A stretch of DNA of 64,000 nucleotides from Thermovorax subterraneus (GTDB taxonomy: Bacteria; Bacillota; Thermosediminibacteria; Thermosediminibacterales; Thermosediminibacteraceae), in NCBI GenBank assembly GCA_021608145.1, contig JAKIHM010000005.1, positions 62,001-126,000 on the forward strand. The letters run 5' to 3'. The notes below the pieces were generated by a model, which did no database searches, was not told the DNA's origin, and worked only from the letters and a program-made list of their open reading frames with translations. This document shows, piece by piece, positions 1 to 64,000 of the stretch. Each line of letters starts with the position of its first letter. Within the stretch, counting starts at the first letter, position 1. The position numbers and the translations under genes are program-made.

Positions 1-152
1 TATGCAGCCTTGATGCCGTCGATGCTCTCATTACCGATGATGGAATAGGTGAGGAATTAAAAACCAAAATGGAAGACCTCAAAATTGAGGTAATTTTATG
101 TCCGACCAAATCATACGTACAAAATGGAAGCGGAAGCCCAACTCTGAAATAA
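1..152 (+). CDS. DeoR-family regulator, C-terminal fragment (cut by window edge)
   Basis: An open frame enters from the left edge and ends at TAA 150-152. The visible 49 residues include VDALITDDGIGEEL followed by a helix and a beta strand (IEVIL), which resembles the end of the sugar-phosphate-sensing domain of DeoR-type repressors. The gene lies 20 bases upstream of the broken pdxA gene. In intact four-carbon sugar-acid loci a DeoR-type regulator often sits beside PdxA2 and a permease, which supports the call. The DNA-binding half lies outside the window, so it cannot be said whether the gene is intact. Confidence 0.5.
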   Translation, partial: CSLDAVDALITDDGIGEELKTKMEDLKIEVILCPTKSYVQNGSGSPTLK

Positions 153-172
153 AAAAACTCTCAAAAGAAGGA

Positions 173-935
173 GTGAAGTATCTTGCAAAAAAACCTTTAA
201 TTGCGATTACCGCAGGAGATCCTGCCAGCGTCGGTCCCGAAATTGTGGTAAAAGCCCTGTCCAATAAAGAATTGTACGAAAAAGTCAAGCCTGTTGTAAT
301 CTGTTCTAAAAATGTTATCGAGAAAGCTTTAGAAATAACAAAGGTAAAGATAAGCATTTGTCCCGTAGAAATCGACACTCTGAACCGCCTGGAAGAAAAG
401 GACTTTTCTTTTGATAAAGTTTTCCTCATAGATTTGGAAAATGCAAGTGACAATATCCCCTTTGGGAAAATCTCCGCCGAAGCCGGTAAGGCCGCCTTTG
501 AATACATCAAAAAAGCTATAGAACTCGGAAGGGGGACTATTCGGAGACGAGGAAGTGAAAGAGATAATTCCGGCCATTGAGAAGGCTAAAGCTGAAGGCA
601 TAAATGCAGTAGGCCCTGTTCCTGCGGATTCGGTCTTTCACTTGGCAAACCTGGGCCGTTTTGACGCCGTACTCTCGCTATATTACGACCAGGGACACAT
701 CGCCGCTAAAATGCTGGATTTTGAAAGAACCGTCAGCGTAAACATCGGCCTTCCGTTTATAAGGACTTCGGTGGACCACGGCACAGCCTTCGATATCGCC
801 GGAAAGGGAATTGCAAGTTCAGTAAGCATGGAAGAAGCTATAAAGGTTGCCGGAGATTACGCTTTTTTGGCTAAAAAGAAAAATAAAAGACAAAAATCCA
901 CGCCTTCCCCGCCCTTATTATTGCAGCATCATTAA
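173..935 (+). pseudogene. pdxA-like (PdxA2) dehydrogenase gene, broken by internal deletion
   Basis: GTG start at 173 with AGAAGGAG just upstream. The first part reads as the PdxA N-terminus (PLIAITAGDPASVGPEIVVKAL). After KAIELGR near 530 the reading frame moves by one and resumes as [20 protein letters not shown], then continues to [13 protein letters not shown]. Intact 4-hydroxythreonine-4-phosphate dehydrogenase family members are about 330 residues. Roughly 70-100 residues are missing here, including the segment with metal-binding histidines. The C-terminus has also lost its own stop and runs into unrelated sequence at about 885-935, joining the gntP remnant. PdxA2 proteins act on phosphorylated four-carbon acids (D-threonate type pathways); here the product cannot be functional. 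Confidence 0.8.
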
Positions 936-1425
936 CGTGATTGATAGGAGGTATGCCGCCATCGGTTGGTGACGTAAACGTGGCAAAATCTATAACCACC
1001 GGCTTTGGCAATACCTTAAGCAGCATAGATATAGTCATCGGCTTTGGCGTCATGATGGGAAGAGGGTTGGAAGTATCCGGCGCTGCAGTTGCTATGATTA
1101 CTTCAGCATCGATCACAGCACCCATCCTGGCAAATCTCTCGGTAAATCCTTTAATAGCAGCCCAAGCTGCCACAATCGGCGCAATGATTATTTTCTTAAT
1201 TTTAATGATAGCTTTTTCTGGGTAGTAAATCGGCTTTTAGGGATAGAAAACGTAAAGGAACAAACCCTAACATGGTCAATACTTACTACCATCGGACGGG
1301 GTGTATCGTTAATATTAATCCTGATAGCCGAAGCCCATTTTCTACCTAAAGATAATAAAGCCCTGGGATTGACCGTTAGGATTTCCCCAGGTCTTATTTT
1401 TTATTTTAATGCTAATATTCGATGA
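893..1425 (+). pseudogene. GntP-family gluconate/sugar-acid permease remnant
   Basis: Starting at codon 893 the frame reads [13 protein letters not shown], a TGA at 938-940, then IGGMPPSVGDVNVAKSITTG and IVIGFGVMMGRGLEVSGAA, followed by VAMITSASITAPI. These are conserved GntP permease segments brought together by deletion. Near 1195-1210 the frame shifts again: NDSFFWVVNRLLGIENVKE and TLTWSILTTI are readable up to TGA 1423-1425. GntP permeases are about 450 residues with 12 or more membrane segments; at most 175 residues survive, with a nonsense codon and a frameshift. The neighbours (DeoR piece, pdxA2 piece) indicate one decayed operon. Confidence 0.75.
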
Positions 1426-1469
1426 CCAGAATTACCGGATTAGGCAAGGCAACTAAGTTAACATAAAAA

Positions 1470-1502
1470 TTCCCCTTCAGTGCCTGGGGAAAAATCTTTT
1501 TA
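1470..1502 (+). terminator. Weak intrinsic terminator candidate after the gntP remnant
   Basis: TTCCCC (1470-1475) can pair with GGGGAA (1486-1491) across a ten-base loop, followed by AAATCTTTTT. The stem is short, so this is only a candidate. It sits where the decayed operon would have ended. Confidence 0.3.
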
Positions 1503-1543
1503 AAATGGTGAATTTCCTCTTGCAAAAAACATCGATATCGCAT

Positions 1544-1828
1544 TTAAAAATTGTAACTCTTTAACAATTCGTTTAAATCATTGTTTATAATTCTTATTTT
1601 TTCAATTAATTTCTTTATTCTATTTTGAAAACCTCCTTCCCCATATTCTTTTGAATATCTTATCATTCTTTCTATATCGCTATGTTCTAAATATATAGAA
1701 CGGTTTTCAACAGAATATTGTTTCTGTAATTTCCTTAAAAGATCTTGAAATCCTCCCTGTCCTGATACTTCCTTCACAATTGATTCTATATCTTCTGGAG
1801 AAAGATCTTTAATATAAATTCTATACAA
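1544..1828 (-). CDS. Small hypothetical protein with an internal repeat
   Basis: 94 residues, ATG start, strong Shine-Dalgarno GGGGAGGTG seven bases upstream. No family recognised. The sequence contains two similar halves: PEDIESIVKEVSGQGGFQDL (about residues 10-30) and HSDIERMIRYSKEYGEGGFQ (about 49-68). Each half shows DIE, then a helix, then G-x-GGFQ and a Lys-rich helix, suggesting a duplicated helical unit. It is highly charged and lacks membrane segments or a signal peptide. It stands alone on the minus strand, downstream of the fliB remnant. The good ribosome site argues for real expression; function unknown. Confidence 0.6.
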   Translation of the reverse strand: MYRIYIKDLSPEDIESIVKEVSGQGGFQDLLRKLQKQYSVENRSIYLEHSDIERMIRYSKEYGEGGFQNRIKKLIEKIRIINNDLNELLKSYNF

Positions 1829-2017
1829 TTGACACCTCCCCTTTCACCCACATTTGATTGATTTATCTTGTCTTTATTATCAACCGCATAGATCTTGTTT
1901 TGTAACATATTATAAACATCTCTTTGCGATTATTCTATTACAATTTTACATAATTATCAATATTCTTAAATAAAAAAGCAAAATAAAAGCCTGGGGATTC
2001 ACCCCCGACCATTCTCT

Positions 2018-2310
2018 ATTCTTTATAAGCACCGCCATCCACGCCATGGTATCGTAACCATTTGCATGAAGGAGCTCCAGCACCTTGTTAAGATATACGC
2101 TGTGGTGCTCGATGGTCCTTGCAAAAGACTAGATGAGCTTCACGGTAAAACTCCGGTGTAAGCCTCTTATGATGGGCTCACATCCCTAATATGTTTTTTG
2201 TCTACTTCGACTTTCCAGCCTATGCAGCAGCTATCTTCGCAATCCGGTCATATGCACCTGAAGCCGCGCATGTAGTGCGGAGTTAGAATAACCTTAGTAA
2301 ATTCCTTCAA
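2018..2310 (-). pseudogene. fliB: Flagellin lysine-N-methylase (fliB) remnant
   Basis: Reading from TTG 2310 (preceded by AGGAGAA) the frame gives TPHYMRGFRCI, a TGA, then PDCEDSCCIGWKVEVDKK and a second stop. This matches the FliB N-terminus with its conserved Cys cluster. Downstream in another frame comes TIEHHSVYLNKVLELL, then HANGYDTMAWMAVLIKN, which matches the usual FliB C-terminus. Intact FliB is about 350-400 residues, so most of the middle is gone. FliB methylates lysines of flagellin, and this remnant lies about 1 kb downstream of the flagellin gene on the same strand. Function is clearly lost. Confidence 0.75.
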
Positions 2311-2324
2311 AACAAATTCTCCTA

Positions 2325-2930
2325 TCAATGCTCGTCATTATTATCCTCGTTATTATTATCAAAATATGGTTTTATGCCATATTCATATAAATCTTTTCCT
2401 AAATCATTTACCCTAAGTAGATTACCATGCCGCGATGCCAATCCTGCTGCTATAAGCATAGCTTCATTTTCATATAACGGTCCATTATAACTAAAATTTG
2501 TTTCTCCAAGTTTCTTTAATGAAGAATATGCTGAGGGATTGAACATCTTTAAAGCAAACATTAGACTGATAAATTGTTCAAATGTAATTTTTTCCTTTAT
2601 ATAGCTTACCGTTAGCGCAGCTATTACATCAACTTGGCTATTACTTATTTCCTTGTCAATCATGTCTATCACTATTCTGACCAACTCTTTCTTTTTTTCA
2701 AGATTAGTTAGATGTTTTTTATTAAATTGTTCAATATCCTTTTTAGTTATATCTGATTCGCGTACCCGCAAAATAAAGCGTTTAAGCTTATTAGCAAATA
2801 TTTTATCCTTAAGCATCATTGTATTAGTTACTAAGTCACCAACTGTAAAAATATTGCCTACAAATTCAAGTGATGAACCTGATATCGCATGTGCAATTGC
2901 ACTTTCAAATATTCGTACTAGACCATCCAA
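2325..2930 (-). CDS. Hypothetical helical protein
   Basis: The frame is open from 2987, but the only good ribosome site is GAGGAGGAGAAAGAA immediately before TTG at 2930, so that start is chosen (about 201 residues). The protein is helix-rich, with a Lys-rich central region and a stretch resembling widespread uncharacterised bacterial proteins (VIAALTVSYIKEKITFEQFI). The C-terminus is Asn/Asp/Glu-rich (YFDNNNEDNNDEH). No catalytic motif or signal peptide is visible. The DNA is AT-rich compared with the flagellar operon. It lies between the fliB remnant and flagellin; nothing else links it to motility. Confidence 0.6.
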   Translation of the reverse strand: MDGLVRIFESAIAHAISGSSLEFVGNIFTVGDLVTNTMMLKDKIFANKLKRFILRVRESDITKKDIEQFNKKHLTNLEKKKELVRIVIDMIDKEISNSQVDVIAALTVSYIKEKITFEQFISLMFALKMFNPSAYSSLKKLGETNFSYNGPLYENEAMLIAAGLASRHGNLLRVNDLGKDLYEYGIKPYFDNNNEDNNDEH

Positions 2931-3027
2931 ATTCTTTCTCCTCCTCAAGTTAATGCCAAAAGTCCATTCCATGTAATTTAATCCCAATTTAAATAACGAA
3001 AATTTTTCTAAGTATTAATGTCATACT

Positions 3028-3052
3028 AAAGCCCCGGTTGCCCCGGGGCTTT
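3028..3052 (-). terminator. Bidirectional terminator downstream of flagellin
   Basis: A perfect ten-base stem AAAGCCCCGG / CCGGGGCTTT (3028-3037 with 3043-3052) around a five-base loop lies 30 bases past the flagellin stop codon. U-rich tracts flank it on both sides, so it could act in either direction. Confidence 0.8.
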
Positions 3053-3081
3053 GAAAATTCTCTTCAAGTATTAACTTTCTA

Positions 3082-3975
3082 TTAACCCAGAAGCTTCAGC
3101 ACCGACTGCGGCATCATATTGGCCTGTGCAAGCATCGCGGTTGCCGCCTGCTGGAGGATGTTGAGCTTGGTAAATTCCATCATTTCCTTTGCCATATCTA
3201 CATCGCGAATGCGGGATTCGGCTGCGGTGAGGTTTTCTGCTGCATTGTCTAAGTTGTTAATAGTATGTTCAAGGCGATTTTGATAAGCTCCCAATTTAGA
3301 GCGTACTTTTGATACATCATTTATTGCTGCATCTATTACATTTAGTTGAATATTTTTTATGGTCGTCGCTGCAAACGTAGTACTACCAATCGTAGTTCCA
3401 TTAATAAAGTATCGTACATCTACCGTTGAAATCGAAAACGATATACCTTCCTTAGTTGTTATTCCTAATTGACTTGCAGCTACACTCTTAATTGTAAGCT
3501 GTAGATCTTGTGTTGCATTTGCCCCTATCTGGAAATTTAAAGCTGTGTTTGCAAGACTTCCGTCTAATAAATTCTTGCCGTTAAATTGGGTACGTTGAGA
3601 AATCCCATTTATTTCATTAATCAATTCATTTATTTCATCCTGTATTGCAGCCAAATCCTCTGATTGATTTGTTCCAGAGTTTGCAGCCTGGACAACTAAT
3701 TCACGCATACGCTGAAGGATAGCATGAGTTTCGTTTAATGCCCCTTCTGCAGTTTGAATTAAAGAAATTGCATCCTGCGAATTGCGCGAAGCCTGTTGCA
3801 ATCCTCTTATCTGCCCTCTCATTTTCTCAGAAATTGCAAGTCCTGCCGCATCGTCGCCCGCACGATTTATCCTCAAGCCTGAAGAAAGCTTCTCCAAGGA
3901 TTTCTGCAGGCTAGAATTGTTTATACTCAGCTGCCTATAAGCATTTAAAGCACTAATATTATGGTTAATCCTCAT
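3082..3975 (-). CDS. hag: Flagellin
   Basis: 297 residues. The N-terminal D0/D1 region begins MRINHNISALNAYRQL with SGLRINRAGDDAAGLAISEK. The C-terminal D1/D0 region contains ENLTAAESRIRDVDMAKEM and ends with MLAQANMMPQSVLKLLG. The central domain is very short (about residues 150-215), giving a minimal filament protein with a small exposed surface. Start ATG at 3975 with SD CAGGGAGGG. It is the main filament subunit, exported by the flagellar type III apparatus. A terminator follows it, and it has its own structured leader and probable sigma-28-type promoter, separate from the glycosylation genes upstream. Leader elements suggest control by CsrA and FliW, both encoded in this window. Confidence 0.97.
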   Translation of the reverse strand: MRINHNISALNAYRQLSINNSSLQKSLEKLSSGLRINRAGDDAAGLAISEKMRGQIRGLQQASRNSQDAISLIQTAEGALNETHAILQRMRELVVQAANSGTNQSEDLAAIQDEINELINEINGISQRTQFNGKNLLDGSLANTALNFQIGANATQDLQLTIKSVAASQLGITTKEGISFSISTVDVRYFINGTTIGSTTFAATTIKNIQLNVIDAAINDVSKVRSKLGAYQNRLEHTINNLDNAAENLTAAESRIRDVDMAKEMMEFTKLNILQQAATAMLAQANMMPQSVLKLLG

Positions 3976-3981
3976 TTTTTA

Positions 3982-4015
3982 CCCTCCCTGATTATGTTTT
4001 TCGCATCCCTGCGAA
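3982..4015 (-). promoter_or_regulatory. Two CsrA-type binding sites in the flagellin leader
   Basis: Site 1 is the hairpin TTCGCA-GGGA-TGCGAA at 4000-4015, with the GGA exposed in a tetraloop. The sequence CAGGGAUG around it fits the CsrA consensus core. Site 2 is CAGGGAGGG at 3982-3990, which is also the Shine-Dalgarno sequence of flagellin. A hairpin site plus an SD-overlapping site is the arrangement known for the Bacillus subtilis hag leader, where CsrA blocks translation and FliW relieves it. Confidence 0.7.
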
Positions 4016-4042
4016 TTTCGATTAAATTTTAAATTGATTATC

Positions 4043-4058
4043 AAAGCCGGCCGGCTTT
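4043..4058. repeat. 16-bp perfect palindrome in the flagellin 5' UTR
   Basis: AAAGCCGGCCGGCTTT is a perfect palindrome just after the predicted transcription start. As RNA it could form a 5'-end stabilising hairpin; as DNA it could be an operator. The sequence alone cannot distinguish these. Confidence 0.5.
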
Positions 4059-4069
4059 CTTCTTTCGCT

Positions 4070-4099
4070 TATTTTATCGAATGCATTTCATAGAACTTA
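4070..4099 (-). promoter_or_regulatory. Candidate sigma-28 (SigD)-type promoter of flagellin
   Basis: On the minus strand: TAAG (4099-4096), 16 bases, then CGATAA (4079-4074), resembling the TAAA / CCGATAT pattern of flagellar sigma factors. The 13-mer ATTCGATAAAATA over the -10 region is repeated exactly upstream of flgM at 18872-18884. Confidence 0.5.
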
Positions 4100-4199
4100 A
4101 TGCCGGATTTTAACCATAAATTACGAATTTACCCCTATTTTCTTGATTAATATAATTTTTCGCTTTAACATCTTTACTTTTTTCTTGTTATTGTCCTTT

Positions 4200-7196
4200 T
4201 TAAGTTAATCTTAAGCTGTTGACATATATTTGCATAGGTATTGCCATCTCATTATTGATTTCAACCGAATTCTTTAGACACCGCAAAGCATCTATACTTT
4301 TACCTTTGTTCAAATATTCAAAAGCATCTAAAATACAATTTAGGAAAAGAATCTCTTTTTCTTCCAAAAGTTCTTCCCTGTAAGAAGAAATTAAATACAT
4401 ACAGAGCTGTAAATAATAGTCAAGGAGTTTGACTATTTTTCCCTCAGATATGTTTTTTGAGATATACGGATTTGAGAGGATAAACTTTAAATATTTCTTG
4501 AATTCATTAATCTCAATATAATCTAAACCTGTAAAGAATTCATCAATAACAGCTTCTCTATTATTATTAAAAATAAAATCGTTAAAGTTTCGGATTTTTT
4601 TAAAGATATTATCATTTATCTTACATATTTCAAATAAATCAAGAAGTTCCTTGGTCATATTCTCCTTCATTTGCAGCATTATACTAAAAACGATATACTC
4701 AATATATTTGTAGTCTACATCGATCTTTTGCAATTCATCAGCAAATTGTTTAATTGAACCGAAATCATTACTTTTTACAACAGCCTCTAAAATCATAGGC
4801 AAAATCTCAGCTAGGCTATTAATATTGGCCTTGAAATTCACCTTTTTACAGAGAGTGCAAATTTTCTCATAATCCTTCATCTCATAATAACAATGTATCA
4901 AGATTTTTACTGCTTTATCCTTTTCATGCAAAGAATAAAAAACCATCGAATCATCGTTCGCAATTTCGCGGGTATAAAAATCTTCCAATATATCTAAATA
5001 TCTCTCCAAATACTTTACAGCATTTTTATAGTCACCTTTCTTATAATAAGCAAAACCGTAATACAACAGCAAATCAATATAATCGTCTTGTACCTTTAAA
5101 ACTTTTTCAGACAAATTTATAACATCATCATACAATTCATTTTTTAAGAATACCCTAACTGCATGTCCATACAAATTTAGTTCCCTTTTTTCAATTGATG
5201 ATTTTTTTTCTAAATTTTTCAAATAAATTTTTACATGCCTTAAAGCTTCCTTGTCATCTCCATACATGCTGTAGCTAACACTCAGTTGGAACCTATAATA
5301 AATATCATTTGGATTTTTGGCAAGTTCCTTCTTTAGCAAAGTAGCTGTCCGTTTAAACTTTCTTTCCCTTACTTCGTCATTATTCATTATATATCCGTAA
5401 TGCAGGATAAAAATATCTAAATGTTTTATCGGTTTCTTGTAAACTGGTTGATTGTGGACCTTACCAGTATAATAGAAAGTCCCATCATTTTTAAATATCA
5501 AAGCTTGTGTACAAATCCCAAATCTATCAAAAGATTCACTGGCAAAATTCTTTATCTTAAAGGTAAAAGCGTTATAATCTTTGTAATCCTGGCCGCTGAA
5601 AAATTCTATTAACTTTTCTGCTCCTCCTTCCTCCAATTCTTCGTCAGCATCAATTATGAAGATATATTCTCCCTGGGCTAACGATATGCTGTAATTTCTC
5701 GCTTCGGAAAAACTTCCCTGCCACGGGTGTAGATATACTTTATCAGTATATTCTTTTGCTATATTAATCGTATTATCTTTGGACCCTGTATCTACAATTA
5801 TAAGCTCAGCTAAACCACTTTGAACAAGAGGCTTCAGGCTCTCCAAGCACCTTCTCAGATATTTTTCTTCATCTCTTACTATCATGCAGATACTCAACTT
5901 GTATTTTTTAACACTATTCTCAAGTCTTAACCTCTCAATGTAATACAAAACTGCCTGCTCCATCGGAGGGTATATTTTTGCTGCGTTTTGTAGATTCTCT
6001 ATAGCTTGTTCGATTTTGTTGCTGTTTATATTGCCTATTACTTTGTCTATTTCAACGATAAATTTAGCTTCCTGGTTTAAGTATTTCGGCACAGATTTCA
6101 ACAGCTTATTGGTTACGTAAATGCCATAGTTGCAGTAATCCACAAACATCTGAATCAGCATCTGCTTCTTTTCTATATCATGAGATTTATCCGACATAGA
6201 AACAATATAAGTTTTTGCAAGTTCCATTAAAATGTCTACTCGAGGGTTGTCCCTAATAGATATCTCTTTTATCGCATCCACTGCAATCATGAATTTATAA
6301 AACGTCCTGTAAAAATCCTCGAAATTACTCAATAAATATGCCAAGTAAACCTTCAAAACCTCAAGATTTACAATCCTCGCAATCTTTATAAATTCATCAA
6401 TCAACTGGTTTTCCATGAGGTACTTTAAGATGTATGCCACGTAAAGATTTTCTATTTTAAAAATATCAGCGTAATGCTCTATTCCTTCTGTATCAACCCT
6501 CTCTAACAATCCCACTTTTAATGTTAGGTATTTTCGATAATCATCTTCTATATGAGCTAATTTCATAAGATTCCTATCCATCTCGACAACTTCTTCATAC
6601 AGTGAAAATTGCTTAATTTTTTCCGCAGATTCATAGAACTTCTTCTCCAGTAGATAATTTTTTTTGTTCTTTACTATTGTTAGGAAATCGCCTATCATTG
6701 AAATATCTCCAATATCAAAGAGCCACCAAAGGATATCTTCTATTTTGCCCAAATCAACATTGACGAGACTTTTATCCAACACGAAAACACCTTCTAAAAA
6801 TTTTTCTTCAGCACCTTCATCTTTGGTAAAAATCAAGGGAAGCTTTTTTACACATGAATCGCCGTCATTTAATACAAACTTGTAATTGCAGGAATAAATA
6901 CAAGGCTTACCACTTTCGATTTTGCGAAGTATTTTTTCAATAAGAATATCCTGATCTTCCTCCCAGATTAGAAACAAATCATTCAACGTTAATTGCGAAC
7001 AATATTCTTTCAATTGGTTGTATGCCCCAAAAAATTCATATTTTGGGACGCTAATATCTTCATTGATAGAAATGTAGGGATCTAAACTTTCATTATTAAT
7101 AACGATAACTTCAACATTTTTATCCAGCAGACTTCTAATGACATCTTCTTTGTTTTTTATTTTATCTGCCGACCATTTTAGGAATACGGTGAGCAC
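4200..7196 (-). CDS. Large TPR glycosyltransferase (GT2), probable flagellin glycosyltransferase
   Basis: 998 residues. A GT2 domain spans about residues 428-640: KLSICMIVRDEEKYLRRCLE, then ELIIVDTGSKDNT, the acidic motif IIDADEEL near 515, and FKNDGTFYYTGKVHNQPVY. The TPR-like helical segment that follows (about 640-760) contains YRFQLSVSYSMYGDDKEA and YYKKGDYKNAVKYLERYLD. The first 60 residues (LTVFLKWSADKIKNKEDVI, then VEVIVINNESLD) look like the start of a second, degenerate GT-A fold. No membrane segment, so it is probably cytoplasmic. It is the first gene upstream of flagellin and downstream of a sugar-nucleotide operon, so transfer of sugar to flagellin is the most likely role; this is inferred. 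Low-GC DNA compared with the flagellar genes. Confidence 0.85.
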   Translation of the reverse strand: MLTVFLKWSADKIKNKEDVIRSLLDKNVEVIVINNESLDPYISINEDISVPKYEFFGAYNQLKEYCSQLTLNDLFLIWEEDQDILIEKILRKIESGKPCIYSCNYKFVLNDGDSCVKKLPLIFTKDEGAEEKFLEGVFVLDKSLVNVDLGKIEDILWWLFDIGDISMIGDFLTIVKNKKNYLLEKKFYESAEKIKQFSLYEEVVEMDRNLMKLAHIEDDYRKYLTLKVGLLERVDTEGIEHYADIFKIENLYVAYILKYLMENQLIDEFIKIARIVNLEVLKVYLAYLLSNFEDFYRTFYKFMIAVDAIKEISIRDNPRVDILMELAKTYIVSMSDKSHDIEKKQMLIQMFVDYCNYGIYVTNKLLKSVPKYLNQEAKFIVEIDKVIGNINSNKIEQAIENLQNAAKIYPPMEQAVLYYIERLRLENSVKKYKLSICMIVRDEEKYLRRCLESLKPLVQSGLAELIIVDTGSKDNTINIAKEYTDKVYLHPWQGSFSEARNYSISLAQGEYIFIIDADEELEEGGAEKLIEFFSGQDYKDYNAFTFKIKNFASESFDRFGICTQALIFKNDGTFYYTGKVHNQPVYKKPIKHLDIFILHYGYIMNNDEVRERKFKRTATLLKKELAKNPNDIYYRFQLSVSYSMYGDDKEALRHVKIYLKNLEKKSSIEKRELNLYGHAVRVFLKNELYDDVINLSEKVLKVQDDYIDLLLYYGFAYYKKGDYKNAVKYLERYLDILEDFYTREIANDDSMVFYSLHEKDKAVKILIHCYYEMKDYEKICTLCKKVNFKANINSLAEILPMILEAVVKSNDFGSIKQFADELQKIDVDYKYIEYIVFSIMLQMKENMTKELLDLFEICKINDNIFKKIRNFNDFIFNNNREAVIDEFFTGLDYIEINEFKKYLKFILSNPYISKNISEGKIVKLLDYYLQLCMYLISSYREELLEEKEILFLNCILDAFEYLNKGKSIDALRCLKNSVEINNEMAIPMQIYVNSLRLT

Positions 7197-7309
7197 CTTT
7201 CCACCTCCGCTTGTTATATGGACTGATCTGCATATTTATAAAACTTGGTAAAAATTATTAGAAAATACTTTAACCAAGCTTTTGCTATAGACATTTGCCA
7301 CACTTTCCA

Positions 7310-7462
7310 ATATTGGTTCTATTGTAGAAAGGGGGATACCAATCTAGGTTTAGATAATGTTCTTGGAGATTTGTTCCGCTTCGAGACCCTTGTCTACGTT
7401 GCCGACTTTCTGGCATTCGGCCGAGAGATTTGCTCTTTGAACTCCTCACTATACCGTCTCAT
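7310..7462 (-). pseudogene. Transposase OrfA (IS3-type HTH) remnant
   Basis: The 400-base gap between the two glycosyltransferase genes contains, from ATG 7462, RRYSEEFKEQISRP and then, one frame over, ECQKVGNVDKGLEAEQISKN. This resembles the helix-turn-helix start of IS3-family OrfA proteins (YSxEFKxQIVxEC...GN...). Stop codons and a frameshift make it non-functional, and no inverted repeats or OrfB were found. The rest of 7197-7596 holds nothing recognisable. Confidence 0.5.
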
Positions 7463-7596
7463 TGACCGAATTCTCTAAGATTGTTTTAGGTCCTATGTAG
7501 AGATTTTCCAAACTGCTTAGGGAGCTAAATAATAGAAGGCAACTAGTTTTTCTTTCCTTAATATTTTGGAATATATTATGGGGAGATTTGTCAATT

Positions 7597-9729
7597 CTAT
7601 AAGTTCCCTATTAAAATTATATTATCTCTAAAAAGCGGGTACTTACTTAAGATATCGTCTAAAGATTTATTATCTGACAAATAGCTTTCTGCCATAATAA
7701 TATCTTCAATTTTAATTCCTGCCTGTACTGCAACTTTCATTAATGTATAAGGCGTAAACCAATAGCGGTGATCGCTATTTATGACTTCTTTGTTTTCTTT
7801 TACTGATACAAAATTTAAGTATTTCAATGCATTCGGAGCAGTAATAACGATTTTATTAGCTATTCTTTTAAAATTATCTGAAATATGCTTCAAAAAATAA
7901 ACAGGATTATCAACGTGTTCAATAACTTCTCCTAGTATAATATAATCCCATTTGTTATTTAAAATTGCCTCTGGTATTTCCTGGGTTATATCACAACAAT
8001 AGACATCTTGGATACCAATTACACTTTTAACATATTCAACAGCATCACGGTCAATATCTATACCAACACATACATCAGCAGAATCAACTAATATTTTATG
8101 AAGCCACGTATTATTAGAAATTTTCTTTTCAATCAGTTTTTTATGGTCAGCAAAACCTATATGTATTACTTTTTTCCCTTTCACTAAAAGACGTAAATAC
8201 TCCAACCTATAAATTAATGGCTCATCTTTATTGTAATTAAATGCAAATGCGTTTGAAAATCGATCCCCTTTTAGAAATGGGCTAATCTCTTCTATATAGT
8301 TTTTAAAATCTTGAATAAAGCTAATATTGTTGTTATTATCTAAAAATAAAGAATTAACTATCTTCTTTATCAAATTAATTTGACTTACCAAATCCCATTT
8401 TCTGTTAACAACATATTCTCTATATTCACTAGAATAATAATTCGAATCAGTTATTCTACTTACTGCCTCCTCTATTGTATTAAATAGCATCTCGTTTCTG
8501 TATAACTCCCTTGCCCCATAAAAATTATGAATTATCGGTTTTATTCCTCTCGCCATAGCCTCCATTATGTTATAGGGATGTCCCTCATGTATACTCGTCG
8601 ACAACAAATAATTTTTATCCTCCCACCACTCGTCCATGTCATCTACCCAACCGTAGAAAATAACATTGTTTTCAAGCCCCATTTCTTTTACCATGTATTT
8701 TAAATAAAGTTCCAATACTGGATCCTGAAAATCTCCCGCAATGTGTAATTTAAATTTTTGATTAATTTTTACAAGCGCATCTATAATCTGTAATGCAAGC
8801 ATAATATTTTTTCTTGTATGTAAATGCGCCACTAATGCAACATTAAATCCCGGTTTCCTTTCTTTAAATTCAAATTTATCAATTTTTACTCCGTTATATA
8901 CTATTTCTATTTTATTTTTAAACTCGCTATATTTCTCTTTATGATATATCTCTAACACATCTTTCATTGAACCGGCTACTAAAATTAACTTATCAACCAC
9001 ACTCCACTTTATTCTCTCTATAAAATCACTAAATGCTTCATATCGATGCAACCTCACGATAACCTTTTTCCCAACAATTCCCGGATAATTTGTCCCAATA
9101 ATCGCCACTTCATTCGCCCACTCGAACCAAACTATATCAGCCCAATCTATAGCTTCATATATTTCTTTATCGGTTTTTACTGCAAATTTGCGTACCCAAT
9201 AGTCATCGGATAATCCTTCGATTATATCGTTTATAAAATTATCCAAGCCAGCGGCACAAATAAAGGCAAGTTTTGGTTTTTTAGCAGCCGTCTGGACCTT
9301 CTCTTTTAACATTTGAAACTTAATTTTCAATTCCCCAAACAGGTTTTCTGGTACATTTTTCAACGCCAATTCCATATGTCTTAGAGCTTTTTCAAAATTT
9401 CCCTCAAAAACATAAAGGTCAGAAAGAATGTCATTTATCTCCCACGAATTTGAATCTAAATTGAAATATCTTTCTCCAAATTCCTTTACCTTGTTCCAAT
9501 TTTTTAATTGATAGTATATTATCGACAAATTAAAAAGAGCATCCGGATTATTGGGGTATTTTCTTAGCATTTCTCTCAAAATGCCGATGGCTTTATTTTT
9601 TTTGTTTAAATTGTAATAGGATAGTGCTAATAGCGAATAATCATTTTGTGTTACAGGCTTGTTATTTGAAAAGTAATTTATTATTTCGTCACACTTTCCT
9701 GAATCAAATAATTCCTGAAGCATATACAC
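7597..9729 (-). CDS. TPR - GT4 glycosyltransferase - methyltransferase fusion
   Basis: 710 residues in three parts. Residues 1-135 are TPR repeats (ALSYYNLNKKNKAIGILREM, NLSIIYYQLKNWNKVKEFGE). Residues about 150-460 form a GT4-type glycosyltransferase (GT-B fold) with IEIVYNGVKIDKF, VALVAHLHTRKNI and STSIHEGHPYNIMEAMARG near 390. Residues about 515-690 form a class I SAM methyltransferase: KKVIHIGFADHK, CVGIDIDRDAVEYVK, WDYIILGEVIEHVDNP and KIVITAPNA. It starts 22 bases after the wbpD-like acetyltransferase stop, so it closes that operon. The fusion suggests coupled addition and methylation of a sugar on flagellin; the acceptor is inferred from context only. Confidence 0.85.
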   Translation of the reverse strand: MYMLQELFDSGKCDEIINYFSNNKPVTQNDYSLLALSYYNLNKKNKAIGILREMLRKYPNNPDALFNLSIIYYQLKNWNKVKEFGERYFNLDSNSWEINDILSDLYVFEGNFEKALRHMELALKNVPENLFGELKIKFQMLKEKVQTAAKKPKLAFICAAGLDNFINDIIEGLSDDYWVRKFAVKTDKEIYEAIDWADIVWFEWANEVAIIGTNYPGIVGKKVIVRLHRYEAFSDFIERIKWSVVDKLILVAGSMKDVLEIYHKEKYSEFKNKIEIVYNGVKIDKFEFKERKPGFNVALVAHLHTRKNIMLALQIIDALVKINQKFKLHIAGDFQDPVLELYLKYMVKEMGLENNVIFYGWVDDMDEWWEDKNYLLSTSIHEGHPYNIMEAMARGIKPIIHNFYGARELYRNEMLFNTIEEAVSRITDSNYYSSEYREYVVNRKWDLVSQINLIKKIVNSLFLDNNNNISFIQDFKNYIEEISPFLKGDRFSNAFAFNYNKDEPLIYRLEYLRLLVKGKKVIHIGFADHKKLIEKKISNNTWLHKILVDSADVCVGIDIDRDAVEYVKSVIGIQDVYCCDITQEIPEAILNNKWDYIILGEVIEHVDNPVYFLKHISDNFKRIANKIVITAPNALKYLNFVSVKENKEVINSDHRYWFTPYTLMKVAVQAGIKIEDIIMAESYLSDNKSLDDILSKYPLFRDNIILIGNL

Positions 9730-9751
9730 ACTCCTTTTGTTGGGTAAATTA

Positions 9752-10456
9752 TTATTTCTCCCTCGCCGGATTTCCCACTACCACCTTGCCACTTTCTACA
9801 TCATTAGTTACAACAGCTCCTGCTCCTACAAAGGCATCTTCACCTATTATTTTTCCGGGCAATATTGTAGCATTCACTCCTACTCTCGCTTTCTTTTTTA
9901 TCACAGGGCCTTTCATTTTTCTTACCCTATCAGGATCCCTTCCGGCTGAATCGTCGTTGGAAGTGGCAACACAAGGAGCTATGAAAACTTCATCTTCTAT
10001 TTCGGATAAGGCAGTTATGTAGGCGTTAGTCTCTATCTTGCATTTTTTGCCTATTTTCGTTCTGTTTTCTACGGTTGCTCCCCTTCCTATTATTGTCATA
10101 TCGCCTATGGTCACATCTTCCCTTACGGTTGCAAGGTCGGCAATGAGGCATTTTTCTCCTATAATGCACCCAGCATAAATCACGGCTGATGTCCCGATGA
10201 TGGTATCGTTTCCTATCCTGCACGGAGGCTTTTCGCTTTTGTCTTTGAAAATGCTATTTGCAGCACGCATCGGCTGCTTTCCTATTACGGCGTTGTCATC
10301 TATTCGAACGTTTTCTCCTATGATACTACCTTTATATATGGTTACATTATTGCCGATCACAGTCCCTTTCCCTATGATTACATCGTCTTCTATAACCGTA
10401 AATCGCCCTATCTTTACATCTGCACCTATATTTGCTTTCTCCGAAATATAGTTCAT
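9752..10456 (-). CDS. wbpD: N-acetyltransferase of the left-handed beta-helix type (WbpD/WlbB-like)
   Basis: 234 residues made almost wholly of hexapeptide repeats (IGADVKIGRFTVIEDDVIIG, IGNNVTIYKGSIIGENVRI, IIGRGATVENRTKIG). It ends GAGAVVTNDVESGKVVVGNP as in acetyl-CoA-dependent sugar acetyltransferases. With the three genes upstream it would carry out the last step to UDP-2,3-diacetamido-2,3-dideoxy-D-glucuronate: N-acetylation of the 3-amino group. It is longer than Pseudomonas WbpD (about 190 residues) because of additional beta-helix coils in the first half. Four bases separate it from the upstream dehydrogenase stop. The substrate is deduced from the operon. Confidence 0.85.
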   Translation of the reverse strand: MNYISEKANIGADVKIGRFTVIEDDVIIGKGTVIGNNVTIYKGSIIGENVRIDDNAVIGKQPMRAANSIFKDKSEKPPCRIGNDTIIGTSAVIYAGCIIGEKCLIADLATVREDVTIGDMTIIGRGATVENRTKIGKKCKIETNAYITALSEIEDEVFIAPCVATSNDDSAGRDPDRVRKMKGPVIKKKARVGVNATILPGKIIGEDAFVGAGAVVTNDVESGKVVVGNPAREK

Positions 10457-10460
10457 ACTC

Positions 10461-11537
10461 TTATTTTGTTCCCCCTAACATATCTTTTGTAGAAAAATCA
10501 CCGAGAGGTATATCTATGGGCTTTCTTATAAGAGATGATTTATATATCGAAAGCACAAGTTCTACTGCTTTCTTCCCTTCCTTTGCATTAACCAGCGGCT
10601 CGCGCTCGTTCAAAACGGCATCTGCCATATCTTCATAAAGCACTGTATGAAGATTCGACGGAATTTCTACCGGCTCATAAGGCGGTTTCCCTTCAATATT
10701 CCAGACCTCTACTTTGTTCAGGGCCTTCCCGCCTATTAGTACCGTACCTTTTTCACCAAATATGCCAAGGGTTTCTTCTAAATTCTCCGGGTATACGCAC
10801 ACGCTGGCTTCTATTGTGCTTATAGCGCCATTTTTAAACCTTATAACGGCAGCTCCCGCATCCTCCGCTTCGATTTTTTTTAGGAAAGTACCGGTTTCTG
10901 CATATACCCTCTCTGCTGGCCCCATGAGCCATAGCAGGAGGTCTATCACATGGATGACCTGGTTCATAAATGCTCCGCCGTCGTATTCCCACGTCCCTCT
11001 CCACGGCGAGGAGGAATAGTAAGCATCGCTTCGGTTCCAGCGCATAGATGCTGAGGCATGAACCAGCTTACCGAAAGCGCCCGACTCTATCTCTTCTTTG
11101 AGCTTAATCATGTGTGGCAAGAATCTTAATTGATGGCATACCCCCACCTTCAATCCCTTTTCTTCCGATTTTTTTATTATCTCATCGGCCTCTTTTGTCG
11201 AAAGTGCCATGGGCTTTTCCAAAATTAGGTGTTTTCCGGCATCAATAGCATCGAGGGCTATTTTCGGCCTTATTCCGCTTATAGTGGCAACGGTGATAAT
11301 GTCTATATCCGGATCCTCCAATAATTTTCTATAATCGATATATTTTTTGATGCGATCCTGATCTGTACCTCCCGCTTTTATATATTCGGATAATGCCGTA
11401 TTCATCTTTTCAGGGACAGTGTCGCAAAGAGCCGCAAGTTCCATTTTATCGGAATTTTCTACAACAGCCCTGAGATGCTTGTGGATAATGCTGCCGCAGC
11501 CTATTATGCCTATTTGGAGTTTTTCCATGGTGTTCAC
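10461..11537 (-). CDS. wbpB: Gfo/Idh/MocA oxidoreductase (WbpB/WlbA-like)
   Basis: 358 residues. Rossmann fold at the N-terminus with IGIIGCGSIIHKHLRAV, the conserved EKPMALS lysine motif near residue 105, and a C-terminal substrate domain with FMNQVIHVIDLLLWLMG, whose histidine is typical of the family. In the WbpA-B-E-D route this enzyme oxidises the 3-hydroxyl of UDP-GlcNAcA to the 3-keto form for the aminotransferase. Its start codon (11537) directly abuts the stop of the upstream UDP-sugar dehydrogenase, indicating one transcript. Family members act on many sugars, so the specific substrate depends on the operon. Confidence 0.88.
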   Translation of the reverse strand: MNTMEKLQIGIIGCGSIIHKHLRAVVENSDKMELAALCDTVPEKMNTALSEYIKAGGTDQDRIKKYIDYRKLLEDPDIDIITVATISGIRPKIALDAIDAGKHLILEKPMALSTKEADEIIKKSEEKGLKVGVCHQLRFLPHMIKLKEEIESGAFGKLVHASASMRWNRSDAYYSSSPWRGTWEYDGGAFMNQVIHVIDLLLWLMGPAERVYAETGTFLKKIEAEDAGAAVIRFKNGAISTIEASVCVYPENLEETLGIFGEKGTVLIGGKALNKVEVWNIEGKPPYEPVEIPSNLHTVLYEDMADAVLNEREPLVNAKEGKKAVELVLSIYKSSLIRKPIDIPLGDFSTKDMLGGTK

Positions 11538-12866
11538 CTACAACTTGAATATTTTGGGGTCCTTAATATTTCTCAACGCATTTCGCGTATCGAGGATTAG
11601 GGGAGAATATCTATATATAAGTTCGTAGTCAAATTTTTCATGGTCGGTAGTTATCATAACTAGATCAGAGCTTTGAAGGTTTTCGTTATTTATTTCTACA
11701 GATTTATAAAGTTTCCCATTATGTATGAATTCCGGGACGTATGGGTCGCTATAAGTAACCTTGGCGCCGCTTTTTTCCAGTAGGCCGATCATTTTGAGGA
11801 CAGGGCTTTCCCTCATATCATCTATGTCCTTTTTGTATGTTACACCAAGGATGAACACTTTCGAACCATTAAGAGGCTTCCCGATTTCGTTCAGTATTTC
11901 TGCAGCTCTTTCTACGGTGTATTTTGGCATGTATTCGTTTATTTCCCCTGCAAGTTCGATGAATTTGGTGTGAAAGTCGTATTCCCTTGCCTTCCAGAGG
12001 AGGTAGTAGGGGTCAACGGGGATACAGTGGCCACCTATTCCGGGCCCAGGGTAAAAGGGCATGAAACCATAAGGTTTTGTCTTTGCAGCTTCTATTACTT
12101 CCCATACGTCAATACCCATCTTTCTGCATAGGAGCGCCATCTCGTTGGCAAGAGCTATGTTTACGTGCCTGAATATGTTTTCGTATATTTTTTCCATTTC
12201 GGCTACTTTCGGGCTTGATACTTCGAATACCTCCCCTTCTAACACGTTTTTGTAAAGTTCAGATGCAACTTTTGTGCAAGTTGGGGTTGCTCCCCCTACC
12301 ACTTTTGGGGTATTTTTTGTTTTATATATTTTATTCCCCGGATCAACCCTTTCAGGGGAATAAGCGAGGAAAAAGTCTTCTCCGCATTTTAAGCCGGTGC
12401 TTTCAAGTATAGGTTTTAGCAGTTCTTCTGTAGTGCCGGGGTATGTGGTGCTTTCAAGGACTACGAGCATACCTTGTTTTAATCTTTTTGCTATTTCTCT
12501 CGTGGTGTTTTCTACGTAGGATAGGTCCGGCTGTTTGTATTTATCTATGGGTGTTGGAACGCATATTGTTACTATGTCGAGTTCTTTTATGAAGTCGTAA
12601 TCTTTTGTGGCTTTAAGGAAGCCTTGCTCTACCATCTTTTTTAGGTCATCATCTACTACGTCACCTATGTAGTTTATACCGCGGTTTACCATTTCCACCT
12701 TTTTTTCCTGCACATCAAAGCCAGTTACTTTGAAACCGGCTTTTGCTTTTTCTACCGCAAGGGGAAGGCCGACATAACCGAGGCCTATCACTCCTATTTT
12801 TGCTTCTCTATTTTTTATTTTTTTTATAAGTTCTTCTGCTATTTTGTTTTGTATTTGTTCTTTCAT
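11538..12866 (-). CDS. wbpA: UDP-N-acetylglucosamine 6-dehydrogenase (WbpA-type)
   Basis: 442 residues, the usual size for UDP-glucose/GDP-mannose dehydrogenases. N-terminal NAD-binding motif IGVIGLGYVGLPLAVEKA, LESTTYPGTTEE in the middle, catalytic Cys281 in GPGIGGHCIPVDPYYL, and the C-terminal domain VFILGVTYKKDIDDMRESP. It performs two-step oxidation of the C6 of a UDP-HexNAc to a uronic acid, the first step of UDP-2,3-diacetamido-glucuronate synthesis. It follows the aminotransferase gene by four bases. GlcNAc rather than ManNAc or glucose is inferred from the company of wbpB-, wbpE- and wbpD-like genes. Confidence 0.9.
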   Translation of the reverse strand: MKEQIQNKIAEELIKKIKNREAKIGVIGLGYVGLPLAVEKAKAGFKVTGFDVQEKKVEMVNRGINYIGDVVDDDLKKMVEQGFLKATKDYDFIKELDIVTICVPTPIDKYKQPDLSYVENTTREIAKRLKQGMLVVLESTTYPGTTEELLKPILESTGLKCGEDFFLAYSPERVDPGNKIYKTKNTPKVVGGATPTCTKVASELYKNVLEGEVFEVSSPKVAEMEKIYENIFRHVNIALANEMALLCRKMGIDVWEVIEAAKTKPYGFMPFYPGPGIGGHCIPVDPYYLLWKAREYDFHTKFIELAGEINEYMPKYTVERAAEILNEIGKPLNGSKVFILGVTYKKDIDDMRESPVLKMIGLLEKSGAKVTYSDPYVPEFIHNGKLYKSVEINNENLQSSDLVMITTDHEKFDYELIYRYSPLILDTRNALRNIKDPKIFKL

Positions 12867-12870
12867 CTTT

Positions 12871-13983
12871 CTACATCCTTTCGAAAAATTCTCTTACCGT
12901 TTTTGCCACGTATTCTACTTGTCCTTCTTTTAGTTCGGGATAGAGGGGTAAGGATAATGCCCTTTCGCAAGCTTCTTCGGCGTTAGGCAGGTCGCCTCTT
13001 TTGTACCCCAAATCTTTGTACACTTCCTGCAGGTGCAATGGCAGGGGATAGTATATTCCGGTGGGTATTCCTTTTTGTTCTAAGTATTTTTTTAGTTCGT
13101 CTCTTTTTTGTGTAAGAATGGTGTACAAGTGAAATACGTGTTTTTTGTAATCTTCCCGATATATTTTGGGCAATATTATGGGTAAATCCTTTAATTTTTC
13201 ATTGTAGAGTCTTGCCCTTTCTATCCTTTTTTCGTTCCATTGGTCTATGTATTTTAGTTTTACCTTCAGTATCGCCGCCTGCATCTCGTCAAGCCTGCTG
13301 TTGTAGCCTATCTGGCTGTGGTAATATTTTTTTGTACTGCCGTGCACCCGTAACCTTTTTATTTTTTCAGCTAATTCGTCATTGTTTGTCACAACAAGTC
13401 CGCCGTCTCCGTATCCTCCAAGGTTTTTTGTGGGAAAAAAGGAAAAACAGCCTATGTCGCCGATAGCGCCTACCTTTTTGCCCTTGTATTCGGCTCCTAT
13501 GGCCTGGCAGGCGTCTTCTACGATAAAAAGATCGTATCTTTTTGCAATCTCTATTATTTCATCCATATTGCAGGGACAGCCGAATATGTGGACGGGTATT
13601 ATGGCTTTTGTTTTTTCGGTTATTTTTTCCTCTATCTTTTCTGTATCTATGTTCAGGTTGTCCTCAAAGGAAATATCTGCGAATACGGGTTTTGCCCCTA
13701 CTCTCGATATGCACTCTGCCGATGCAAAGAAAGTAAAGGGCGTCGTTATTACCTCATCGCCGGGGCCAATGCCAAGAGCATCAAGAGAGATTATAAGGGC
13801 ATCGGTTCCGTTTGCTACACCTATGGCGTGTTTTACGCCTAAGTATTCGGCTATTTCTCGCTCAAATTGTTTTTCTTTCGGACCGAGTATATATTGTCCG
13901 CTTTCGAGGACTTCTTCGATTTCTTTTTTTATTTCTTGTTTTATCTCTTGATACTGGGCTTTAAGGTCGAGAAATTGTATCAT
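12871..13983 (-). CDS. wbpE: DegT/DnrJ/EryC1 aminotransferase (WbpE-like)
   Basis: 370 residues. PLP-dependent sugar aminotransferase with HAIGVANGTDALIISLDALG, FIVEDACQAIGAEYKGKKVG and the PLP lysine at about residue 186 in FSFFPTKNLGGYGDGG. It would transfer an amino group to the 3-keto sugar made by the WbpB-like enzyme. Its ATG (13983-13981) overlaps the csrA stop TGA (13982-13980) in ATGA, so translation is probably coupled to csrA. The csrA overlap ties flagellar regulation directly to sugar synthesis, an arrangement not usual in the Bacillus-type locus. Confidence 0.9.
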   Translation of the reverse strand: MIQFLDLKAQYQEIKQEIKKEIEEVLESGQYILGPKEKQFEREIAEYLGVKHAIGVANGTDALIISLDALGIGPGDEVITTPFTFFASAECISRVGAKPVFADISFEDNLNIDTEKIEEKITEKTKAIIPVHIFGCPCNMDEIIEIAKRYDLFIVEDACQAIGAEYKGKKVGAIGDIGCFSFFPTKNLGGYGDGGLVVTNNDELAEKIKRLRVHGSTKKYYHSQIGYNSRLDEMQAAILKVKLKYIDQWNEKRIERARLYNEKLKDLPIILPKIYREDYKKHVFHLYTILTQKRDELKKYLEQKGIPTGIYYPLPLHLQEVYKDLGYKRGDLPNAEEACERALSLPLYPELKEGQVEYVAKTVREFFERM

Positions 13984-14210
13984 CTTCCCTTCATCTTCCT
14001 CTCTATCTCCTCAAAAGCTTTTATTGAAAAGTCAAGGGCCCTTACGTTCTCGCCCCTTATCTCATCCAACAATTCCGCCCGCAGGATTTTGACGCCCTTC
14101 GGAGCTTTTATGCCGAGCTTTACCCGGTCCCCGTCGATTTCCAAAACGGTTATCTCCACCTCATCGCCTATTAAAAGTTTTTCTCCCTTCTTTCTAGAAA
14201 GGACGAGCAT
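13980..14210 (-). CDS. csrA: Carbon storage regulator CsrA
   Basis: 76 residues: MLVLSRKKGEKLLIGDEVEI, then VLEIDGDRVKLGIKAPKGV and an extended C-terminal helix, as in Bacillus-type CsrA that binds FliW. It is an RNA-binding dimer recognising GGA motifs in hairpin loops. In B. subtilis it represses flagellin translation and is held by FliW until flagellin is exported. It follows fliW by three bases and overlaps the wbpE-like gene by four. Two matching sites are present in the flagellin leader at 3982-4015. Confidence 0.97.
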   Translation of the reverse strand: MLVLSRKKGEKLLIGDEVEITVLEIDGDRVKLGIKAPKGVKILRAELLDEIRGENVRALDFSIKAFEEIERKMKGR

Positions 14211-14213
14211 CTT

Positions 14214-14654
14214 TCAGGTCTCCTTTTTTGAGAAAATCGCGACGGGATGCTTTATCATGTATTCTGAGTTTTCGGCGATGAGCTGGGCTCCTAATCGCTC
14301 GAGGGGATTGAGTACTATTGGGCCTTTGAGGTTTACCGTCGTCTTTTCCACCTCCTGCGGGACGGTAAGCACGGTGAGCACCACGGCATCTTCTACGGAG
14401 CCGAGCTTTAACTTTCTTAGGTCACTTTCACATAATACCGGTGCATAATCCGGGAAAAATCCTACAGGTTCCACAACTGGCAGGGCAAAGCCCTCTTCAT
14501 CCACCGACTGAAGCCATTTTATCGCATCGCATCCCGGGTGGTCTATGAGAACGAATCTTTTTAAATCCTCGAAGCCTATTATGCCGTCGGGGAAGTTTAT
14601 TATCTTTTCTTCCACCACTTCTATCTCGCCGAAAAATTTTGTTTTTATTTTCAT
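14214..14654 (-). CDS. fliW: Flagellar assembly factor FliW
   Basis: 146 residues, standard length. Begins MKIKTKFFGEIEVVEEKIIN and contains FPDGIIGFEDLKRFVLID, a hallmark of FliW. FliW binds both the C-terminus of flagellin and CsrA, coupling flagellin translation to secretion through partner switching. The gene order DUF6470-fliW-csrA matches Bacillus (yviE-fliW-csrA-hag), but here about 10 kb of glycan genes separates csrA from flagellin. Confidence 0.97.
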   Translation of the reverse strand: MKIKTKFFGEIEVVEEKIINFPDGIIGFEDLKRFVLIDHPGCDAIKWLQSVDEEGFALPVVEPVGFFPDYAPVLCESDLRKLKLGSVEDAVVLTVLTVPQEVEKTTVNLKGPIVLNPLERLGAQLIAENSEYMIKHPVAIFSKKET

Positions 14655-14682
14655 TACTTTTTTCCTCCGGTTTTTTGTTTAT

Positions 14683-15261
14683 TCAAACCCTTACGTCCAT
14701 ATACTCGCCTACTTTTACGGCGGTTATCTTTATGTAAGGGGGTTTTTCAAGATAAGGCCTTACCTTGCCATATTCGTATGATATGTCCACGGGAAAGGGG
14801 TTCACGCTCACATCTACGAAGCCCTCTTTCAGGCTTACGGCCACCCCACCCCCGCTGAAGTAGATCTTCGGTGGGGTCTTGGGTATAAAATCCACGTTGA
14901 AGTCCTTTTCGGGAAAGGCGTTTTGCTCCGCGATGTCTGCTATAGAAATCCTTTTCTCGATGGCCCCGAGGGCATCGCCTTCCCGCGCTATCTTTTCCAC
15001 AGCCTGCCAGGTTAAATCCTTTGCCTCGTAAAACCACTGCGTCGCGAGGGTAGGCATGTCGGCAAGACCGATTTCCGAAAAGGGGGCTTTGAGATCTATC
15101 CTTTCGATCCCGGGAAGTTCGACATGGACGTCGAGCTCAGGAGCCCTCTTTTTTAGTTCGAAGCCTCCGGCAAAGTCATTTTTTATCTCCATATTCCCTC
15201 TTTTGTACTCTATTCCGAGACTCCCGAATGAAAATTGGATGTCCAGGGTGTAAACCTGCAC
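14683..15261 (-). CDS. yviE: DUF6470 family protein (YviE-like)
   Basis: 192 residues from GTG 15261, with SD GGAGGTG nine bases upstream. Sequence features include LDVHVELPGIERIDLKAPFS and a Trp/Tyr-containing amphipathic middle (TQWFYEAKDLTWQAV). It lies between flgL and fliW exactly where YviE is found in Bacillus. The molecular role is unknown; position implies a flagellar filament or hook-filament function. Confidence 0.85.
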   Translation of the reverse strand: MQVYTLDIQFSFGSLGIEYKRGNMEIKNDFAGGFELKKRAPELDVHVELPGIERIDLKAPFSEIGLADMPTLATQWFYEAKDLTWQAVEKIAREGDALGAIEKRISIADIAEQNAFPEKDFNVDFIPKTPPKIYFSGGGVAVSLKEGFVDVSVNPFPVDISYEYGKVRPYLEKPPYIKITAVKVGEYMDVRV

Positions 15262-15377
15262 TTATTTACACCTCCAGCAGGCTGCAGAAAATGAAAGAAA
15301 AAGGCAAAAGGGACAGGCCATACGGACAAAAATATTGAGCGAGATAAAAATAGGCCTTACATTCAGGCCGATTTAAT

Positions 15378-16613
15378 TTATCCCAAAAAGTCCACAAGGG
15401 TTGGCTGGATTATCCTCGCGCCCACCGCAAGAGAAGCCCTGTAGACGTTTTCCTCCATCTTCAGGTCCATTATTACCTGAGCTATATCAATGTCTTCAGT
15501 CTTCGAAAGCAGGGCCGTGTAGTCTATCCGGTTGTTTTCTATCCTGGTCTTCGTGGCTTCCAGGCGGTTTATCTTTGCCCCCACCTGGGAGCGGAATTTT
15601 AACAAAATGTTTATGGCATCGTCCAAATCGGAAAGCCTCGACGAAAGTGAGGCCGAATCGTTGTTGCGAAGGTCTTGCTCTATACTCTCGACGGTCTTAA
15701 ATATTTCCGAAAAAACCTCATCGCCGTACAGTGCAACGTCCATGGTGTTAAGCCTTCCCAGGTTGTACGAATTTTTCCTTTCGGCGTAAAGGCTTAAAAC
15801 TACAGTGCCGTCGCCTTTCAACGGGAAGTTTTTGAAATTGAGGAAGAAATTCCGAGAAGCATCCGGATTCCCGAGGTCATCCACCCCGGATATTTCCTGT
15901 CCATCTTCGTCGACGTTGACTCCTGAAGCCCTTGCAATTGTATTCCCACCCTCATCTTTTATTTCAATATCTGCAGTCATATTTGTATCGTCGAAGTTCG
16001 AAATTATTATCGTATACTTACCAAAACCGATACTATCTCCCAGCTTTGCCACATCCACCGATGCAGCTTTAAAGCCGGTTTGCCCGCTTCCTCCTGCGCC
16101 AGTGTCGGACAGCACTTCCACCTTAGTGAGGTAGGCGAAAGCCGGATTTGCAACTATCTTTCCGCTTGCATCGTAGGAAAAAGGCCTGATGTCGGTCCGG
16201 TATCCGCCAAAGAGGTACTTGTTATTATAAGATGCGTTAGCTTCCTGCAAAATCTGCTCTTTGAGCTGGGCTATCTCGTCTAATATTGCCTTTCGATCTG
16301 CTTCAGTTAAGGTTCCGTTAGAAGCGTATACCACCAGCTCCCTTATCCTCTGCAGTATTTCTCCCGTGTTTTGAAGGGCAGTTTCGGTATTCTGAAGCCA
16401 GGTCACCGCATCATCTACGTTCTTGGCATACTGGTCTATGGAAAGGAGGGTATTCCTGAGGCGCATGGCAAACACCGCAGAAACCGGGTCGTCGGAAGGA
16501 AGCCTCACCCTCTTTCCGGAGGAAAGCTGGTCCTGTTTTTCTCCTAACCTCCTCAAATTGCTCGAAAGGTTCCTCATAAAAGCTTCAGCGAGCATATTCT
16601 GGGTTATCCTCAT
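15378..16613 (-). CDS. flgL: Flagellar hook-filament junction protein FlgL (HAP3)
   Basis: 411 residues. N-terminus MRITQNMLAEAFMRNL with SSGKRVRLPSDDPVSAVFAM is the flagellin-like D0/D1 region. The C-terminus AQVIMDLKMEENVYRASLAV and QPTLVDFLG closes the coiled coil. The middle third (about residues 150-290) is a variable beta-rich domain, making the protein longer than the 300-residue Bacillus FlgL. It joins the hook to the filament together with FlgK, whose gene ends ten bases upstream. Confidence 0.95.
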   Translation of the reverse strand: MRITQNMLAEAFMRNLSSNLRRLGEKQDQLSSGKRVRLPSDDPVSAVFAMRLRNTLLSIDQYAKNVDDAVTWLQNTETALQNTGEILQRIRELVVYASNGTLTEADRKAILDEIAQLKEQILQEANASYNNKYLFGGYRTDIRPFSYDASGKIVANPAFAYLTKVEVLSDTGAGGSGQTGFKAASVDVAKLGDSIGFGKYTIIISNFDDTNMTADIEIKDEGGNTIARASGVNVDEDGQEISGVDDLGNPDASRNFFLNFKNFPLKGDGTVVLSLYAERKNSYNLGRLNTMDVALYGDEVFSEIFKTVESIEQDLRNNDSASLSSRLSDLDDAINILLKFRSQVGAKINRLEATKTRIENNRIDYTALLSKTEDIDIAQVIMDLKMEENVYRASLAVGARIIQPTLVDFLG

Positions 16614-16623
16614 CTACTCATCC

Positions 16624-18030
16624 CTACCTTCCTACTATGCCCATGCGGTTTATGATGATTTCCAGCATCTCGTCCAGGGCCGTCATCATCCTCGCGGCGG
16701 CGTTATATGCGTGCTGGTACATTATCATCTTTGTCATCTCTTCGTCTATTGAGACGGAGGAAATTTCCTTCCTTCTCTCGTCGAGCTGGCTTACCATGTA
16801 TTCCTGGGCTTCGGCCATCCTCGAAGCTTCCTGGGAATCTATGCCTATTTTCGAAATCAGGGCACCGTAGTAGTCGTCGATGGTGCCGTTTAGTCTTTCC
16901 AGATAAGCGTACCTAAGATCAGCAAGCTTCAGGGCATTCCGGTTGTCCCCCGGAACACCTGTTGAAGTTTCCGCCGCAGCTATCCTCTTGACATCGCTTA
17001 AGATGTCTGGACTTACGAACATGAGGGAGCCGTCATCGCTTTGGCTCAACATGAAAAAATCCCGTCCCGGCTCGCCGTAGAGGTCGTAGCCCTCTTTGTG
17101 GATTTCGTTGAAGTTCTGGACGAAAACTTCAGCAAAGGTCCTGAGGCTTTCGAAATACCCCGATACTTTCTCCCTCAAGTCTAAAAGTCCCTTTAGTTCT
17201 CCGGACTTCATCGAAAGCGGCAGGTTGTAGTCCTTCCAGATGGGCCTATCATCGGGATTTGCCGTGTCAAAAGTTACGGGAGATGTCTCGCTGCCCTTTA
17301 CCAGGATGGTCCCTCCTACGTTAACAGTAAAAATACCGTTTTCGTCCTCGTAGGTCTTGATATCCACTATCTTTGAAAGCTGGTCGAGCAAAAGGTCCCT
17401 CTTATCCCTGAGGTCGGAAGCTGTCACGCCTCTTATCTCGAGCTGCTGGATTTCGGAATTCAAGGCGGCAATCTGCCTTGCAAGGGTGTTTATTTCATTT
17501 ACCTTCACCGATATCTTAAAGTTCACATCATCGATAATTTCACTTAATTGTATTGCCGTATGGTTTACCGTATCCGCCAGGGTCACCGCCCGTTCCTTTA
17601 CCGTCTCCCTTATTTCTATAGCCTCCGGGTTTTTAGAAAGCTCCTCCAGGGCCTGCCAGAATTGGGTGAGCACCGATGATACGCCTATATCGGAGGGTTC
17701 GTTGAAAACCGCCTCTACCTGCCGCAGGATGTCGGCCTGCACCGACCATTGGCCCAGTGAGGAGTTTTCGTCCCTGTACTGCATGTCGGCAAAGTCGTCC
17801 CTTATCCTCACGATGTCGGCCACTTTCACGCCGGTGCCGGGCTGGTAAACCCCGGCTCCCGTGGAAATCATGCCGTAGGGCTTCATGAAAGTGGCTTCCA
17901 TCACCGGCCTCTGGCGGGAGTAACCAGGAGTGTTGGCGTTGGCTACGTTATGTGATACGTTCTCAAGGGCCCTCTGCTGGGCAAAGAGCGCCCTTTTCGC
18001 TATCTCTATCCCAAAAAAGCTGGAATACAA
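16624..18030 (-). CDS. flgK: Flagellar hook-associated protein FlgK (HAP1)
   Basis: A longer frame begins at 18063 inside flgN, but TTG 18030 is preferred. It follows AGGCGGTGATAC and gives the typical FlgK start YSSFFGIEIAKRALFAQQRA. Then NVSHNVANANTPGYSRQRP (rod/hook signature), and the C-terminus VSIDEEMTKMIMYQHAYNAA with MMTALDEMLEIIINRMG. About 468 residues, the usual size. First junction protein between hook and filament, exported with the FlgN chaperone encoded just upstream. Confidence 0.95.
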   Translation of the reverse strand: MYSSFFGIEIAKRALFAQQRALENVSHNVANANTPGYSRQRPVMEATFMKPYGMISTGAGVYQPGTGVKVADIVRIRDDFADMQYRDENSSLGQWSVQADILRQVEAVFNEPSDIGVSSVLTQFWQALEELSKNPEAIEIRETVKERAVTLADTVNHTAIQLSEIIDDVNFKISVKVNEINTLARQIAALNSEIQQLEIRGVTASDLRDKRDLLLDQLSKIVDIKTYEDENGIFTVNVGGTILVKGSETSPVTFDTANPDDRPIWKDYNLPLSMKSGELKGLLDLREKVSGYFESLRTFAEVFVQNFNEIHKEGYDLYGEPGRDFFMLSQSDDGSLMFVSPDILSDVKRIAAAETSTGVPGDNRNALKLADLRYAYLERLNGTIDDYYGALISKIGIDSQEASRMAEAQEYMVSQLDERRKEISSVSIDEEMTKMIMYQHAYNAAARMMTALDEMLEIIINRMGIVGR

Positions 18031-18046
18031 AGTATCACCGCCTGTC

Positions 18047-18532
18047 TTATGCTTTTTTGTCAATTATATTCAAGGTCTCATCTTCGGATGTTCTGCCCTC
18101 CGCATCGTAGCCCGAAGGTTTTTTAACCGCTGAAGTCATTAGCTCTATGGAAAAGTTAATGTATTCTAAAGCCCGCCTGATGAGCTTTTCGTTGATTTCA
18201 TTCCGGCGTTGGAGCTTTAAAAGGGTATCCTTCATTTTTGCTACAATGCTTTCAAGCTCGCTCTTTTTCCCCTCCGGGAGGACGTCTTTCAGCTTTTCAG
18301 CCGTAGCATTTTCGCCGCAAAGCGACTCTGTAATTTTAATCCTCTCGCCTTCTATTTCCCCCAGCTTTAAAACCATTTCCTGCTCCACCCGGGTTATCTC
18401 TTCTAATGCCTTCACATCGCCTCTTATAAGCACGTCGGTCTTTTTCTCGGAAAGCAAAAGGAGCTCCCGGTAAAGTTCTGTTTGATTTTTCAAATTCCTG
18501 ATGAGTTCGTCAACTAAGCCCTCAAAGTTCAT
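18047..18532 (-). CDS. flgN: FlgN-family flagellar export chaperone (YvyG-like)
   Basis: 161 residues, predicted all-helical coiled coil with heptad-like charges (ELYRELLLLSEKKTDVLIRG, LEEITRVEQEMVLKLGEIEG). It lies between flgM and flgK as yvyG does in Bacillus. FlgN binds FlgK and FlgL and escorts them to the export gate. Its 3' end overlaps the possible early start of flgK, but the chosen flgK start leaves a 16-base gap. Confidence 0.88.
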   Translation of the reverse strand: MNFEGLVDELIRNLKNQTELYRELLLLSEKKTDVLIRGDVKALEEITRVEQEMVLKLGEIEGERIKITESLCGENATAEKLKDVLPEGKKSELESIVAKMKDTLLKLQRRNEINEKLIRRALEYINFSIELMTSAVKKPSGYDAEGRTSEDETLNIIDKKA

Positions 18533-18545
18533 AAAAAAGCCCCCG

Positions 18546-18842
18546 CTAAATCAATATTCCCTTAAGATAATCCTCCACCATCTTTTCAGCGATGAGCCTT
18601 CCTTCGACGTCGTACGTGCCTTTTTGTATCCTCTCTTTAAGTTCCACCACCCTGTCCTGCCTTACTTCGTCCACCTTTGACGCGTATTCCAAGGCTTTCT
18701 TTATCTCAATGGCATCGGCAGAAAGGATCACGCTGTCTTCTGGACGGCTTTCGCCCTTATCTTTTAGCTTTTTATCGGCATCCTTTGTAAAGTTTTCGTA
18801 TACCTTCGCTATGCCCCCTAATCCAATCCTTTCGATGTTCAT
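18546..18842 (-). CDS. flgM: Anti-sigma-28 factor FlgM
   Basis: 98 residues. The C-terminal half carries the FlgM signature: VILSADAIEIKKALEYASKV, then RVVELKERIQKGTYDVEGRL and IAEKMVEDYLKGILI. It holds back the flagellar sigma factor until hook completion, when it is exported. ATG start at 18842. A promoter-like element and a terminator of the preceding gene lie directly upstream, so transcription probably restarts here. Confidence 0.95.
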   Translation of the reverse strand: MNIERIGLGGIAKVYENFTKDADKKLKDKGESRPEDSVILSADAIEIKKALEYASKVDEVRQDRVVELKERIQKGTYDVEGRLIAEKMVEDYLKGILI

Positions 18843-18871
18843 GGTTTTACCCCTTTCGCAAGCTTTCCTAA

Positions 18872-18884
18872 TATTTTATCGAAT
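18872..18884 (-). promoter_or_regulatory. Candidate promoter element of flgM (shared 13-mer)
   Basis: ATTCGATAAAATA on the minus strand is identical to the sequence over the proposed flagellin -10 box (4070-4082). The -35 side is not recognisable here (CATT at the expected spacing), so sigma-28 use is uncertain. Confidence 0.4.
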
Positions 18885-18907
18885 CTATTGCCCAGGAAAT
18901 GAAAGGG

Positions 18908-18934
18908 GAAAAGGGCAAAAATGCCCCTTTTTTC
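18908..18934 (-). terminator. Terminator after yvyF
   Basis: On the minus strand AAAAGGGGCA-TTTT-TGCCCTTTT forms a stem of GGGCA/TGCCC extended by A-U pairs, 40 bases past the yvyF stop. It separates comFC-yvyF from flgM. Confidence 0.55.
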
Positions 18935-18972
18935 TCATAAAATTTTGCATAATCTTCGGTTTTCTTGGCATT

Positions 18973-19380
18973 TTATCTTGATTTTTCGTCCTGGTAGCGC
19001 GAAAGGTGGATTTTCCCCTTCATGTCTTCCCTTTGCTGCAAAGGTACTTTAGCCACGCCGAATTTTTTCTTCATTTCGTTTGCGCATTTGTCGCACAACC
19101 TGCCTGTGAGAATCGGGGCGCCGCACATCTCGCATCGAAGGATCATATTTACGTTTTCTTTCTTTAAAATAAGCCTGCCTTCCCTCAAAAACTCCAGGAT
19201 CTTCTTGGGAGGGACTCCTGTTTTTTCTGAAATCTCTTCCATGGTAGCCCCGGGCACTTCGTATAGATACTCCTTTACCTTTCGGAATTCCTCTTCCTCT
19301 TTGGCGGCGCACTCGGGGCAAAGGTTCCTCGTGACATAAACGAAGACCTTGCCGCACACCGGACAGTTCCTGAGCTCCAA
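18973..19380 (-). CDS. yvyF: Flagellar operon protein YvyF-like, zinc-ribbon
   Basis: The frame opens at 19416, but GGGAGGTGAGCAAT before TTG 19380 gives the conventional start (LELRNCPVCGKVF), 135 residues. There are two Cys4-type metal sites: CPVCGK with CPECAA near residues 6-25, and CEMCGAPILTGRLCDKCANE in the C-terminal half. Between them is a winged-helix-like stretch (GATMEEISEKTGVPPKKILE). The family (TIGR03826-type) always lies between comF and flgM; the role is unknown, but it is thought to be regulatory because of the DNA-binding-like region. Confidence 0.88.
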   Translation of the reverse strand: MELRNCPVCGKVFVYVTRNLCPECAAKEEEEFRKVKEYLYEVPGATMEEISEKTGVPPKKILEFLREGRLILKKENVNMILRCEMCGAPILTGRLCDKCANEMKKKFGVAKVPLQQREDMKGKIHLSRYQDEKSR

Positions 19381-19399
19381 ATTGCTCACCTCCCAAAAA

Positions 19400-20122
19400 T
19401 TAACCTCTTGCGGCACAAAGGACGTAAACCCCGACCGCCCCGGCAGAAAGCAGCACCTTCGAGCATTCGTCCGCCGTGCTGCCGGTGGTATACACGTCGT
19501 CGATTAAAAGAAGCGTTTTCCCATTTATCGCAGGGCCGTGCTTTACCGCAAAGGCTCCTGCCACGTTGGCCTCTCTCAGGCCTTTCTCGAGGAGGCTCTG
19601 GTGTTCGGTCGGCCTTGTCCTGATAAGGCCTCTGAAAACGTGAACGCCAGTCCTTTGGCTTATTTCCTCGGCAAGCAAGAGGGACTGATTGAAGCCCCTT
19701 TCTCTTTCCCTTTCCGGGTGCAGGGGGACGGGGATCAAGTAATCAAAGGGAGGCCAGTTTTGATTTTTTAAAGTTTCGCACATTTTTTCGCCTATCAGTT
19801 CGCAAAGTCTGGACTCTCCCCGGTACTTGTAAAGGTGGATGATATCTTTTAAAACCCCTCTGTAGGCGCCAAAAGCCCTGGCCTCCACGAAGTGGCGGTT
19901 TTTCCCCCTGCAGTCTTCGCAAATCGAATTTTCCCGTTCTAAAGGCCTTCCGCATTTCAAACACAAAGGAGGGCTCAACGGTTCCATCTTTCCCAGGCAG
20001 CCAGAACATATCAATCTTTCGCCCCTTTTCAGCCTTGAGCCGCAAAGTATGCAGTAGGGCTTTTCCGGGAAGAGGGCGTCTATAAAAAAGCCGGCGATTT
20101 TATTTACTTTATCAAGCAGCAT
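19400..20122 (-). CDS. comFC: ComF-family phosphoribosyltransferase-like protein (ComFC)
   Basis: 240 residues. Two zinc-finger-like Cys pairs at the N-terminus (CILCGSRL, CSGCLGKM, CLKCGRPL, CEDCRGKN). The C-terminal PRTase fold has LIPVPLHPERERERGFNQS and the PRPP loop LLLIDDVYTTGSTADEC. The family takes part in DNA uptake in competence, probably acting on single-stranded DNA inside the cell; the reaction is not established. It lies directly before yvyF, as in Bacillus. comFA is not in the window. Confidence 0.9.
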   Translation of the reverse strand: MLLDKVNKIAGFFIDALFPEKPYCILCGSRLKRGERLICSGCLGKMEPLSPPLCLKCGRPLERENSICEDCRGKNRHFVEARAFGAYRGVLKDIIHLYKYRGESRLCELIGEKMCETLKNQNWPPFDYLIPVPLHPERERERGFNQSLLLAEEISQRTGVHVFRGLIRTRPTEHQSLLEKGLREANVAGAFAVKHGPAINGKTLLLIDDVYTTGSTADECSKVLLSAGAVGVYVLCAARG

Positions 20123-20202
20123 AACTTTTTAGCCTTCCTAGCAAAACTTTCTATTTTTTGGTATAGTTCGACATATTTTTATTTTTCTCCTGCTTTTTTG
20201 TA

Positions 20203-20234
20203 AAAAAATAAAGCCCGCCCGGGCAGGGCAGGCT
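20203..20234 (-). terminator. Intrinsic terminator of hpf
   Basis: AGCCTGCCC / GGGCGGGCT with one G-U pair, followed by TTTATTTTTTT on the minus strand. The hairpin begins at the hpf stop codon. Confidence 0.88.
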
Positions 20235-20775
20235 ACATCATTTCTGGGACGATGAGCCCGTAGTTTCCATCCTTCCTTCTGTACACCACGTTTATTTCAT
20301 CGGTTTCAGCGTTGGTGAAAACGAAGAAATTGTGCCCGAGGAGGTTCATCTGAAGCACCGCCTCGTCTACATTCATGGGCTTTACAGCAAACCGCTTCAC
20401 CTTCACTACCTTCAGTTCTTCATCTTCCGCCTGTTCCTCGAGGATAAGGCCGCTTTCCTTCTGAGATTCTCTGCGCAAGGCTTTGGTGAGCCTGGTCTTA
20501 AACTTTTCTATCTGTCTTTCTAACTTTTCCACCACCAGATCAATGGAAGAATACATGTCCTGGGTCTCTTCCTCGCCTCGCAGGATTATGTCGTTCACTG
20601 GTATAGTCACTTCCACTATGTGCCTTCCCTTTTCCACGTGAAATGTCACCTGGGCCTCCAGGCTATCGCTATTTAAGTAATTAAAATGCCTGCTGAGCTT
20701 TCCTATCTTTTTCTCCGCGTAATCCCTCAAGGCCGGGGTTACCTCAATGTTTTTGCCGCTAACCGAGACTTTCAT
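20233..20775 (-). CDS. hpf: Ribosome hibernation promoting factor, long form (HPF/YvyD)
   Basis: ATG 20775 is chosen because GGGGAG lies seven bases upstream; 180 residues. The N-terminal S30AE domain (MKVSVSGKNIEVTPALRDYA, VEVTIPVNDIILRGEEET) binds the 30S subunit. After a charged linker (about residues 100-125) the C-terminal dimerisation domain reads VKRFAVKPMNVDEAVLQMNL and LGHNFFVFTNAETDEINVVYRRKDG. Long HPF forms 100S ribosome dimers in resting cells. In Bacillus it also lies close to the flagellar genes. Confidence 0.96.
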   Translation of the reverse strand: MKVSVSGKNIEVTPALRDYAEKKIGKLSRHFNYLNSDSLEAQVTFHVEKGRHIVEVTIPVNDIILRGEEETQDMYSSIDLVVEKLERQIEKFKTRLTKALRRESQKESGLILEEQAEDEELKVVKVKRFAVKPMNVDEAVLQMNLLGHNFFVFTNAETDEINVVYRRKDGNYGLIVPEMM

Positions 20776-20813
20776 AAGCAAGCTCCCCTTCTTTTTAATG
20801 TTCTGTGTCTACA

Positions 20814-20819
20814 ATTATA
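20814..20819 (-). promoter_or_regulatory. Possible -10 box for hpf
   Basis: TATAAT on the minus strand 39 bases before the hpf start. No clear sigma-A -35 box is visible at 17 bases; GGATTTTG lies upstream, so an alternative sigma factor is possible. Confidence 0.35.
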
Positions 20820-20854
20820 TCAACATTTGCCGACAAAATCCAGCCCGGATGTAA

Positions 20855-22510
20855 TCATCCTACCTTGAAGCAGCTGCCTCCTATAAATTCGCGGATTATC
20901 GAAGTTGCGGGTATTTCCCGTTCGTCCTGGAGGGGTTCGAAGTGCTCGAGGAGTTTTAAGAGATACCTTGCCATCACGTGCTCGGGGAATTCGTCACCGA
21001 TTTTTTTGAGAAGCGGCTCTGCATATTTCCTTAATACCGCAAACTCATAGACCAGGGCGGAGTTGAACATGACATCTGCCTCTTCCTGAAAGGGGAAGAC
21101 GTATTTTTTCGACCCCTTTTGCACGGAAGGCCACATGGCAATGGTCTTTAAGGCATCCGCCCCCCGGGTGCGACTGTCCCGCACTATTCGCCTAAAAAGC
21201 CTTGTATGGGCAGTGGAAATATAGTTGTGGTTGTCTATGGAAAGCTGGGTCAGGGCGCTCACGTAAATTTTGAACTTATCCTTTTTGGGGATGGCGAAGG
21301 TGAGCTTTTCGTTTAACGCGTGGATGCCTTCTATGATGATGGGCTGGTCCTTTTCAATTTTTACGGGGTGCTTGCGAAACTCTCTTTTGCCTGTGATGAA
21401 ATCGTACTTTGGCAGGTATACCTCTTTCCCCTGTATCAAAGCTGCAAGCTGCCGGTTGAAGAGCTCAATATCTATGGCCTCCAAAGCTTCAAAGTCGGGC
21501 TTTCCGTCCTCTCCCAAAGGGGTTTTTTCCCGGTCCACGAAATAGTCGTCCAGCGATATGGCAAGGGGCTTTGCCCCGTTTACCATGAGGTGCACCATAA
21601 GCCTCTGGGCGAAGGTGGTCTTTCCGGAAGAAGACGGACCTGCTATCAGTATCACCCTCAGCATATCCCTGTTTTCGCAAATCAAATCGGCGATTTGAGC
21701 TATCTTTTTTTCATGCAGGGCTTCCGCTATCCTAATTATTTCTCCTGCCCTTCCCGATGCTATATATTCATTCAATGCACCGGCATCAGCTATCCCCAGT
21801 ATGTGAGCCCAGCGCTCGGACTCCCGGAATATTTTGAAAAGTTTGGGCTGTTCGTCGAAGGGCGGGATTTCAAGCGGAGCCTCCGGCTCCGGGTGTTGCA
21901 GGATTACGCCCGGGAGGTAGTACTTTAAGGCAAACCACCGCACGTATCCGGTAGAGGGGAGCAAAATCCCTGCAAAGTAGTCCATCATCCCGTCAAGCTC
22001 GTATAAGTCGACGTGGTCTTCCTTCAAGTATTTGAGCAGCCTTACCTTGTCGTCCCAACCCATTTTTTTGAAATACACCGCCGCCTCTTCGGTCGGGACC
22101 TTTTTTTTGATTATAGGAAGGTTCCTTTCGACGAGCTCCCGCATCCTCATTTCTACGGCCTTAACGTCGTCTGAGTCAATCGGCTCTTTCCACTGGATTT
22201 CAGAGTAGATTCCGTTTCCTATGGAGTGTTCCACCATCACTCTACAACCGGGCAGGACGTCGCTCGCCGCCTTTATGAAAATGAAAGCAAGGGTCCTCAC
22301 GTATATCCTCATGCCGGTTTCGGTGGAAAGGTCGAGAAATTCCACGTCAGCATCATCTTCTATGACGTGGTTGAGGTCGTAGACCCGGTTGTTCAACACT
22401 GCGGCAGCCGTCGGAGAAGAAAAGGCATCCTTTACTCCTTCGGCGATTTCGCGCAAAGTTAGGGGGCTTTCGTAAGTCCTTTCACCGATGCCCTTTATAT
22501 AGACCTTCAA
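20855..22510 (-). CDS. Nucleoside kinase with TGS/ThrRS-like N-terminal domain
   Basis: 551 residues. Residues 1-65 form a TGS-like domain (PLTLREIAEGVKDAFSS). Residues about 65-210 resemble the second additional domain of threonyl-tRNA synthetase (VMVEHSIGNGIYSEI). From about 285 there is a uridine-kinase-type P-loop domain: ILIAGPSSSGKTTFAQRLM, SLDDYFVDREKTP and IIIEGIHALNEKLT. Such proteins are common in Clostridia and Thermotogales and are annotated as uridine kinase family; their true substrate is not certain. The gene lies alone upstream of hpf, with 73 bases between. Confidence 0.88.
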   Translation of the reverse strand: MKVYIKGIGERTYESPLTLREIAEGVKDAFSSPTAAAVLNNRVYDLNHVIEDDADVEFLDLSTETGMRIYVRTLAFIFIKAASDVLPGCRVMVEHSIGNGIYSEIQWKEPIDSDDVKAVEMRMRELVERNLPIIKKKVPTEEAAVYFKKMGWDDKVRLLKYLKEDHVDLYELDGMMDYFAGILLPSTGYVRWFALKYYLPGVILQHPEPEAPLEIPPFDEQPKLFKIFRESERWAHILGIADAGALNEYIASGRAGEIIRIAEALHEKKIAQIADLICENRDMLRVILIAGPSSSGKTTFAQRLMVHLMVNGAKPLAISLDDYFVDREKTPLGEDGKPDFEALEAIDIELFNRQLAALIQGKEVYLPKYDFITGKREFRKHPVKIEKDQPIIIEGIHALNEKLTFAIPKKDKFKIYVSALTQLSIDNHNYISTAHTRLFRRIVRDSRTRGADALKTIAMWPSVQKGSKKYVFPFQEEADVMFNSALVYEFAVLRKYAEPLLKKIGDEFPEHVMARYLLKLLEHFEPLQDEREIPATSIIREFIGGSCFKVG

Positions 22511-22540
22511 TGCGTTTTCACCTCCCGAAAGTGCAAAATC

Positions 22541-23386
22541 TTACCTGCTCGCGCCACCGCCGCCGCTGGAGCCTCCTCCGAATCCCCCTCCACCACCGAA
22601 GCCTCCGCCGAAACCACCGCCAAAGCCTCCGCCAAATCCTCCGCCGAAAAAGCCGCCGCCGAAGGGACCGCGGAAGGGGCCGAATCCGCCTCCCGGCGGC
22701 CTGCGCCAAAATCCCCTGCGCATGCCTGATATAACTATTATCCACCATACTACGAAAAATAATATGGCAACTGCCGCTTCTAGAGGAAACTCCTCTTCCC
22801 CGGAGTACGCCGAAAGCTCCTTAAATTCTCCTTCTTCCATGTTTAGGCCGTATTCTTCCGCTACGCTTGATGCAACAGCCATAAATGTATCCAAAATCCC
22901 TTTCGAATATTCCCCTTCTTCAAAGGCTGGGAGGGCGAAATTGTCCAGAATCCACCCGGCCTTTCCGTCGGTTATGGCTCCCTCAAGGCCGTAGCCCACC
23001 TCTATCCGAATCCTGCCGCTTTTGCCAGCGAGCAGGTTCTCCCTGTTTACCAGTATCAGCACGCCGTTGTTTTTTTGCCTGTCCCCTATGCCCCAGCTTC
23101 TAAAAAGCTCTAATGCGTAGTCCTCTATCGTCCTCCCCGCAAGGTCGTTTACCGTTACCACCACTATCTGGGCGCCGGTCTTGCTATCGATCGCCTTTGC
23201 AACGGCCCTCATCTTCGCCTCATCAGCCTCATCGATGAGGCCCGCATAATCGTAGACGTAGACGAGTTCCGAAGGCCTTGACGGTACCGGCTCTTGCGCC
23301 GCAGCTTCTTTTAAAAATGTTGAAAAGCAAAGAAGTAAAACCGCTGCGGCTGCGAGCCAAAAAATGGAAAGCTTTGCTTTTTTCAT
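22541..23386 (-). CDS. TPM-domain membrane protein with Gly-rich tail (YgcG family)
   Basis: 281 residues. Signal peptide or anchor (residues 5-27), then the TPM domain with VYDYAGLIDEADEAKMRAVA, GAQIVVVTVNDLAGRTIEDY and RSWGIGDRQKNNGVLILV. A transmembrane helix at about 207-225 (AVAILFFVVWWIIVI) is followed by an Arg- and Gly-rich tail of repeated GGGFGG units. TPM proteins are extracytoplasmic and their function is poorly known; LemA and TPM genes commonly pair, as here. Start is 5 bases past the lemA stop. The repeated GGN codons make this stretch very G-rich on the coding strand. Confidence 0.9.
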   Translation of the reverse strand: MKKAKLSIFWLAAAAVLLLCFSTFLKEAAAQEPVPSRPSELVYVYDYAGLIDEADEAKMRAVAKAIDSKTGAQIVVVTVNDLAGRTIEDYALELFRSWGIGDRQKNNGVLILVNRENLLAGKSGRIRIEVGYGLEGAITDGKAGWILDNFALPAFEEGEYSKGILDTFMAVASSVAEEYGLNMEEGEFKELSAYSGEEEFPLEAAVAILFFVVWWIIVISGMRRGFWRRPPGGGFGPFRGPFGGGFFGGGFGGGFGGGFGGGFGGGGGFGGGSSGGGGASR

Positions 23387-23391
23387 CTCGA

Positions 23392-23970
23392 TTATTCTCC
23401 TTTACCGCTGAAGTCCACCTTAGGTACCTCGTAAGCCCCCTCTTCAGCTTTGAAGTATTCCTTTTTCTCAAACCCCATAATCCTGGCGATGATCACCGTC
23501 GGGAAGCTCCTAATCTTGCTGTTGTACCTTTGTACCGCGTTGTTGTAGTCCATCCTGGCCACGGCAATTCGGTTTTCGGTACCGGCAAGCTCGTCGGCCA
23601 GCTGCCTGAAGTTGGCATCGGCCTTAAGCGTTGGGTAGTTTTCCACTATGGCCAAAAGCCTGGAAAGGGCACTGGTAAGTTCGGCATCGGCCTGGGCCTT
23701 TTCCGCAACAGACCCTGCACTAATTAGCTTTTCACGGGCCCTCGTAACCTCGGTAAAGATTTCCTGTTCGTGGGCGGCATAGCCCTTTACCGTCTCCACC
23801 AAGTTGGGTATGAGGTCAGCTCTCCTTTGAAGCTGATTTTCCACCTGGCTCCATTTGCTGTTCACGTTCTCCTCGGCAGCCACGAGGCCGTTGTAGCTTC
23901 CGAAGGCAAATACTAAAAGAAAAGCAACCACTACTACTATAGCGAGAATCGCGCTAGCTTTATTATTCAA
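23392..23970 (-). CDS. lemA: LemA family protein
   Basis: 192 residues. N-terminal membrane anchor (AILAIVVVVAFLLVFAFG), then the LemA signature GLVAAEENVNSKWSQVENQL and QRRADLIPNLVETVKGYAAH, then long helices ending VIIARIMGFEKKEYFKAEEG. Membrane-anchored four-helix protein of unknown exact function, almost always next to a TPM-domain gene. Its own promoter appears to lie at 24006-24033, divergent from the fructose operon. Confidence 0.95.
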   Translation of the reverse strand: MNNKASAILAIVVVVAFLLVFAFGSYNGLVAAEENVNSKWSQVENQLQRRADLIPNLVETVKGYAAHEQEIFTEVTRAREKLISAGSVAEKAQADAELTSALSRLLAIVENYPTLKADANFRQLADELAGTENRIAVARMDYNNAVQRYNSKIRSFPTVIIARIMGFEKKEYFKAEEGAYEVPKVDFSGKGE

Positions 23971-24005
23971 AAAAGACCCCCCTAAAAATTAGTTTTGTTA
24001 CATTT

Positions 24006-24033
24006 ATTATACCATAACAATCAGCAATGTCAC
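24006..24033 (-). promoter_or_regulatory. Promoter of lemA-TPM operon
   Basis: Minus strand GTGACA (24033-24028), 16 bases, TATAAT (24011-24006); a near-consensus sigma-A promoter 36 bases before the lemA start. Confidence 0.65.
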
Positions 24034-24050
24034 TTTTTGTGAATTTTCAA

Positions 24051-24079
24051 TTGACAAAAATATTCGAGGACAATATAAT
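24051..24079 (+). promoter_or_regulatory. Consensus sigma-A promoter of the fructose operon
   Basis: TTGACA (24051-24056), 17-base spacer, TATAAT (24074-24079): a perfect consensus. The expected transcript start near 24086 rules out the longer fruR frame that begins at 24085. Such a strong promoter implies tight repression, probably by FruR itself. Confidence 0.88.
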
Positions 24080-24159
24080 CATAATTGAGCATATTTAATC
24101 GTATTCGTGCACTTTTTAGGCTTAATTTCTCCATAAACGATCATTTTGGGGGTATGACC

Positions 24160-24921
24160 TTGTTTGCGGAAGAGCGCAGATTAAAAATAGCCGATATGAT
24201 AAAAAATATTAAAAGCATAACCGTCTCGGAACTCGCGAGGACCTTTAACGTGTCCGAATCCACAATAAGGAGGGACCTGCAGTTTCTGGAAGACAAGGGC
24301 TACATCCAAAGAACTCACGGCGGTGCAATCCTGCAGCACTCCCATTACGAGCCCACGTATTCGGAAAAGGAATCAAAAGAAGCCGCTTCAAAGCAGGAAA
24401 TCGGAAAGCTTGCAGCGGAATTGGTAAAGGATGGCGACACGGTCCTCCTTGATTCGGGAACCACTACTTTAAGCGTAGCCAAAAACCTCAAGGGAAAAAA
24501 AATAACCGTTGTTACTAACTCGCCTGTCATAGCAATGGAGCTTTTTGCCGATAAGGAAATAGAAGTAATCATGGTCGGGGGTATATTCAGGAAAGAAACC
24601 GCGGCCCTCGTGGGTCCAATTGCCGAGAAAAATTTAAAAGAATTTAATGTCGATAAGGCTTTCATCGGAGCAAACGGCATTGACCTCAACGGTGTTACCA
24701 CCCCTAATATCATAGAGGCAGCAACAAAAAAAGTAATGCTCAAAATATCGTCGCAACCGTACATAGTGGCCGACCATTCGAAATTCGGTATTTCGACCTT
24801 CGTAAAATTTGCAGACCTTTCGGACATTGCCGCTATTATAACCGACCGGAACGTAGACCTAAAATGGGTAAGTTCCATCGAGGAAGCGGGAACAGAAATC
24901 ATCTATCCGGAGAAAGGGTGA
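24160..24921 (+). CDS. fruR: DeoR-family fructose operon repressor FruR
   Basis: TTG 24160 is chosen (GGGGGT six bases before); ATG 24154 is too close to the SD and ORF start 24085 lies at the transcription start. About 253 residues. N-terminal helix-turn-helix ITVSELARTFNVSESTIRRD with GYIQRTHGGAI, the DeoR signature. The sensor domain has DTVLLDSGTTTLSVAKNL, VVTNSPVIAMEL and VDKAFIGANGIDLNGVTT. Sensor ligand is expected to be fructose-1-phosphate or fructose-1,6-bisphosphate. It opens an operon with fruK and the two PTS genes. Confidence 0.93.
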   Translation: MFAEERRLKIADMIKNIKSITVSELARTFNVSESTIRRDLQFLEDKGYIQRTHGGAILQHSHYEPTYSEKESKEAASKQEIGKLAAELVKDGDTVLLDSGTTTLSVAKNLKGKKITVVTNSPVIAMELFADKEIEVIMVGGIFRKETAALVGPIAEKNLKEFNVDKAFIGANGIDLNGVTTPNIIEAATKKVMLKISSQPYIVADHSKFGISTFVKFADLSDIAAIITDRNVDLKWVSSIEEAGTEIIYPEKG

Positions 24922-24926
24922 CGGCA

Positions 24927-25859
24927 TTGATCGTAACAGTTACGGCCAATCCGGCTTTGGACAGAACCGTGGTACTGAAAAATTTTAAAATCGGAAAGAT
25001 AAACAGGGTTTTAAGGTCCCGGGTAGATGTTGGCGGCAAAGGCATAAACGTCGCCAAAAACATAAAAGCCCTCGGCGGTGATGCAGTGTGTCTTGGATTC
25101 CTGGGCCGCAATGATGATTTCGCAGTGAAGTATTTGGAAGATTTGGGAATATCCACCGACTTTACAATCATACAAAAACCGATAAGGGTAAACATAAAAC
25201 TAATCGAAGAGGATTCGTCTACCTTTACGGATATAAACGAACCCGGGCCCGAAGTGGATTCTTCTGAAGCAAGATCCCTGATAGAAAAAATAAAATCCTG
25301 GGCTTTTAAGGCCAAAGTAGTGGTATTGGCAGGCAGCCTGCCTCCGGGATTAAAGAAGGATTTTTACAAAGAAATAATTTTGAGTACGAAAAGCTCCGGT
25401 GCAAAGGTGATTCTTGACGCTGAAGGCGAGGCACTCAAACTTGGCATTGAAGCCTCTCCTCACCTTATAAAGCCCAATATCCACGAGCTTTCCGGGCTGG
25501 TGGGAAAGGACCTGAAAACCGATGAAGAGATAATTTCAGCTGCACTGCCCATTATTGAAAAGGGCGTAAAAATTGTTGCAGTATCCATGGGGTCCCGGGG
25601 CAGCCTGACGGTCACGCGGGATAAGGCCTACTTCGTCCCACCTCTGGATGTTGAAGTGAGGAGCACCGCGGGAGCCGGCGATGCGATGGTTGCGGGTTTC
25701 TCCCTAGCCCTAGATAAGGGCCTTGACACGATTCAGGCGGTGAAAATGGCATCCGCTGCTGCATCCTGTGCGGTAACCAGAGAAGGTCCGCAACCCATTG
25801 ACACCGAGGCCTTTCATAACCTCATCAACCAAGTAAGTATAATTGAAATTCCTGTTTGA
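24927..25859 (+). CDS. fruK: 1-phosphofructokinase FruK
   Basis: TTG 24927 gives IVTVTANPALDRTVVLKNFK, the normal PfkB-family start; 310 residues. Substrate motif RVDVGGKGINVAKNIKALGG near residue 30, and the ATP/anion-hole signature STAGAGDAMVAGFSLAL near residue 250 with the catalytic Asp. Phosphorylates fructose-1-phosphate, made by the PTS encoded downstream, to fructose-1,6-bisphosphate. The gene starts five bases after fruR ends and is followed by the IIA gene after 12 bases. Confidence 0.95.
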   Translation: MIVTVTANPALDRTVVLKNFKIGKINRVLRSRVDVGGKGINVAKNIKALGGDAVCLGFLGRNDDFAVKYLEDLGISTDFTIIQKPIRVNIKLIEEDSSTFTDINEPGPEVDSSEARSLIEKIKSWAFKAKVVVLAGSLPPGLKKDFYKEIILSTKSSGAKVILDAEGEALKLGIEASPHLIKPNIHELSGLVGKDLKTDEEIISAALPIIEKGVKIVAVSMGSRGSLTVTRDKAYFVPPLDVEVRSTAGAGDAMVAGFSLALDKGLDTIQAVKMASAAASCAVTREGPQPIDTEAFHNLINQVSIIEIPV

Positions 25860-25871
25860 AAGGAGATTTTT

Positions 25872-26321
25872 ATGAAAATTAGCGACATCCTGAGCAAAGA
25901 TAGAATCAATCTTAATCTAAAAAGTTCCGACAAAGAATCGGTAATAAAGGAGCTAATTTCCCTCCTTGCTAAAACCGGTTCGATTGCCGATAAAGAAGAG
26001 TTCTTTGAGGCTGTCTGGGAAAGAGAAAAAACGTATTCTACCGGTATCGGAATGGGCATTGCCATTCCCCACGGCAAAAGTAAAGCTGTAAAGGACGCTG
26101 CTATAGCTTTCGGCAAATCCGAAAGAGGTATAGATTTTGATTCCCTCGACGGCAAGCCCGCTCATTTGTTCTTCCTTATAGCCGTCCCGGAAGAATCTCA
26201 CGACCTGCACCTCAAGCTCATCAGCACCCTTTCTAGAAAACTGATGCACGAGGAGGTGAGAAAGGCGCTTTACGAGGCCGATACTGAGGAAAAGGTGCTT
26301 GAAGCTCTGAGTTTTGATTAG
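25872..26321 (+). CDS. PTS fructose-specific EIIA component
   Basis: 149 residues, typical EIIA-Fru (PTS_EIIA_2) size. Active histidine near residue 64 in [16 protein letters not shown]. Also [20 protein letters not shown] near the C-terminus, with the second conserved His. Takes phosphate from HPr and passes it to the IIB domain of the next gene. In many bacteria IIA is fused with IIBC; here it is a separate chain. SD AAAGGAG before ATG 25872. Confidence 0.93.
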
Positions 26322-26350
26322 CACAAAATCAATTTTCAGGAGGGTTTTAT

Positions 26351-27715
26351 ATGAAAAAATTAGTAGCGGTAACGGCATGTCCGACGGGCATAGCCCACAC
26401 TTACATGGCCGCCGAGAACTTATCTATAGCCGCCAAGGAACTGGGAGTAGAAATTAAAGTGGAGACCCAGGGCTCTGTTGGCATCGAAAACGAATTATCC
26501 GAAGAGGATATAAAAAGCGCGGATGCGGTAATAATCGCCGCCGCCACAAAGGTAGACAAAAGCAGGTTTCATGGAAAACCGATTCTGGAAGTCCCGGTGG
26601 AACAGGCCATTAAGGATGCTAAATCGCTCATAGAAAAGGCTCTCAAAATGGAAAAACCCGCAGATTACGTGGAAAGGGTCGAAGAAATTCACAAAAAAAG
26701 GTCGGCAGCCCGTACAGGAGCTTATAAACACCTCATGACCGGCGTGTCGTACATGATTCCCTTCGTAGTCGCAGGAGGTATCCTTATCGCTATATCCTTT
26801 GCTTTCGGCATAAACGCCTTTAAGAACGAGGGGACCCTGCCGGCCGCTTTAATGCAGATAGGTGGCGGTTCGGCCTTTGCCCTCATGGTACCAGTGCTCT
26901 CAGGGTTTATCGCCTATTCCATAGCCGACAGACCTGGTCTCGTACCTGGTATGGTCGGCGGTATGCTGGCAGTCAGTACCGGTGCAGGTTTCCTGGGTGG
27001 CATAATTTCCGGTTTTCTTGCGGGTTATACCGTAGACTTCTTAAAAAGGAGTATTAAACTTCCCAAGACTTTAGAAGGCATAATGCCCGTGCTCGTGCTG
27101 CCGGTATTATCATGTCTCATAGTCGGCCTCCTTATGATTTACGTTATAGGCACTCCGATCAAATCAATAATGACAGCCCTCACCAACTGGCTTACGGGCA
27201 TGAGCAAGGCCAACGCCGTGTTGCTGGGCCTCATATTGGGTCTCATGATGGCCTTCGATATGGGAGGTCCCGTGAACAAAGCCGCCTACACCTTTGCCAC
27301 AGGCCTCTTGGCGTCGGGAATCTACACACCTATGGCCGCCGTAATGGCCGCAGGTATGACTCCCCCGTTGGGATTGGCCCTTGCCACACTAATCGCAAAA
27401 GACCGCTTCACCGATGATGAAATAGAAGCGGGCAAAGCCGCCTGGGTACTGGGTATCTCATTTATAACCGAAGGCGCGATACCTTTTGCAGCCGCCGACC
27501 CCCTAAAGGTCATTCCTTCGATCATGGTGGGTTCTGCGGTGACCGGCGCCCTGTCCATGCTCTTCGGAGCAACTTTGAGGGTGCCCCATGGTGGTATATT
27601 CGTCCTCCCCATTCCCAATGCTGTCGGAAACCTGCCGATGTACGTGATTTCGATAATCGCGGGCACCGTAGTAACGGCTTTTATGGTGTTGTTGCTGAAA
27701 AAGAAGGCATCCTAG
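26351..27715 (+). CDS. fruA: PTS fructose-specific EIIBC component
   Basis: 454 residues. N-terminal IIB-Fru domain with phosphorylated Cys9 in [20 protein letters not shown]. After a charged linker ([16 protein letters not shown]) comes the IIC membrane domain with about eight or more hydrophobic segments, including [20 protein letters not shown] and [20 protein letters not shown], the substrate region. Imports fructose as fructose-1-phosphate. SD AGGAGG upstream. The operon ends with a strong terminator two bases downstream. Confidence 0.95.
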
Positions 27716-27720
27716 CTCAA

Positions 27721-27749
27721 AAAAGGGGGTAGTTAACCCCCTTTTTTTT
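27721..27749 (+). terminator. Terminator of the fructose operon
   Basis: AAAAGGGGGT / ACCCCCTTTT around AGTTA, ending in a run of eight T. Strong intrinsic terminator. Confidence 0.92.
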
Positions 27750-27905
27750 ACCTGTATGCATGAACCGTTTCACGACCCCACCTCCTGAAAATACTGTATA
27801 CATAAATCCATGCCATGAAGGATTTTGTAGTAAAACGTATAACTTGCGTTACTTGTACACTAAAATAAAAATAGAAAAAATAAAATGAAAACGGGAGGTT
27901 GGAAG

Positions 27906-28874
27906 ATGAAGAAGGCACTTTCACTCGTAACTGCAGTCTTGCTCTTGGCCGTTCTTGTAGCAGGCTGCAGCGGAGGCGGCCAGAACACTGGCGGCGGCCA
28001 GAAGTTCATCAACATCGCTACCGGAGGAACTTCCGGCACTTACTTCCCATTGGGAGGAGCTCTTGCTGAAATTTGGAACAAGAATATCAAGGGAGTAAAT
28101 GCCACAGCCCAGAGCACCGGCGCATCTGTGGCAAACGTAAACCTGTTGAAGGATGGCAAGGCCGAAGTGATTTTCGTCCAAAACGATATCGCCTACTACG
28201 CGTTAAACGGCACCGAAATGTTTAAAGACAACAAATACGAAGATATCCGGGGACTTGCCACACTTTACCCCGAGACCATCCAGATTGTCACCAGGGCCGA
28301 CAAGAGAATAAAGAGCATTTCAGACTTGAAAGGTAAAAAGGTAGCAGTAGGCGCTGCAGGAAGCGGCACCGAAGCCAACGCAAGGCAAATACTCGAAGCT
28401 GCAGGAATTACCTACAATGACATTCAGGTTCAATACTTAAGCTTTGCTGAAGCAGCCAACAACCTTAAAGATGGAAACATAGATGCAGCCTTCGTAACAG
28501 CGGGCTTCCCGACAGCGGCAGTTCAAGATATTGCTGCCCAGCACAAGATAGTGATAATCCCCGTGGACGACAAGACAGCCGATGCATTGATTGCAAAGTA
28601 CCCCTTCTACACAAAGACAGTTATTCCTGCTAACACTTACAACGGCCAGACCGAAGACGTAAAGACAGTATCAGTCAAATCCATGTTGGCAGTAAGTGCT
28701 AAAATGGACGAAGAAACTGCCTACAACCTGGTTAAAACCATGTATGAAAACCTCGAGAGGCTAAAGACTGCCCACGCTGTCGGCGAAAAGATAGTTCCGG
28801 AAGCCGGAAAGGAAGGAATGTCCATACCGCTTCACTCCGGAGCGGAAAAGTATTTTAAAGAAAAAGGCTTATAA
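27906..28874 (+). CDS. TRAP transporter solute-binding protein, TAXI family (lipoprotein)
   Basis: ATG 27906 chosen (GGGAGGT six bases upstream); 322 residues. Lipoprotein signal MKKALSLVTAVLLLAVLVAGC with Cys near residue 21, then a Gly-rich linker. TAXI family motifs NIATGGTSGTYFPLGGALAE, AQSTGASVANVNLLKDGKAE and VAVGAAGSGTEANARQILEA. Captures the substrate outside the membrane for the fused TRAP permease downstream. TAXI proteins are reported for glutamate, glutamine and 2-oxoglutarate-type ligands; the ligand here is unknown. Confidence 0.94.
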   Translation: MKKALSLVTAVLLLAVLVAGCSGGGQNTGGGQKFINIATGGTSGTYFPLGGALAEIWNKNIKGVNATAQSTGASVANVNLLKDGKAEVIFVQNDIAYYALNGTEMFKDNKYEDIRGLATLYPETIQIVTRADKRIKSISDLKGKKVAVGAAGSGTEANARQILEAAGITYNDIQVQYLSFAEAANNLKDGNIDAAFVTAGFPTAAVQDIAAQHKIVIIPVDDKTADALIAKYPFYTKTVIPANTYNGQTEDVKTVSVKSMLAVSAKMDEETAYNLVKTMYENLERLKTAHAVGEKIVPEAGKEGMSIPLHSGAEKYFKEKGL

Positions 28875-28880
28875 TTGTTA

Positions 28881-28924
28881 AGGGGGGATTTGCGAGCATT
28901 GGAAGTTATTCCAATGCTCGTTTT
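28881..28924 (+). promoter_or_regulatory. Shine-Dalgarno separated from the start codon by a perfect hairpin
   Basis: SD AGGGGGGA (28881-28888) is 36 bases from ATG 28925. Between them CGAGCATTGGAA (28893-28904), loop GTTA and TTCCAATGCTCG (28909-28920) form a 12-bp perfect stem. When folded, only 8 unpaired bases (TTTG and TTTT) remain between SD and ATG, which is normal spacing. The hairpin plus TTTT could also slow transcription or protect the upstream mRNA 3' end. Confidence 0.65.
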
Positions 28925-29407
28925 ATGGATACTAAAAAAAGCTATTTTTTGTTGATTTTGTTAGTAGCAGCAGCGATCTTCTTCTCCCGGTTTCATATAG
29001 AGCACGAATGGTCGCTTGTGATTTTCAATATAAGCAAAAACGAAAAAATTGTTGTGCCGGTAAAGAGTAAAAACTTTACAATCACTTTCGTACATTCTAT
29101 AGAGAGGACTCCCGTATCTGAAATATACAGTATAGACGAAGATGGAAAAATAATCCTGAACGAAGTCCGCTTTTATTCTCTGGGAACAGGACTTCCTTTT
29201 TCAAGTGATGGAATTTTTAAAAATGAAAATGGGCAGTTTGTTATAAAGGAAAAGAAAAGCTTTACTAGCCTGCTCCTTCGAGTGTCCCCAATTCCCGGCC
29301 ATGCATTAATCGCCGAAGGAAGGAAGATAAACTTTCTCGAAATTGCAGAAAGTGAAGACCTTCTTGAGATACAGGCACAAAAAAGGTGGGTTGCTGTAAG
29401 GAGATGA
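28925..29407 (+). CDS. DUF1850 domain protein
   Basis: 160 residues. N-terminal membrane anchor (SYFLLILLVAAAIFFSRF), then a small beta-rich outside domain with the DUF1850 features FTITFVHSIERTPVSEIYS and GLPFSSDGIF. DUF1850 genes typically stand between a TAXI binding protein and a fused TRAP permease, as here. Function unknown, presumably a transport accessory. It has no SD at normal linear distance; see the hairpin entry. The permease follows after 28 bases. Confidence 0.85.
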   Translation: MDTKKSYFLLILLVAAAIFFSRFHIEHEWSLVIFNISKNEKIVVPVKSKNFTITFVHSIERTPVSEIYSIDEDGKIILNEVRFYSLGTGLPFSSDGIFKNENGQFVIKEKKSFTSLLLRVSPIPGHALIAEGRKINFLEIAESEDLLEIQAQKRWVAVRR

Positions 29408-29435
29408 AAACTATATAGAAAGGAGTGTATACAAA

Positions 29436-31379
29436 ATGTCGGAAACACCAATGAATGAGACTCTATCCGCAGTTGACGCAGAGGATATCTTGAGGAAATA
29501 CGACAAAGAGTCCGACTTCAGGAAGCTCGAAGGTTTTTGGGCAAAAATCGTAGCCGCCATTGCAATAACTTTCTCCGTCTTTCAGCTTTATACCGCTGTC
29601 TTCGGAGTCTTAGACGCAATGATTCAACGCTCAATACACCTGGCTTTCGGCCTTTGCTTGATATTTCTGCTCTACCCTGCAAGAAAAAGCTGGCCAAGGG
29701 ACAGGATTCATCCGGTTGATTTTATAACCGCCATAGCAGGAGCAGCCGTTCCGCTTTATATAGTTGCAAATTACAAAACCCTGGTGCTCCGCGCAGGCAC
29801 AGTAACTACAGCAGATTTCATAGCAGGCCTTCTAGGGGTAATCCTCGTACTTGAAGCTGCAAGGAGGGTAGTAGGCCTGCCTATTGTTACAATCGCAGTC
29901 CTCTTCATTTTATACGCCTTAGCCGGACCTTACATTCCGGGGCAGCTAGCACACCGGGGAGCTGACCTGCCTACCCTGGTTCAGCACCTATTTTTCACAA
30001 CTGAAGGCATCTTCGGCATACCGATAGGAGTTTCTTCTACTTTTATATTTCTTTTCATACTCTTTGGGGCTTACCTAGAAAAGACCGGAATGGGTCAATT
30101 CTTCATCGACCTTGCCAATGCCATCGCAGGTTGGGCTTCCGGAGGCCCTGCAAAAGTGGCGGTCCTTTCAAGCGGTCTTATGGGCACAGTCTCCGGTAGC
30201 TCAGTGGCGAATGTAGTAGGGACCGGTAGTTTTACTATCCCGATGATGAAAAGCCTGGGTTACAAGCCGGAGTTCGCGGGTGCAGTAGAAGCTACCGCAT
30301 CCACAGGTGGGCAGCTCATGCCCCCAATTATGGGCGCTGCCGCATTTCTCATGGCAGAATTTACCCAGATACCTTATAACAAAATAATAATTTCAGCTGC
30401 AATACCTGCCCTCTTATATTATTTCGGAGTCTGGACAGGAGTTCACCTCGAGGCAAAACGGCTAGGCCTGAGAGGCCTCAACAGGGATGAACTCCCGAAG
30501 ATAAAAAACATCATGATGGAGCGCGGCCACCTCATGTTTCCCCTGATAGCGATAGTGTACCTTCTCGTCACGGGATATACGCCGATGAAGGCAGCGCTTT
30601 ATGCTATTGTTTTCTCGATTGCGACGGCGATGCTCAGAAAAAATACCCGAATTAGCTTTTCAGACATAATAGCAGGACTTGAACAGGGTGCGAGAAACGC
30701 CCTCGGGGTCATAGCCGCAACAGCCTGCGCAGGAGTGATAATAGGCGTAGTGACCTTGACCGGACTAGGACTCAAGATGGGAAGTTCTCTCGTAGGCCTT
30801 GCCGGCGGAAACCTTTTCTTGACGCTCTTTTTCACGATGATCACTTCACTCATACTCGGAATGGGAGTTCCGACTACTGCAAACTACGTTATAACATCTA
30901 CTATCGCAGCACCGGCCCTGTTGATGCTCAACGTCCCGGTCCTTGCAGCCCACATGTTCGCGTTTTACTTTGGCATTATTGCAGACGTCACGCCGCCCGT
31001 TGCCCTCGCTGCCTTCGCCGGAGCCGGGATAGCAAAGGCAAACCCCTTAAATACGGGCATAAACGCGGCAAAACTCGCAATAGCAGCATTTCTTGTGCCA
31101 TACATCTTCGTCTACAATCCCTCGCTTCTTCTGCTAAACGTTCACAGCACTCTTGACATTTTATGGATAATTGCTACTTCTCTAGTAGGTATAGTAGCCG
31201 TGAGCTCTTCTGTATCCGGATTTTTAATTACAACCCAGACAATAATAGAGAGGGTAATATTCTTCGTAGGAGGCGTACTTCTTGTAACGCCTGGACTTTA
31301 CACCGACTTAATCGGAGCAGGGTTACTAGCATTGGGGTATTTTATCCAGATCACAAGAGTCAAAAAATCGAAAAAATAA
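29436..31379 (+). CDS. TRAP transporter, fused DctQM permease
   Basis: 647 residues, the length expected for fused small and large TRAP membrane subunits. N-terminal cytoplasmic tail, about four helices of the Q-like domain (to residue about 150), then the M domain. Conserved TRAP-M motifs: ASGGPAKVAVLSSGLMGTVS, SVANVVGTGSFTIPMMKSLG, TASTGGQLMPPIMGAAAFLM and LILGMGVPTTANYVITSTIA. Couples ion gradient (usually Na+) to uptake of the ligand bound by the TAXI protein. SD AAAGGAG. Operon ends with a terminator. Confidence 0.95.
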   Translation: MSETPMNETLSAVDAEDILRKYDKESDFRKLEGFWAKIVAAIAITFSVFQLYTAVFGVLDAMIQRSIHLAFGLCLIFLLYPARKSWPRDRIHPVDFITAIAGAAVPLYIVANYKTLVLRAGTVTTADFIAGLLGVILVLEAARRVVGLPIVTIAVLFILYALAGPYIPGQLAHRGADLPTLVQHLFFTTEGIFGIPIGVSSTFIFLFILFGAYLEKTGMGQFFIDLANAIAGWASGGPAKVAVLSSGLMGTVSGSSVANVVGTGSFTIPMMKSLGYKPEFAGAVEATASTGGQLMPPIMGAAAFLMAEFTQIPYNKIIISAAIPALLYYFGVWTGVHLEAKRLGLRGLNRDELPKIKNIMMERGHLMFPLIAIVYLLVTGYTPMKAALYAIVFSIATAMLRKNTRISFSDIIAGLEQGARNALGVIAATACAGVIIGVVTLTGLGLKMGSSLVGLAGGNLFLTLFFTMITSLILGMGVPTTANYVITSTIAAPALLMLNVPVLAAHMFAFYFGIIADVTPPVALAAFAGAGIAKANPLNTGINAAKLAIAAFLVPYIFVYNPSLLLLNVHSTLDILWIIATSLVGIVAVSSSVSGFLITTQTIIERVIFFVGGVLLVTPGLYTDLIGAGLLALGYFIQITRVKKSKK

Positions 31380-31411
31380 TAAAACCCTCGGAATTTTTCT
31401 CCGGGGGTTTT
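31380..31411. terminator. Bidirectional terminator between TRAP and two-component genes
   Basis: AAAACCCTCGGA / TCCGGGGGTTTT hairpin with one G-T pair, flanked by A and T runs, between two convergent operons. Confidence 0.85.
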
Positions 31412-32278
31412 TCATACTCTTGAAAGAAATGCAAGGCCTTCCAAGAATTTTCTCATGTTTATTTTCCCGCCTTCTTGAGTTTTCTTTCTCAGAAAGTCCA
31501 TCTGCTTTTTTACCTCTTTAAAGTCAAAGAGAACTGGCGCATACCTCATGAACTGTTCTCCGTTGTAATCCTCGAGGCCCATGAGAGCCACATTGTCCAT
31601 GGCCTTATTTATCGCCCTTCGTATCCTCATTTCTATAGCTTTTATATCAGACGACTTTTTTATTCCTGCCTTCTCATAATAATCTTTCAAAAAAGTATAT
31701 AGTTCCTGGAGGTTCGCCGTGTTTTTCTTTACCACATCGTAATTTTCGATAAGTACCTTTATATCCTCGCTCCCTGCATCCCCCAAAATTCCAAGCTCAG
31801 CCATGATGTAGTCTAACTTCTCAGTCCTTCGCACTTCCTTTTTAGTCCCATTTTCGTTTAATGTCCCCGATACGGTTTCCTTTATCATTTCCAGGGCTCT
31901 CTTTAGTCTTATCATTTCACCAACCTTGCTCAAGACGCTCACCGTCTCAGTGGCATTTACCGGCTTGTGGATGAAAAACTCAATTCCGGCTTCATAAGCT
32001 TTGCTTATCATATTCTGCGCCTCTACCTGGGATATCATTATAAAGTAGGTGCCAAGCCCCCTTGCTCTAACTTCCTTTATCACCTCAATCCCGTCTTTTT
32101 TGGGCAATAAAAGGTCAATTAAGGCTATGTCGGGATTGAGCGAAATCAATTTTTTTTCGGCTTCGTCGCCGTCTTCTGCTTCTGCTATGACCTCTCCTAG
32201 GTCGTAGTTTTCAATAATCCCTGCAAGTATCCGCCTCACTGCCCTATCGTCTTCAATTATCATAATCCTGTAATCCAC
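31412..32278 (-). CDS. Response regulator, GlnL (YcbB)-like
   Basis: GTG 32278 is preferred (GGAAGGGTGATAAA before it); 288 residues. Receiver domain with acidic pair IIEDD, phosphoacceptor Asp in IALIDLLLPKKDGIEVI (near residue 55) and the Lys in EFFIHKPVNATET. The C-terminal half matches the YcbB-type output domain: TEKLDYIMAELGILGDAGSE and IEMRIRRAINKAMDNVALMG. Bacillus GlnL controls glutamine uptake and glutaminase. The upstream kinase gene ends 19 bases before. Convergent with TRAP-TAXI genes, which may be its target. Confidence 0.9.
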   Translation of the reverse strand: MDYRIMIIEDDRAVRRILAGIIENYDLGEVIAEAEDGDEAEKKLISLNPDIALIDLLLPKKDGIEVIKEVRARGLGTYFIMISQVEAQNMISKAYEAGIEFFIHKPVNATETVSVLSKVGEMIRLKRALEMIKETVSGTLNENGTKKEVRRTEKLDYIMAELGILGDAGSEDIKVLIENYDVVKKNTANLQELYTFLKDYYEKAGIKKSSDIKAIEMRIRRAINKAMDNVALMGLEDYNGEQFMRYAPVLFDFKEVKKQMDFLRKKTQEGGKINMRKFLEGLAFLSRV

Positions 32279-32297
32279 TTTATCACCCTTCCTCACC

Positions 32298-33581
32298 TCA
32301 TGTTCTCAGCACTACACTGTCTACAGGCAGCTTTACGTAAAATCTGCTCCCAATGCCTTTCTCTGATTCAACCTCTATCTTTCCTCCCATCTTTTCGACC
32401 AAATTCTTTACGTGGGTAAGCCCAAGACCCGTCGAGAAAGACCCATCCGACATGACTTTAGTTGAGAATCCGGGTTCGAAAATGTACGGAAGGTCTCTTG
32501 AGTCAATCCCGCAGCCGTTGTCTTCCACCAAAATTATAATTTCTTCTCCTTCGCGTTTTACGACTACTCTTATCCTTCCTCCTTCCTCATTTACCGCTTC
32601 TAAGGCATTGTATACTAAATTCCCCAATATGGAAAAAATGTCGAAATAATTTTTCACGATAAAATCCTCATCGCCAATAGTTATTAATTCGACCTTCTTT
32701 CTTTCCTCTTTCATCCATCTTTCCGTATTTTTCCTCAATAACGACAAAATTGCGCTTATCCTCATCCCTCCCTCATTTTCCTCCGGTATAAGCTGGGAAA
32801 ACCCTGCATTTATCCTTAAGTAGTCTTTTTTTATATCGTGGACCTTCCTCGCAAGGTCAAGGGCTTTTTCCTTGAGCATTAAAATTTCATCGCCGCTCAT
32901 ATTTTCAGAAATGCTGCTATAAATTTCGTAGCTCTCTTTCATGACATCTTCCATGTCGGCTGTAGACTTTTTTAAAAATAGGAGTTCTGCCTTGAGCTCA
33001 GACAAAATTTCCACAAGCTCCGCATAGCGTTTTTCATGTTCTTCTTTCAATATTATTAGTTTTTGCCTTTCCATCATCCAATAAAAAGCATAAGTTACGA
33101 TGCTGCGGATGAGTCCTACGCCGACAAGAGGAGGAAAAATCCGTTGGAAGTATGCAAAATTCATTTCGCGCCGCACCGAGAGTTCCACCAGATTTGCAGC
33201 TACATCCGAAAGCGACATAACCGATACAAAATTCACAGGCATTTTTACTAAATTCCGTATTCTGCAAAGGCCGAGCAAAGTCCCGTAAACAAGGTAGTAA
33301 AAAAACGCCGGGTAATGCAAACCTACAGCTTGTTCAAAGCTCAAACCTTTGACCAAAAAAGACAAAACAACGCGAAACAAAAAAACGAAGGCCCCTGAAA
33401 ACGTTGCGAGCACCATCCCTGGCACTTCTTTGAAGTACAGCAAAAGAAAGGAAACAGCTATAACTCCGGCTGTAAACCTGAAGGCGGTACCGAAGGGATA
33501 AAAATATACCTCCCCTATTACAGCTGTGAGCAACGCTGTTACCATTATTTCTTTCAGCTTCTTTTTTAGTTTCACGGACAT
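32298..33581 (-). CDS. Membrane sensor histidine kinase, GlnK (YcbA)-like
   Basis: 427 residues. About five N-terminal transmembrane segments up to residue 170 without a large outside domain, then a coiled coil (LVEILSELKAELLFLKKSTA). Phosphoacceptor His248 in LARKVHDIKKDYLRI. C-terminal ATPase with N-box NLVYNALEAV, G1 VEDNGCGID, and G2 TGLGLTHVKNLVEKMGGKI. Partner of the response regulator encoded immediately downstream. Without an outside sensor the signal is probably membrane-borne or comes from a transporter. Confidence 0.9.
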   Translation of the reverse strand: MSVKLKKKLKEIMVTALLTAVIGEVYFYPFGTAFRFTAGVIAVSFLLLYFKEVPGMVLATFSGAFVFLFRVVLSFLVKGLSFEQAVGLHYPAFFYYLVYGTLLGLCRIRNLVKMPVNFVSVMSLSDVAANLVELSVRREMNFAYFQRIFPPLVGVGLIRSIVTYAFYWMMERQKLIILKEEHEKRYAELVEILSELKAELLFLKKSTADMEDVMKESYEIYSSISENMSGDEILMLKEKALDLARKVHDIKKDYLRINAGFSQLIPEENEGGMRISAILSLLRKNTERWMKEERKKVELITIGDEDFIVKNYFDIFSILGNLVYNALEAVNEEGGRIRVVVKREGEEIIILVEDNGCGIDSRDLPYIFEPGFSTKVMSDGSFSTGLGLTHVKNLVEKMGGKIEVESEKGIGSRFYVKLPVDSVVLRT

Positions 33582-33643
33582 GCCTCCAAAAAAATCTATA
33601 TCATGACCATTATTATATCAAAAAAGTCCCCTTTTAATCTAAT

Positions 33644-34279
33644 CTAGATGAGTCTAAAGATGCCGATAAGTATGAGGATTGTGCCAGGTAGGCATGAAAG
33701 GTTGGGGATTTTTTTCCTTATGTTTTTTCCACCAAGGTAAAGGCCTACCGACATCAATGCAAATTCAAAAACAGCGACTAATAAAACCGCATGAATAACT
33801 TTAAACCCCATTGCCCCTGCTCCAAGCCCTGCTCCGACAGCATCTAATGCAAGAGCCGCCCCTAGAAAAAAAGATTCTTTCGGCTCGATAATGCCCGATA
33901 CGTCAAAATCTGCTGTCTCGGGTTCCTTCATTATATCTAGCATAATGGAAAGGAGCGTGTTTTTTCCCTCGTTCCTTTTTCTATTATTAGACTTTTCGGA
34001 TCCCAATGCCTCTTTTAACGACAGTATACCGAGAAAAATCAAGATAGCACTTCCCGCATATTTAGATAAATCAAAAGGCACAACTCTTTCTATAACGCAC
34101 CCTATAGTCATCGACAGCAAGAAAGCTGCCGATGTAGAAAGGGCAATAATGCACTGGGATAAGATCGGAATTCTGATACCTCTTAAGCCATAGGTAAGCC
34201 CAGCAAAAAAGCTATCAACGCTCACGGCTATAGAAAGAAAAAGGCATGAAAAAAAATCTGCCATAGAAGCATCCTCCAA
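33644..34279 (-). CDS. ytaF: YtaF-like membrane protein (MntP-related)
   Basis: 211 residues, six transmembrane helices in two repeats. First repeat LFLSIAVSVDSFFAGLTYGL, second LGAALALDAVGAGLGAGAMG, each with the conserved Asp characteristic of the MntP/YtaF family. A cytoplasmic loop (about 95-125) carries charged residues. YtaF is known from spore-formers as a sporulation membrane protein; MntP relatives export Mn2+. It starts four bases after the ABC ATPase gene, so it is co-transcribed with a transporter operon, which is unusual. Confidence 0.85.
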   Translation of the reverse strand: MEDASMADFFSCLFLSIAVSVDSFFAGLTYGLRGIRIPILSQCIIALSTSAAFLLSMTIGCVIERVVPFDLSKYAGSAILIFLGILSLKEALGSEKSNNRKRNEGKNTLLSIMLDIMKEPETADFDVSGIIEPKESFFLGAALALDAVGAGLGAGAMGFKVIHAVLLVAVFEFALMSVGLYLGGKNIRKKIPNLSCLPGTILILIGIFRLI

Positions 34280-34283
34280 TTTT

Positions 34284-35069
34284 CTATTTTCGCGATTTCA
34301 GGACTTCTTCTTTCAGAACTTCCCAGACTTTTCTGTAAAGTTCAATAAACTGAGGGGTGGACTTTAAAGACAGCATTTCCCTTGGCCTTTCGAAGCCCAC
34401 GTCAAAAGCAGCCTTAACCCTTCCAGGCTGGGCAGTCATAACCACTATCCGGTCCCCTAAAAAAATAGCCTCATCTATGCTGTGAGTAATGAATATCGCC
34501 GTCTTTCCGCTTCCTTCCCAAATTTTCAAAAGTTCCTGCTGAAGAATAAGTCGATTTTGTTCATCCAAAGCCCCGAACGGCTCATCCATAAGCAGGATTT
34601 CCGGGTCACTTGCAAAGGCCCTTGCTACGTTAACCCTCTGCTTCATCCCCCCGGAAAGCTGGTGGGGATAATAATCGGCAAAGTTTTCCAATCCCATCAA
34701 TTTTAAATAAAATTGTGCAATTTTCTTCCTCTCTTCAGAAGGGACACCCCTCAACTTAAGGCTGTACTCTACATTCTCTATAACTTTCATCCACGGGAAA
34801 ACCGCATCCCCTTGAAATACTACTGCCGTGATGGGCCTATTTTCAATCTTAGACTTTATATAAATTTCCCCATAAGTCTTTTTTTCAAGGCCGGCTAGGA
34901 TCCTCAGCAAGGTGCTTTTGCCGCAGCCTGACGGCCCAACTATAACTAAAAACTCTCCTTCTTTTACCGAAAGGTTTAGGTCTTTCAATGCTACTACTTC
35001 TTTATTGCGTGACCTAAATATCTTCGTAAGGTTTTCTATGCGTATGATTTCTCTATCCAAAAAGACCAC
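34284..35069 (-). CDS. ABC transporter ATPase, NitT/TauT type
   Basis: 261 residues. Walker A VGPSGCGKSTLLRILAGL, Q-loop AVVFQGDAVFPWMKV, signature LSGGMKQRVNVARAFASDP, Walker B EILLMDEPFGALDEQ, H-loop AIFITHSIDEAIFLGDR. Belongs to the SsuB/TauB/NrtD group that powers import of sulfonates, nitrate, pyrimidine precursors and similar small molecules. Four bases downstream of the permease stop. Substrate not deducible from the ATPase. Confidence 0.93.
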   Translation of the reverse strand: MVFLDREIIRIENLTKIFRSRNKEVVALKDLNLSVKEGEFLVIVGPSGCGKSTLLRILAGLEKKTYGEIYIKSKIENRPITAVVFQGDAVFPWMKVIENVEYSLKLRGVPSEERKKIAQFYLKLMGLENFADYYPHQLSGGMKQRVNVARAFASDPEILLMDEPFGALDEQNRLILQQELLKIWEGSGKTAIFITHSIDEAIFLGDRIVVMTAQPGRVKAAFDVGFERPREMLSLKSTPQFIELYRKVWEVLKEEVLKSRK

Positions 35070-35073
35070 CCCT

Positions 35074-35913
35074 CTATTGGTAGTTCTTCCAGGGGATTAC
35101 AATTTTCTCTATAATATCGAGTAGGTAGGAAAAGATGTATCCCAGAAACGCAAGGACTATGAGGGCGCAAAACATCCTTTCTATGTCAAACATGTCGTAG
35201 GCCCGCCATATCATCCAGCCCACTCCGGCACGGGCGGCCGAAAGCTCGGCAGCGACAATCAGCAAGAGGGCGGTCCCCATTCCTAGTTTTAACCCGGCGA
35301 AAATCATCGGGAGGGCCCCTGGAAAAGCAACAGTGGTGTAAAACTGTATTTTGCTCGCACTAAAGCTTTTTGCTACGTCGATGTAAATGGGGTCGATATT
35401 CAACACGCCAGCCATAGTGTTTATGAGCACTAGATAAAAGACTCCAATGGCAATGGTGAATATTTTAGAGCTCTCTCCTAAGCCGAAAACTATAAGTATC
35501 AGGGGCATTATCGCCAGCTTGGGTATGGGGAAAGTCACGGCCACCAGGGGCATTAGCAAGGCCCTTACCGGCGGGAAAAGCCCCATGGAAAGGCCCAGGA
35601 TCACTCCGGGCACGGCACCAACGATGAACCCCGATATAATCCTCGAAGTACTTATCAAGGTGTGGTATAAGAGTTCTCCCGAAGCTACCAGTGGAACGAA
35701 TGTTTCAAAAATTCTCGAGGGGCTCGAAAATAGCCTGACGTCTATCAGCTTTAAGGCGGCCAGTGCCTCCCATAGCAAGAGCAAAAATAAGGGGGAAAGG
35801 AAGGAGAAGGTTTTCAGGAAAAAAGCCTTTCTCTGCTTGGAATCATTTTCGACATCATCGGCTAGATCTTCCATCTTAATTGTCTGATTCAAATTTTCTT
35901 GCACCGCGTTCAC
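35074..35913 (-). CDS. ABC transporter permease, NitT/TauT type
   Basis: 279 residues, about six membrane segments. Contains the permease EAA-type loop GVLNIDPIYIDVAKSFSASK and GALPMIFAGLKLGMGTALLL, typical of SsuC/TauC proteins. A charged N-terminal tail of about 35 residues precedes helix 1. Forms the channel with the ATPase downstream and receives substrate from the lipoprotein encoded upstream (59 bases between). Confidence 0.92.
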   Translation of the reverse strand: MNAVQENLNQTIKMEDLADDVENDSKQRKAFFLKTFSFLSPLFLLLLWEALAALKLIDVRLFSSPSRIFETFVPLVASGELLYHTLISTSRIISGFIVGAVPGVILGLSMGLFPPVRALLMPLVAVTFPIPKLAIMPLILIVFGLGESSKIFTIAIGVFYLVLINTMAGVLNIDPIYIDVAKSFSASKIQFYTTVAFPGALPMIFAGLKLGMGTALLLIVAAELSAARAGVGWMIWRAYDMFDIERMFCALIVLAFLGYIFSYLLDIIEKIVIPWKNYQ

Positions 35914-35972
35914 GGTATTTCCCCCTTTCAGACAATGTAGAACAAAAACCTACCATATCATGTTTATTCATA

Positions 35973-37055
35973 TTATTCATATTTACCGAGGACGCTAAGG
36001 GCGTAGTCCACGTAACTATTGTCCACCACGTCTTCGGCCTTGAGTTCACCTTTCAAAAGGCCTTTCTTGATGTACCAATCAAGGTCCATCTGAATTCCCT
36101 TCATCCTGACGTAACCGTTGGGATTAAGCCCTACCGGGAACATCTTTTCATAGAGCGCCTTATCCTTTACTGAAGAGTACTCTGCAAGGATGGATATTAT
36201 CTCATCTCTGTTTTTGCCCTTGAAAAATGCCTCATTGTAGTCCCTAAGGGATTTTATATAAGCAAGCATGAACCTCTTTGCGACTTCGGGGCGTTCTATC
36301 ATGCTCTTGCCGTATACCAAAAGGGCAGTCTGTGCATCCGGGTCGTATTCTGAAGGGTCTTTCCACGGGTCTCCAATGGCTTTTTCTACAGCCGCTGCTA
36401 TGAATGGCTCTATGAGCATTCCTCCATCGATGCTCTTGTTGCTCATCGCAGCGACTATATCCGGAAACGACCTTATAACCTGCAGATCGACGTCTGCGGT
36501 GGTCATGCCGCCTTTGTTGAGCACCCGGTCTAAGGCAATTTCATCAAGCGACGCGGTCCCCACAATGGCAAGTTTCCTGCCTTTCAGGTCCTTGTAATCC
36601 TTTATTTGATCTACCAGGTCCTTCCTGATTACCAGTCTGTAATAGCCCTTGCCCGGGACGTTAACACCCTTGTCAGCCACGATTTTTATCGGAATTCCCC
36701 GCAGCATGGCGTTAAAAAGGCCTGATGCGGTAACCGTGCATCCGACGTCGAGCTGTCCTGCTCCGAGGGCATTTATCATGTCCTGACCCGTATTAAACTG
36801 CACAGGCTCGATTTCTATCCCCAGTTCCTTGTAGTACCCTTTTGCCATCCCTATGAGCACTCCCGCATCGGATACCACCTGCTTCATACCCACGGTCACT
36901 TTTACAGAGGGCGAAAGGGGCTCTACTCCAGGGAAGTTGCCGGCCTCTACCTTGCCTTCACCCGAAGGCTCCTGTTTTGCCGCTTGCTTCCCGCACCCCG
37001 CTGCAAAAACCGAAAAAAGCACCAAAATCACGAGAAGCAAAGAAATTTTTCTCAT
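35973..37055 (-). CDS. ABC transporter substrate-binding lipoprotein, NitT/TauT type
   Basis: ATG 37055 is chosen because a lipoprotein signal follows (MRKISLLLVILVLFSVFAAGC) and GGAGGGAGTGGGAAAG precedes it; 360 residues. NMT1/SsuA-like fold with VTVGMKQVVSDAGVLIGMAK, YKELGIEIEPVQFNTGQDMI, ALGAGQLDVGCTVTASGLF and LKGRKLAIVGTASLDEIALD. Ligand unknown: aliphatic sulfonate, aromatic acid or thiamine precursor are all possible in this family. Confidence 0.92.
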   Translation of the reverse strand: MRKISLLLVILVLFSVFAAGCGKQAAKQEPSGEGKVEAGNFPGVEPLSPSVKVTVGMKQVVSDAGVLIGMAKGYYKELGIEIEPVQFNTGQDMINALGAGQLDVGCTVTASGLFNAMLRGIPIKIVADKGVNVPGKGYYRLVIRKDLVDQIKDYKDLKGRKLAIVGTASLDEIALDRVLNKGGMTTADVDLQVIRSFPDIVAAMSNKSIDGGMLIEPFIAAAVEKAIGDPWKDPSEYDPDAQTALLVYGKSMIERPEVAKRFMLAYIKSLRDYNEAFFKGKNRDEIISILAEYSSVKDKALYEKMFPVGLNPNGYVRMKGIQMDLDWYIKKGLLKGELKAEDVVDNSYVDYALSVLGKYE

Positions 37056-37132
37056 CTTTCCCACTCCCTCCAACCAAAAATTCATCTCTTGATATAATAT
37101 TTTTTAAGACACGTCCTGGTTACATTAAAAAC

Positions 37133-37166
37133 AAAAAAGCCCGGTCTTTCTTAGACTCGGGCTTTT
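37133..37166 (-). terminator. Terminator of the glycine reductase operon
   Basis: AAAAGCCCGAGTCT / AGACCGGGCTTTTTT hairpin (one mismatch) with a T run on the minus strand, 20 bases beyond the grdD stop. Confidence 0.9.
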
Positions 37167-37185
37167 CGTCATATTTTTCAAATGT

Positions 37186-38334
37186 CTACAAATATCCCGC
37201 GGCCTTCAATATGTCCACAGCGGATTTCAGTTCTTCATGGGCGACCATTATCACCGGGCCGGTGCACCCCATGCCGCTTTCTGCATAAATTCCTCTTCTC
37301 CATAAGGTTCTTACCGCTTCTTCCATCTGGAGAACGTCTATGCCTGCTATCTCTTCCGTCACGACCTTTTTGGGTGGTGGCTCAACAGCCGCTTCTTTTT
37401 CAGGTTTTACAGCCTTTTCCAGCTCGGACAAGAGTTCGTGAAATCCTGCCTTCCTCAACTTTTCGAATTCTTCTGATGCCTTCTCGAGGAGTCTTCCCCT
37501 CACCAATTCTACTGCGTACCGGATAGCCCCTTCCACCACCGGCGCTCCTGAGGCCCGAGAAAGGATGAGGATTATCCTCCTGTAGTCCTCGCCGATGCCG
37601 GGACCATAGCCCCAGCCTAATGCTTCGTAATCGCCGCCCGTGGTGTAAGCCGAAAGGATTTTCACGAGGATGTTACCGGTCAGGGTATCAGTCACCATTA
37701 CGTCGCAGGAGCCTGCAAGGAGGTCGTTACCCCTCATTATGCACCCGCCGTCGGCCCTTATAGACCCTGCAAAATTTATTTCGTACCCTTGCTCTGAAAG
37801 CTGCTTCAGCAGCCTTTCCACCTGCCTAGAGCCGTCTACGTTGAGTATGCCAATGCTCGGGTTTTCAATCCCCAGGGTTTTTGCAACTATTATGCCGTAC
37901 ACAGCGTTCTTCACCATGGCTGCGACCCGGTTGACAGCAGAGGTGCCGGTAGTCGTCGCGATTAGCATCGGCTTTCCCCTTGCAGGAGTAACCACCCTTC
38001 CCACTGTAGAGACGCCTACCGGGAAGTTGTAATGCATGGTGACCGCGGCGTCCAGTTCCCCGCCGTCCAGCATCTTTTCCATAATCCGGTGGGCTTCCTC
38101 CAGCGTGCCGGCTTTTACACATTGAATCCCCCGGCCTTCTACTTCCTCACCGGCACCGATAAGCACTATTTCTACCCCATCGAGGCTCTTTGCCGCTACC
38201 TTTGCCGCACCTATCAGCATCCCGGGGGGATGCTCGCTGCCCGGGATGGTCAATCCCACCCTTACTTTTTTTGCGCCACGGCCTTCCAAAGCATCGGCAA
38301 GCATATTGAAAAGTTCGGACTTATCTAGGGGCAC
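37186..38334 (-). CDS. grdD: Glycine reductase complex component C, alpha subunit GrdD
   Basis: 382 residues, related to PlsX/phosphotransacetylase-type folds. Contains VRVGLTIPGSEHPPGMLIGA, DAAVTMHYNFPVGVSTVGRV, LIATTTGTSAVNRVAAMVKN and the C-terminal Cys in YAESGMGCTGPVIMVAHEEL. With GrdC it converts the selenoprotein-A-bound carboxymethyl group to acetyl phosphate, allowing ATP formation from glycine. Its ATG overlaps the end of grdC by 14 bases. Last gene of the operon. Confidence 0.95.
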   Translation of the reverse strand: MPLDKSELFNMLADALEGRGAKKVRVGLTIPGSEHPPGMLIGAAKVAAKSLDGVEIVLIGAGEEVEGRGIQCVKAGTLEEAHRIMEKMLDGGELDAAVTMHYNFPVGVSTVGRVVTPARGKPMLIATTTGTSAVNRVAAMVKNAVYGIIVAKTLGIENPSIGILNVDGSRQVERLLKQLSEQGYEINFAGSIRADGGCIMRGNDLLAGSCDVMVTDTLTGNILVKILSAYTTGGDYEALGWGYGPGIGEDYRRIILILSRASGAPVVEGAIRYAVELVRGRLLEKASEEFEKLRKAGFHELLSELEKAVKPEKEAAVEPPPKKVVTEEIAGIDVLQMEEAVRTLWRRGIYAESGMGCTGPVIMVAHEELKSAVDILKAAGYL

Positions 38335-39865
38335 CGGCCTCCCCCCTTGCCTTCAAGTATTCAGCAAATTCGCGGAAGGCCTCCGCCAAGTATGACGAAA
38401 TATCGGGCAATTTTTCTTCCTTTTTCACTCCAGTGTTCTTTTCCAAGATAAAGGATATGCCGTCGAAGAGGTTGGTCATGCGACCCAGGAAGAGGCTTCC
38501 CTTGCCTATTATCATGGCCCTTGTCATGTTTCCTGCCAAAATCCTGTCTCTCGCATAGCCTATAACGGGCACCCCTGATGGGATGTGGCCCTGGGTCGGG
38601 GCAAATCCCACCACGCCGTGCTTTTCTATGAAGGATTCCATATCTTCTTTTTTGAGCTCTCCGCGCTTTACGGCGATGGCAGCGATCATCTTGTAGTTGG
38701 CCTTCGGGACGTCGCCTGCCCCTGCGGGCTCTGTTATCTCGGGGTTTTGAAGTTCAGGGGCGTATTTGTCCACATCGGCGGCCTTAAGATTCAACCTATC
38801 GAGGGGGTCGTATACGATGCTCTGTATTACGGCCTGAGGTGCCGCACCCGCTGCTATCGGGTGCTTTCCGACAGAATCGAGCCTTATAACGGGGTTTACG
38901 CCGTCGTCACTGCTCACCAGCACTGCAAAACCGCCGAGCACGTCTTCCAAAAGCGGCATGCCCTTTGCCACGTGGTCCCTGCCATTCATCCCGAGCTTTG
39001 CAGCGGCGCCTCCTGCAACCACCGCCACCTTATTATACACTCCAGCCTTCACCAGAGCCGCGGCGCTAATAAGGGCGTGGGTGGGACCCGCGCAAAAGCC
39101 TCTCATGTCGGCTCCCGTCGCATTGCCGCAGCCGGCAATTTCCCCTATGGCCTTGGCGAAATTACCTCCGCCCCTTTGGTTCATATCGCCGCAGGCTTCT
39201 TCCGAACATTCGATTATATAGTCCACCTCGCCCGGTGAAATTCCGGTGACCTTAAAAAGGTGCCTTAATGCCAGAACTGCCGAAGCCTTTGTGGCAAGAT
39301 TCTCCGCCATGACGTGGGCCGAGAGGGTTTTGTCGCGATCATGGGCCTTCCGTACACAACCGACTAGCTTTCCATCGTACATCAGTTCCACGGCGCCCTC
39401 TTCAATATGCTTTTTTATCGTATCCTCGTCTGCAACGTTTTTTATGCGGTTTACGTCATCCGCTGAAAAGAGCGGATGGTTGAGGAGCTTTTGCTTTACG
39501 CCTTCCGCAAACTCCCGTTCCAGGACGACAAGGCCGAAGACGTCGGACACGGCCATAAGGCCGTAAAATTCGTCTTCTGGCATTATCTCGCCGTAACACC
39601 CGAACCGCGAGGAATCTTTCAGCAGATTTTGGTACCAGGGCCTTTTTATGTTCCTCAAGTCTTCCGGCGATATATTTCCTATATACGTCTGATTCGGCGG
39701 GTAAGCGACGGCTTCTTCGTATGTCCTGATGTGGTCTTTAACCCTTTTTATATATTCTGAACCTGGATTTTCTTTTTCTAAAAGCTGGGTGGTGCCAGCT
39801 ACCATCGTGAGGTTTGGCACATGCACCAGCACGTAGCTGGCACCGGAAATTACAGCATTGCTCAC
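38321..39865 (-). CDS. grdC: Glycine reductase complex component C, beta subunit GrdC
   Basis: 514 residues. The thiolase-like fold is recognisable from GEVDYIIECSEEACGDMNQR and FAKAIGEIAGCGNATGADMR followed by GFCAGPTHALISAAALVKAG. The Cys residues there are candidates for the acyl-binding site. Component C accepts the carboxymethyl-selenoether from protein A and forms acetyl phosphate with phosphate. Starts 41 bases after grdB. Confidence 0.95.
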   Translation of the reverse strand: MSNAVISGASYVLVHVPNLTMVAGTTQLLEKENPGSEYIKRVKDHIRTYEEAVAYPPNQTYIGNISPEDLRNIKRPWYQNLLKDSSRFGCYGEIMPEDEFYGLMAVSDVFGLVVLEREFAEGVKQKLLNHPLFSADDVNRIKNVADEDTIKKHIEEGAVELMYDGKLVGCVRKAHDRDKTLSAHVMAENLATKASAVLALRHLFKVTGISPGEVDYIIECSEEACGDMNQRGGGNFAKAIGEIAGCGNATGADMRGFCAGPTHALISAAALVKAGVYNKVAVVAGGAAAKLGMNGRDHVAKGMPLLEDVLGGFAVLVSSDDGVNPVIRLDSVGKHPIAAGAAPQAVIQSIVYDPLDRLNLKAADVDKYAPELQNPEITEPAGAGDVPKANYKMIAAIAVKRGELKKEDMESFIEKHGVVGFAPTQGHIPSGVPVIGYARDRILAGNMTRAMIIGKGSLFLGRMTNLFDGISFILEKNTGVKKEEKLPDISSYLAEAFREFAEYLKARGEAGAPR

Positions 39866-39906
39866 AGTAAGCCCTCCTTCGGCTGCCCGTGCTTTTTTAT
39901 ATGGTT

Positions 39907-41217
39907 TTAATCTTCGAAGACCGTCTGCCTATCTACGTCCTGTGTCAGAGCCTTCAACGCTTTAAGAACCAGCCGTTTTCTCAATGCTTTCTCCTGCTCT
40001 TTTGTCAGCGAAGGATTGCCAAGGGGGTGCGGTATTGCAACAGCCGGAACAATACGGTTTGCCCCTACCGTCAGCGAAATCGGCACTATCGTACATACGT
40101 GGGTAGTAGGAATGCCGGCTCTTTCGAGTTCCTTTACCATCGTTGCACCGCAACGAGTACATGTCCCTCAGGTGGAGGTTAAAATTACCGCCTGCACCCC
40201 GTCGGCGATAAGTTCTCTTGCAATTTCCTGGGCAAATTTTCTGGCACTTGCCACCGACGTTCCGTTGCCCACCGTGGCGTAATAGTACCTGTGGAGCTTT
40301 CCTATGACGCCTTCCTTTTCCAGTTCGCGCATCACGTCCACGGGCAAAACCCGGTTGGGGTCCTGGTTGGCGTAGGTGGGGTCGTAGCCTCCGTGGGCCG
40401 TCTGGAACTTTTCCGGGGTGAGATAGTCCACTTCTTCAAGGTCGTATTTACCGAACCTAGAAGCGCTGGAAGCTTCTATTTTGTCCGGATTGCCCTTAGG
40501 TACGATGCCTCCGGATGTCACTAAGGCCACGGTGGCCTTCGAGAGGTCCTTTACTGCCGGGGCGGGTGGGACCCTGTCGAAATTGGGCATTGGGTATTCG
40601 GTCGTATAAGGCTCGCCTTTTAGCTTTTTCACCAGCATGTCGACGGCCCTTTTCGCTCCGTATTCCTCGACGAAAACGTTCTTTCTTATTCCGCGCGGTA
40701 TATAGCCCTCTTCTGAAGGAGTGCCCAAAGCTTCGCCTTTTGCAAGCTTCAGGGCAAGTTTTGCCATTTTCGGCACCGCTTCCCGCATGCCGGCGGCCGA
40801 GCCGGCGGTTTCCACGATATATACATCCTTTTTGTATACCTCTACTCCGGGGTTTTCCATAAACATGCCGGTGACAGCGGGAATATTTAACGTCTCCTTT
40901 ACGGCCTTGCACACACTGCCACAGGCCATGCCGTAACGCCCGGCATTGAAGGCAGGGCCTGCGACTACTAAATCGGGATTATATTTTTTTATTCGCTCCA
41001 AAATATCGGCTTTCGCTTCTTCCTGATGTTCGTTGAAATACGAATCCCCACATATGACGGTGCCGACGATTTCCGCTTCCCCTGCAAAGGCAGCGTTAAA
41101 GGCCATGCCCGGCCCCACCGGGCCTTCCTTGTCCTGAGGCGGTAAATCGGCCTTTTCTTCACCGCCCAGCCCGGCGAAAAACTGGTTTATATAGTGGACA
41201 ACCCTGAATTTACTCAT
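39907..41217 (-). CDS. grdB: Glycine reductase component B, selenoprotein subunit GrdB
   Basis: 436 residues reading through TGA 40168-40170 as selenocysteine 350. Before it: VQAVILTST; after it: GTCTRCGATMVKELERAGIP, matching the UxxCxxC region of GrdB. The N-terminal part has LPPQDKEGPVGPGMAFNAAF and AGPAFNAGRYGMACGSVCKA. GrdB activates glycine together with the pyruvoyl GrdE subunits and passes the carboxymethyl group to GrdA. A hairpin with a GGT loop begins 11 bases after the UGA. Without readthrough the product would lack its catalytic C-terminus. Confidence 0.96.
40140..40156 (-). promoter_or_regulatory. bSECIS-like hairpin of grdB
   Basis: TCGTTGC-GGT-GCAACGA, a perfect 7-bp stem with GGT loop, lies 11 bases downstream of the selenocysteine UGA inside the coding sequence. 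Stem length, spacing and exposed GGU fit SelB recognition elements. Confidence 0.75.
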
Positions 41218-41259
41218 CGTGCCGCCCTCCTTTCGGACTTTTCGGACGATACCTTAAAT

Positions 41260-41730
41260 TTACGCCCTGTACTTGGAGTACTGCTCGCGGTACTTTTTGA
41301 CCTCCCTTGCAATGCCTTCTACGTCCAGAACCATTTCCATTACCCCGACCTGTTCCTCGTACACGGCAGGGTCCACCGCCGCCTTAACCTCGGGCTCCAC
41401 GATGTGATATACTGCAAGCCCTAAGGATACGCCTGCTAAAGGCCCTGCAAAGGTGGGATCGCCGTTGGTGACGGTTTCGGCCGCAATACCGGCTGCTTCA
41501 GGTTCGGCGCCGCCCAATATCACGACGACGTTTTCCGGGCCGTACTCATCGGCCAGTTCTTTGATTCTTTTTTGGATCTCCAGATCCATAGCACCGGCGG
41601 CCGTTCAGACGAAACACTCGGTGGTGGAAAACACCACTTCACCGGGGGTGGTCTTCATACATGCTTCTATGGCTGGACCGGGGACGCCGTCCCTGTCCCC
41701 TACTATCACTATCTTTTTTCCTTCAAACAT
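41260..41730 (-). CDS. grdA: Glycine reductase selenoprotein A, GrdA
   Basis: 156 residues from ATG 41730 with TGA 41605-41607 read as selenocysteine 42. N-terminus [20 protein letters not shown] and [20 protein letters not shown], then Sec and [13 protein letters not shown]. Cys39 and Sec42 form the CxxU redox motif reduced by thioredoxin. GrdA is the small carrier holding the Se-carboxymethyl intermediate between components B and C. A conventional gene caller would start it only after the UGA, at 41589. Confidence 0.96.
41574..41587 (-). promoter_or_regulatory. bSECIS-like hairpin of grdA
   Basis: GGATC-TGGA-GATCC begins 17 bases after the grdA UGA: 5-bp stem with TGGA tetraloop. Shorter than the grdB element but at similar distance. 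Confidence 0.55.
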
Positions 41731-41752
41731 GATACTCGCCTCCCTTTGAAAT

Positions 41753-43036
41753 TTAAAGAGTTACCGCGCTCAAGCGCGTAAAACCGACTTCCGAAGTAGC
41801 TCCGGTTATAGCCTGAAGTTCTATTTCGATACTTCCATCTTCCCTCAATGCTTTTTGAGAACCACCAGCTATGACGGCGGCCGTATCTACCAGGCCTATC
41901 ACTTTCTTCATGGGCGGGAGCACTATCACCTCGTTGGCGTTGCCCGCTGTTACCACTGCGTCAGCCTTCGGATCGGCGTCGGCCAGCGATTGGGATGCTC
42001 CATCCCTTCCGGCGTATTCATCGGTAATGAGCACGGTCTTTATCCCTTTGTCCTCTATTTTCCTGCAGTTCATTATGAGGTCGGTATCGGGATTTCCGAA
42101 CCCTTCTTCGGTGATGATGACGCCGTCGAGGCCCAGGTATTCGGCGAGTTTTGCCGTGTAGTCAGAGGAACGCTCTTTGTCGGCAAGGGTGACGTTCTCG
42201 TTGGTTATTATTATGCCAACGAAGTTTATATCCTTGCCGTGGCGCCTGTAGAGTTCCTCGACGACGGGGTTGTTTTGATGTACGTAGGTGGGGTTCTTGT
42301 CGCAGGCAGAAACGCAGTTGCCGCTCACAATCGCCCCGTCCATCAGCTCGGTAGGGTATATTAAGGTAGGTATTATCTTTTTGGCATCGACGCCATATAC
42401 ATAAGTATCATGCAAAAGCCCCTGGCTCTGAAGCTGGTAAACGTAAGCCACTTTGGGAAGGTCCGGATATTCTTTTAAGGCCTGAGGTAACGGCTTTGTC
42501 TCGTAGACCTTAATCTCTTCGGGCTCCTTTTCTTTCACGCTTTCTGCAACGTACGCCGCCACTTTAAGTCCCGCAATTCGAAGGGCTTCTTCGTGTTCGT
42601 GCTGGGAAAGGCCTTCCACGGGATTTGCCACGACAACAAGGTTGACAAGTTTTGAAAACGGGGTGTATTCGGCTCCGGGCCCGCTCATGTCGATTATGCC
42701 TTCCTGGAAACCTACTATCCTACCGCAGGTCACTACCGCCATTCCTTTCAATACGTGGGTCCTTCCTTCTCCAACAGTTGTGGGTTTCCCCAGGAAACCT
42801 GGGAAGACAGTTCCGCCCGTCACTTTTACGCGAGGTTCGATGACGTCTTTTACCGGAATTATCCTTACCTCTTCACCCGGCCTTGCCACATCGAAGTCCA
42901 CGTCTTTTATCCTCTGGTCTTCGAGGACGAGCTCGGAAAGTTCTTTCTTGCTTACGGTGAGGACGCCGTTCTCATACCGGGTGGTGTCGCCGAACACCAC
43001 ATCCTTTACTTTAAAAAACCCGAGCTCCAATTTCAT
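41753..43036 (-). CDS. grdE: Glycine reductase component B proprotein GrdE
   Basis: 427 residues. Contains the self-cleavage site Asn240-Cys241 in [20 protein letters not shown]; Cys241 becomes the pyruvoyl group of the larger-numbered chain, splitting the protein into two subunits that form the glycine-binding Schiff base with GrdB. Other features: [20 protein letters not shown] and [20 protein letters not shown]. It precedes grdA and follows trxA by 14 bases. The combination with GrdA and a glycine riboswitch favours glycine over sarcosine or betaine as substrate. Confidence 0.95.
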
Positions 43037-43050
43037 TTTTCTATCCTCCC

Positions 43051-43374
43051 CTATATGTTCCTTTTAATCATCTCTTCCACCATCTCGATGGTCACATCCT
43101 TTGTGACCTGGTCTACTTTCTCGCCGTTCTTGTAAATCGCTATGGTAGGAAGCCCCATGACTTTCTGGCTAATGGCGAGCCGCATATTTTTTGAAGTATC
43201 AAGCTTGCAGAACTTTACCCTGTCGCCGTATATTTCCTCGAGCTTTTCCACCTGGGGCATCAGGGCCTTGCAGGGCTCGCACCTTGGTCCCCAGAAGTCC
43301 ACAAGCACGGGTTTCTCCGACTTTAATACCTCCTGTTCGAAATTTTCGCTGTTCACTTCCAGCAAAACCTTCAC
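43051..43374 (-). CDS. trxA: Glycine-reductase-associated thioredoxin
   Basis: 107 residues, thioredoxin fold: PVLVDFWGPRCEPCKALMPQ, GLPTIAIYKNGEKVDQV with cis-Pro. The active site is GPRCEPC (Cys32, Cys35) instead of WCGPC, a variant seen in thioredoxins of Stickland clostridia grd operons. It supplies electrons to selenoprotein A. First gene after the riboswitch; SD GGGAGGTG. The companion trxB (thioredoxin reductase) and grdX usually found upstream are absent here. Confidence 0.93.
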   Translation of the reverse strand: MKVLLEVNSENFEQEVLKSEKPVLVDFWGPRCEPCKALMPQVEKLEEIYGDRVKFCKLDTSKNMRLAISQKVMGLPTIAIYKNGEKVDQVTKDVTIEMVEEMIKRNI

Positions 43375-43404
43375 CTCCCTCTAATTTATTATCCCCAAAA
43401 GCAA

Positions 43405-43444
43405 ACAAAAAAGAGAAATAAAGGGTTAAGCCCTTTATTTCTCT
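43405..43444 (-). terminator. Riboswitch-controlled terminator before trxA
   Basis: AGAGAAATAAAGGG / CCCTTTATTTCTCT, a perfect 14-bp stem around CTTAA, followed by TTTTTTG on the minus strand, 30 bases before the trxA start. Its 5' arm overlaps the 3' strand of the second aptamer's closing stem. Confidence 0.9.
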
Positions 43445-43620
43445 CTGTCGTCTACCTGAGAGATTCTCTCCCGAATTTTGTAAATTCGGGAAATTGCCCC
43501 GTCGGTGCCTTTCGGCTCTCCAGAGGCATGTCCGGATGCGGTCCTTTTGCCTGAGAGTTTCGCGGGCATCGCCGCTTACCCCTTCGGCGCCCCTTAAAGG
43601 GGTCTCTCCCACACCCATCA
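43441..43620 (-). ncRNA. Tandem glycine riboswitch
   Basis: Two consecutive gcvT-type aptamers on the minus strand. Aptamer I (about 43617-43538): GGTGTGGGAGAGACC, GGGGCGCCGAAGGGGTAAGC, AAACTCTCAGGCAAAAGGAC. Aptamer II (about 43525-43441): CTGGAGAGCCGAAAGGCACC, GACGGGGCAATTTC, ATCTCTCAGGTAGACGACAG. These are the conserved cores of glycine aptamers with the short linker typical of tandem forms. Glycine binding should stabilise the last stem, prevent the downstream terminator and switch the glycine reductase operon on. Confidence 0.95.
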
Positions 43621-43648
43621 TCCACTGGGTTATTTAGTTATTGTATTC

Positions 43649-43677
43649 ACTTTATATTTTATTATAAATTTTTTCAA
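43649..43677 (-). promoter_or_regulatory. Candidate promoter of the grd operon
   Basis: TTGAAA (43677-43672), 17 bases, TAAAGT (43654-43649) on the minus strand, about 30 bases before the riboswitch. The region is very AT-rich, so an alternative -10 (TATAAA at a 14-base spacing) is possible. Confidence 0.4.
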
Positions 43678-43704
43678 TAGGCAATAGAAATTTTATTTCT
43701 ATTT

Positions 43705-43983
43705 TCAAAACCCCGTTTCCTTCCTGCCCCAAAGTTCCATGAGAAAAGCCACCACTTCTTCAAATACCGACGTGTTGAGGGAGTAATAGATATTCTGTCC
43801 TTTCCGCTCGTCTACAACCATGCCCGCCTGTTTTAGCACGTTGAGGTGGTGGGAGATGGTGGGCCAGGAGATATCGAACTTCTCCGCTATCTCTCCAGCC
43901 GTCATGTCCCTTTCCCTCAGCATGTAAAGGATTTTCCTTCGCACGGGATCGGAAAGGGCCTTGAAGGCCGAACTCAGACCCAT
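43705..43983 (-). CDS. ArsR-family repressor (SdpR-like)
   Basis: 92 residues, a single winged helix: LSSAFKALSDPVRRKILYML, TAGEIAEKFDISWPTISHHL, NVLKQAGMVVDERKGQNIYY. No metal-binding Cys pair, as expected for the SdpR subgroup. It follows an SdpI-like gene by 20 bases on the same strand; in Bacillus SdpR represses the sdpRI operon and is sequestered by SdpI at the membrane. A similar autoregulated pair is likely here. Confidence 0.88.
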   Translation of the reverse strand: MGLSSAFKALSDPVRRKILYMLRERDMTAGEIAEKFDISWPTISHHLNVLKQAGMVVDERKGQNIYYSLNTSVFEEVVAFLMELWGRKETGF

Positions 43984-44003
43984 ATCAATTCCCCCTATAT
44001 TCC

Positions 44004-44669
44004 TTATCCCCGGCTCTTAATTTTCCTAAAGAGCAAATACGAATAGACGAAGCCGAAGATGGTAACGGCAAGGATCGATCCCATACTCAGTAAAAACCCA
44101 AGTTTTTCCTCCAAGAATAGGCCTAAAATCCAAATAAAACCCGCAATCACCCATAGAGGCCCCGAAATGCGGTGGGTCTTGTTCCAAACCTCTTCGCTCG
44201 CCAGGGTCCATGGGGTCTTTATCCCGAAAGTGTAGTTGTGCCTTATCTTTCCCAAGTAATTTCCCAGGAATACAAACATCAAGCCGATCGCCAGCATGGT
44301 AAACTTTCCTATGGAAACGGGGACCCCTAGCGCAAAAAGCGTCACCGCCAGGTAAAGTGCCGAGAAAATCAAGACTATTATCGCTCTGAAAACCGAATAC
44401 ACATGCCTGAACTTCTCGTAGCTTTCCGGTTTCGGGTCGATGACCGGAGCAAAGGAAAGAAGCATATAAAGTCCTAGAACAACCGTAGGCATGAAAAATA
44501 CATGGGCAGTTTTGGACATGTACCCGTCCACCTGTCCGGAAGCGTTCCAGTGGGAAGGCACCATGTCAGGAAGCCGGGGGTATACGGCAAAGCCAATAAC
44601 GTACAAGGAGGCTATAAGGCCCAATAAAAGCCAATTTACCGGAAGGGCGGACTTTTTCTTTTCAGCCAC
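44004..44669 (-). CDS. SdpI/DUF1648 family membrane protein
   Basis: 221 residues with six membrane helices. N-terminal DUF1648 signature: YPRLPDMVPSHWNASGQVDG; C-terminal SdpI-type region: NYLGKIRHNYTFGIKTPWTL ASEEVWNKTHR. In Bacillus SdpI gives immunity to the SdpC toxin and acts as a signal receptor for SdpR. No sdpC-like toxin gene is seen nearby, so a broader envelope-stress role is possible. The ArsR-type partner is immediately downstream. Confidence 0.88.
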   Translation of the reverse strand: MAEKKKSALPVNWLLLGLIASLYVIGFAVYPRLPDMVPSHWNASGQVDGYMSKTAHVFFMPTVVLGLYMLLSFAPVIDPKPESYEKFRHVYSVFRAIIVLIFSALYLAVTLFALGVPVSIGKFTMLAIGLMFVFLGNYLGKIRHNYTFGIKTPWTLASEEVWNKTHRISGPLWVIAGFIWILGLFLEEKLGFLLSMGSILAVTIFGFVYSYLLFRKIKSRG

Positions 44670-44764
44670 ACAAATCCCTCCAAGATATTTTGATGATTAT
44701 CTAAATATAGTATAACAAAAAAATAAAAAGATTGCTACATGCTTTTAATAGCAAAAATTATATC

Positions 44765-45397
44765 TCACTTTGTTTTTATCTCATTAAGGTACATATTAAA
44801 AAGCTCAGCTGCTTCTTCTAATATTGAAGTGTCACGAATTAAAAGTTTTTTAACCTCTTCATTATAAAAACTTTTTATTTTCTCCCACCTGAAGTCCAAT
44901 ATTTCGACTTTAGAAGTTAAAATTATACTCTTCTCCAGCATCTTGCACCATTCATTTCTAAGGACTACAGCGGTGTCTACGACATCTCTAACCTTCAAGC
45001 TTTCTGGCCTATAGAAAAGCTTTTTTATAACTATCTCCCAAGGGGTTTCTACCTGAACCTTTCTGCCCAAGATTTCTTTTTCTACGTACCAATCTTCGGT
45101 CAAATGGGGAGCCAGTATAAAGTCTATCTCACCTTCATCCATTTTCAATTTTACGAAATTCGACATTTCGGTATAATCTTTAATTCCTTCTATATAAGAA
45201 TTCAGCCGCGGGGTCACCAATAGCAAGTGCTGCGCATCTGTCAAAAAGATATCTACATCAAAACTTTCCCTATGGTTATAATATAATGACAGCGCGCTTC
45301 CCCCTCCGAATGACCACTCGTTTTCAGCTATACCGGCATTTTCTAAAATACCAATTGCCTTCTTAAATAGGTTAATCCAGTTCTCAGGCATTTTCAA
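44765..45397 (-). CDS. Nucleotidyltransferase-fold protein, AbiEii/AbiGii-like (possible toxin)
   Basis: 210 residues. Nucleotidyltransferase core FGGGSALSLYYNHRESFDVD with GGGS and the D-x-D pair, then VKLKMDEGEIDFILAP giving a third acidic residue, and VETPWEIVIKKLFYRPESLK RDVVDTAV, as in AbiEii-type proteins. Such proteins are toxins of type IV toxin-antitoxin or phage-defence pairs, or tRNA-modifying MNT-like enzymes. It overlaps the small upstream gene by 14 bases, as partners often do. AT-rich DNA relative to neighbours hints at acquisition. Toxicity is inferred only. Confidence 0.75.
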   Translation of the reverse strand: MKMPENWINLFKKAIGILENAGIAENEWSFGGGSALSLYYNHRESFDVDIFLTDAQHLLLVTPRLNSYIEGIKDYTEMSNFVKLKMDEGEIDFILAPHLTEDWYVEKEILGRKVQVETPWEIVIKKLFYRPESLKVRDVVDTAVVLRNEWCKMLEKSIILTSKVEILDFRWEKIKSFYNEEVKKLLIRDTSILEEAAELFNMYLNEIKTK

Positions 45398-45647
45398 GCA
45401 TCTCCTCCAGTTGTTTGTTGGGATAATACGGCTTTACGTATTTTTCGTAGAAACCCTTTAAATTTTTTTCACCAATGCCGTAGGCGATGATAAACCTCTG
45501 GATATCCTGGGGGTGGACATCCGTGAAAAAATTGAATATTTGTACCATGTATTCTCTGTCGAATTCCATTTTCTTGATTAACTCCGCTAGTTCGCTTTCT
45601 TTTAAGTAATTTTCGGTTTGTGCGTTTATGGTCGTTTCTACAATCAT
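45384..45647 (-). CDS. Small partner of the nucleotidyltransferase (unknown family)
   Basis: 87 residues, acidic and helical (YLKESELAELIKKMEFDREY, IFNFFTDVHPQDIQRFI, YGIGEKNLKGFYEKYVKPYY). No recognisable helix-turn-helix, so if it is an antitoxin it is not of the usual AbiEi type. Its end overlaps the start of the nucleotidyltransferase gene, indicating translational coupling. Not similar to anything I recognise with confidence. Confidence 0.65.
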   Translation of the reverse strand: MIVETTINAQTENYLKESELAELIKKMEFDREYMVQIFNFFTDVHPQDIQRFIIAYGIGEKNLKGFYEKYVKPYYPNKQLEEMLENA

Positions 45648-45736
45648 GGAAGATTCCCACCTGTCTTTTGTTTGTTAAGATTATTCTATCAATTATAAGG
45701 AAAACAAACAAGGGCCACATAAATGGAAAGCCAAGC

Positions 45737-46609
45737 CTATATCTTTTTAAAACTGACTTGAATATCAGCCCAGCAGGACCTTGTGTAATGGTAAAGGTAC
45801 TGCTGGGCAAATCCGGCAAGATTTCCAAATCTTTTTTCCGCAAAATCTAAAATCTCTTTCACCGGCACTTCCCTGCCGCTAAAGTAAAGGTGCTCGACAA
45901 CCCTTTTTATCCACACGTCTACTGGGAAGGCGTCGAATCTTCTTAGGGAAAAAAGAAGCACACAGTCGGCAACTTTGCGTCCCACGCCGGGGATTCGCAT
46001 GAGAAGTTGCCTTGCTTCTTCCGTGGGAAGATCTTTAAGCTTTTCCAGGTCTATGTCACCAGCTGCTACCATCCGGGCCGCCGCAATTACGTACCTGCCT
46101 CTGAAGCCGCAGCGGGTATCCCTGATCTGGGATTCCGATAGAGACGCTAGCACCTCCGGAGTGGGAAAGGTATAGTATGTTTCTCCCTCTAATTCCACAG
46201 GAGTTCCAAAGCATCTCGCCATCCGCTCTATCGTCCGCTTTATATTCGGTATGCTGTTGTTGGCTGAAAGAATAAAGGAGATCAGGGTCTCCCAGGGCTG
46301 CTGATGAAGTATGCGGTTACCGCTGCATAACTTCACAGCCGGCGTCAACTCCGGAAAGGCGCATAATTTTTCTTCAATATCCCTGTAATCCCTTTCGAGG
46401 TCGAAATAATCCCGGATGAATTCGATCGACTCATCGCCACCGTTTGTTAACACCCTTAAAGTATCTTCCTCTTGGTAGGCCTTTATCACCAGGTTTCCCA
46501 CCACGCCCAGGTAACCCCCGTCCTCCATCCTGTTCCAGCGAAAGGCCTGGCCGCATTCAGCCATCGCCTCCAGGTTGAAAGGATAAATACCTGTAAATGT
46601 TATCTCCAA
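45737..46609 (-). CDS. ogg: 8-oxoguanine DNA glycosylase/AP lyase, OGG1 type
   Basis: 290 residues, the size of bacterial OGG1-like enzymes. N-terminal domain with CGQAFRWNRMEDGGYLGVV. Helix-hairpin-helix RIPGVGRKVADCVLLFS with catalytic Lys212, and Asp231 in FDAFPVDVWIKRVVEHLYF. Excises 8-oxoguanine paired with C and nicks the strand. Stands alone, 24 bases downstream of the MFS gene on the same strand, so it may be read from that operon. Confidence 0.93.
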   Translation of the reverse strand: MEITFTGIYPFNLEAMAECGQAFRWNRMEDGGYLGVVGNLVIKAYQEEDTLRVLTNGGDESIEFIRDYFDLERDYRDIEEKLCAFPELTPAVKLCSGNRILHQQPWETLISFILSANNSIPNIKRTIERMARCFGTPVELEGETYYTFPTPEVLASLSESQIRDTRCGFRGRYVIAAARMVAAGDIDLEKLKDLPTEEARQLLMRIPGVGRKVADCVLLFSLRRFDAFPVDVWIKRVVEHLYFSGREVPVKEILDFAEKRFGNLAGFAQQYLYHYTRSCWADIQVSFKKI

Positions 46610-46632
46610 TGTTGTTTCCCCTTTCTCAAAAA

Positions 46633-47931
46633 CTAGTATAACTTTCCTTCGTCAAGAGAATAATTCCTGAAAACCATTAAGCCCAACAGTATACATATAG
46701 CCGCTAGCAGGCATGACGCGTAAATACCCGAGGGTTTTTCGAAACTATAGCCCAGGTATTTGAAAAGCACTCCGGTGGTAAAAAACGATGAAAGACCTGT
46801 AACCGTTTTTACCAGCAACCCCTGAACTCCGAAGAACATGGCCTCCCTTCTGCGCCCGGTCATGGCCTCATCTATATCCGTTATGTCGGCTATAATGGCA
46901 TTGGGTATTATGAACACCGCAGCCAGCGGGAACCCGGCGAGGCCTACCACCAGAAAGCCGAACCATCTGGCTGCGAGGAAAAGATACGGTCTACCCACGA
47001 AAAACATGACAAATAGCAGTACCATAAACACGGTCATCGATGCATTGTATACCTTTTTCTTTCCGTATTTTTTTATCCACGCCAGCATAAATGGTGAAAT
47101 GAGTATGGCATTTATAAAAAGCAAGCCCTGCAGGAGAGCGGTTTCCGTTCCGCTAAGGCGCATGTTCACCGTGGCTATATAAGGCAGCGCTATTGTGACC
47201 ATGTTAATGGCAAACCAGTAGAAAAGAAACGATATCTCATAATACATGAATTCCCTGTTTTTCAAAGTCGAAATAAGACTTTCCTTCAGACTGACGCTGG
47301 CCCCATCCGTTTTCGGCATCTCCCGCTCTTTTACTCCAAACGGCATTATCAGGGTTATAAGCGACAGCGCGCCCAGTATTATCCCCATAGCTCTTACTCC
47401 GTACCGGGCTAGAAGTACAGGGCAGGCCACTCCCTGGAGCAAAAGCCCTATTGTATTGAACACCGACTGGTAAGTCGAAACGGCAGCCCGTTCACCAGAG
47501 TCTGTTGCGATCTCCGGCAGAAGTGCAAGGTAGGGCGCCACGTATATAGTGAAAAATATAAAGTAAAGGGAAAGCATAACGGCCAAATATATAAAGTTTG
47601 CAAAACTTTCGTAGGGTTTTGGGGGAAACCAAATAAGTATATAGCTCAGCACCAACGGAAAGGCCCCAAAAATCAGGAAGGGTTTCCTCCTGCCCAGCCT
47701 GCTCTTGAAGTTGTCGCTCCAGTAAGCCACCAGGGGATCCGATATCGCATCTACAACCCTGCCTATGATCATGGCTGCACCTACAAGGCTCACAGAGGCC
47801 AACGGCACGAGGTTATAGGGGTTGCGTTCCGGAGGAGCATAAAAGTACGCATACCAGGACACGAGGGATTGCATGAGGACACTTATGCCTAAGTAAGCCA
47901 CGGGATACATGAAGTATTCTTTTATCTTCAC
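46633..47931 (-). CDS. MFS transporter, GPH (MelB-like) sugar:cation symporter family
   Basis: 432 residues, 12 membrane helices. GPH features: GRVVDAISDPLVAYWSDNFK with RLGRRKPFLIFGAFPLV in loop 2-3, and NAIIADITDIDEAMTGRRRE in the second half. Such transporters take up glycosides or sugar acids with Na+ or H+. It is the last gene of a four-gene cluster with a glycosidase and two nitrilase-fold proteins, 13 bases after the first nitrilase stop, pointing to uptake of a substrate those enzymes process. Confidence 0.9.
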   Translation of the reverse strand: MKIKEYFMYPVAYLGISVLMQSLVSWYAYFYAPPERNPYNLVPLASVSLVGAAMIIGRVVDAISDPLVAYWSDNFKSRLGRRKPFLIFGAFPLVLSYILIWFPPKPYESFANFIYLAVMLSLYFIFFTIYVAPYLALLPEIATDSGERAAVSTYQSVFNTIGLLLQGVACPVLLARYGVRAMGIILGALSLITLIMPFGVKEREMPKTDGASVSLKESLISTLKNREFMYYEISFLFYWFAINMVTIALPYIATVNMRLSGTETALLQGLLFINAILISPFMLAWIKKYGKKKVYNASMTVFMVLLFVMFFVGRPYLFLAARWFGFLVVGLAGFPLAAVFIIPNAIIADITDIDEAMTGRRREAMFFGVQGLLVKTVTGLSSFFTTGVLFKYLGYSFEKPSGIYASCLLAAICILLGLMVFRNYSLDEGKLY

Positions 47932-47944
47932 GGCTATTCACCCC

Positions 47945-48955
47945 TCAATAGAGTCTTGACAGGTACTTCCTGTAAAGCTCTTCGTTTCTGTCCTTCAGCA
48001 GCTCATCTTCCTCCCGGTATTTTCTCAATGCCCCGATATCAATGGATGCCGTAACCACATCGTCCCCCTGATAATGTTTTGCTTCTTTCACCACACCGTC
48101 CCTGTTTTCGGTTAAATCCAGCGGGGCATATATTCCAGCTTTGCCGGTAAAATAAAACTTCGCCACCCTTCCCACCAGTGCGCTCTTTATGCCGTAAACC
48201 CGGCTCTCCTGGACTCTGGGCCATATGCCCCTGAGAGCCCTGTAAAAATCGTACTCCTCCATATTGGCAATGGGGATTATAACTATATCGGCCCCTTTCA
48301 TCCTTGCTATTTCGAAAGTTTCAAAATAAGTGGCATCCATGCAAACTGGAAAGGCTACCTTTGCAAATGGTAGTTTAAAGACATCCAATTCCTCTCCCGT
48401 TTTCAGCCCGAAAGATTCCTCCTCAGGGGTCGCGTGAAGCTTTTTCTGGCTGCCGATGAGCTTCCCATCAGGACCAAATAAATACGCCGTGTTGTAAAGC
48501 TCCCCGTTTTCAGGGGCGGTGATGCTTCCCCCCATCACGTACATCTCGTAGAGGCGGGCGAGGGAGCTGAAGGTCAAGAAATAAATGCCTTTTACGTACG
48601 GGCCGAGCAGCATCAATGCGGCCCTCATTTTTTCACCATCGTCATCTTTCCGGCCATCCCCGGAGAATTTTTTCTCTATCCCGGGCAGTAGGCCGTAAAG
48701 AGGAAGGTGAATATTTTCCGGGAAAGCTATGAGCCTAGCCCCCTCCTCCGCTGCCCTCTCCATGAGATGCCTCATATGCTCAAAATACTCTATGGTCGAT
48801 TTATGGAGCCTGAATTCCACCTGGACTGCTGCAACCTTCAAACCAGGCTCCCTATTATACTTTTTAACCTTCAATCCGGATATGTGCCGTTTAAGGGGCT
48901 TCGGGTTAAACTTATATGAGAGAAACATCTTTGCCGCAAAATCCAGCAATCCCAT
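47945..48955 (-). CDS. Carbon-nitrogen hydrolase (nitrilase superfamily), catalytically intact
   Basis: ATG 48955 is chosen: it overlaps the upstream stop as TGATG and follows GTGGGGATACTG. About 336 residues. The catalytic triad is visible: Glu in LIAFPENIHLPLYG, Lys in IGSQKKLHATPEEE and Cys in VAFPVCMDATYFETFEIARM. Nitrilase-fold enzymes cleave amide or nitrile C-N bonds or transfer acyl groups. A basic N-terminal stretch of about 35 residues precedes the core. Coupled to a second nitrilase-like gene that seems to have lost two catalytic residues; they may form a heteromer. Confidence 0.85.
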   Translation of the reverse strand: MGLLDFAAKMFLSYKFNPKPLKRHISGLKVKKYNREPGLKVAAVQVEFRLHKSTIEYFEHMRHLMERAAEEGARLIAFPENIHLPLYGLLPGIEKKFSGDGRKDDDGEKMRAALMLLGPYVKGIYFLTFSSLARLYEMYVMGGSITAPENGELYNTAYLFGPDGKLIGSQKKLHATPEEESFGLKTGEELDVFKLPFAKVAFPVCMDATYFETFEIARMKGADIVIIPIANMEEYDFYRALRGIWPRVQESRVYGIKSALVGRVAKFYFTGKAGIYAPLDLTENRDGVVKEAKHYQGDDVVTASIDIGALRKYREEDELLKDRNEELYRKYLSRLY

Positions 48956-49707
48956 CAGTATCCCCACTCTTTTTTGTAAAGTTTTCTGTTCAAATACTTA
49001 TACAGCGGGTAAACGGATTTAATTTCATTTCTCCTGTCAAAATCAAGCACTGCCGCAAGAACCCCTTCTTCATCCTCCCCCATTTCACACAAAATACCGT
49101 TGGAACCTTCCCATATAGGATTGTGAATTATGCTCCGCCCAGCGTATATTTTATCGCGGATCCTGCCGTTTACGGCGCACTCCACGGCAAAAAACTGGTT
49201 CTGCTGGACCTGCTGCCATATGCCGGACAACTGAAGCCAGCGGTTGTAACCCCCTTCAACCGCGTAGAGCCCTACCAAGATGTCTGCCCCCTGTAGGCCA
49301 AGAATCCTGCCGCACTGCGGATGAAAGCAGTCGTTGCCTACGAGTATGCCTACGTTGCCCACGGCCGTCGGGCAAATCTCAAGTTCATCTCCCCTTTTTA
49401 GGCCGTCCCTTTCATCCTGCCCCGAAAGGTGGGTCTGGCACTGGGTATGAAGTATTCTGCCCCTTTGCATGATAACCGCCTTGTGGTATCCGTCCTCGAT
49501 GAAACTCCCGGGCACCAGAACGAAATCTTTTTGTTTTGAAAGCTCCAGGTGAAACGTAAGATACTCGGCAGTGGATGAAAATAACAGCCCCGATAGGGGA
49601 GGAAGGACCAGGATATCCGCTTTTATATCCCGGAGGTATTTATTAATATCTTCAATGTACTTCTCCTTATTTTCAAACCTCAGCTGGAGGGCACACGCCT
49701 TTACCAT
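48955..49707 (-). CDS. Nitrilase-fold protein lacking catalytic Glu and Lys
   Basis: ATG 49707 chosen (GAAGGAGAAAGGCAAA before it; an upstream frame to 49773 has no ribosome site); 250 residues. The fold is clear from KACALQLRFENKEKYIEDI, NVGILVGNDCFHPQCGRILG (Cys retained) and QQNQFFAVECAVNGRI. At the Glu position the sequence is ILVLPPLSGLLF, and where the Lys should stand it is HTQCQTHLSG. So two of three catalytic residues seem missing. It overlaps the glycosidase gene by 35 bases. Possibly a non-catalytic partner of the next nitrilase. Confidence 0.75.
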   Translation of the reverse strand: MVKACALQLRFENKEKYIEDINKYLRDIKADILVLPPLSGLLFSSTAEYLTFHLELSKQKDFVLVPGSFIEDGYHKAVIMQRGRILHTQCQTHLSGQDERDGLKRGDELEICPTAVGNVGILVGNDCFHPQCGRILGLQGADILVGLYAVEGGYNRWLQLSGIWQQVQQNQFFAVECAVNGRIRDKIYAGRSIIHNPIWEGSNGILCEMGEDEEGVLAAVLDFDRRNEIKSVYPLYKYLNRKLYKKEWGY

Positions 49708-51505
49708 TTTGCCTTTCTCCTTCCACCACGGCTTTGTAAAGCGCAAAGGCAAGATACCCCGCGCCGGTGGCAAACCCGGCCCCCGTTCTCACTTCTCCCG
49801 TATTTTTATCAAAGCTCTCGCAGAGGATTCCGTTGTCAAAGGGCGCATTTTTTACTATAAAAAGCGCTTCTTCCCTTCTCAGTGGATTCAGCAGGCTCCC
49901 GCAAAGCCCCAGGCCTGAAGGCGTATTGGGGTGGTGATCGCAGGCGAGTTCTTTAAACCGGGCGGTTTCATCGTAATATTCGTACCGGGGAGAGTAATAA
50001 TACGACACCGTATTTTTAAAAACGTCATCCAAAGGCAGGCCATAAAAGGCCAGGGTGCCAAGATTTCCCGGCGGGTCGTTGTACAGCCTGAAATTCCCCT
50101 CCCGGTCTATCGACCAGGCATAAAGCCTTTTTCCGTCCACTTCTACGATAAATTTTTTTATGCTCTCTTTAAGCCTCTCTGCTCTTTTCTCCAGTACATC
50201 GGTAGGCCTTCCGAGTTTTCTGTAGACACCTATCAGGTTCTCAAAAGCCTTCAAAACCAGGACGTTGTCGATGAGCACAAAATCGTGGTCGGCCGGGTCG
50301 TCCGACGGAAGAAGGAAAGTCTTGTATAGCCCCATTTCATGGTCGTATTCCTTCTCTATCCTTTCTACAATGTAATCGAACGCTTCCAGCACTTCTTTAT
50401 CGTAAAAAGCAAGGTCGAAGTCCAGGTCTATAAAATAGCTGCAGGCCTCATCCAGTTCAAAGCCCGGGTATAGAACTGTACCGTCGATGTAATGGGCGTG
50501 ATCCCCGGCGTTCCTGTAATGGGTCAAAAGGAGCTCACGGTAGAGCCTTTCGTAAAACTTCCTGTCGCAAAGTTTGATAGCCCGGAGGGACCATAAAAAA
50601 CAGTCCCTTTCCCAGAAAGCCCCTGATACATAATACCTGTTGCTCCTGGAGGTCATGGCCACCAGCCTGTCGGAGTAAAAGTCCACCGCTGTGCTGAAAA
50701 AATAATTGAAAAAGAGATTTTCATTTAGGATTCTCTCTATATCTTTATCCGTTGAAGTTATTATTCTTTCCCTCAGAAATTCAGCAAATTCCTTATATAT
50801 CCTCTCCAGGCCCTTTCTCCTCAGGTGAATCAGCGTGGTGCTTGCCCCGTCGGGGTCAGCATTGAGGACAAAGTACAGGGCATTTTTTGTACCTGCTTCC
50901 ATTTTTAACGACGCGATCAGTTCCAGGCCCTCATTAATATCCGCCTTTTTTTCCTCAAAAACGCAGGTGAAATCCTTGTCACCGCCCATTGCCGTTGCCA
51001 GGGAAAAATTATTTCCTTCAAAAGAGATACACGGGTTCTTCAGCCATTTGTCAGTGAAAAGCCTTTTTACACCATGGCACTTGTGGGTATTAAAGCGCAG
51101 GAAATTGACCCTGTCGGGCCTGAAATCAAACTTCACTTCAAGGTCTATGTCGCTTTCAAGTTCATACACGAAACCCTTTTCCCGCAGGTCGGCGTATATC
51201 CTGGTCCTGACGACAAAGTCTTTAAAAATGAATTCAAAGGCCGGAATGTAGTACAGTTCTTTTCTCCATATTACTCTTTCCGGTTTTAATCGCCCGCCGT
51301 TTTTATCGTAAAAATGGGGTTTTAACAGGTATCTGCTTCCCCTTATCTCTATAAGCCCCTTGTTCTGCATCGAAGTAACATTAACGCTTTTTATCGCTCC
51401 TTCCCTGTCGATTTCCGGAAGGGCAATATATCCGTTGGCCATGTACAACGCCACTTCGTTTTCCTTTATTTCCTCAGGCCTTGTGATGAGTTTCAAATAT
51501 ATCAC
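49673..51505 (-). CDS. Large glycosidase-like protein, probable (alpha/alpha)6 barrel
   Basis: 610 residues, no signal peptide, so intracellular. An N-terminal beta-sandwich-like part (1-230) precedes a helical barrel. The barrel has SGAFWERDCFLWSLRAIKLC, HYIDGTVLYPGFELDEACSY, SYYYSPRYEYYDETARF and CDHHPNTPSGLGLCGSLLNP. The aromatic-W-x-RD motif and acidic residues recall GH15/GH63/GH125-type glycosidases, but the family cannot be fixed by eye. Clusters with two nitrilase-fold genes and a GPH sugar symporter. Overlaps the next gene. Confidence 0.7.
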   Translation of the reverse strand: MIYLKLITRPEEIKENEVALYMANGYIALPEIDREGAIKSVNVTSMQNKGLIEIRGSRYLLKPHFYDKNGGRLKPERVIWRKELYYIPAFEFIFKDFVVRTRIYADLREKGFVYELESDIDLEVKFDFRPDRVNFLRFNTHKCHGVKRLFTDKWLKNPCISFEGNNFSLATAMGGDKDFTCVFEEKKADINEGLELIASLKMEAGTKNALYFVLNADPDGASTTLIHLRRKGLERIYKEFAEFLRERIITSTDKDIERILNENLFFNYFFSTAVDFYSDRLVAMTSRSNRYYVSGAFWERDCFLWSLRAIKLCDRKFYERLYRELLLTHYRNAGDHAHYIDGTVLYPGFELDEACSYFIDLDFDLAFYDKEVLEAFDYIVERIEKEYDHEMGLYKTFLLPSDDPADHDFVLIDNVLVLKAFENLIGVYRKLGRPTDVLEKRAERLKESIKKFIVEVDGKRLYAWSIDREGNFRLYNDPPGNLGTLAFYGLPLDDVFKNTVSYYYSPRYEYYDETARFKELACDHHPNTPSGLGLCGSLLNPLRREEALFIVKNAPFDNGILCESFDKNTGEVRTGAGFATGAGYLAFALYKAVVEGERQNGKGVCPPAEV

Positions 51506-51594
51506 TCCCCGCCAAAAACCAATATTCCATCTTGATATTTTTTCTACGGCTTTTGTCCTTTTCCTGCTGCCGTTTAAAGGTTTGTTAAAAAAGC

Positions 51595-51621
51595 AAAGCC
51601 CGAGGCATATCCCCGGGCTTT
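51595..51621 (-). terminator. Terminator after the nitroreductase gene
   Basis: AAAGCCCGGGG-ATATG-CCTCGGGCTTT followed by GCTTTTTT on the minus strand. Confidence 0.9.
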
Positions 51622-51626
51622 ACAAC

Positions 51627-52127
51627 TTATTCATATTTTTCCCATTTCAGCACTTCGGAAAGCGTTTTTTTAGGAGGATTAGGGGTTTGGCTCGTGTACC
51701 CGAGCGCGACAAGGGAGATAAGTTCGTATTTCTCGGGCACATTAAGAAGTTTTCTCACATCTTCGGCGTAAGGTTTTCCGTGACCTGCCACCCAGCACGA
51801 ACCTATTCCGTAAGCTTTTGCAGCAAGGAGGATGTTCTCGGTAGCCGCAGACCCATCTTCTACTTTGTAATTACTTTCCCTTTCGCAAAAAACTGCTACG
51901 CAAGCTGCAGCATCGGCGATGAATTTGCCATGGGTTGCGAGCTTGGCCAGTTCTTTTTTGCCTTCTTCGTTTGTCACGACTACGAATACCCATGGTTGGT
52001 CATTTCTCGCGGTAGCAGCGAGTCTTGCGCAATCTATAATATCTTCCAATATTTCCTTCGGAATAGGTTTTGCCTCGTACTGGCGCACGCTTCTCCTTTC
52101 CTTTAAAACCTTAATAGCCTCATTCAC
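51627..52127 (-). CDS. Nitroreductase family protein
   Basis: 166 residues, the short form of the FMN nitroreductase fold. EAIKVLKERRSVRQYEAKPI at the N-terminus binds FMN phosphate; then CARLAATARNDQPWVFVVVT and ENILLAAKAYGIGSCWVAGH. Reduces quinones, nitro or other acceptors with NAD(P)H; substrate unknown. Eleven bases after the ileS stop, so probably transcribed with ileS under T-box control, then terminated. Confidence 0.92.
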   Translation of the reverse strand: MNEAIKVLKERRSVRQYEAKPIPKEILEDIIDCARLAATARNDQPWVFVVVTNEEGKKELAKLATHGKFIADAAACVAVFCERESNYKVEDGSAATENILLAAKAYGIGSCWVAGHGKPYAEDVRKLLNVPEKYELISLVALGYTSQTPNPPKKTLSEVLKWEKYE

Positions 52128-52138
52128 AAGCTCTCACC

Positions 52139-55100
52139 TCACACCTTTTTTACAGCTAAAGTTACTTTATGCCCATTTATGTCCCATTCCCTGGCAAAGC
52201 TGCCTTCAGGCGGGGTGGCTTTTTCTATGGAAACAGCAAGGGTATCGCCCTTTATCTCTTCGCCGTGAACTTTTAACGCCTCCTCGATTACGCCATCCCC
52301 AGTGTAATAGACGTAAATCTTGTCTTCCACTTCGAATCCGGCTTCTTTCCTCATGTTCTGAATCTTGCTGATGAGCTCCCGGGCTATTCCTTCCAGCATC
52401 AGCTCGCGGGTAATTGTGGTGTCGAGCACGACGTAGTAGCCGCCTTCTCCTTCTGTGCAGAATCCCTCTTTGTCCTGGGCCCTTATGTCGAGCTCTTCCT
52501 GGGTGAGCCTTACTTCCTGACCTTCTACGTTGAGGACGACCTCGCCCTTTTCCCTGGCCTCCCTTATAAGCTCGGCTGCATTGGCTTTGGAAATTTCCCG
52601 GGCAATAGCTGGCATGAGCTTGCCGTATTTGGGACCCAAAAGGTCAAATCGAGGCTTTAACATGTAGGTAAAGTACTTTTCCGCCATGACGATGTATTCT
52701 ATTTCTTTTATGTTTAGCTCTTCTTTTATGATGTCGGTCAGGTCCTTTATGAGCTCCTCATCTTTGGGATTTCTAAGCTGCACCATCATTTTCGAAAGGG
52801 GCTGGCGGTTTTTGATTTTTGCTTTGTTTCTTGCAGCACGGCCTAATTCTACGATTTTTCTCGCCATTTCCATCTTGTATTCAAGTTTTTCGTCGATGAG
52901 TTCCTCCCGTACCTCTGGATAATCACAAAGGTGGACGCTCTCGGGTGCCTCGGGGTAGGGAACCCTTACCAGGTTTTGATATAGTTCTTCGGTTATGAAC
53001 GGAACGAAGGGAGCCGCCATCTTAATGAACGTTACCAGTGCGTCGTATAATGTAAGGAAAGCCGCCACTTTATCGCCATCCATTTCGGACTTCCAGAACC
53101 TTTCCCTCGAGCGGCGGACGTACCAGTTACTCATGTCGTCCACCAGCTGCTCCAATGCCCTTGCTGCCGCCGTTATATCGAAATGGTCAAGGCTTTCCCT
53201 GACCTTTTTATTGGTGCTGTTTATCCTGGAAAGCAGCCAGCGGTCCATCTCGGACCTTTCTTTCGGGTGAATGGAATATTTCCTTGGGTCGAAATCGTCA
53301 ATGCTGGCGTATAACGTGAAGAATGAATATATGTTCCAAAGGGTCCCCAAAAATCTCCTCTGGGCCTCGCTCACGGCCTCCTTGTAAAAGCGGCTCGGCA
53401 TCCACGGAGGGCTTGCCACGTACAGGTACCACCGCATCGCATCGGCTCCCTGCTCGTTGAGCACCTCCCAGGGGTCGAGCACGTTGCCCTTGTGTTTGCT
53501 CATCTTCTGCCCGTACTGGTCGAGGACGTGTCCCATAACGAGGACGTTCTTGTAGGGCGAAGTATCAAACAGCAACGTTGAAATCACAAAGAGGCTGTAG
53601 AACCATCCCCTGGTCTGGTCTATGGCTTCCGAAATGAAGTCGGCAGGGAAGCGTTCCCTGAACACTTCTTCGTTTTCGAAAGGATAGTGGAACTGGGCAA
53701 AAGGCATGGAGCCTGAATCAAACCAGCAATCTATAACTTCGGGAACGCGTTTCATGTCGCCGCCGCAGTCAGGGCACCTCAATATAACTTCGTCCACATA
53801 GGGCTTGTGCAGCTCTATATCTCCAATTGGCAGCTTGCTCATCGCCTTCATTTCTTCGATGCTTCCCACGGCGTGCTCCTTTCCGCACTTTTCGCATACC
53901 CAGATATTTAAGGGCGTGCCCCAGTAGCGCTCGCGGCTTAAGCACCAGTCTATGACGTTCTCTAGGAAATTGCCGAAACGCCCGTCCCTTATATGCTCCG
54001 GGTGCCATCCAATTTTTTGGTTTAACTCCAAAAGCCTTTCTTTAACCGCCGTCGTCTTGATGAACCAGCTGCTCCTAGCATAATAAAGAAGCGGCGTGTC
54101 GCATCTCCAGCAGAACGGATAGGTATGAAGGTATCTTTCGGATTTGTAAAGAAGCCCCCTCTGTTTCAAGTCCTTTATTATGCCTTTGTCGGCATCTTTC
54201 ACGAACATTCCCGCCCACGGCGTGACTTTTTCGGTAAACCTCCCTTGAGTATCCACGGGCTGTAGTACCGGCAGTCCGTATTTCTGCCCCATCCGGTAGT
54301 CGTCCTCACCGAAGGCCGGAGCCATGTGAACTATCCCCGTTCCTTCGTCCATGGTCACGAAATCTCCCGTTACTACGTAAAAAGCTTTATCCTTGTATTC
54401 TTCAAAGAACGGAAATACTGGCTTGTACTTTAGTCCATCGAGTTTTCTCCCCGGGAATTTCTCTAAAACCTTGTATTCCCCTTCTACGACGCCCAGCCTT
54501 TCTTCCGCAAGTATCATCCTTTCCCCGTTTTGCTCGATTTTTACGTATGTCGCATCTTCCTTTACCGCAAGCGCCACGTTCGACGGCAGCGTCCACGGCG
54601 TCGTGGTCCAAACGAGGAAATAAGTACTGTCCTCGCCTTCCAGCGGGAATTTCACAAATACCGACGGGTCTTCCACTTCCTCGTAACCCTGGGCCACTTC
54701 ATGGCTGGAAAGCGATGTTCCGCACCTGGGACAGTAGGGTACTACTTTGTGGCCTTTGTAAAGCAGGCCTTTCTCCCAGATTTTTTTCAACGCCCACCAA
54801 ACCGATTCGATGTAGGTGTTGTAGTAGGTGACGTAGGGGTTCTCCATATCTATCCAGAAGCCTACCCGCTCGGTCATCTTCTTCCATTCCTGCTCGTAGG
54901 TGAATACGCTTTCCTTGCACTTTTTAATGAACTCTTCGACGCCGTATTCCTCGATTTGGGGCTTTCCGCTTATCCCCAGCTGCTTTTCCACTTCCAGCTC
55001 TACGGGAAGGCCGTGCGTGTCCCAGCCCCCCTTGCGCTCCACTCTGTAGCCCAACATGGTTTTGTACCTCGGAATAAGGTCCTTTATAACCCTGGTAAGG

Positions 55101-55276
55101 ACGTGGCCTGCATGAGGTTTGCCGTTGGCGGTAGGGGGCCCTTCATAGAAAACGTAGTGCGGGGCGTCTTTTCGATTTTCCAAAGTCTTTTCGAAAATCC
55201 GTTCTTTTTTCCAAAAATCAAGCACCTTTTCTTCGATGGGAACAAAGTTCATAGTAGGTTCTACTTTTTTGAACAT
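52139..55276 (-). CDS. ileS: Isoleucyl-tRNA synthetase
   Basis: 1045 residues, the long IleS type. HIGH motif GPPTANGKPHAGHVLTRVIK near residue 50, GWDTHGLPVELEVEKQLG, editing domain with VWTTTPWTLPSNVALAVKE and MDEGTGIVHMAPAFGEDDY, KMSKS motif GQKMSKHKGNVLDPWEVL near residue 595, and a C-terminal anticodon-binding domain. This sequence has KHKG instead of KSKG or KSLG, as found in the second (eukaryote-like) bacterial IleS class that is often mupirocin-tolerant. A T-box leader with an ATC specifier controls it. Confidence 0.97.
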   Translation of the reverse strand: MFKKVEPTMNFVPIEEKVLDFWKKERIFEKTLENRKDAPHYVFYEGPPTANGKPHAGHVLTRVIKDLIPRYKTMLGYRVERKGGWDTHGLPVELEVEKQLGISGKPQIEEYGVEEFIKKCKESVFTYEQEWKKMTERVGFWIDMENPYVTYYNTYIESVWWALKKIWEKGLLYKGHKVVPYCPRCGTSLSSHEVAQGYEEVEDPSVFVKFPLEGEDSTYFLVWTTTPWTLPSNVALAVKEDATYVKIEQNGERMILAEERLGVVEGEYKVLEKFPGRKLDGLKYKPVFPFFEEYKDKAFYVVTGDFVTMDEGTGIVHMAPAFGEDDYRMGQKYGLPVLQPVDTQGRFTEKVTPWAGMFVKDADKGIIKDLKQRGLLYKSERYLHTYPFCWRCDTPLLYYARSSWFIKTTAVKERLLELNQKIGWHPEHIRDGRFGNFLENVIDWCLSRERYWGTPLNIWVCEKCGKEHAVGSIEEMKAMSKLPIGDIELHKPYVDEVILRCPDCGGDMKRVPEVIDCWFDSGSMPFAQFHYPFENEEVFRERFPADFISEAIDQTRGWFYSLFVISTLLFDTSPYKNVLVMGHVLDQYGQKMSKHKGNVLDPWEVLNEQGADAMRWYLYVASPPWMPSRFYKEAVSEAQRRFLGTLWNIYSFFTLYASIDDFDPRKYSIHPKERSEMDRWLLSRINSTNKKVRESLDHFDITAAARALEQLVDDMSNWYVRRSRERFWKSEMDGDKVAAFLTLYDALVTFIKMAAPFVPFITEELYQNLVRVPYPEAPESVHLCDYPEVREELIDEKLEYKMEMARKIVELGRAARNKAKIKNRQPLSKMMVQLRNPKDEELIKDLTDIIKEELNIKEIEYIVMAEKYFTYMLKPRFDLLGPKYGKLMPAIAREISKANAAELIREAREKGEVVLNVEGQEVRLTQEELDIRAQDKEGFCTEGEGGYYVVLDTTITRELMLEGIARELISKIQNMRKEAGFEVEDKIYVYYTGDGVIEEALKVHGEEIKGDTLAVSIEKATPPEGSFAREWDINGHKVTLAVKKV

Positions 55277-55329
55277 ATAACTTATATCCCTCCATCAAAA
55301 ATCCTTGCAGCTTTATATTTTCCATAAAA

Positions 55330-55575
55330 CGAAAAATCTCGCCCCAAAAAAGGGGCGAGACTGTTCCCGCGGTACCACCCTGATGGTGCCGGACGAAATT
55401 CTGCCGGCCCACTCATTGAGATAACGGCAGAGCCGTAGGCTCCTACTCCTTGCGTTTCGGGCCTCGCTCCGGGGGGATTTTCGGCCACCGGTAATCCGCC
55501 GGTCTCCCACCGCCACCGGCTCGCTTGAGGTTTCCCGGTGCTTACTTTCCCCGTCATCGCTTTAACACTCTCAGT
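55330..55575 (-). ncRNA. T-box riboswitch (isoleucine)
   Basis: The T-box sequence AGGGTGGTACCGCGGGAACA is at about 55363-55382 on the minus strand. Stem I upstream includes CAAGCGAGCCGGTGGCGGTG, with the specifier region CCGAAAATCCCCCC, in which ATC (55478-55476) is an isoleucine codon. Uncharged tRNA-Ile would pair with this codon and with the T-box bulge, favouring the antiterminator over the terminator at 55332-55360. Confidence 0.92.
55332..55360 (-). terminator. T-box-controlled terminator of ileS
   Basis: TCTCGCCCC / GGGGCGAGA nine-base stem around a T6 loop, followed by TTTTTCG on the minus strand, 55 bases before the ileS ATG. Confidence 0.92.
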
Positions 55576-55583
55576 TTTTTTCT

Positions 55584-55612
55584 AATATATCCTACTTTTT
55601 GGCCTTTGTCAA
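55584..55612 (-). promoter_or_regulatory. Promoter of the ileS T-box transcript
   Basis: TTGACA (55612-55607), 17 bases, TATATT (55589-55584) on the minus strand. The -35 box overlaps the stop codon region of bpsA. Confidence 0.82.
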
Positions 55613-56685
55613 CGTCCTTTGTTCGGCTTGTAAATCAAGGCCTCTTCGTCCACGTAAAGTTCGCAGGGCATGGGTTTGTTTTCGATTTTCTCAAAGCCGC
55701 TCACCGTTTCTATTCGGTACATAGAAGACCTGTACCAATTGAGCTTAGGTTTTACTTGAACGAAGGAGTAGTCATCCCTGATGCTTCCCAATAGATAGTC
55801 CCAGTTGACGTAATGGTTAAAATTGTCTATTATATCCGTAATTGCTACTTTAAACTTGGAAAGCAGCATCTGCTGGAACTGACTCCACTTTTTAAGCGAC
55901 GCCTCGGTTCGTGTGAGCCCAAAATATCCAGCACATCCTTCTCCCGAAAGGCTCGAAAGTCCTCGAGTCATGCAAACCTCCAACGCCTCTATCGTCTCAG
56001 GCGGGTCGGTGTTGAACGTATCGAAATACCCCACGTACTGTTCCGGAAGTTTGTCCCTGAAGTCGTACTTCAGCGCCTTTACAGGCACGCTGAGCATTGA
56101 TGCCTTTTCGTTGATATAATTTACAAGCCTATCGTCTATCTCCAGGACGACTATTTCTTTAGGCATTCCTGTAAGGCCCGCTGCTAAACTCAGAAGGTCA
56201 TCATCGCCAAGCACTAAAAGTTTCTTGCCTTCAAGGTCTCCGCGCTCGGTCATAAGAGCCACTCTTGCCATGACACTGGCAGTAGTGATGTATCCCTGGT
56301 CATAGTCTATGATGGCTTTGGGTCGGTCTACCGTAAGCTCATCGAATTTTTGCATCCATTCATTTATTTTTTCCAATCCGATTCCGCGACCTTCGCAGGC
56401 TGGGCACGTATAATCCCTTCTCGGGGATATGGAATTTTCCTTTAAAAATTCCTGCCCCTGCGGGGTAAGAGTAATCTCTCCTTCCTGGTCTACGCTGACA
56501 AGCCCTTTTTCCTTTAGAGCGCCAATTATTTCCGCTACAACGCTGAACGGTTTTTGAGTGGCACACACTATTTCCCAAAAATGAGAAGAACTTGCAAGAC
56601 CAGAAATTATTTTTTCCACATCTCTTGCAGTAGTATCGACCTTCGTCTTTTCGGTCACTACCTCTGAAAGTTGCCTGACGTCCAT
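55609..56685 (-). CDS. bpsA: N4-bis(aminopropyl)spermidine synthase (BpsA, DUF43 family)
   Basis: 358 residues. N-terminal winged-helix-like part (1-95), then CPACEGRGIGLEK and a class I methyltransferase-like core: IDYDQGYITTASVMARVALM, LLVLGDDDLLSLAAGLTG, IVVLEIDDRLVNYINEKA and TFNTDPPETIEALEVCM. The GDDD and DPPE motifs belong to the aminopropyltransferase that makes branched quaternary polyamines in thermophiles such as Thermococcus. It uses decarboxylated SAM to add two aminopropyl groups to spermidine, products that protect nucleic acids at high temperature. No other polyamine gene is adjacent. Confidence 0.92.
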   Translation of the reverse strand: MDVRQLSEVVTEKTKVDTTARDVEKIISGLASSSHFWEIVCATQKPFSVVAEIIGALKEKGLVSVDQEGEITLTPQGQEFLKENSISPRRDYTCPACEGRGIGLEKINEWMQKFDELTVDRPKAIIDYDQGYITTASVMARVALMTERGDLEGKKLLVLGDDDLLSLAAGLTGMPKEIVVLEIDDRLVNYINEKASMLSVPVKALKYDFRDKLPEQYVGYFDTFNTDPPETIEALEVCMTRGLSSLSGEGCAGYFGLTRTEASLKKWSQFQQMLLSKFKVAITDIIDNFNHYVNWDYLLGSIRDDYSFVQVKPKLNWYRSSMYRIETVSGFEKIENKPMPCELYVDEEALIYKPNKGR

Positions 56686-56862
56686 TACCTCACCCCCATT
56701 ATGCGATTTAAAAAGGACCCTGCTTTTTACAAGGCCCTGAACCGAAAGAGAAATATCTTATTGCCGTGAACGGCAATAATTATATAATTTAAAGCCACTA
56801 AAGTCAAGAGCAGTCAAAATGGTGGATCGGCTTAAATCAAAATAAAATTTACAAAAATCCCT

Positions 56863-56898
56863 CCATTCATCCCCCGATTAAAATCGAGGGATGAATGG
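56863..56898 (+). mobile_element. Left-end hairpin of the TnpB element
   Basis: CCATTCATCCCCCGAT-TAAA-ATCGAGGGATGAATGG forms a 16-bp stem with a single C-A mismatch, about 60 bases before tnpB. Subterminal hairpins of this sort mark ends of IS200/IS605-group elements. Confidence 0.65.
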
Positions 56899-56956
56899 CG
56901 GCTTGCTATTTTTCTCCGGTTATGCTAAAATTTAAGCGAACCGGAGGAGATACTAT

Positions 56957-58075
56957 ATGCAGGCAGTAACTCTAAAGCTAAAACTCCTATCCCCAAACAA
57001 AGGCAAACTTGAGAAGATGGCTCTCATGCTCGAGACATATCGAAAAGCTTGCACCTGGTTCCTGGAACAGGCCGAAACTTTGAAAATTACCAGCAGGGCA
57101 AAGTTAAACCGAGAGACCTACCATAAAGCCTGTGAACTATTCGACCTCAACCGCGGTACACTCCAGTGCGCCATGCTCAAAGCACTCTCAGCTTATCGCT
57201 CATACCTTTCCCGTACAAAAAATGGCAAGAAATCCAACCTGCCCAAATTTGACCGGATAGTTCCGGTAATGGTGCGGCAGGACTGCTATTCAATACATCA
57301 GCTGCCGTCAGGCACATGGGTCATCAAGTTCCCCGTCTCCTCCGGCAGGAGCCAGATAGCAGTGCCAATTGCCACTTCTAGATACCATGCCAAAAGGCTC
57401 CGGGACCTGGCAGGAGGTTCCTGCCGACAAGGGTCCATAGAGATATGGCGTGGTAAAGACGGAGAGTGGTATGCTGCCATATCATTAGTATACGAGACTC
57501 ACTTAAACGAGCCGTGCGGCGTAATCGGGGTCGACTTCGGCATAGTAAAGCTTGCCGTGCTGTCCAACAACATCTTTTTTGACGGCAGGAAGGTCAGGTG
57601 GCGCAAGGAGCAGTGGGCAGAGCGGCGAAGAGCACTTCAGCAGGCGGGCAGGCTTTCCCGCGTCAAGAAAGAAGCCGGCCGCGAAACAAGGTGGATGCGG
57701 TATATCAACCACTGCATCTCAAAGCGCATAGTTGAAATAGCGAAGAAAGAAGGTAAGGCGATTGCGCTGGAAAACCTCCTTGGTATCCGCGAGCGGACTA
57801 AAGGATCAAAAAAGTTCAACCGGATGATGTCCGGGTGGAACTTCAAAGAGCTGGCGTCGTTTATCGAATACAAGGCAGCCCTTGCCGGGGTTCCTGTAAT
57901 CTACGTCGACCCCAAGGAAACCTCCAAGACCTGTCCGAAGTGCGGGAATGCTTCCCGGTATAATCGTAAGGCCCAAGGCTGGTTTAAATGCATAAAATGT
58001 GGCTACCAATCTGATGCGGACAGGGTGGGGGCAATGAACATAGCCGCGAGAGCGCTCGATGCTCTTGGGGCATGA
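56957..58075 (+). CDS. tnpB: RNA-guided nuclease TnpB of an IS605-group (IS1341-type) element
   Basis: 372 residues, all catalytic features present. RuvC-I Asp193 in GVIGVDFGIVKLAVLSNN, RuvC-II Glu272 in IALENLLGIRERTKG, zinc ribbon CPKC...CIKC near 325-345 and RuvC-III Asp355 in GYQSDADRVGAMNIAARAL. SD GGAGGAGA six bases before ATG. TnpB proteins are RNA-guided DNA endonucleases that recut the excised donor site; the guide RNA comes from the element's right end. No tnpA transposase is present, so mobility would need one in trans. Confidence 0.95.
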   Translation: MQAVTLKLKLLSPNKGKLEKMALMLETYRKACTWFLEQAETLKITSRAKLNRETYHKACELFDLNRGTLQCAMLKALSAYRSYLSRTKNGKKSNLPKFDRIVPVMVRQDCYSIHQLPSGTWVIKFPVSSGRSQIAVPIATSRYHAKRLRDLAGGSCRQGSIEIWRGKDGEWYAAISLVYETHLNEPCGVIGVDFGIVKLAVLSNNIFFDGRKVRWRKEQWAERRRALQQAGRLSRVKKEAGRETRWMRYINHCISKRIVEIAKKEGKAIALENLLGIRERTKGSKKFNRMMSGWNFKELASFIEYKAALAGVPVIYVDPKETSKTCPKCGNASRYNRKAQGWFKCIKCGYQSDADRVGAMNIAARALDALGA

Positions 58076-58214
58076 CCCTGGGAGAAAGGGGAGCGTGACA
58101 CCCCTTAAGGCCAAGGTGATGAACCGGGTAGACCGGGGAATGCTGGCTAACCTGCGGCGTGTGCCGCCATCCCACGTTGGGATGCCCCCTAATTCATTAG
58201 GGGGAGGATGTCAC
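58020..58214 (+). ncRNA. Probable omega RNA scaffold / right end of TnpB element
   Basis: The 3' end of tnpB and the 140 bases after it hold three successive hairpins: GCGGC-GTGT-GCCGC (58154-58167), CATCCCA-CGT-TGGGATG (58168-58184) and CCCCCTAA-TTCA-TTAGGGGG (58185-58204), then GAGGATGTCAC. This position and structure fit the omega RNA that TnpB uses, with the guide beginning near 58215. Exact right border not certain. Confidence 0.5.
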
Positions 58215-58291
58215 ATTCTGGGGATTTAAATCACATTTCCCTCCATGCAGGAAATTTTTAAACGGGGAAAAGGCATTTTGAATAGCAGTAT

Positions 58292-58325
58292 AAAAAAGAA
58301 GAACCTCTCTAATTGAGGTCCTTTC
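58292..58325 (-). terminator. Terminator downstream of the Gate-domain membrane protein
   Basis: GGACCTC-AATTAGA-GAGGTTC hairpin followed by TTCTTTTTTA on the minus strand, about 45 bases beyond the stop codon. Confidence 0.7.
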
Positions 58326-58370
58326 TTTTCAGGCAGGACAATATTGGAATACAAGGTTTTATATCTATCT

Positions 58371-59456
58371 TCAAATAACGATCGGGACCAAAATCCATGA
58401 TAGCAAGAAGGCCGAAATGATGCGGATAATCATTCCTACGACGGCCGCCTGCATGGCCTCTCCTGCGGTCAGATCCGAATTCTGAGACCATACGGCCGGA
58501 ATCTGGGCCAGCGGAATCTGAAGCGGAAAGCCCGATGCAGCTAGAATGAACGAGCCTATCGCAAGGCGCGGAGGAACGTTGTTTATGGTTTCTACTAGAG
58601 TGTTCATAGCTAGAGTCGGCGATACCAGTATCGACTGCATTCCCGTTTGGGGATCTATAGAAAGCGCGCTAAGGAATGCGGTTAGAGCACTTTCTATCGG
58701 TTTCCAAACCCCTATGAAATCAAGGGCCCCCATCAAGGCGAACACCACAGCGGCCGCTGGTATTAAGAGCAAGAACAACAGCTCTGCTCCCTCTCTTGCG
58801 CCGTTGAAGATGGTGGGTATCGGTGGAGTATTGGGGGTAAACCTCGGCATTTCGGCTACGTCCTTAAATTTTACATTTCTGTACAAAGTCTTGCTCAGCA
58901 GGAGAGGGACGAGCACCACAGGAAGGAAGAGCCCAACCACTATTATCGGAAACGCCCAAAGTCCCCCTTTGGTGAAAGCCAAGAGCCCCAGCATGAATGT
59001 GGAAAACGATTGATTGCCCTGGCACATGGTGGCAATGGCTATCTTTTGCTCGTCTTTAGTAGCACCCGCTTTTTTCAAGGACGGTGCGGTTATTCGGCCT
59101 GCGGCATTTATATCCCCCAAGATGTTGTATATTGCAGGCACAATGATGAGGGGAGTAATTTTCATCATCCTAGCAACCGGGGTAAAAAGGCGTACCAGCG
59201 CATCGGTAAAACCAAGCCTCTCCAGGATCCTCCCGGTCATGACACTTAGTATAATGGCACTCCCCAGGGTCCCGGTTAGATATACTTTTACCACAATCGG
59301 TACTACCCTATTGACCATCGCGTCGAAAATACCGCCGATTACACTGGGCCTTACAAAAAGAACGGCAAGAGAACTCAAAAGAAGTACAAGGCCCACCCAT
59401 TCTATCGTCTCTACTTTACGACCTACTTCAGGTAATTCCTTTTCCCGCAATGCCAT
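58371..59456 (-). CDS. Nucleoside-recognition (Gate) domain membrane protein
   Basis: 361 residues with about nine membrane helices. The Gate domain signature appears twice: VLSVMTGRILERLG region with VPAIYNILGDINAAGRITAP and KKAGATKDEQKIAIATMCQG, and later AIGSFILAASGFPLQIPLAQ. Related proteins (YjiH/SpmA-like) have nucleoside-transporter-like folds, but substrates are unknown. A 54-base gap separates it from the Nif3-family gene upstream, so the two may share a transcript. Confidence 0.8.
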   Translation of the reverse strand: MALREKELPEVGRKVETIEWVGLVLLLSSLAVLFVRPSVIGGIFDAMVNRVVPIVVKVYLTGTLGSAIILSVMTGRILERLGFTDALVRLFTPVARMMKITPLIIVPAIYNILGDINAAGRITAPSLKKAGATKDEQKIAIATMCQGNQSFSTFMLGLLAFTKGGLWAFPIIVVGLFLPVVLVPLLLSKTLYRNVKFKDVAEMPRFTPNTPPIPTIFNGAREGAELLFLLLIPAAAVVFALMGALDFIGVWKPIESALTAFLSALSIDPQTGMQSILVSPTLAMNTLVETINNVPPRLAIGSFILAASGFPLQIPLAQIPAVWSQNSDLTAGEAMQAAVVGMIIRIISAFLLSWILVPIVI

Positions 59457-59516
59457 TATGCTTCCTCCTTCCTTTTGTAAAATAATTCACTTTTCAAGCT
59501 TTATTTTTGTTTTGCT

Positions 59517-60542
59517 TTAGCCTGCATCCCCCCTTTTTTTGACAAGATAATTCTCCGCTATATAAGCTGCGTACCCTTTTATAGAAGATGAACCAACGCA
59601 CTCCATAGGTATCGAGGTAATCCTCTCTCTAAAGATGACAATTCTTACATCTTCGGGCAGGTAACTTCTTAAGGCATAAGCTAAAGGGAGCCCGTTTTCA
59701 AATACTTCCATGGAATGGCAGTTCCCGCATATAAAACTGAGCCCCAGTTCCTTTGCTTTAGCTACCAGCCTGCTGTCCCTTCTCGTCCTGCTTATGGTAG
59801 CCAATACCGTATCCGCCTCCGGATGTTCACTTTTTGCCATCTCCAGGTGCTCCGGCGTAAATCCCGTATGGGGGAAGATATGCAGCACAGTATTTACTTG
59901 TGTCTCAGGAGTGCCCACCAATATCTCGCCTCTTACGGCCGTAACCGAATCTATCACATCACCGCAGCCGTATAACGATTTTTCGCACTCGCTCAATTTT
60001 AACTCTCTTTCGATGTCCATCATTTTGTCGAGCCTGTCCAAGATGTCGCCGAGCGTTTTAATACCGTCCAGTACCTTTCCTACGTAGAGGATGTTTCCGG
60101 GTACGCCGCCGTACTTTATGTCAACCCGGAATGCCCTGTGGCCATGAAGGTATGATATACCAGGATGCAGGCCGTGAAAAGCCTCATGGAGTTCTATGAC
60201 GTTGATGCCGTAAAGCCCCAGGTAATTTTTTAAAGTTACCCCGCCGGAGTTTGCCGCATCGGCTACAGGATGGTGAGCCACGATGAGGTCGACTCCCGTA
60301 GCCGCAGCCAATTCTATACAGCTTTCTGTCAGGGTCATTACGACTGCTATTTTGTTCACTTTCGCCTCAGGGTCTCCGTACACCAGGCCCGGTATCTCCA
60401 TAACCGATTTACCGGGTATATTGGAAGATTTCATGACGACGAAAGGATTCCTGCCGGAAAAAAGGTCCTCAGTACCTCTTACAACTCTGCCGCCGGTGAT
60501 GTCATCGAGCACATTTATAACATCCTTTACTTTTATCTGCAT
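59517..60542 (-). CDS. Nif3-like dinuclear metal-center family protein
   Basis: The frame extends to 60662, but that part runs through a structured leader; ATG 60542 with AAGGGGGA ten bases upstream is preferred, giving 341 residues. Metal-ligand motif VDLIVAHHPVADAANSGGV near residue 100, ELHEAFHGLHPGISYLHGHR, and a C-terminal SFICGNCHSMEVFENGLPLA. Nif3/YqfO proteins form hexamers with two metal ions; some act as GTP cyclohydrolase-I-like or metal chaperones, but the role is unsettled. It is preceded by a promoter and a long RNA hairpin, suggesting regulated expression. Confidence 0.8.
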   Translation of the reverse strand: MQIKVKDVINVLDDITGGRVVRGTEDLFSGRNPFVVMKSSNIPGKSVMEIPGLVYGDPEAKVNKIAVVMTLTESCIELAAATGVDLIVAHHPVADAANSGGVTLKNYLGLYGINVIELHEAFHGLHPGISYLHGHRAFRVDIKYGGVPGNILYVGKVLDGIKTLGDILDRLDKMMDIERELKLSECEKSLYGCGDVIDSVTAVRGEILVGTPETQVNTVLHIFPHTGFTPEHLEMAKSEHPEADTVLATISRTRRDSRLVAKAKELGLSFICGNCHSMEVFENGLPLAYALRSYLPEDVRIVIFRERITSIPMECVGSSSIKGYAAYIAENYLVKKRGDAG

Positions 60543-60575
60543 CTGCAGAAAATCCCCCTTCTTGAGCAAAAATAA

Positions 60576-60678
60576 ATAGGCCGCCAAATAAATACTTCCT
60601 GGAGGGAAAACCACACCACGTTCCTCGTCGGGAAATGGTGCAATCGTTCCCTTTAGAAGCATTTATTTGACGGCCTCG
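60576..60678 (-). ncRNA. Long rod-like leader RNA of the Nif3-family gene
   Basis: On the minus strand GGCC-G-TCAAATAAATGCTTC (60675-60656) pairs with GAAGTATTTATTTGGCGGCC (60598-60579) over 20 bases. Inner stems follow: AGGGAA/TTCCCT, GCACCA/TGGTGT and TTCC/GGAA, closing on a CGACGA loop. The three positions that are not Watson-Crick are G-U pairs on the minus-strand RNA but A-C mismatches on the plus strand. This indicates function as minus-strand RNA. Not recognised as any known riboswitch. Confidence 0.5.
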
Positions 60679-60743
60679 AGCTATCCTCGCGGATCTCTCT
60701 TATCCAGTCCACTTATTTACTTGGTCAGCTCTTGTTTACAAAA

Positions 60744-60772
60744 TAAATATCATATAATCATTTTTTTGTCAA
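60744..60772 (-). promoter_or_regulatory. Promoter upstream of the structured leader
   Basis: TTGACA (60772-60767), 17 bases, TATTTA (60749-60744) on the minus strand. Predicts a leader of nearly 200 bases before the Nif3-family start. Confidence 0.6.
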
Positions 60773-60792
60773 TATAGATTATTATTTTTGTC

Positions 60793-61161
60793 TTACAAAT
60801 TTTCTCTAGATAAAAACTCTTCTACGGGTTCGACAGTTATTATTATAGTACCTGCCAGTTGATTCACAGGGTCGTAATCTTTCAAAATACTCCTTATTTC
60901 CAAGCCGGTGGCTTCTTCAAAATTTTTCTTAAATCTCACCTTAAACTCGTTCAATAAAGCCAGGTCCATCAACCTTGCGGTGAAACTATCTTTATTGTCC
61001 AAGTGCCTTAAAACCGATATCCGTCGGTTTAAAGCTATTATTATTATCTTATCTCCTATTACCTCAACTTTTTGCCAATCGAGCCCCCTGCCGTACATCT
61101 CCTCGTTGACGCGGTTATTTATCTTCATCACTTCTTGTTTGAAGTCCCCGAGTTTTTTCAA
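60793..61161 (-). CDS. MpsC-domain (DUF2294) protein
   Basis: 122 residues. Features LGDFKQEVMKINNRVNEEMYGRG, then DKIIIIALNRRISVLRHLDN and FEEATGLEIRSILKDYDPVN, resembling DUF2294, now called the MpsC domain of a Na+-translocating membrane system. No membrane segment and no mpsA/mpsB-like gene adjacent. It stands as a single gene, divergent from the next orphan. Function unknown. Confidence 0.75.
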   Translation of the reverse strand: MKKLGDFKQEVMKINNRVNEEMYGRGLDWQKVEVIGDKIIIIALNRRISVLRHLDNKDSFTARLMDLALLNEFKVRFKKNFEEATGLEIRSILKDYDPVNQLAGTIIITVEPVEEFLSRENL

Positions 61162-61254
61162 AAAAATCCCTCCTCGCTAGGGTTTTATTAACAAATTACC
61201 GCCAAAATGAATAGATTAAAATAAAATATTGTTTTTCAAAGGAGGAATTAAGCC

Positions 61255-61731
61255 GTGGAATTCAGCATCGAACTTTTCGCAAGCAGGGCAATTTACATTG
61301 CCGACTACCATGAAATTTCCCTTGCAATCACCATAAACGACAAAATAATAGAAGAAAGCCTTTCAAAGGACGTCTTTAATTTTTACGGCGTAATTCTCGG
61401 AGGAAAAAGGGTTGCCGCTACAGGGCGAAAAATTCTATACACATACAAGGACCTTGTAGAAATATTTGAAGCTAAACCTGCACAGCCCTTCAATCTGCTT
61501 TATTTGGACCAGGGAGACGAAATCGAACTAGCTATAGATACCAATTTGTACCTCGACCCGGGTATTATGGCCCAAGATTTGATAATGCACATATTCTTAG
61601 GAAACAGATCCTTGGAAATCCCCCTAAACAGGCCTGATGTAAAAATAGACTGGCCAAGGCGTGGATTTTTTGTAGTCGACCTGAGCGAATATGTGAAGAC
61701 GATTTACTCCGAAAGGACTTTTGCGCTTTAG
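61255..61731 (+). CDS. Hypothetical protein
   Basis: 158 residues, GTG start at 61255 with a textbook SD AAAGGAGGA nine bases upstream. No family recognised. Mostly beta strands with conserved-looking pieces (FYGVILGGKRVAATGRKILY, LLYLDQGDEIELAIDTNLYL); no signal peptide, no metal motif. Single-gene unit with uppP convergent four bases after its stop. Real expression is likely because of the ribosome site and normal codon use. Confidence 0.7.
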   Translation: MEFSIELFASRAIYIADYHEISLAITINDKIIEESLSKDVFNFYGVILGGKRVAATGRKILYTYKDLVEIFEAKPAQPFNLLYLDQGDEIELAIDTNLYLDPGIMAQDLIMHIFLGNRSLEIPLNRPDVKIDWPRRGFFVVDLSEYVKTIYSERTFAL

Positions 61732-61735
61732 CGTA

Positions 61736-62545
61736 TCATCCCACCACCCCGGCATACACTAGAAAAAGCATAAGTGCACCTACGACTATCCTGTAATACG
61801 CAAAGGATTTCAGGGAATGGCGGGTAAGGTATGCCAAAAACCTATCCACCGCAAGGAGCGCCACGATGAAGGAAACCACAAATCCGACTGCCAGCGCCTT
61901 CCATTCAACAGCGGTCACCGAAGAGAACCCTTTCATCAGCGAATACGTGGTAGCCCCCAGCATTGTCGGGATCGCGAGGAAAAAGGAAAATTCGGCAGCA
62001 GCTTTTACCGATAATCCCGCAGCCATGCCTCCCATTATTGTGGAAGCAGAGCGCGACATACCCGGAAAAAGCGAAAGACACTGGGCTATGCCAATTATCA
62101 AAGACTTTCCCGGGGTCATTTTTTCAAGGTCTTCTATGCCGGAGCGCCCGAACACGTTCTCTGCCAAAATCATAAGAAATCCACCCAATATCAGGGCAAT
62201 CGCCACGGTAAAAGACGAAAAAAGATAACGTTCGATGTAATCATTTATGAGCACTCCAAGTATTGCCGAAGGCAAAAAGGCTATAAAAATATTAAGCCAG
62301 AAGTGGAATCCCCTCTGCCCGGGCAGTAACTCTTTAAAGGAACTTATGATTTTATGCCTATAATAGAATATAACAGCAAATATCGCCCCAAGCTGTATAA
62401 CTATCTCGAACATTACGTGAAACGGCCTTCCTTTAAAATTTATCAGGTCTCCTGCTATTATTAGATGGCCCGTCGAAGAAACGGGCAGGAATTCAGTCAA
62501 GCCTTCGACTATTCCCATAATAATTGCTTTCATAAATAGGTGCAT
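61736..62545 (-). CDS. uppP: Undecaprenyl-diphosphatase UppP (BacA)
   Basis: 269 residues, eight membrane helices. Signature IMGIVEGLTEFLPVSSTGHL at the N-terminus with catalytic Glu and Ser, and SLFPGMSRSASTIMGGMAAG as second motif. Dephosphorylates undecaprenyl diphosphate to recycle the lipid carrier for peptidoglycan and other wall polymers; also gives bacitracin resistance. Two bases after the phosphoribosyltransferase gene, so co-transcribed. Confidence 0.96.
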   Translation of the reverse strand: MHLFMKAIIMGIVEGLTEFLPVSSTGHLIIAGDLINFKGRPFHVMFEIVIQLGAIFAVIFYYRHKIISSFKELLPGQRGFHFWLNIFIAFLPSAILGVLINDYIERYLFSSFTVAIALILGGFLMILAENVFGRSGIEDLEKMTPGKSLIIGIAQCLSLFPGMSRSASTIMGGMAAGLSVKAAAEFSFFLAIPTMLGATTYSLMKGFSSVTAVEWKALAVGFVVSFIVALLAVDRFLAYLTRHSLKSFAYYRIVVGALMLFLVYAGVVG

Positions 62546-62547
62546 TT

Positions 62548-63204
62548 TTATTCTCCTTTACCCTTTATTTTTTTTATAATCGAAATCACTTCCTCGTCAG
62601 AAACTTGCGGGAAAAACTTGTAAAACTGGCCGACGGCGTAAAAGGGCTCACCGGAATAAATGTAAACCACTTCGTCCACGAGGTTTTCAAGTTCCACGAG
62701 AGTGTCGGGAGCTATAACAGGAGATGCCACGACAACGCGGCCGGCATTCAGCCCCCGTATGAAGTCGACAGCAGCCTTTACCGTATACCCTGTAGCTATT
62801 CCATCGTCGACTATAATAGCGGTTCTGCCTTCCAGACTCTCGTAAACATCGCTTCCCCTGTACTTCTTTAATCTTTCTTTTATCTCATTGATTTTGATCT
62901 GTTTTTGTGCCATTAAATAGCTTTCACTCACCTTCAATACTCTTATCGCTTCCTCATTTATTATAACGTTGCCATCAGGAGCGACGGCGCCGATAGCCAG
63001 CTCTTCGTTAAAAGGCGCACCTATTTTTCTGGCAACAACAATGTCAAAAAGTACATTTAAATACTCGCAGATGGCACCACCCACCACCACTCCTCCGCGG
63101 GGCACGGCAAAAATCACCGCGCTTTTGTCGCCTTTGTACTTTAAAAGAGCTTGTGCCAATTTTTCCCCTGCATCTTCCCTATCTTTAAACAACACTTCCC
63201 TCAC
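62548..63204 (-). CDS. Phosphoribosyltransferase family protein
   Basis: 218 residues. PRPP-binding loop TAIIVDDGIATGYTVKAAV near residue 125, N-terminal VIFAVPRGGVVVGGAICEYL and VVARKIGAPFNEELAIGAVA, as in the COG1926-type predicted phosphoribosyltransferases. Reaction unknown. ATG 63204. Followed directly by uppP; divergent from ndk, with which it shares a 72-base intergenic region. Confidence 0.88.
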   Translation of the reverse strand: MREVLFKDREDAGEKLAQALLKYKGDKSAVIFAVPRGGVVVGGAICEYLNVLFDIVVARKIGAPFNEELAIGAVAPDGNVIINEEAIRVLKVSESYLMAQKQIKINEIKERLKKYRGSDVYESLEGRTAIIVDDGIATGYTVKAAVDFIRGLNAGRVVVASPVIAPDTLVELENLVDEVVYIYSGEPFYAVGQFYKFFPQVSDEEVISIIKKIKGKGE

Positions 63205-63217
63205 CCTTTTTTAGAAC

Positions 63218-63246
63218 TTGCGGCACAGGATAATATTATGTAAAAT
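63218..63246 (+). promoter_or_regulatory. Promoter of ndk
   Basis: TTGCGG (63218-63223), 17 bases, TAAAAT (63241-63246), 30 bases before the ndk start. Confidence 0.55.
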
Positions 63247-63276
63247 ATATTAAAAAAATTCAAAGGAGGTATTTTT

Positions 63277-63681
63277 TTGGAGAAAACTTTCGTTATGATA
63301 AAGCCCGACGGCGTAAAGCGCGGCCTCGTAGGCGCAATATTGCAGCGCTACGAACAAAAAGGCTTGAAGTTGGTCGCAGCAAAGCTCACGAACGTATCAA
63401 AGGAACTTGCCGAAGAACACTACCGCGAGCACTCCTCAAAACCTTTTTTCAACGAACTTGTGGAGTACATAACGTCCGGGCCCGTCTTTGCGATGGTTCT
63501 CGAAGGGGAAAATGCCATTAAACTCGTGCGCTTGCTCAACGGAGCCACCAAAGTTGAAGAAGCACTTCCCGGCACTATCAGAGGCGATTTTGCTACGTCC
63601 ACTACCCATAACCTCGTCCATGCTTCTGATAGTCCGGAAAGTGCCTGCCGTGAAATAAAACTCTGGTTCCCCGAGCTTTAA
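63277..63681 (+). CDS. ndk: Nucleoside diphosphate kinase
   Basis: 134 residues from TTG 63277 (SD AAAGGAGGT). N-terminal [40 protein letters not shown] and the catalytic His near residue 114 in [18 protein letters not shown] (HASDS, where most have HGSDS). Equalises nucleoside di- and triphosphate pools through a phosphohistidine. Single gene with its own promoter. Confidence 0.96.
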
Positions 63682-63695
63682 TTTGGTTTATTGGT

Positions 63696-64000
63696 TTATT
63701 TAATTTTTTTCAATCTAGGATTTTCTATGATTCCGGGAATCCGGCCTCTCTTTGCCACAGGTTTTCCTTCCACCATCTTTATGTCCATCGTCATGTCTAT
63801 CGGCGATGCCCCGGAAATGTAACTTCCGACTCCGAAAGCATCCGCACCGGCCTCCGAAAGCTCCTTTATCCTTTCCGGGGTAAGGCCGCCTGATACAAAT
63901 ATTTTTACATAATCGTAGCCTTTTTGGTCAAGCCTTTTTCTCACTTCGTAAACCAGCTCTTTGGTTACCCCACCTCTTTCGCTTGGGGTATCAAGTCTTA
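63696..64000 (-). CDS. Nicotinate phosphoribosyltransferase, C-terminal part (cut by window edge)
   Basis: The frame enters from the right edge and ends at TAA 63698-63696; about 100 residues visible. RLDTPSERGGVTKELVYEVR, YVKIFVSGGLTPERIKELSE and DAFGVGSYISGASPIDMTMD match the end of the archaeal-like NAPRTase family. VEGKPVAKRGRIPG near the C-terminus is characteristic. Makes nicotinate mononucleotide for NAD salvage. The start lies outside the window. Confidence 0.9.
   Translation of the reverse strand, partial: RLDTPSERGGVTKELVYEVRKRLDQKGYDYVKIFVSGGLTPERIKELSEAGADAFGVGSYISGASPIDMTMDIKMVEGKPVAKRGRIPGIIENPRLKKIK

Follow-up and report, generated by a model that had tools for sequence, protein, structure and literature searches.

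The nearest precedent for paralogous nitrilases in one glycoside-linked enzyme is the sorghum NIT4A/NIT4B2 complex, a heteromer involved in the turnover of dhurrin, a nitrile glycoside (PMC5154151). In the glycosidase family GH125, roles have been assigned to individual residues of CpGH125: Asp220 is the acid, Glu393 the base, and Arg64-Asp65 lie in subsite -1 (PMC9883506). Among transporters of the MFS_2 (GPH) family, the sugar ligands of MelB are Lys18, Asp19, Asp124 and Trp128 (PMC8329300).

The window analysed here, a 64,000-nucleotide stretch of Thermovorax subterraneus DNA, carries an operon that brings together a GH125-like glycosidase, an intact nitrilase (NitA) with a paralogue that has lost its catalytic residues (NitB), and an MFS_2 transporter. 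The operon seems to encode a genuine pathway that has yet to be described. Literature searches, which covered mostly papers outside subscription, found no pathway with this gene set, in agreement with an earlier note made from the sequence of this DNA alone.

Operon structure

The two gene overlaps listed in Table 1 and a gap of 13 bp between the NitA and transporter genes are all seen both in the sequence and in the open reading frame calls, so that the overlapping or nearly abutting arrangement of the four genes described in the earlier note stands. A strong terminator-like hairpin closes the nitroreductase gene upstream, and the glycosidase gene is therefore the first of the operon. Its start codon is either GTG at 51505 or TTG at 51496, the latter being the better fit to a GGGGAG Shine-Dalgarno sequence. 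An OGG-type DNA glycosylase gene begins 23 bp downstream of the operon, and transcription may run through into it. A contig of Fervidicola ferrireducens, whose glycosidase is 96% identical to that of the window, carries all four genes in identical order. A plasmid search gave no match.

Table 1. Features of the operon and its upstream flank (positions within the 64,000-nucleotide window)
Feature	Position	Strand	Details	Basis
GH125-like glycosidase gene	49673..51505	-	610 aa	ORF call, profile search, structure model
NitB, pseudo-nitrilase gene	48955..49707	-	250 aa; ATG at 49707	ORF call, alignment, model
NitA, intact nitrilase-superfamily amidase gene	47945..48955	-	336 aa	ORF call, alignment
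MFS_2/GPH-type cation symporter gene	46633..47931	-	432 aa	ORF call, profile search
Overlap of glycosidase gene end and NitB start	49673..49707	-	35 bp	sequence
TGATG stop/start overlap of NitB and NitA	48953..48957	-		sequence
Intrinsic-terminator-like hairpin 3' of the nitroreductase gene upstream of the operon	51593..51623	-	13 pairs, 8 GC, T-run	

An intact nitrilase and its inactivated paralogue

The Glu-Lys-Cys triad that had been read in one of the two nitrilases corresponds to Glu80, Lys172 and Cys205 of NitA, which match solved nitrilases in alignment, with Glu179 as the second glutamate. NitA scores 76.8 bits against the Pfam profile PF00795 (CN_hydrolase; cut-off 23.2). The Glu and Lys are present in 64/64 NitA homologues and the Cys in 63/64, the only exception being locus L140, where both NitA and NitB look dead. 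An N-terminal extension of about 40 residues is common to the NitA homologues. The closest solved proteins are the Pyrococcus nitrilase and mouse Nit2, and the best matches are amidase-type members.

In NitB, the Glu, Lys and Cys positions hold Pro37, Gln91 and Gly124, according to alignments with solved nitrilases and, for the nucleophile position, also with 34 homologues; the whole triad is therefore lost. The earlier note had correctly recognised the Pro and Gln but considered the cysteine to be kept. The context of the nucleophile position is GILV-G-N-D, with Gly124 at the position itself, and the cysteine that was seen is Cys127, three residues downstream. Among NitB homologues, the Lys is replaced by Gln in 65/65, the Glu is lost in 58/63 and the Cys in 59/65; because the Lys is absent throughout, none has all three triad residues. 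Cys127 itself occurs in only 7/65 homologues, which, together with the missing Lys, rules out a NitB that is active through a shifted Cys: the catalytic residues are missing, not moved. The second acidic residue is retained in 60/65.

The nitrilase fold (alpha-beta-beta-alpha) of NitB is kept, as indicated by a Pfam score of 44.4 bits, a structure model with a pLDDT of 94.9 and a Foldseek match to 1j31 (E 1e-16). The dN/dS of NitB, at 0.12-0.23, indicates purifying selection; this, with conservation across the phylum, rules out a decaying gene. A tree was built with further nitrilases encoded by the same genomes; in it, NitA and NitB group as a single clade (100/99), inside which all NitB sequences fall together (94/94). 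A single old duplication and a single old loss therefore account for the pair. Judged by these alignments and this tree, NitB is an anciently inactivated sister copy of NitA whose loss has been conserved.

The NitA and NitB genes are adjacent and on the same strand in 60/60 loci where both are found. Moreover, resolved domains reveal NitA-NitB fusions in five loci (L138, L148, L149, L154 and L151), as single open reading frames of 732-833 codons in the genomes G073, G111, G146 and G397, all of one genus, and in G092. This adjacency and the five fusions argue that the two proteins very probably work as the active/inactive heteromer that had been proposed, presumably as a physical complex.

A GH125-like glycosidase

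The window glycosidase scores 22.2 bits against the Pfam GH125 profile, with a curated cut-off of 23.4, and 43/43 of its homologues match this profile at E<=0.001 (best 2e-26). Solved GH125 members were reached with a family profile (E 5e-24); a single-sequence search gave none. The CpGH125 residues Asp220, Glu393, Arg64 and Asp65 correspond to Asp402, Glu563, Arg300 and Asp301 of the window enzyme, which are invariant in 43/43. Asp402 is thus the predicted acid and Glu563 the predicted base, with Arg300-Asp301 in the predicted subsite -1. A Pro-Pro-Gly motif takes the place of CpGH125 Asn302, which contacts the O2 of mannose, and the sugar recognised therefore need not be mannose.

In the structure model (pLDDT 94.8), an (alpha/alpha)6 barrel is preceded by a beta-sandwich at the N-terminus. 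Ranked by E-value, the first Foldseek matches are GH15, GH94, GH116, GH65 and GH63 structures; by target-normalised TM-score, it is the GH125 structures that are covered best (0.66-0.68). A plain GH125 alpha-mannosidase is not accepted, given the missing mannose-O2 Asn and the extra domain. The enzyme, a distant relative of GH125, is a candidate founding member of a new glycoside hydrolase family, or of a major subfamily within GH125. No export signal is evident in the glycosidase, which is probably intracellular, and its partners are cytosolic-type proteins.

The transporter

The transporter matches MFS_2 (PF13347) with 191.5 bits and falls below the cut-off of NCBIfam gph TIGR00792 (138 vs 231 bits). 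Its cation residues Asp61, Asp65 and Lys375, equivalent to Asp55, Asp59 and Lys377 of MelB, are found in 16/17 homologues. In nearly all 17, the four MelB sugar ligands are replaced, in the order given above, by Ile, Ser/Ala, Val and Leu. The best solved match, ahead of MelB, is the lysolipid carrier MFSD2A. Glycoside import, which the earlier note had taken as a fact, can therefore only be called possible, and a plain glycoside importer is not accepted.

Distribution and gene neighbourhood

The nitrilase pair is no local oddity: many other Bacillota carry it, usually next to a glycosidase of this kind and a transporter. In a survey of 399 genomes of this phylum, to which the window belongs, NitA was found in 71 (~18%) and the glycosidase in 60; the two occur together in 52 genomes, so that NitA is present in 52/60 glycosidase genomes, against ~11 expected (Fisher p 2e-40, with kinship between genomes ignored). 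For glycosidases shorter than 700 aa, 32/42 lie within 1.7 kb of NitA-NitB, in several gene orders, both co-directional and divergent. Longer relatives (700-1000 aa) mostly have no NitA-NitB nearby. In a single assembly (L061/G275), NitA and the glycosidase form one open reading frame with no stop between them. The tie between an intracellular glycosidase and the nitrilase pair, first noticed in the window, is thus borne out in its relatives.

NitA, nearly always together with NitB, occurs in 19 genomes that lack a detectable glycosidase; in at least one of them (G268), a contig ends inside the glycosidase gene. In most of the 19, NitA-NitB lies amid unrelated housekeeping genes. In G019, from the same family as the window genome, the glycosidase and transporter genes are deletion remnants and NitA-NitB is intact. 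Occurrence of the genes apart in relatives, which had been regarded as telling against the four-gene scheme, is therefore seen in part: for the glycosidase (at least G268 being an artefact) but not for NitA and NitB where both were found, and since the pair is also found without the glycosidase, it represents the core.

At L056 and L089, a member of the same glycosidase family adjoins a lone nitrilase of another kind, whose triad is intact and whose start resembles a signal peptide; this is a second glycosidase-nitrilase link. At twelve loci from several clades, a PIG-L type de-N-acetylase lies with the gene set or with the glycosidase; in L050, the L066 clade, L078 and L082, it is the direct neighbour of the glycosidase. 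There is no PIG-L gene in the window genome. Other recurrent neighbours (RuvABC, AspRS, IMPDH, PRPP synthetase and a BadF-type ATPase) were judged to reflect clade synteny and are not considered parts of the module.

Discussion

The functional link between amidase and glycosidase is well supported. Conservation of the gene set, the second glycosidase-nitrilase link and the fusions together argue that the two enzymes act on one compound. Our tentative reading, at slightly less than even odds, is that a two-subunit amidase and an inverting exo-alpha-glycosidase act on one small compound in which a sugar and a C-N bond of the amide type occur together. Catalysis would fall to NitA, via the Glu-Lys-Cys thioester mechanism, and NitB would serve it as a dedicated, non-catalytic subunit: it would complete the oligomer and probably gate the NitA pocket or determine its shape. 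With Asp402 as acid and Glu563 as base, the glycosidase would take off a terminal alpha-linked sugar, and the MFS_2 cation symporter would carry the compound or its product across the membrane. The order of these steps and the direction of transport are conjectural.

As to the substrate, we infer a sugar-amide or N-acyl-aminosugar glycoside, and the PIG-L neighbours point weakly to an N-acetylated amino sugar. Mannosylglyceramide, a sugar-amide compatible solute, is only an idea; a literature search on this compound gave no gene link. It is possible, if doubtful, that the whole constitutes an undescribed Bacillota module in which NitB became fixed long ago as an obligate subunit of NitA, and in which the pair acts with a new glycoside hydrolase family on an unrecognised sugar-amide/N-acyl-aminosugar class of natural compounds.

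Presence of the pair among housekeeping genes in most of the 19 genomes without glycosidase, and its integrity in G019, point to a possible independent function of the amidase. NitA-NitB could then be a general amidase of repair or salvage without sugar specificity, like the Nit1/Nit2 omega-amidases, joined to sugar genes in those lineages where its product or nitrogen is useful. The relationship of NitA to the Pyrococcus nitrilase and mouse Nit2 would fit such a role, but the high frequency of NitA in glycosidase genomes, the NitA-glycosidase fusion and the use of a different nitrilase beside the same glycosidase family make this unlikely as an account of the operon.

A biosynthetic or remodelling function, rather than a catabolic one, seems quite improbable. 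In it, the compound moved by the MFS_2 protein would be glycolipid-like or an N-acyl-aminosugar, with an acyl group that NitA-NitB transfers or trims. Such a function would agree with MFSD2A, rather than MelB, as the nearest solved transporter, with the lack of MelB sugar ligands, with the PIG-L deacetylase close by in some clades and with the conserved N-terminal extension of NitA, which could bind the membrane. However, glycosyltransferase and acyl-carrier families are absent from the recurrent neighbour clusters examined, and the acid/base pair of the glycosidase is predicted to be of the hydrolase type, inverting.

Finally, catabolism of a nitrile glycoside, cyanogenic or otherwise, was suggested in the earlier note, and a nitrilase-fold pair beside a glycosidase would fit it, as would the sorghum heteromer. 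It is nevertheless very unlikely: the GH125-like (alpha, inverting) enzyme is expected to cut alpha linkages, whereas known cyanogenic glycosides are beta-glucosides, and among solved structures NitA matches amidase-type members best.

On the preferred reading of an amidase and a glycosidase sharing one substrate, the operon points to a natural compound that combines a sugar with an amide-type bond and that could be sought in these organisms. NitA-NitB is a widespread conserved pair for which no described function was found. It includes an unusual nitrilase pseudoenzyme, long kept beside its active twin, and the natural fusions make the heteromer directly testable.

Compared with the nitrilases of Pyrococcus abyssi/horikoshii and with Nit2, NitA has the same triad, second glutamate and fold, but differs in its N-terminal extension and its dedicated paralogous partner; NitB resembles them in fold only and has no catalytic residue. 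The transporter shares the family profile and cation-site residues of MelB and MFSD2A, whereas the sugar ligands of MelB are all replaced. To our knowledge, mannosyl-/glucosylglycerate hydrolases (GH63) have no amidase partner. These are likewise intracellular alpha-glycosidases with an (alpha/alpha)6 barrel that act on a small glycoside (PMC6608630), but belong to another family than the window enzyme. The GH125 exo-alpha-1,6-mannosidases (CpGH125, CPE0426) share with it the barrel fold, acid, base and subsite -1 Arg-Asp; the window enzyme differs in its extra N-terminal beta-sandwich of ~215 residues, its Pro-Pro-Gly motif in place of Asn302 and its score below the Pfam cut-off. Both subunits of sorghum NIT4A/NIT4B retain the catalytic Cys. 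Like NitA and NitB, they are two paralogous nitrilase subunits tied to a glycoside pathway, but in a plant system, with nitrile substrates and of separate origin.

Related gene arrangements in the phylum

Among the surveyed loci of the window's phylum (L-numbers), a gene for a PIG-L type de-N-acetylase adjoins the glycosidase, or the set of glycosidase, NitB (pseudo-nitrilase), NitA (amidase with intact triad) and transporter, in L050, L066, L068, L069, L073, L078, L082, L083, L084, L088, L144 and L162, an association that spans several clades and gene orders; in L144 its neighbour is a glycosidase fragment at a contig end. Members of the window's glycosidase family also adjoin a different nitrilase, with an intact triad and a signal-peptide-like N-terminus, in L056 and L089, and ABC sugar transporter genes lie close to this pair in L056.

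In a same-family genome (L048), internal deletions have reduced both the glycosidase and the transporter to remnants, while NitA and NitB are intact. A split glycosidase copy lies 1.5 kb from an intact NitB-NitA-transporter set in L049; the genes beside this copy encode an Amidohydro_2 protein and a sugar-type ABC permease. A diverged second NitB-NitA-like pair, in which catalytic residues are being lost in the NitA-like partner too, occurs in L155, L157 and L158, whose genomes all belong to one family; its surroundings are conserved and include PRPP synthetase and BadF-type ATPase genes.

Other features of the window

G+C content is about 43-52% across most of the window. The presence of a BpsA gene is in keeping with a thermophile.

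Coordinates of features in the window and in surveyed loci
Location	Coordinates	Feature	Pfam (bits)
Window	4001-8000	G+C down to 32%	
Window	44765-45397	AbiEii-type nucleotidyltransferase, type IV toxin family	36.7
Window	55609-56685	Branched-chain polyamine synthase (BpsA)	
L048	4712-7253	NitA, NitB and remnants	
L049	9161-11981	More distant glycosidase copy, two ORFs	
L056	8923-12014	Glycosidase and different nitrilase	
L089	80-3418	Glycosidase and different nitrilase	
L155	8275-10187	Second NitB-NitA-like pair	
L157	7413-9330	Second NitB-NitA-like pair	
L158	8443-10366	Second NitB-NitA-like pair
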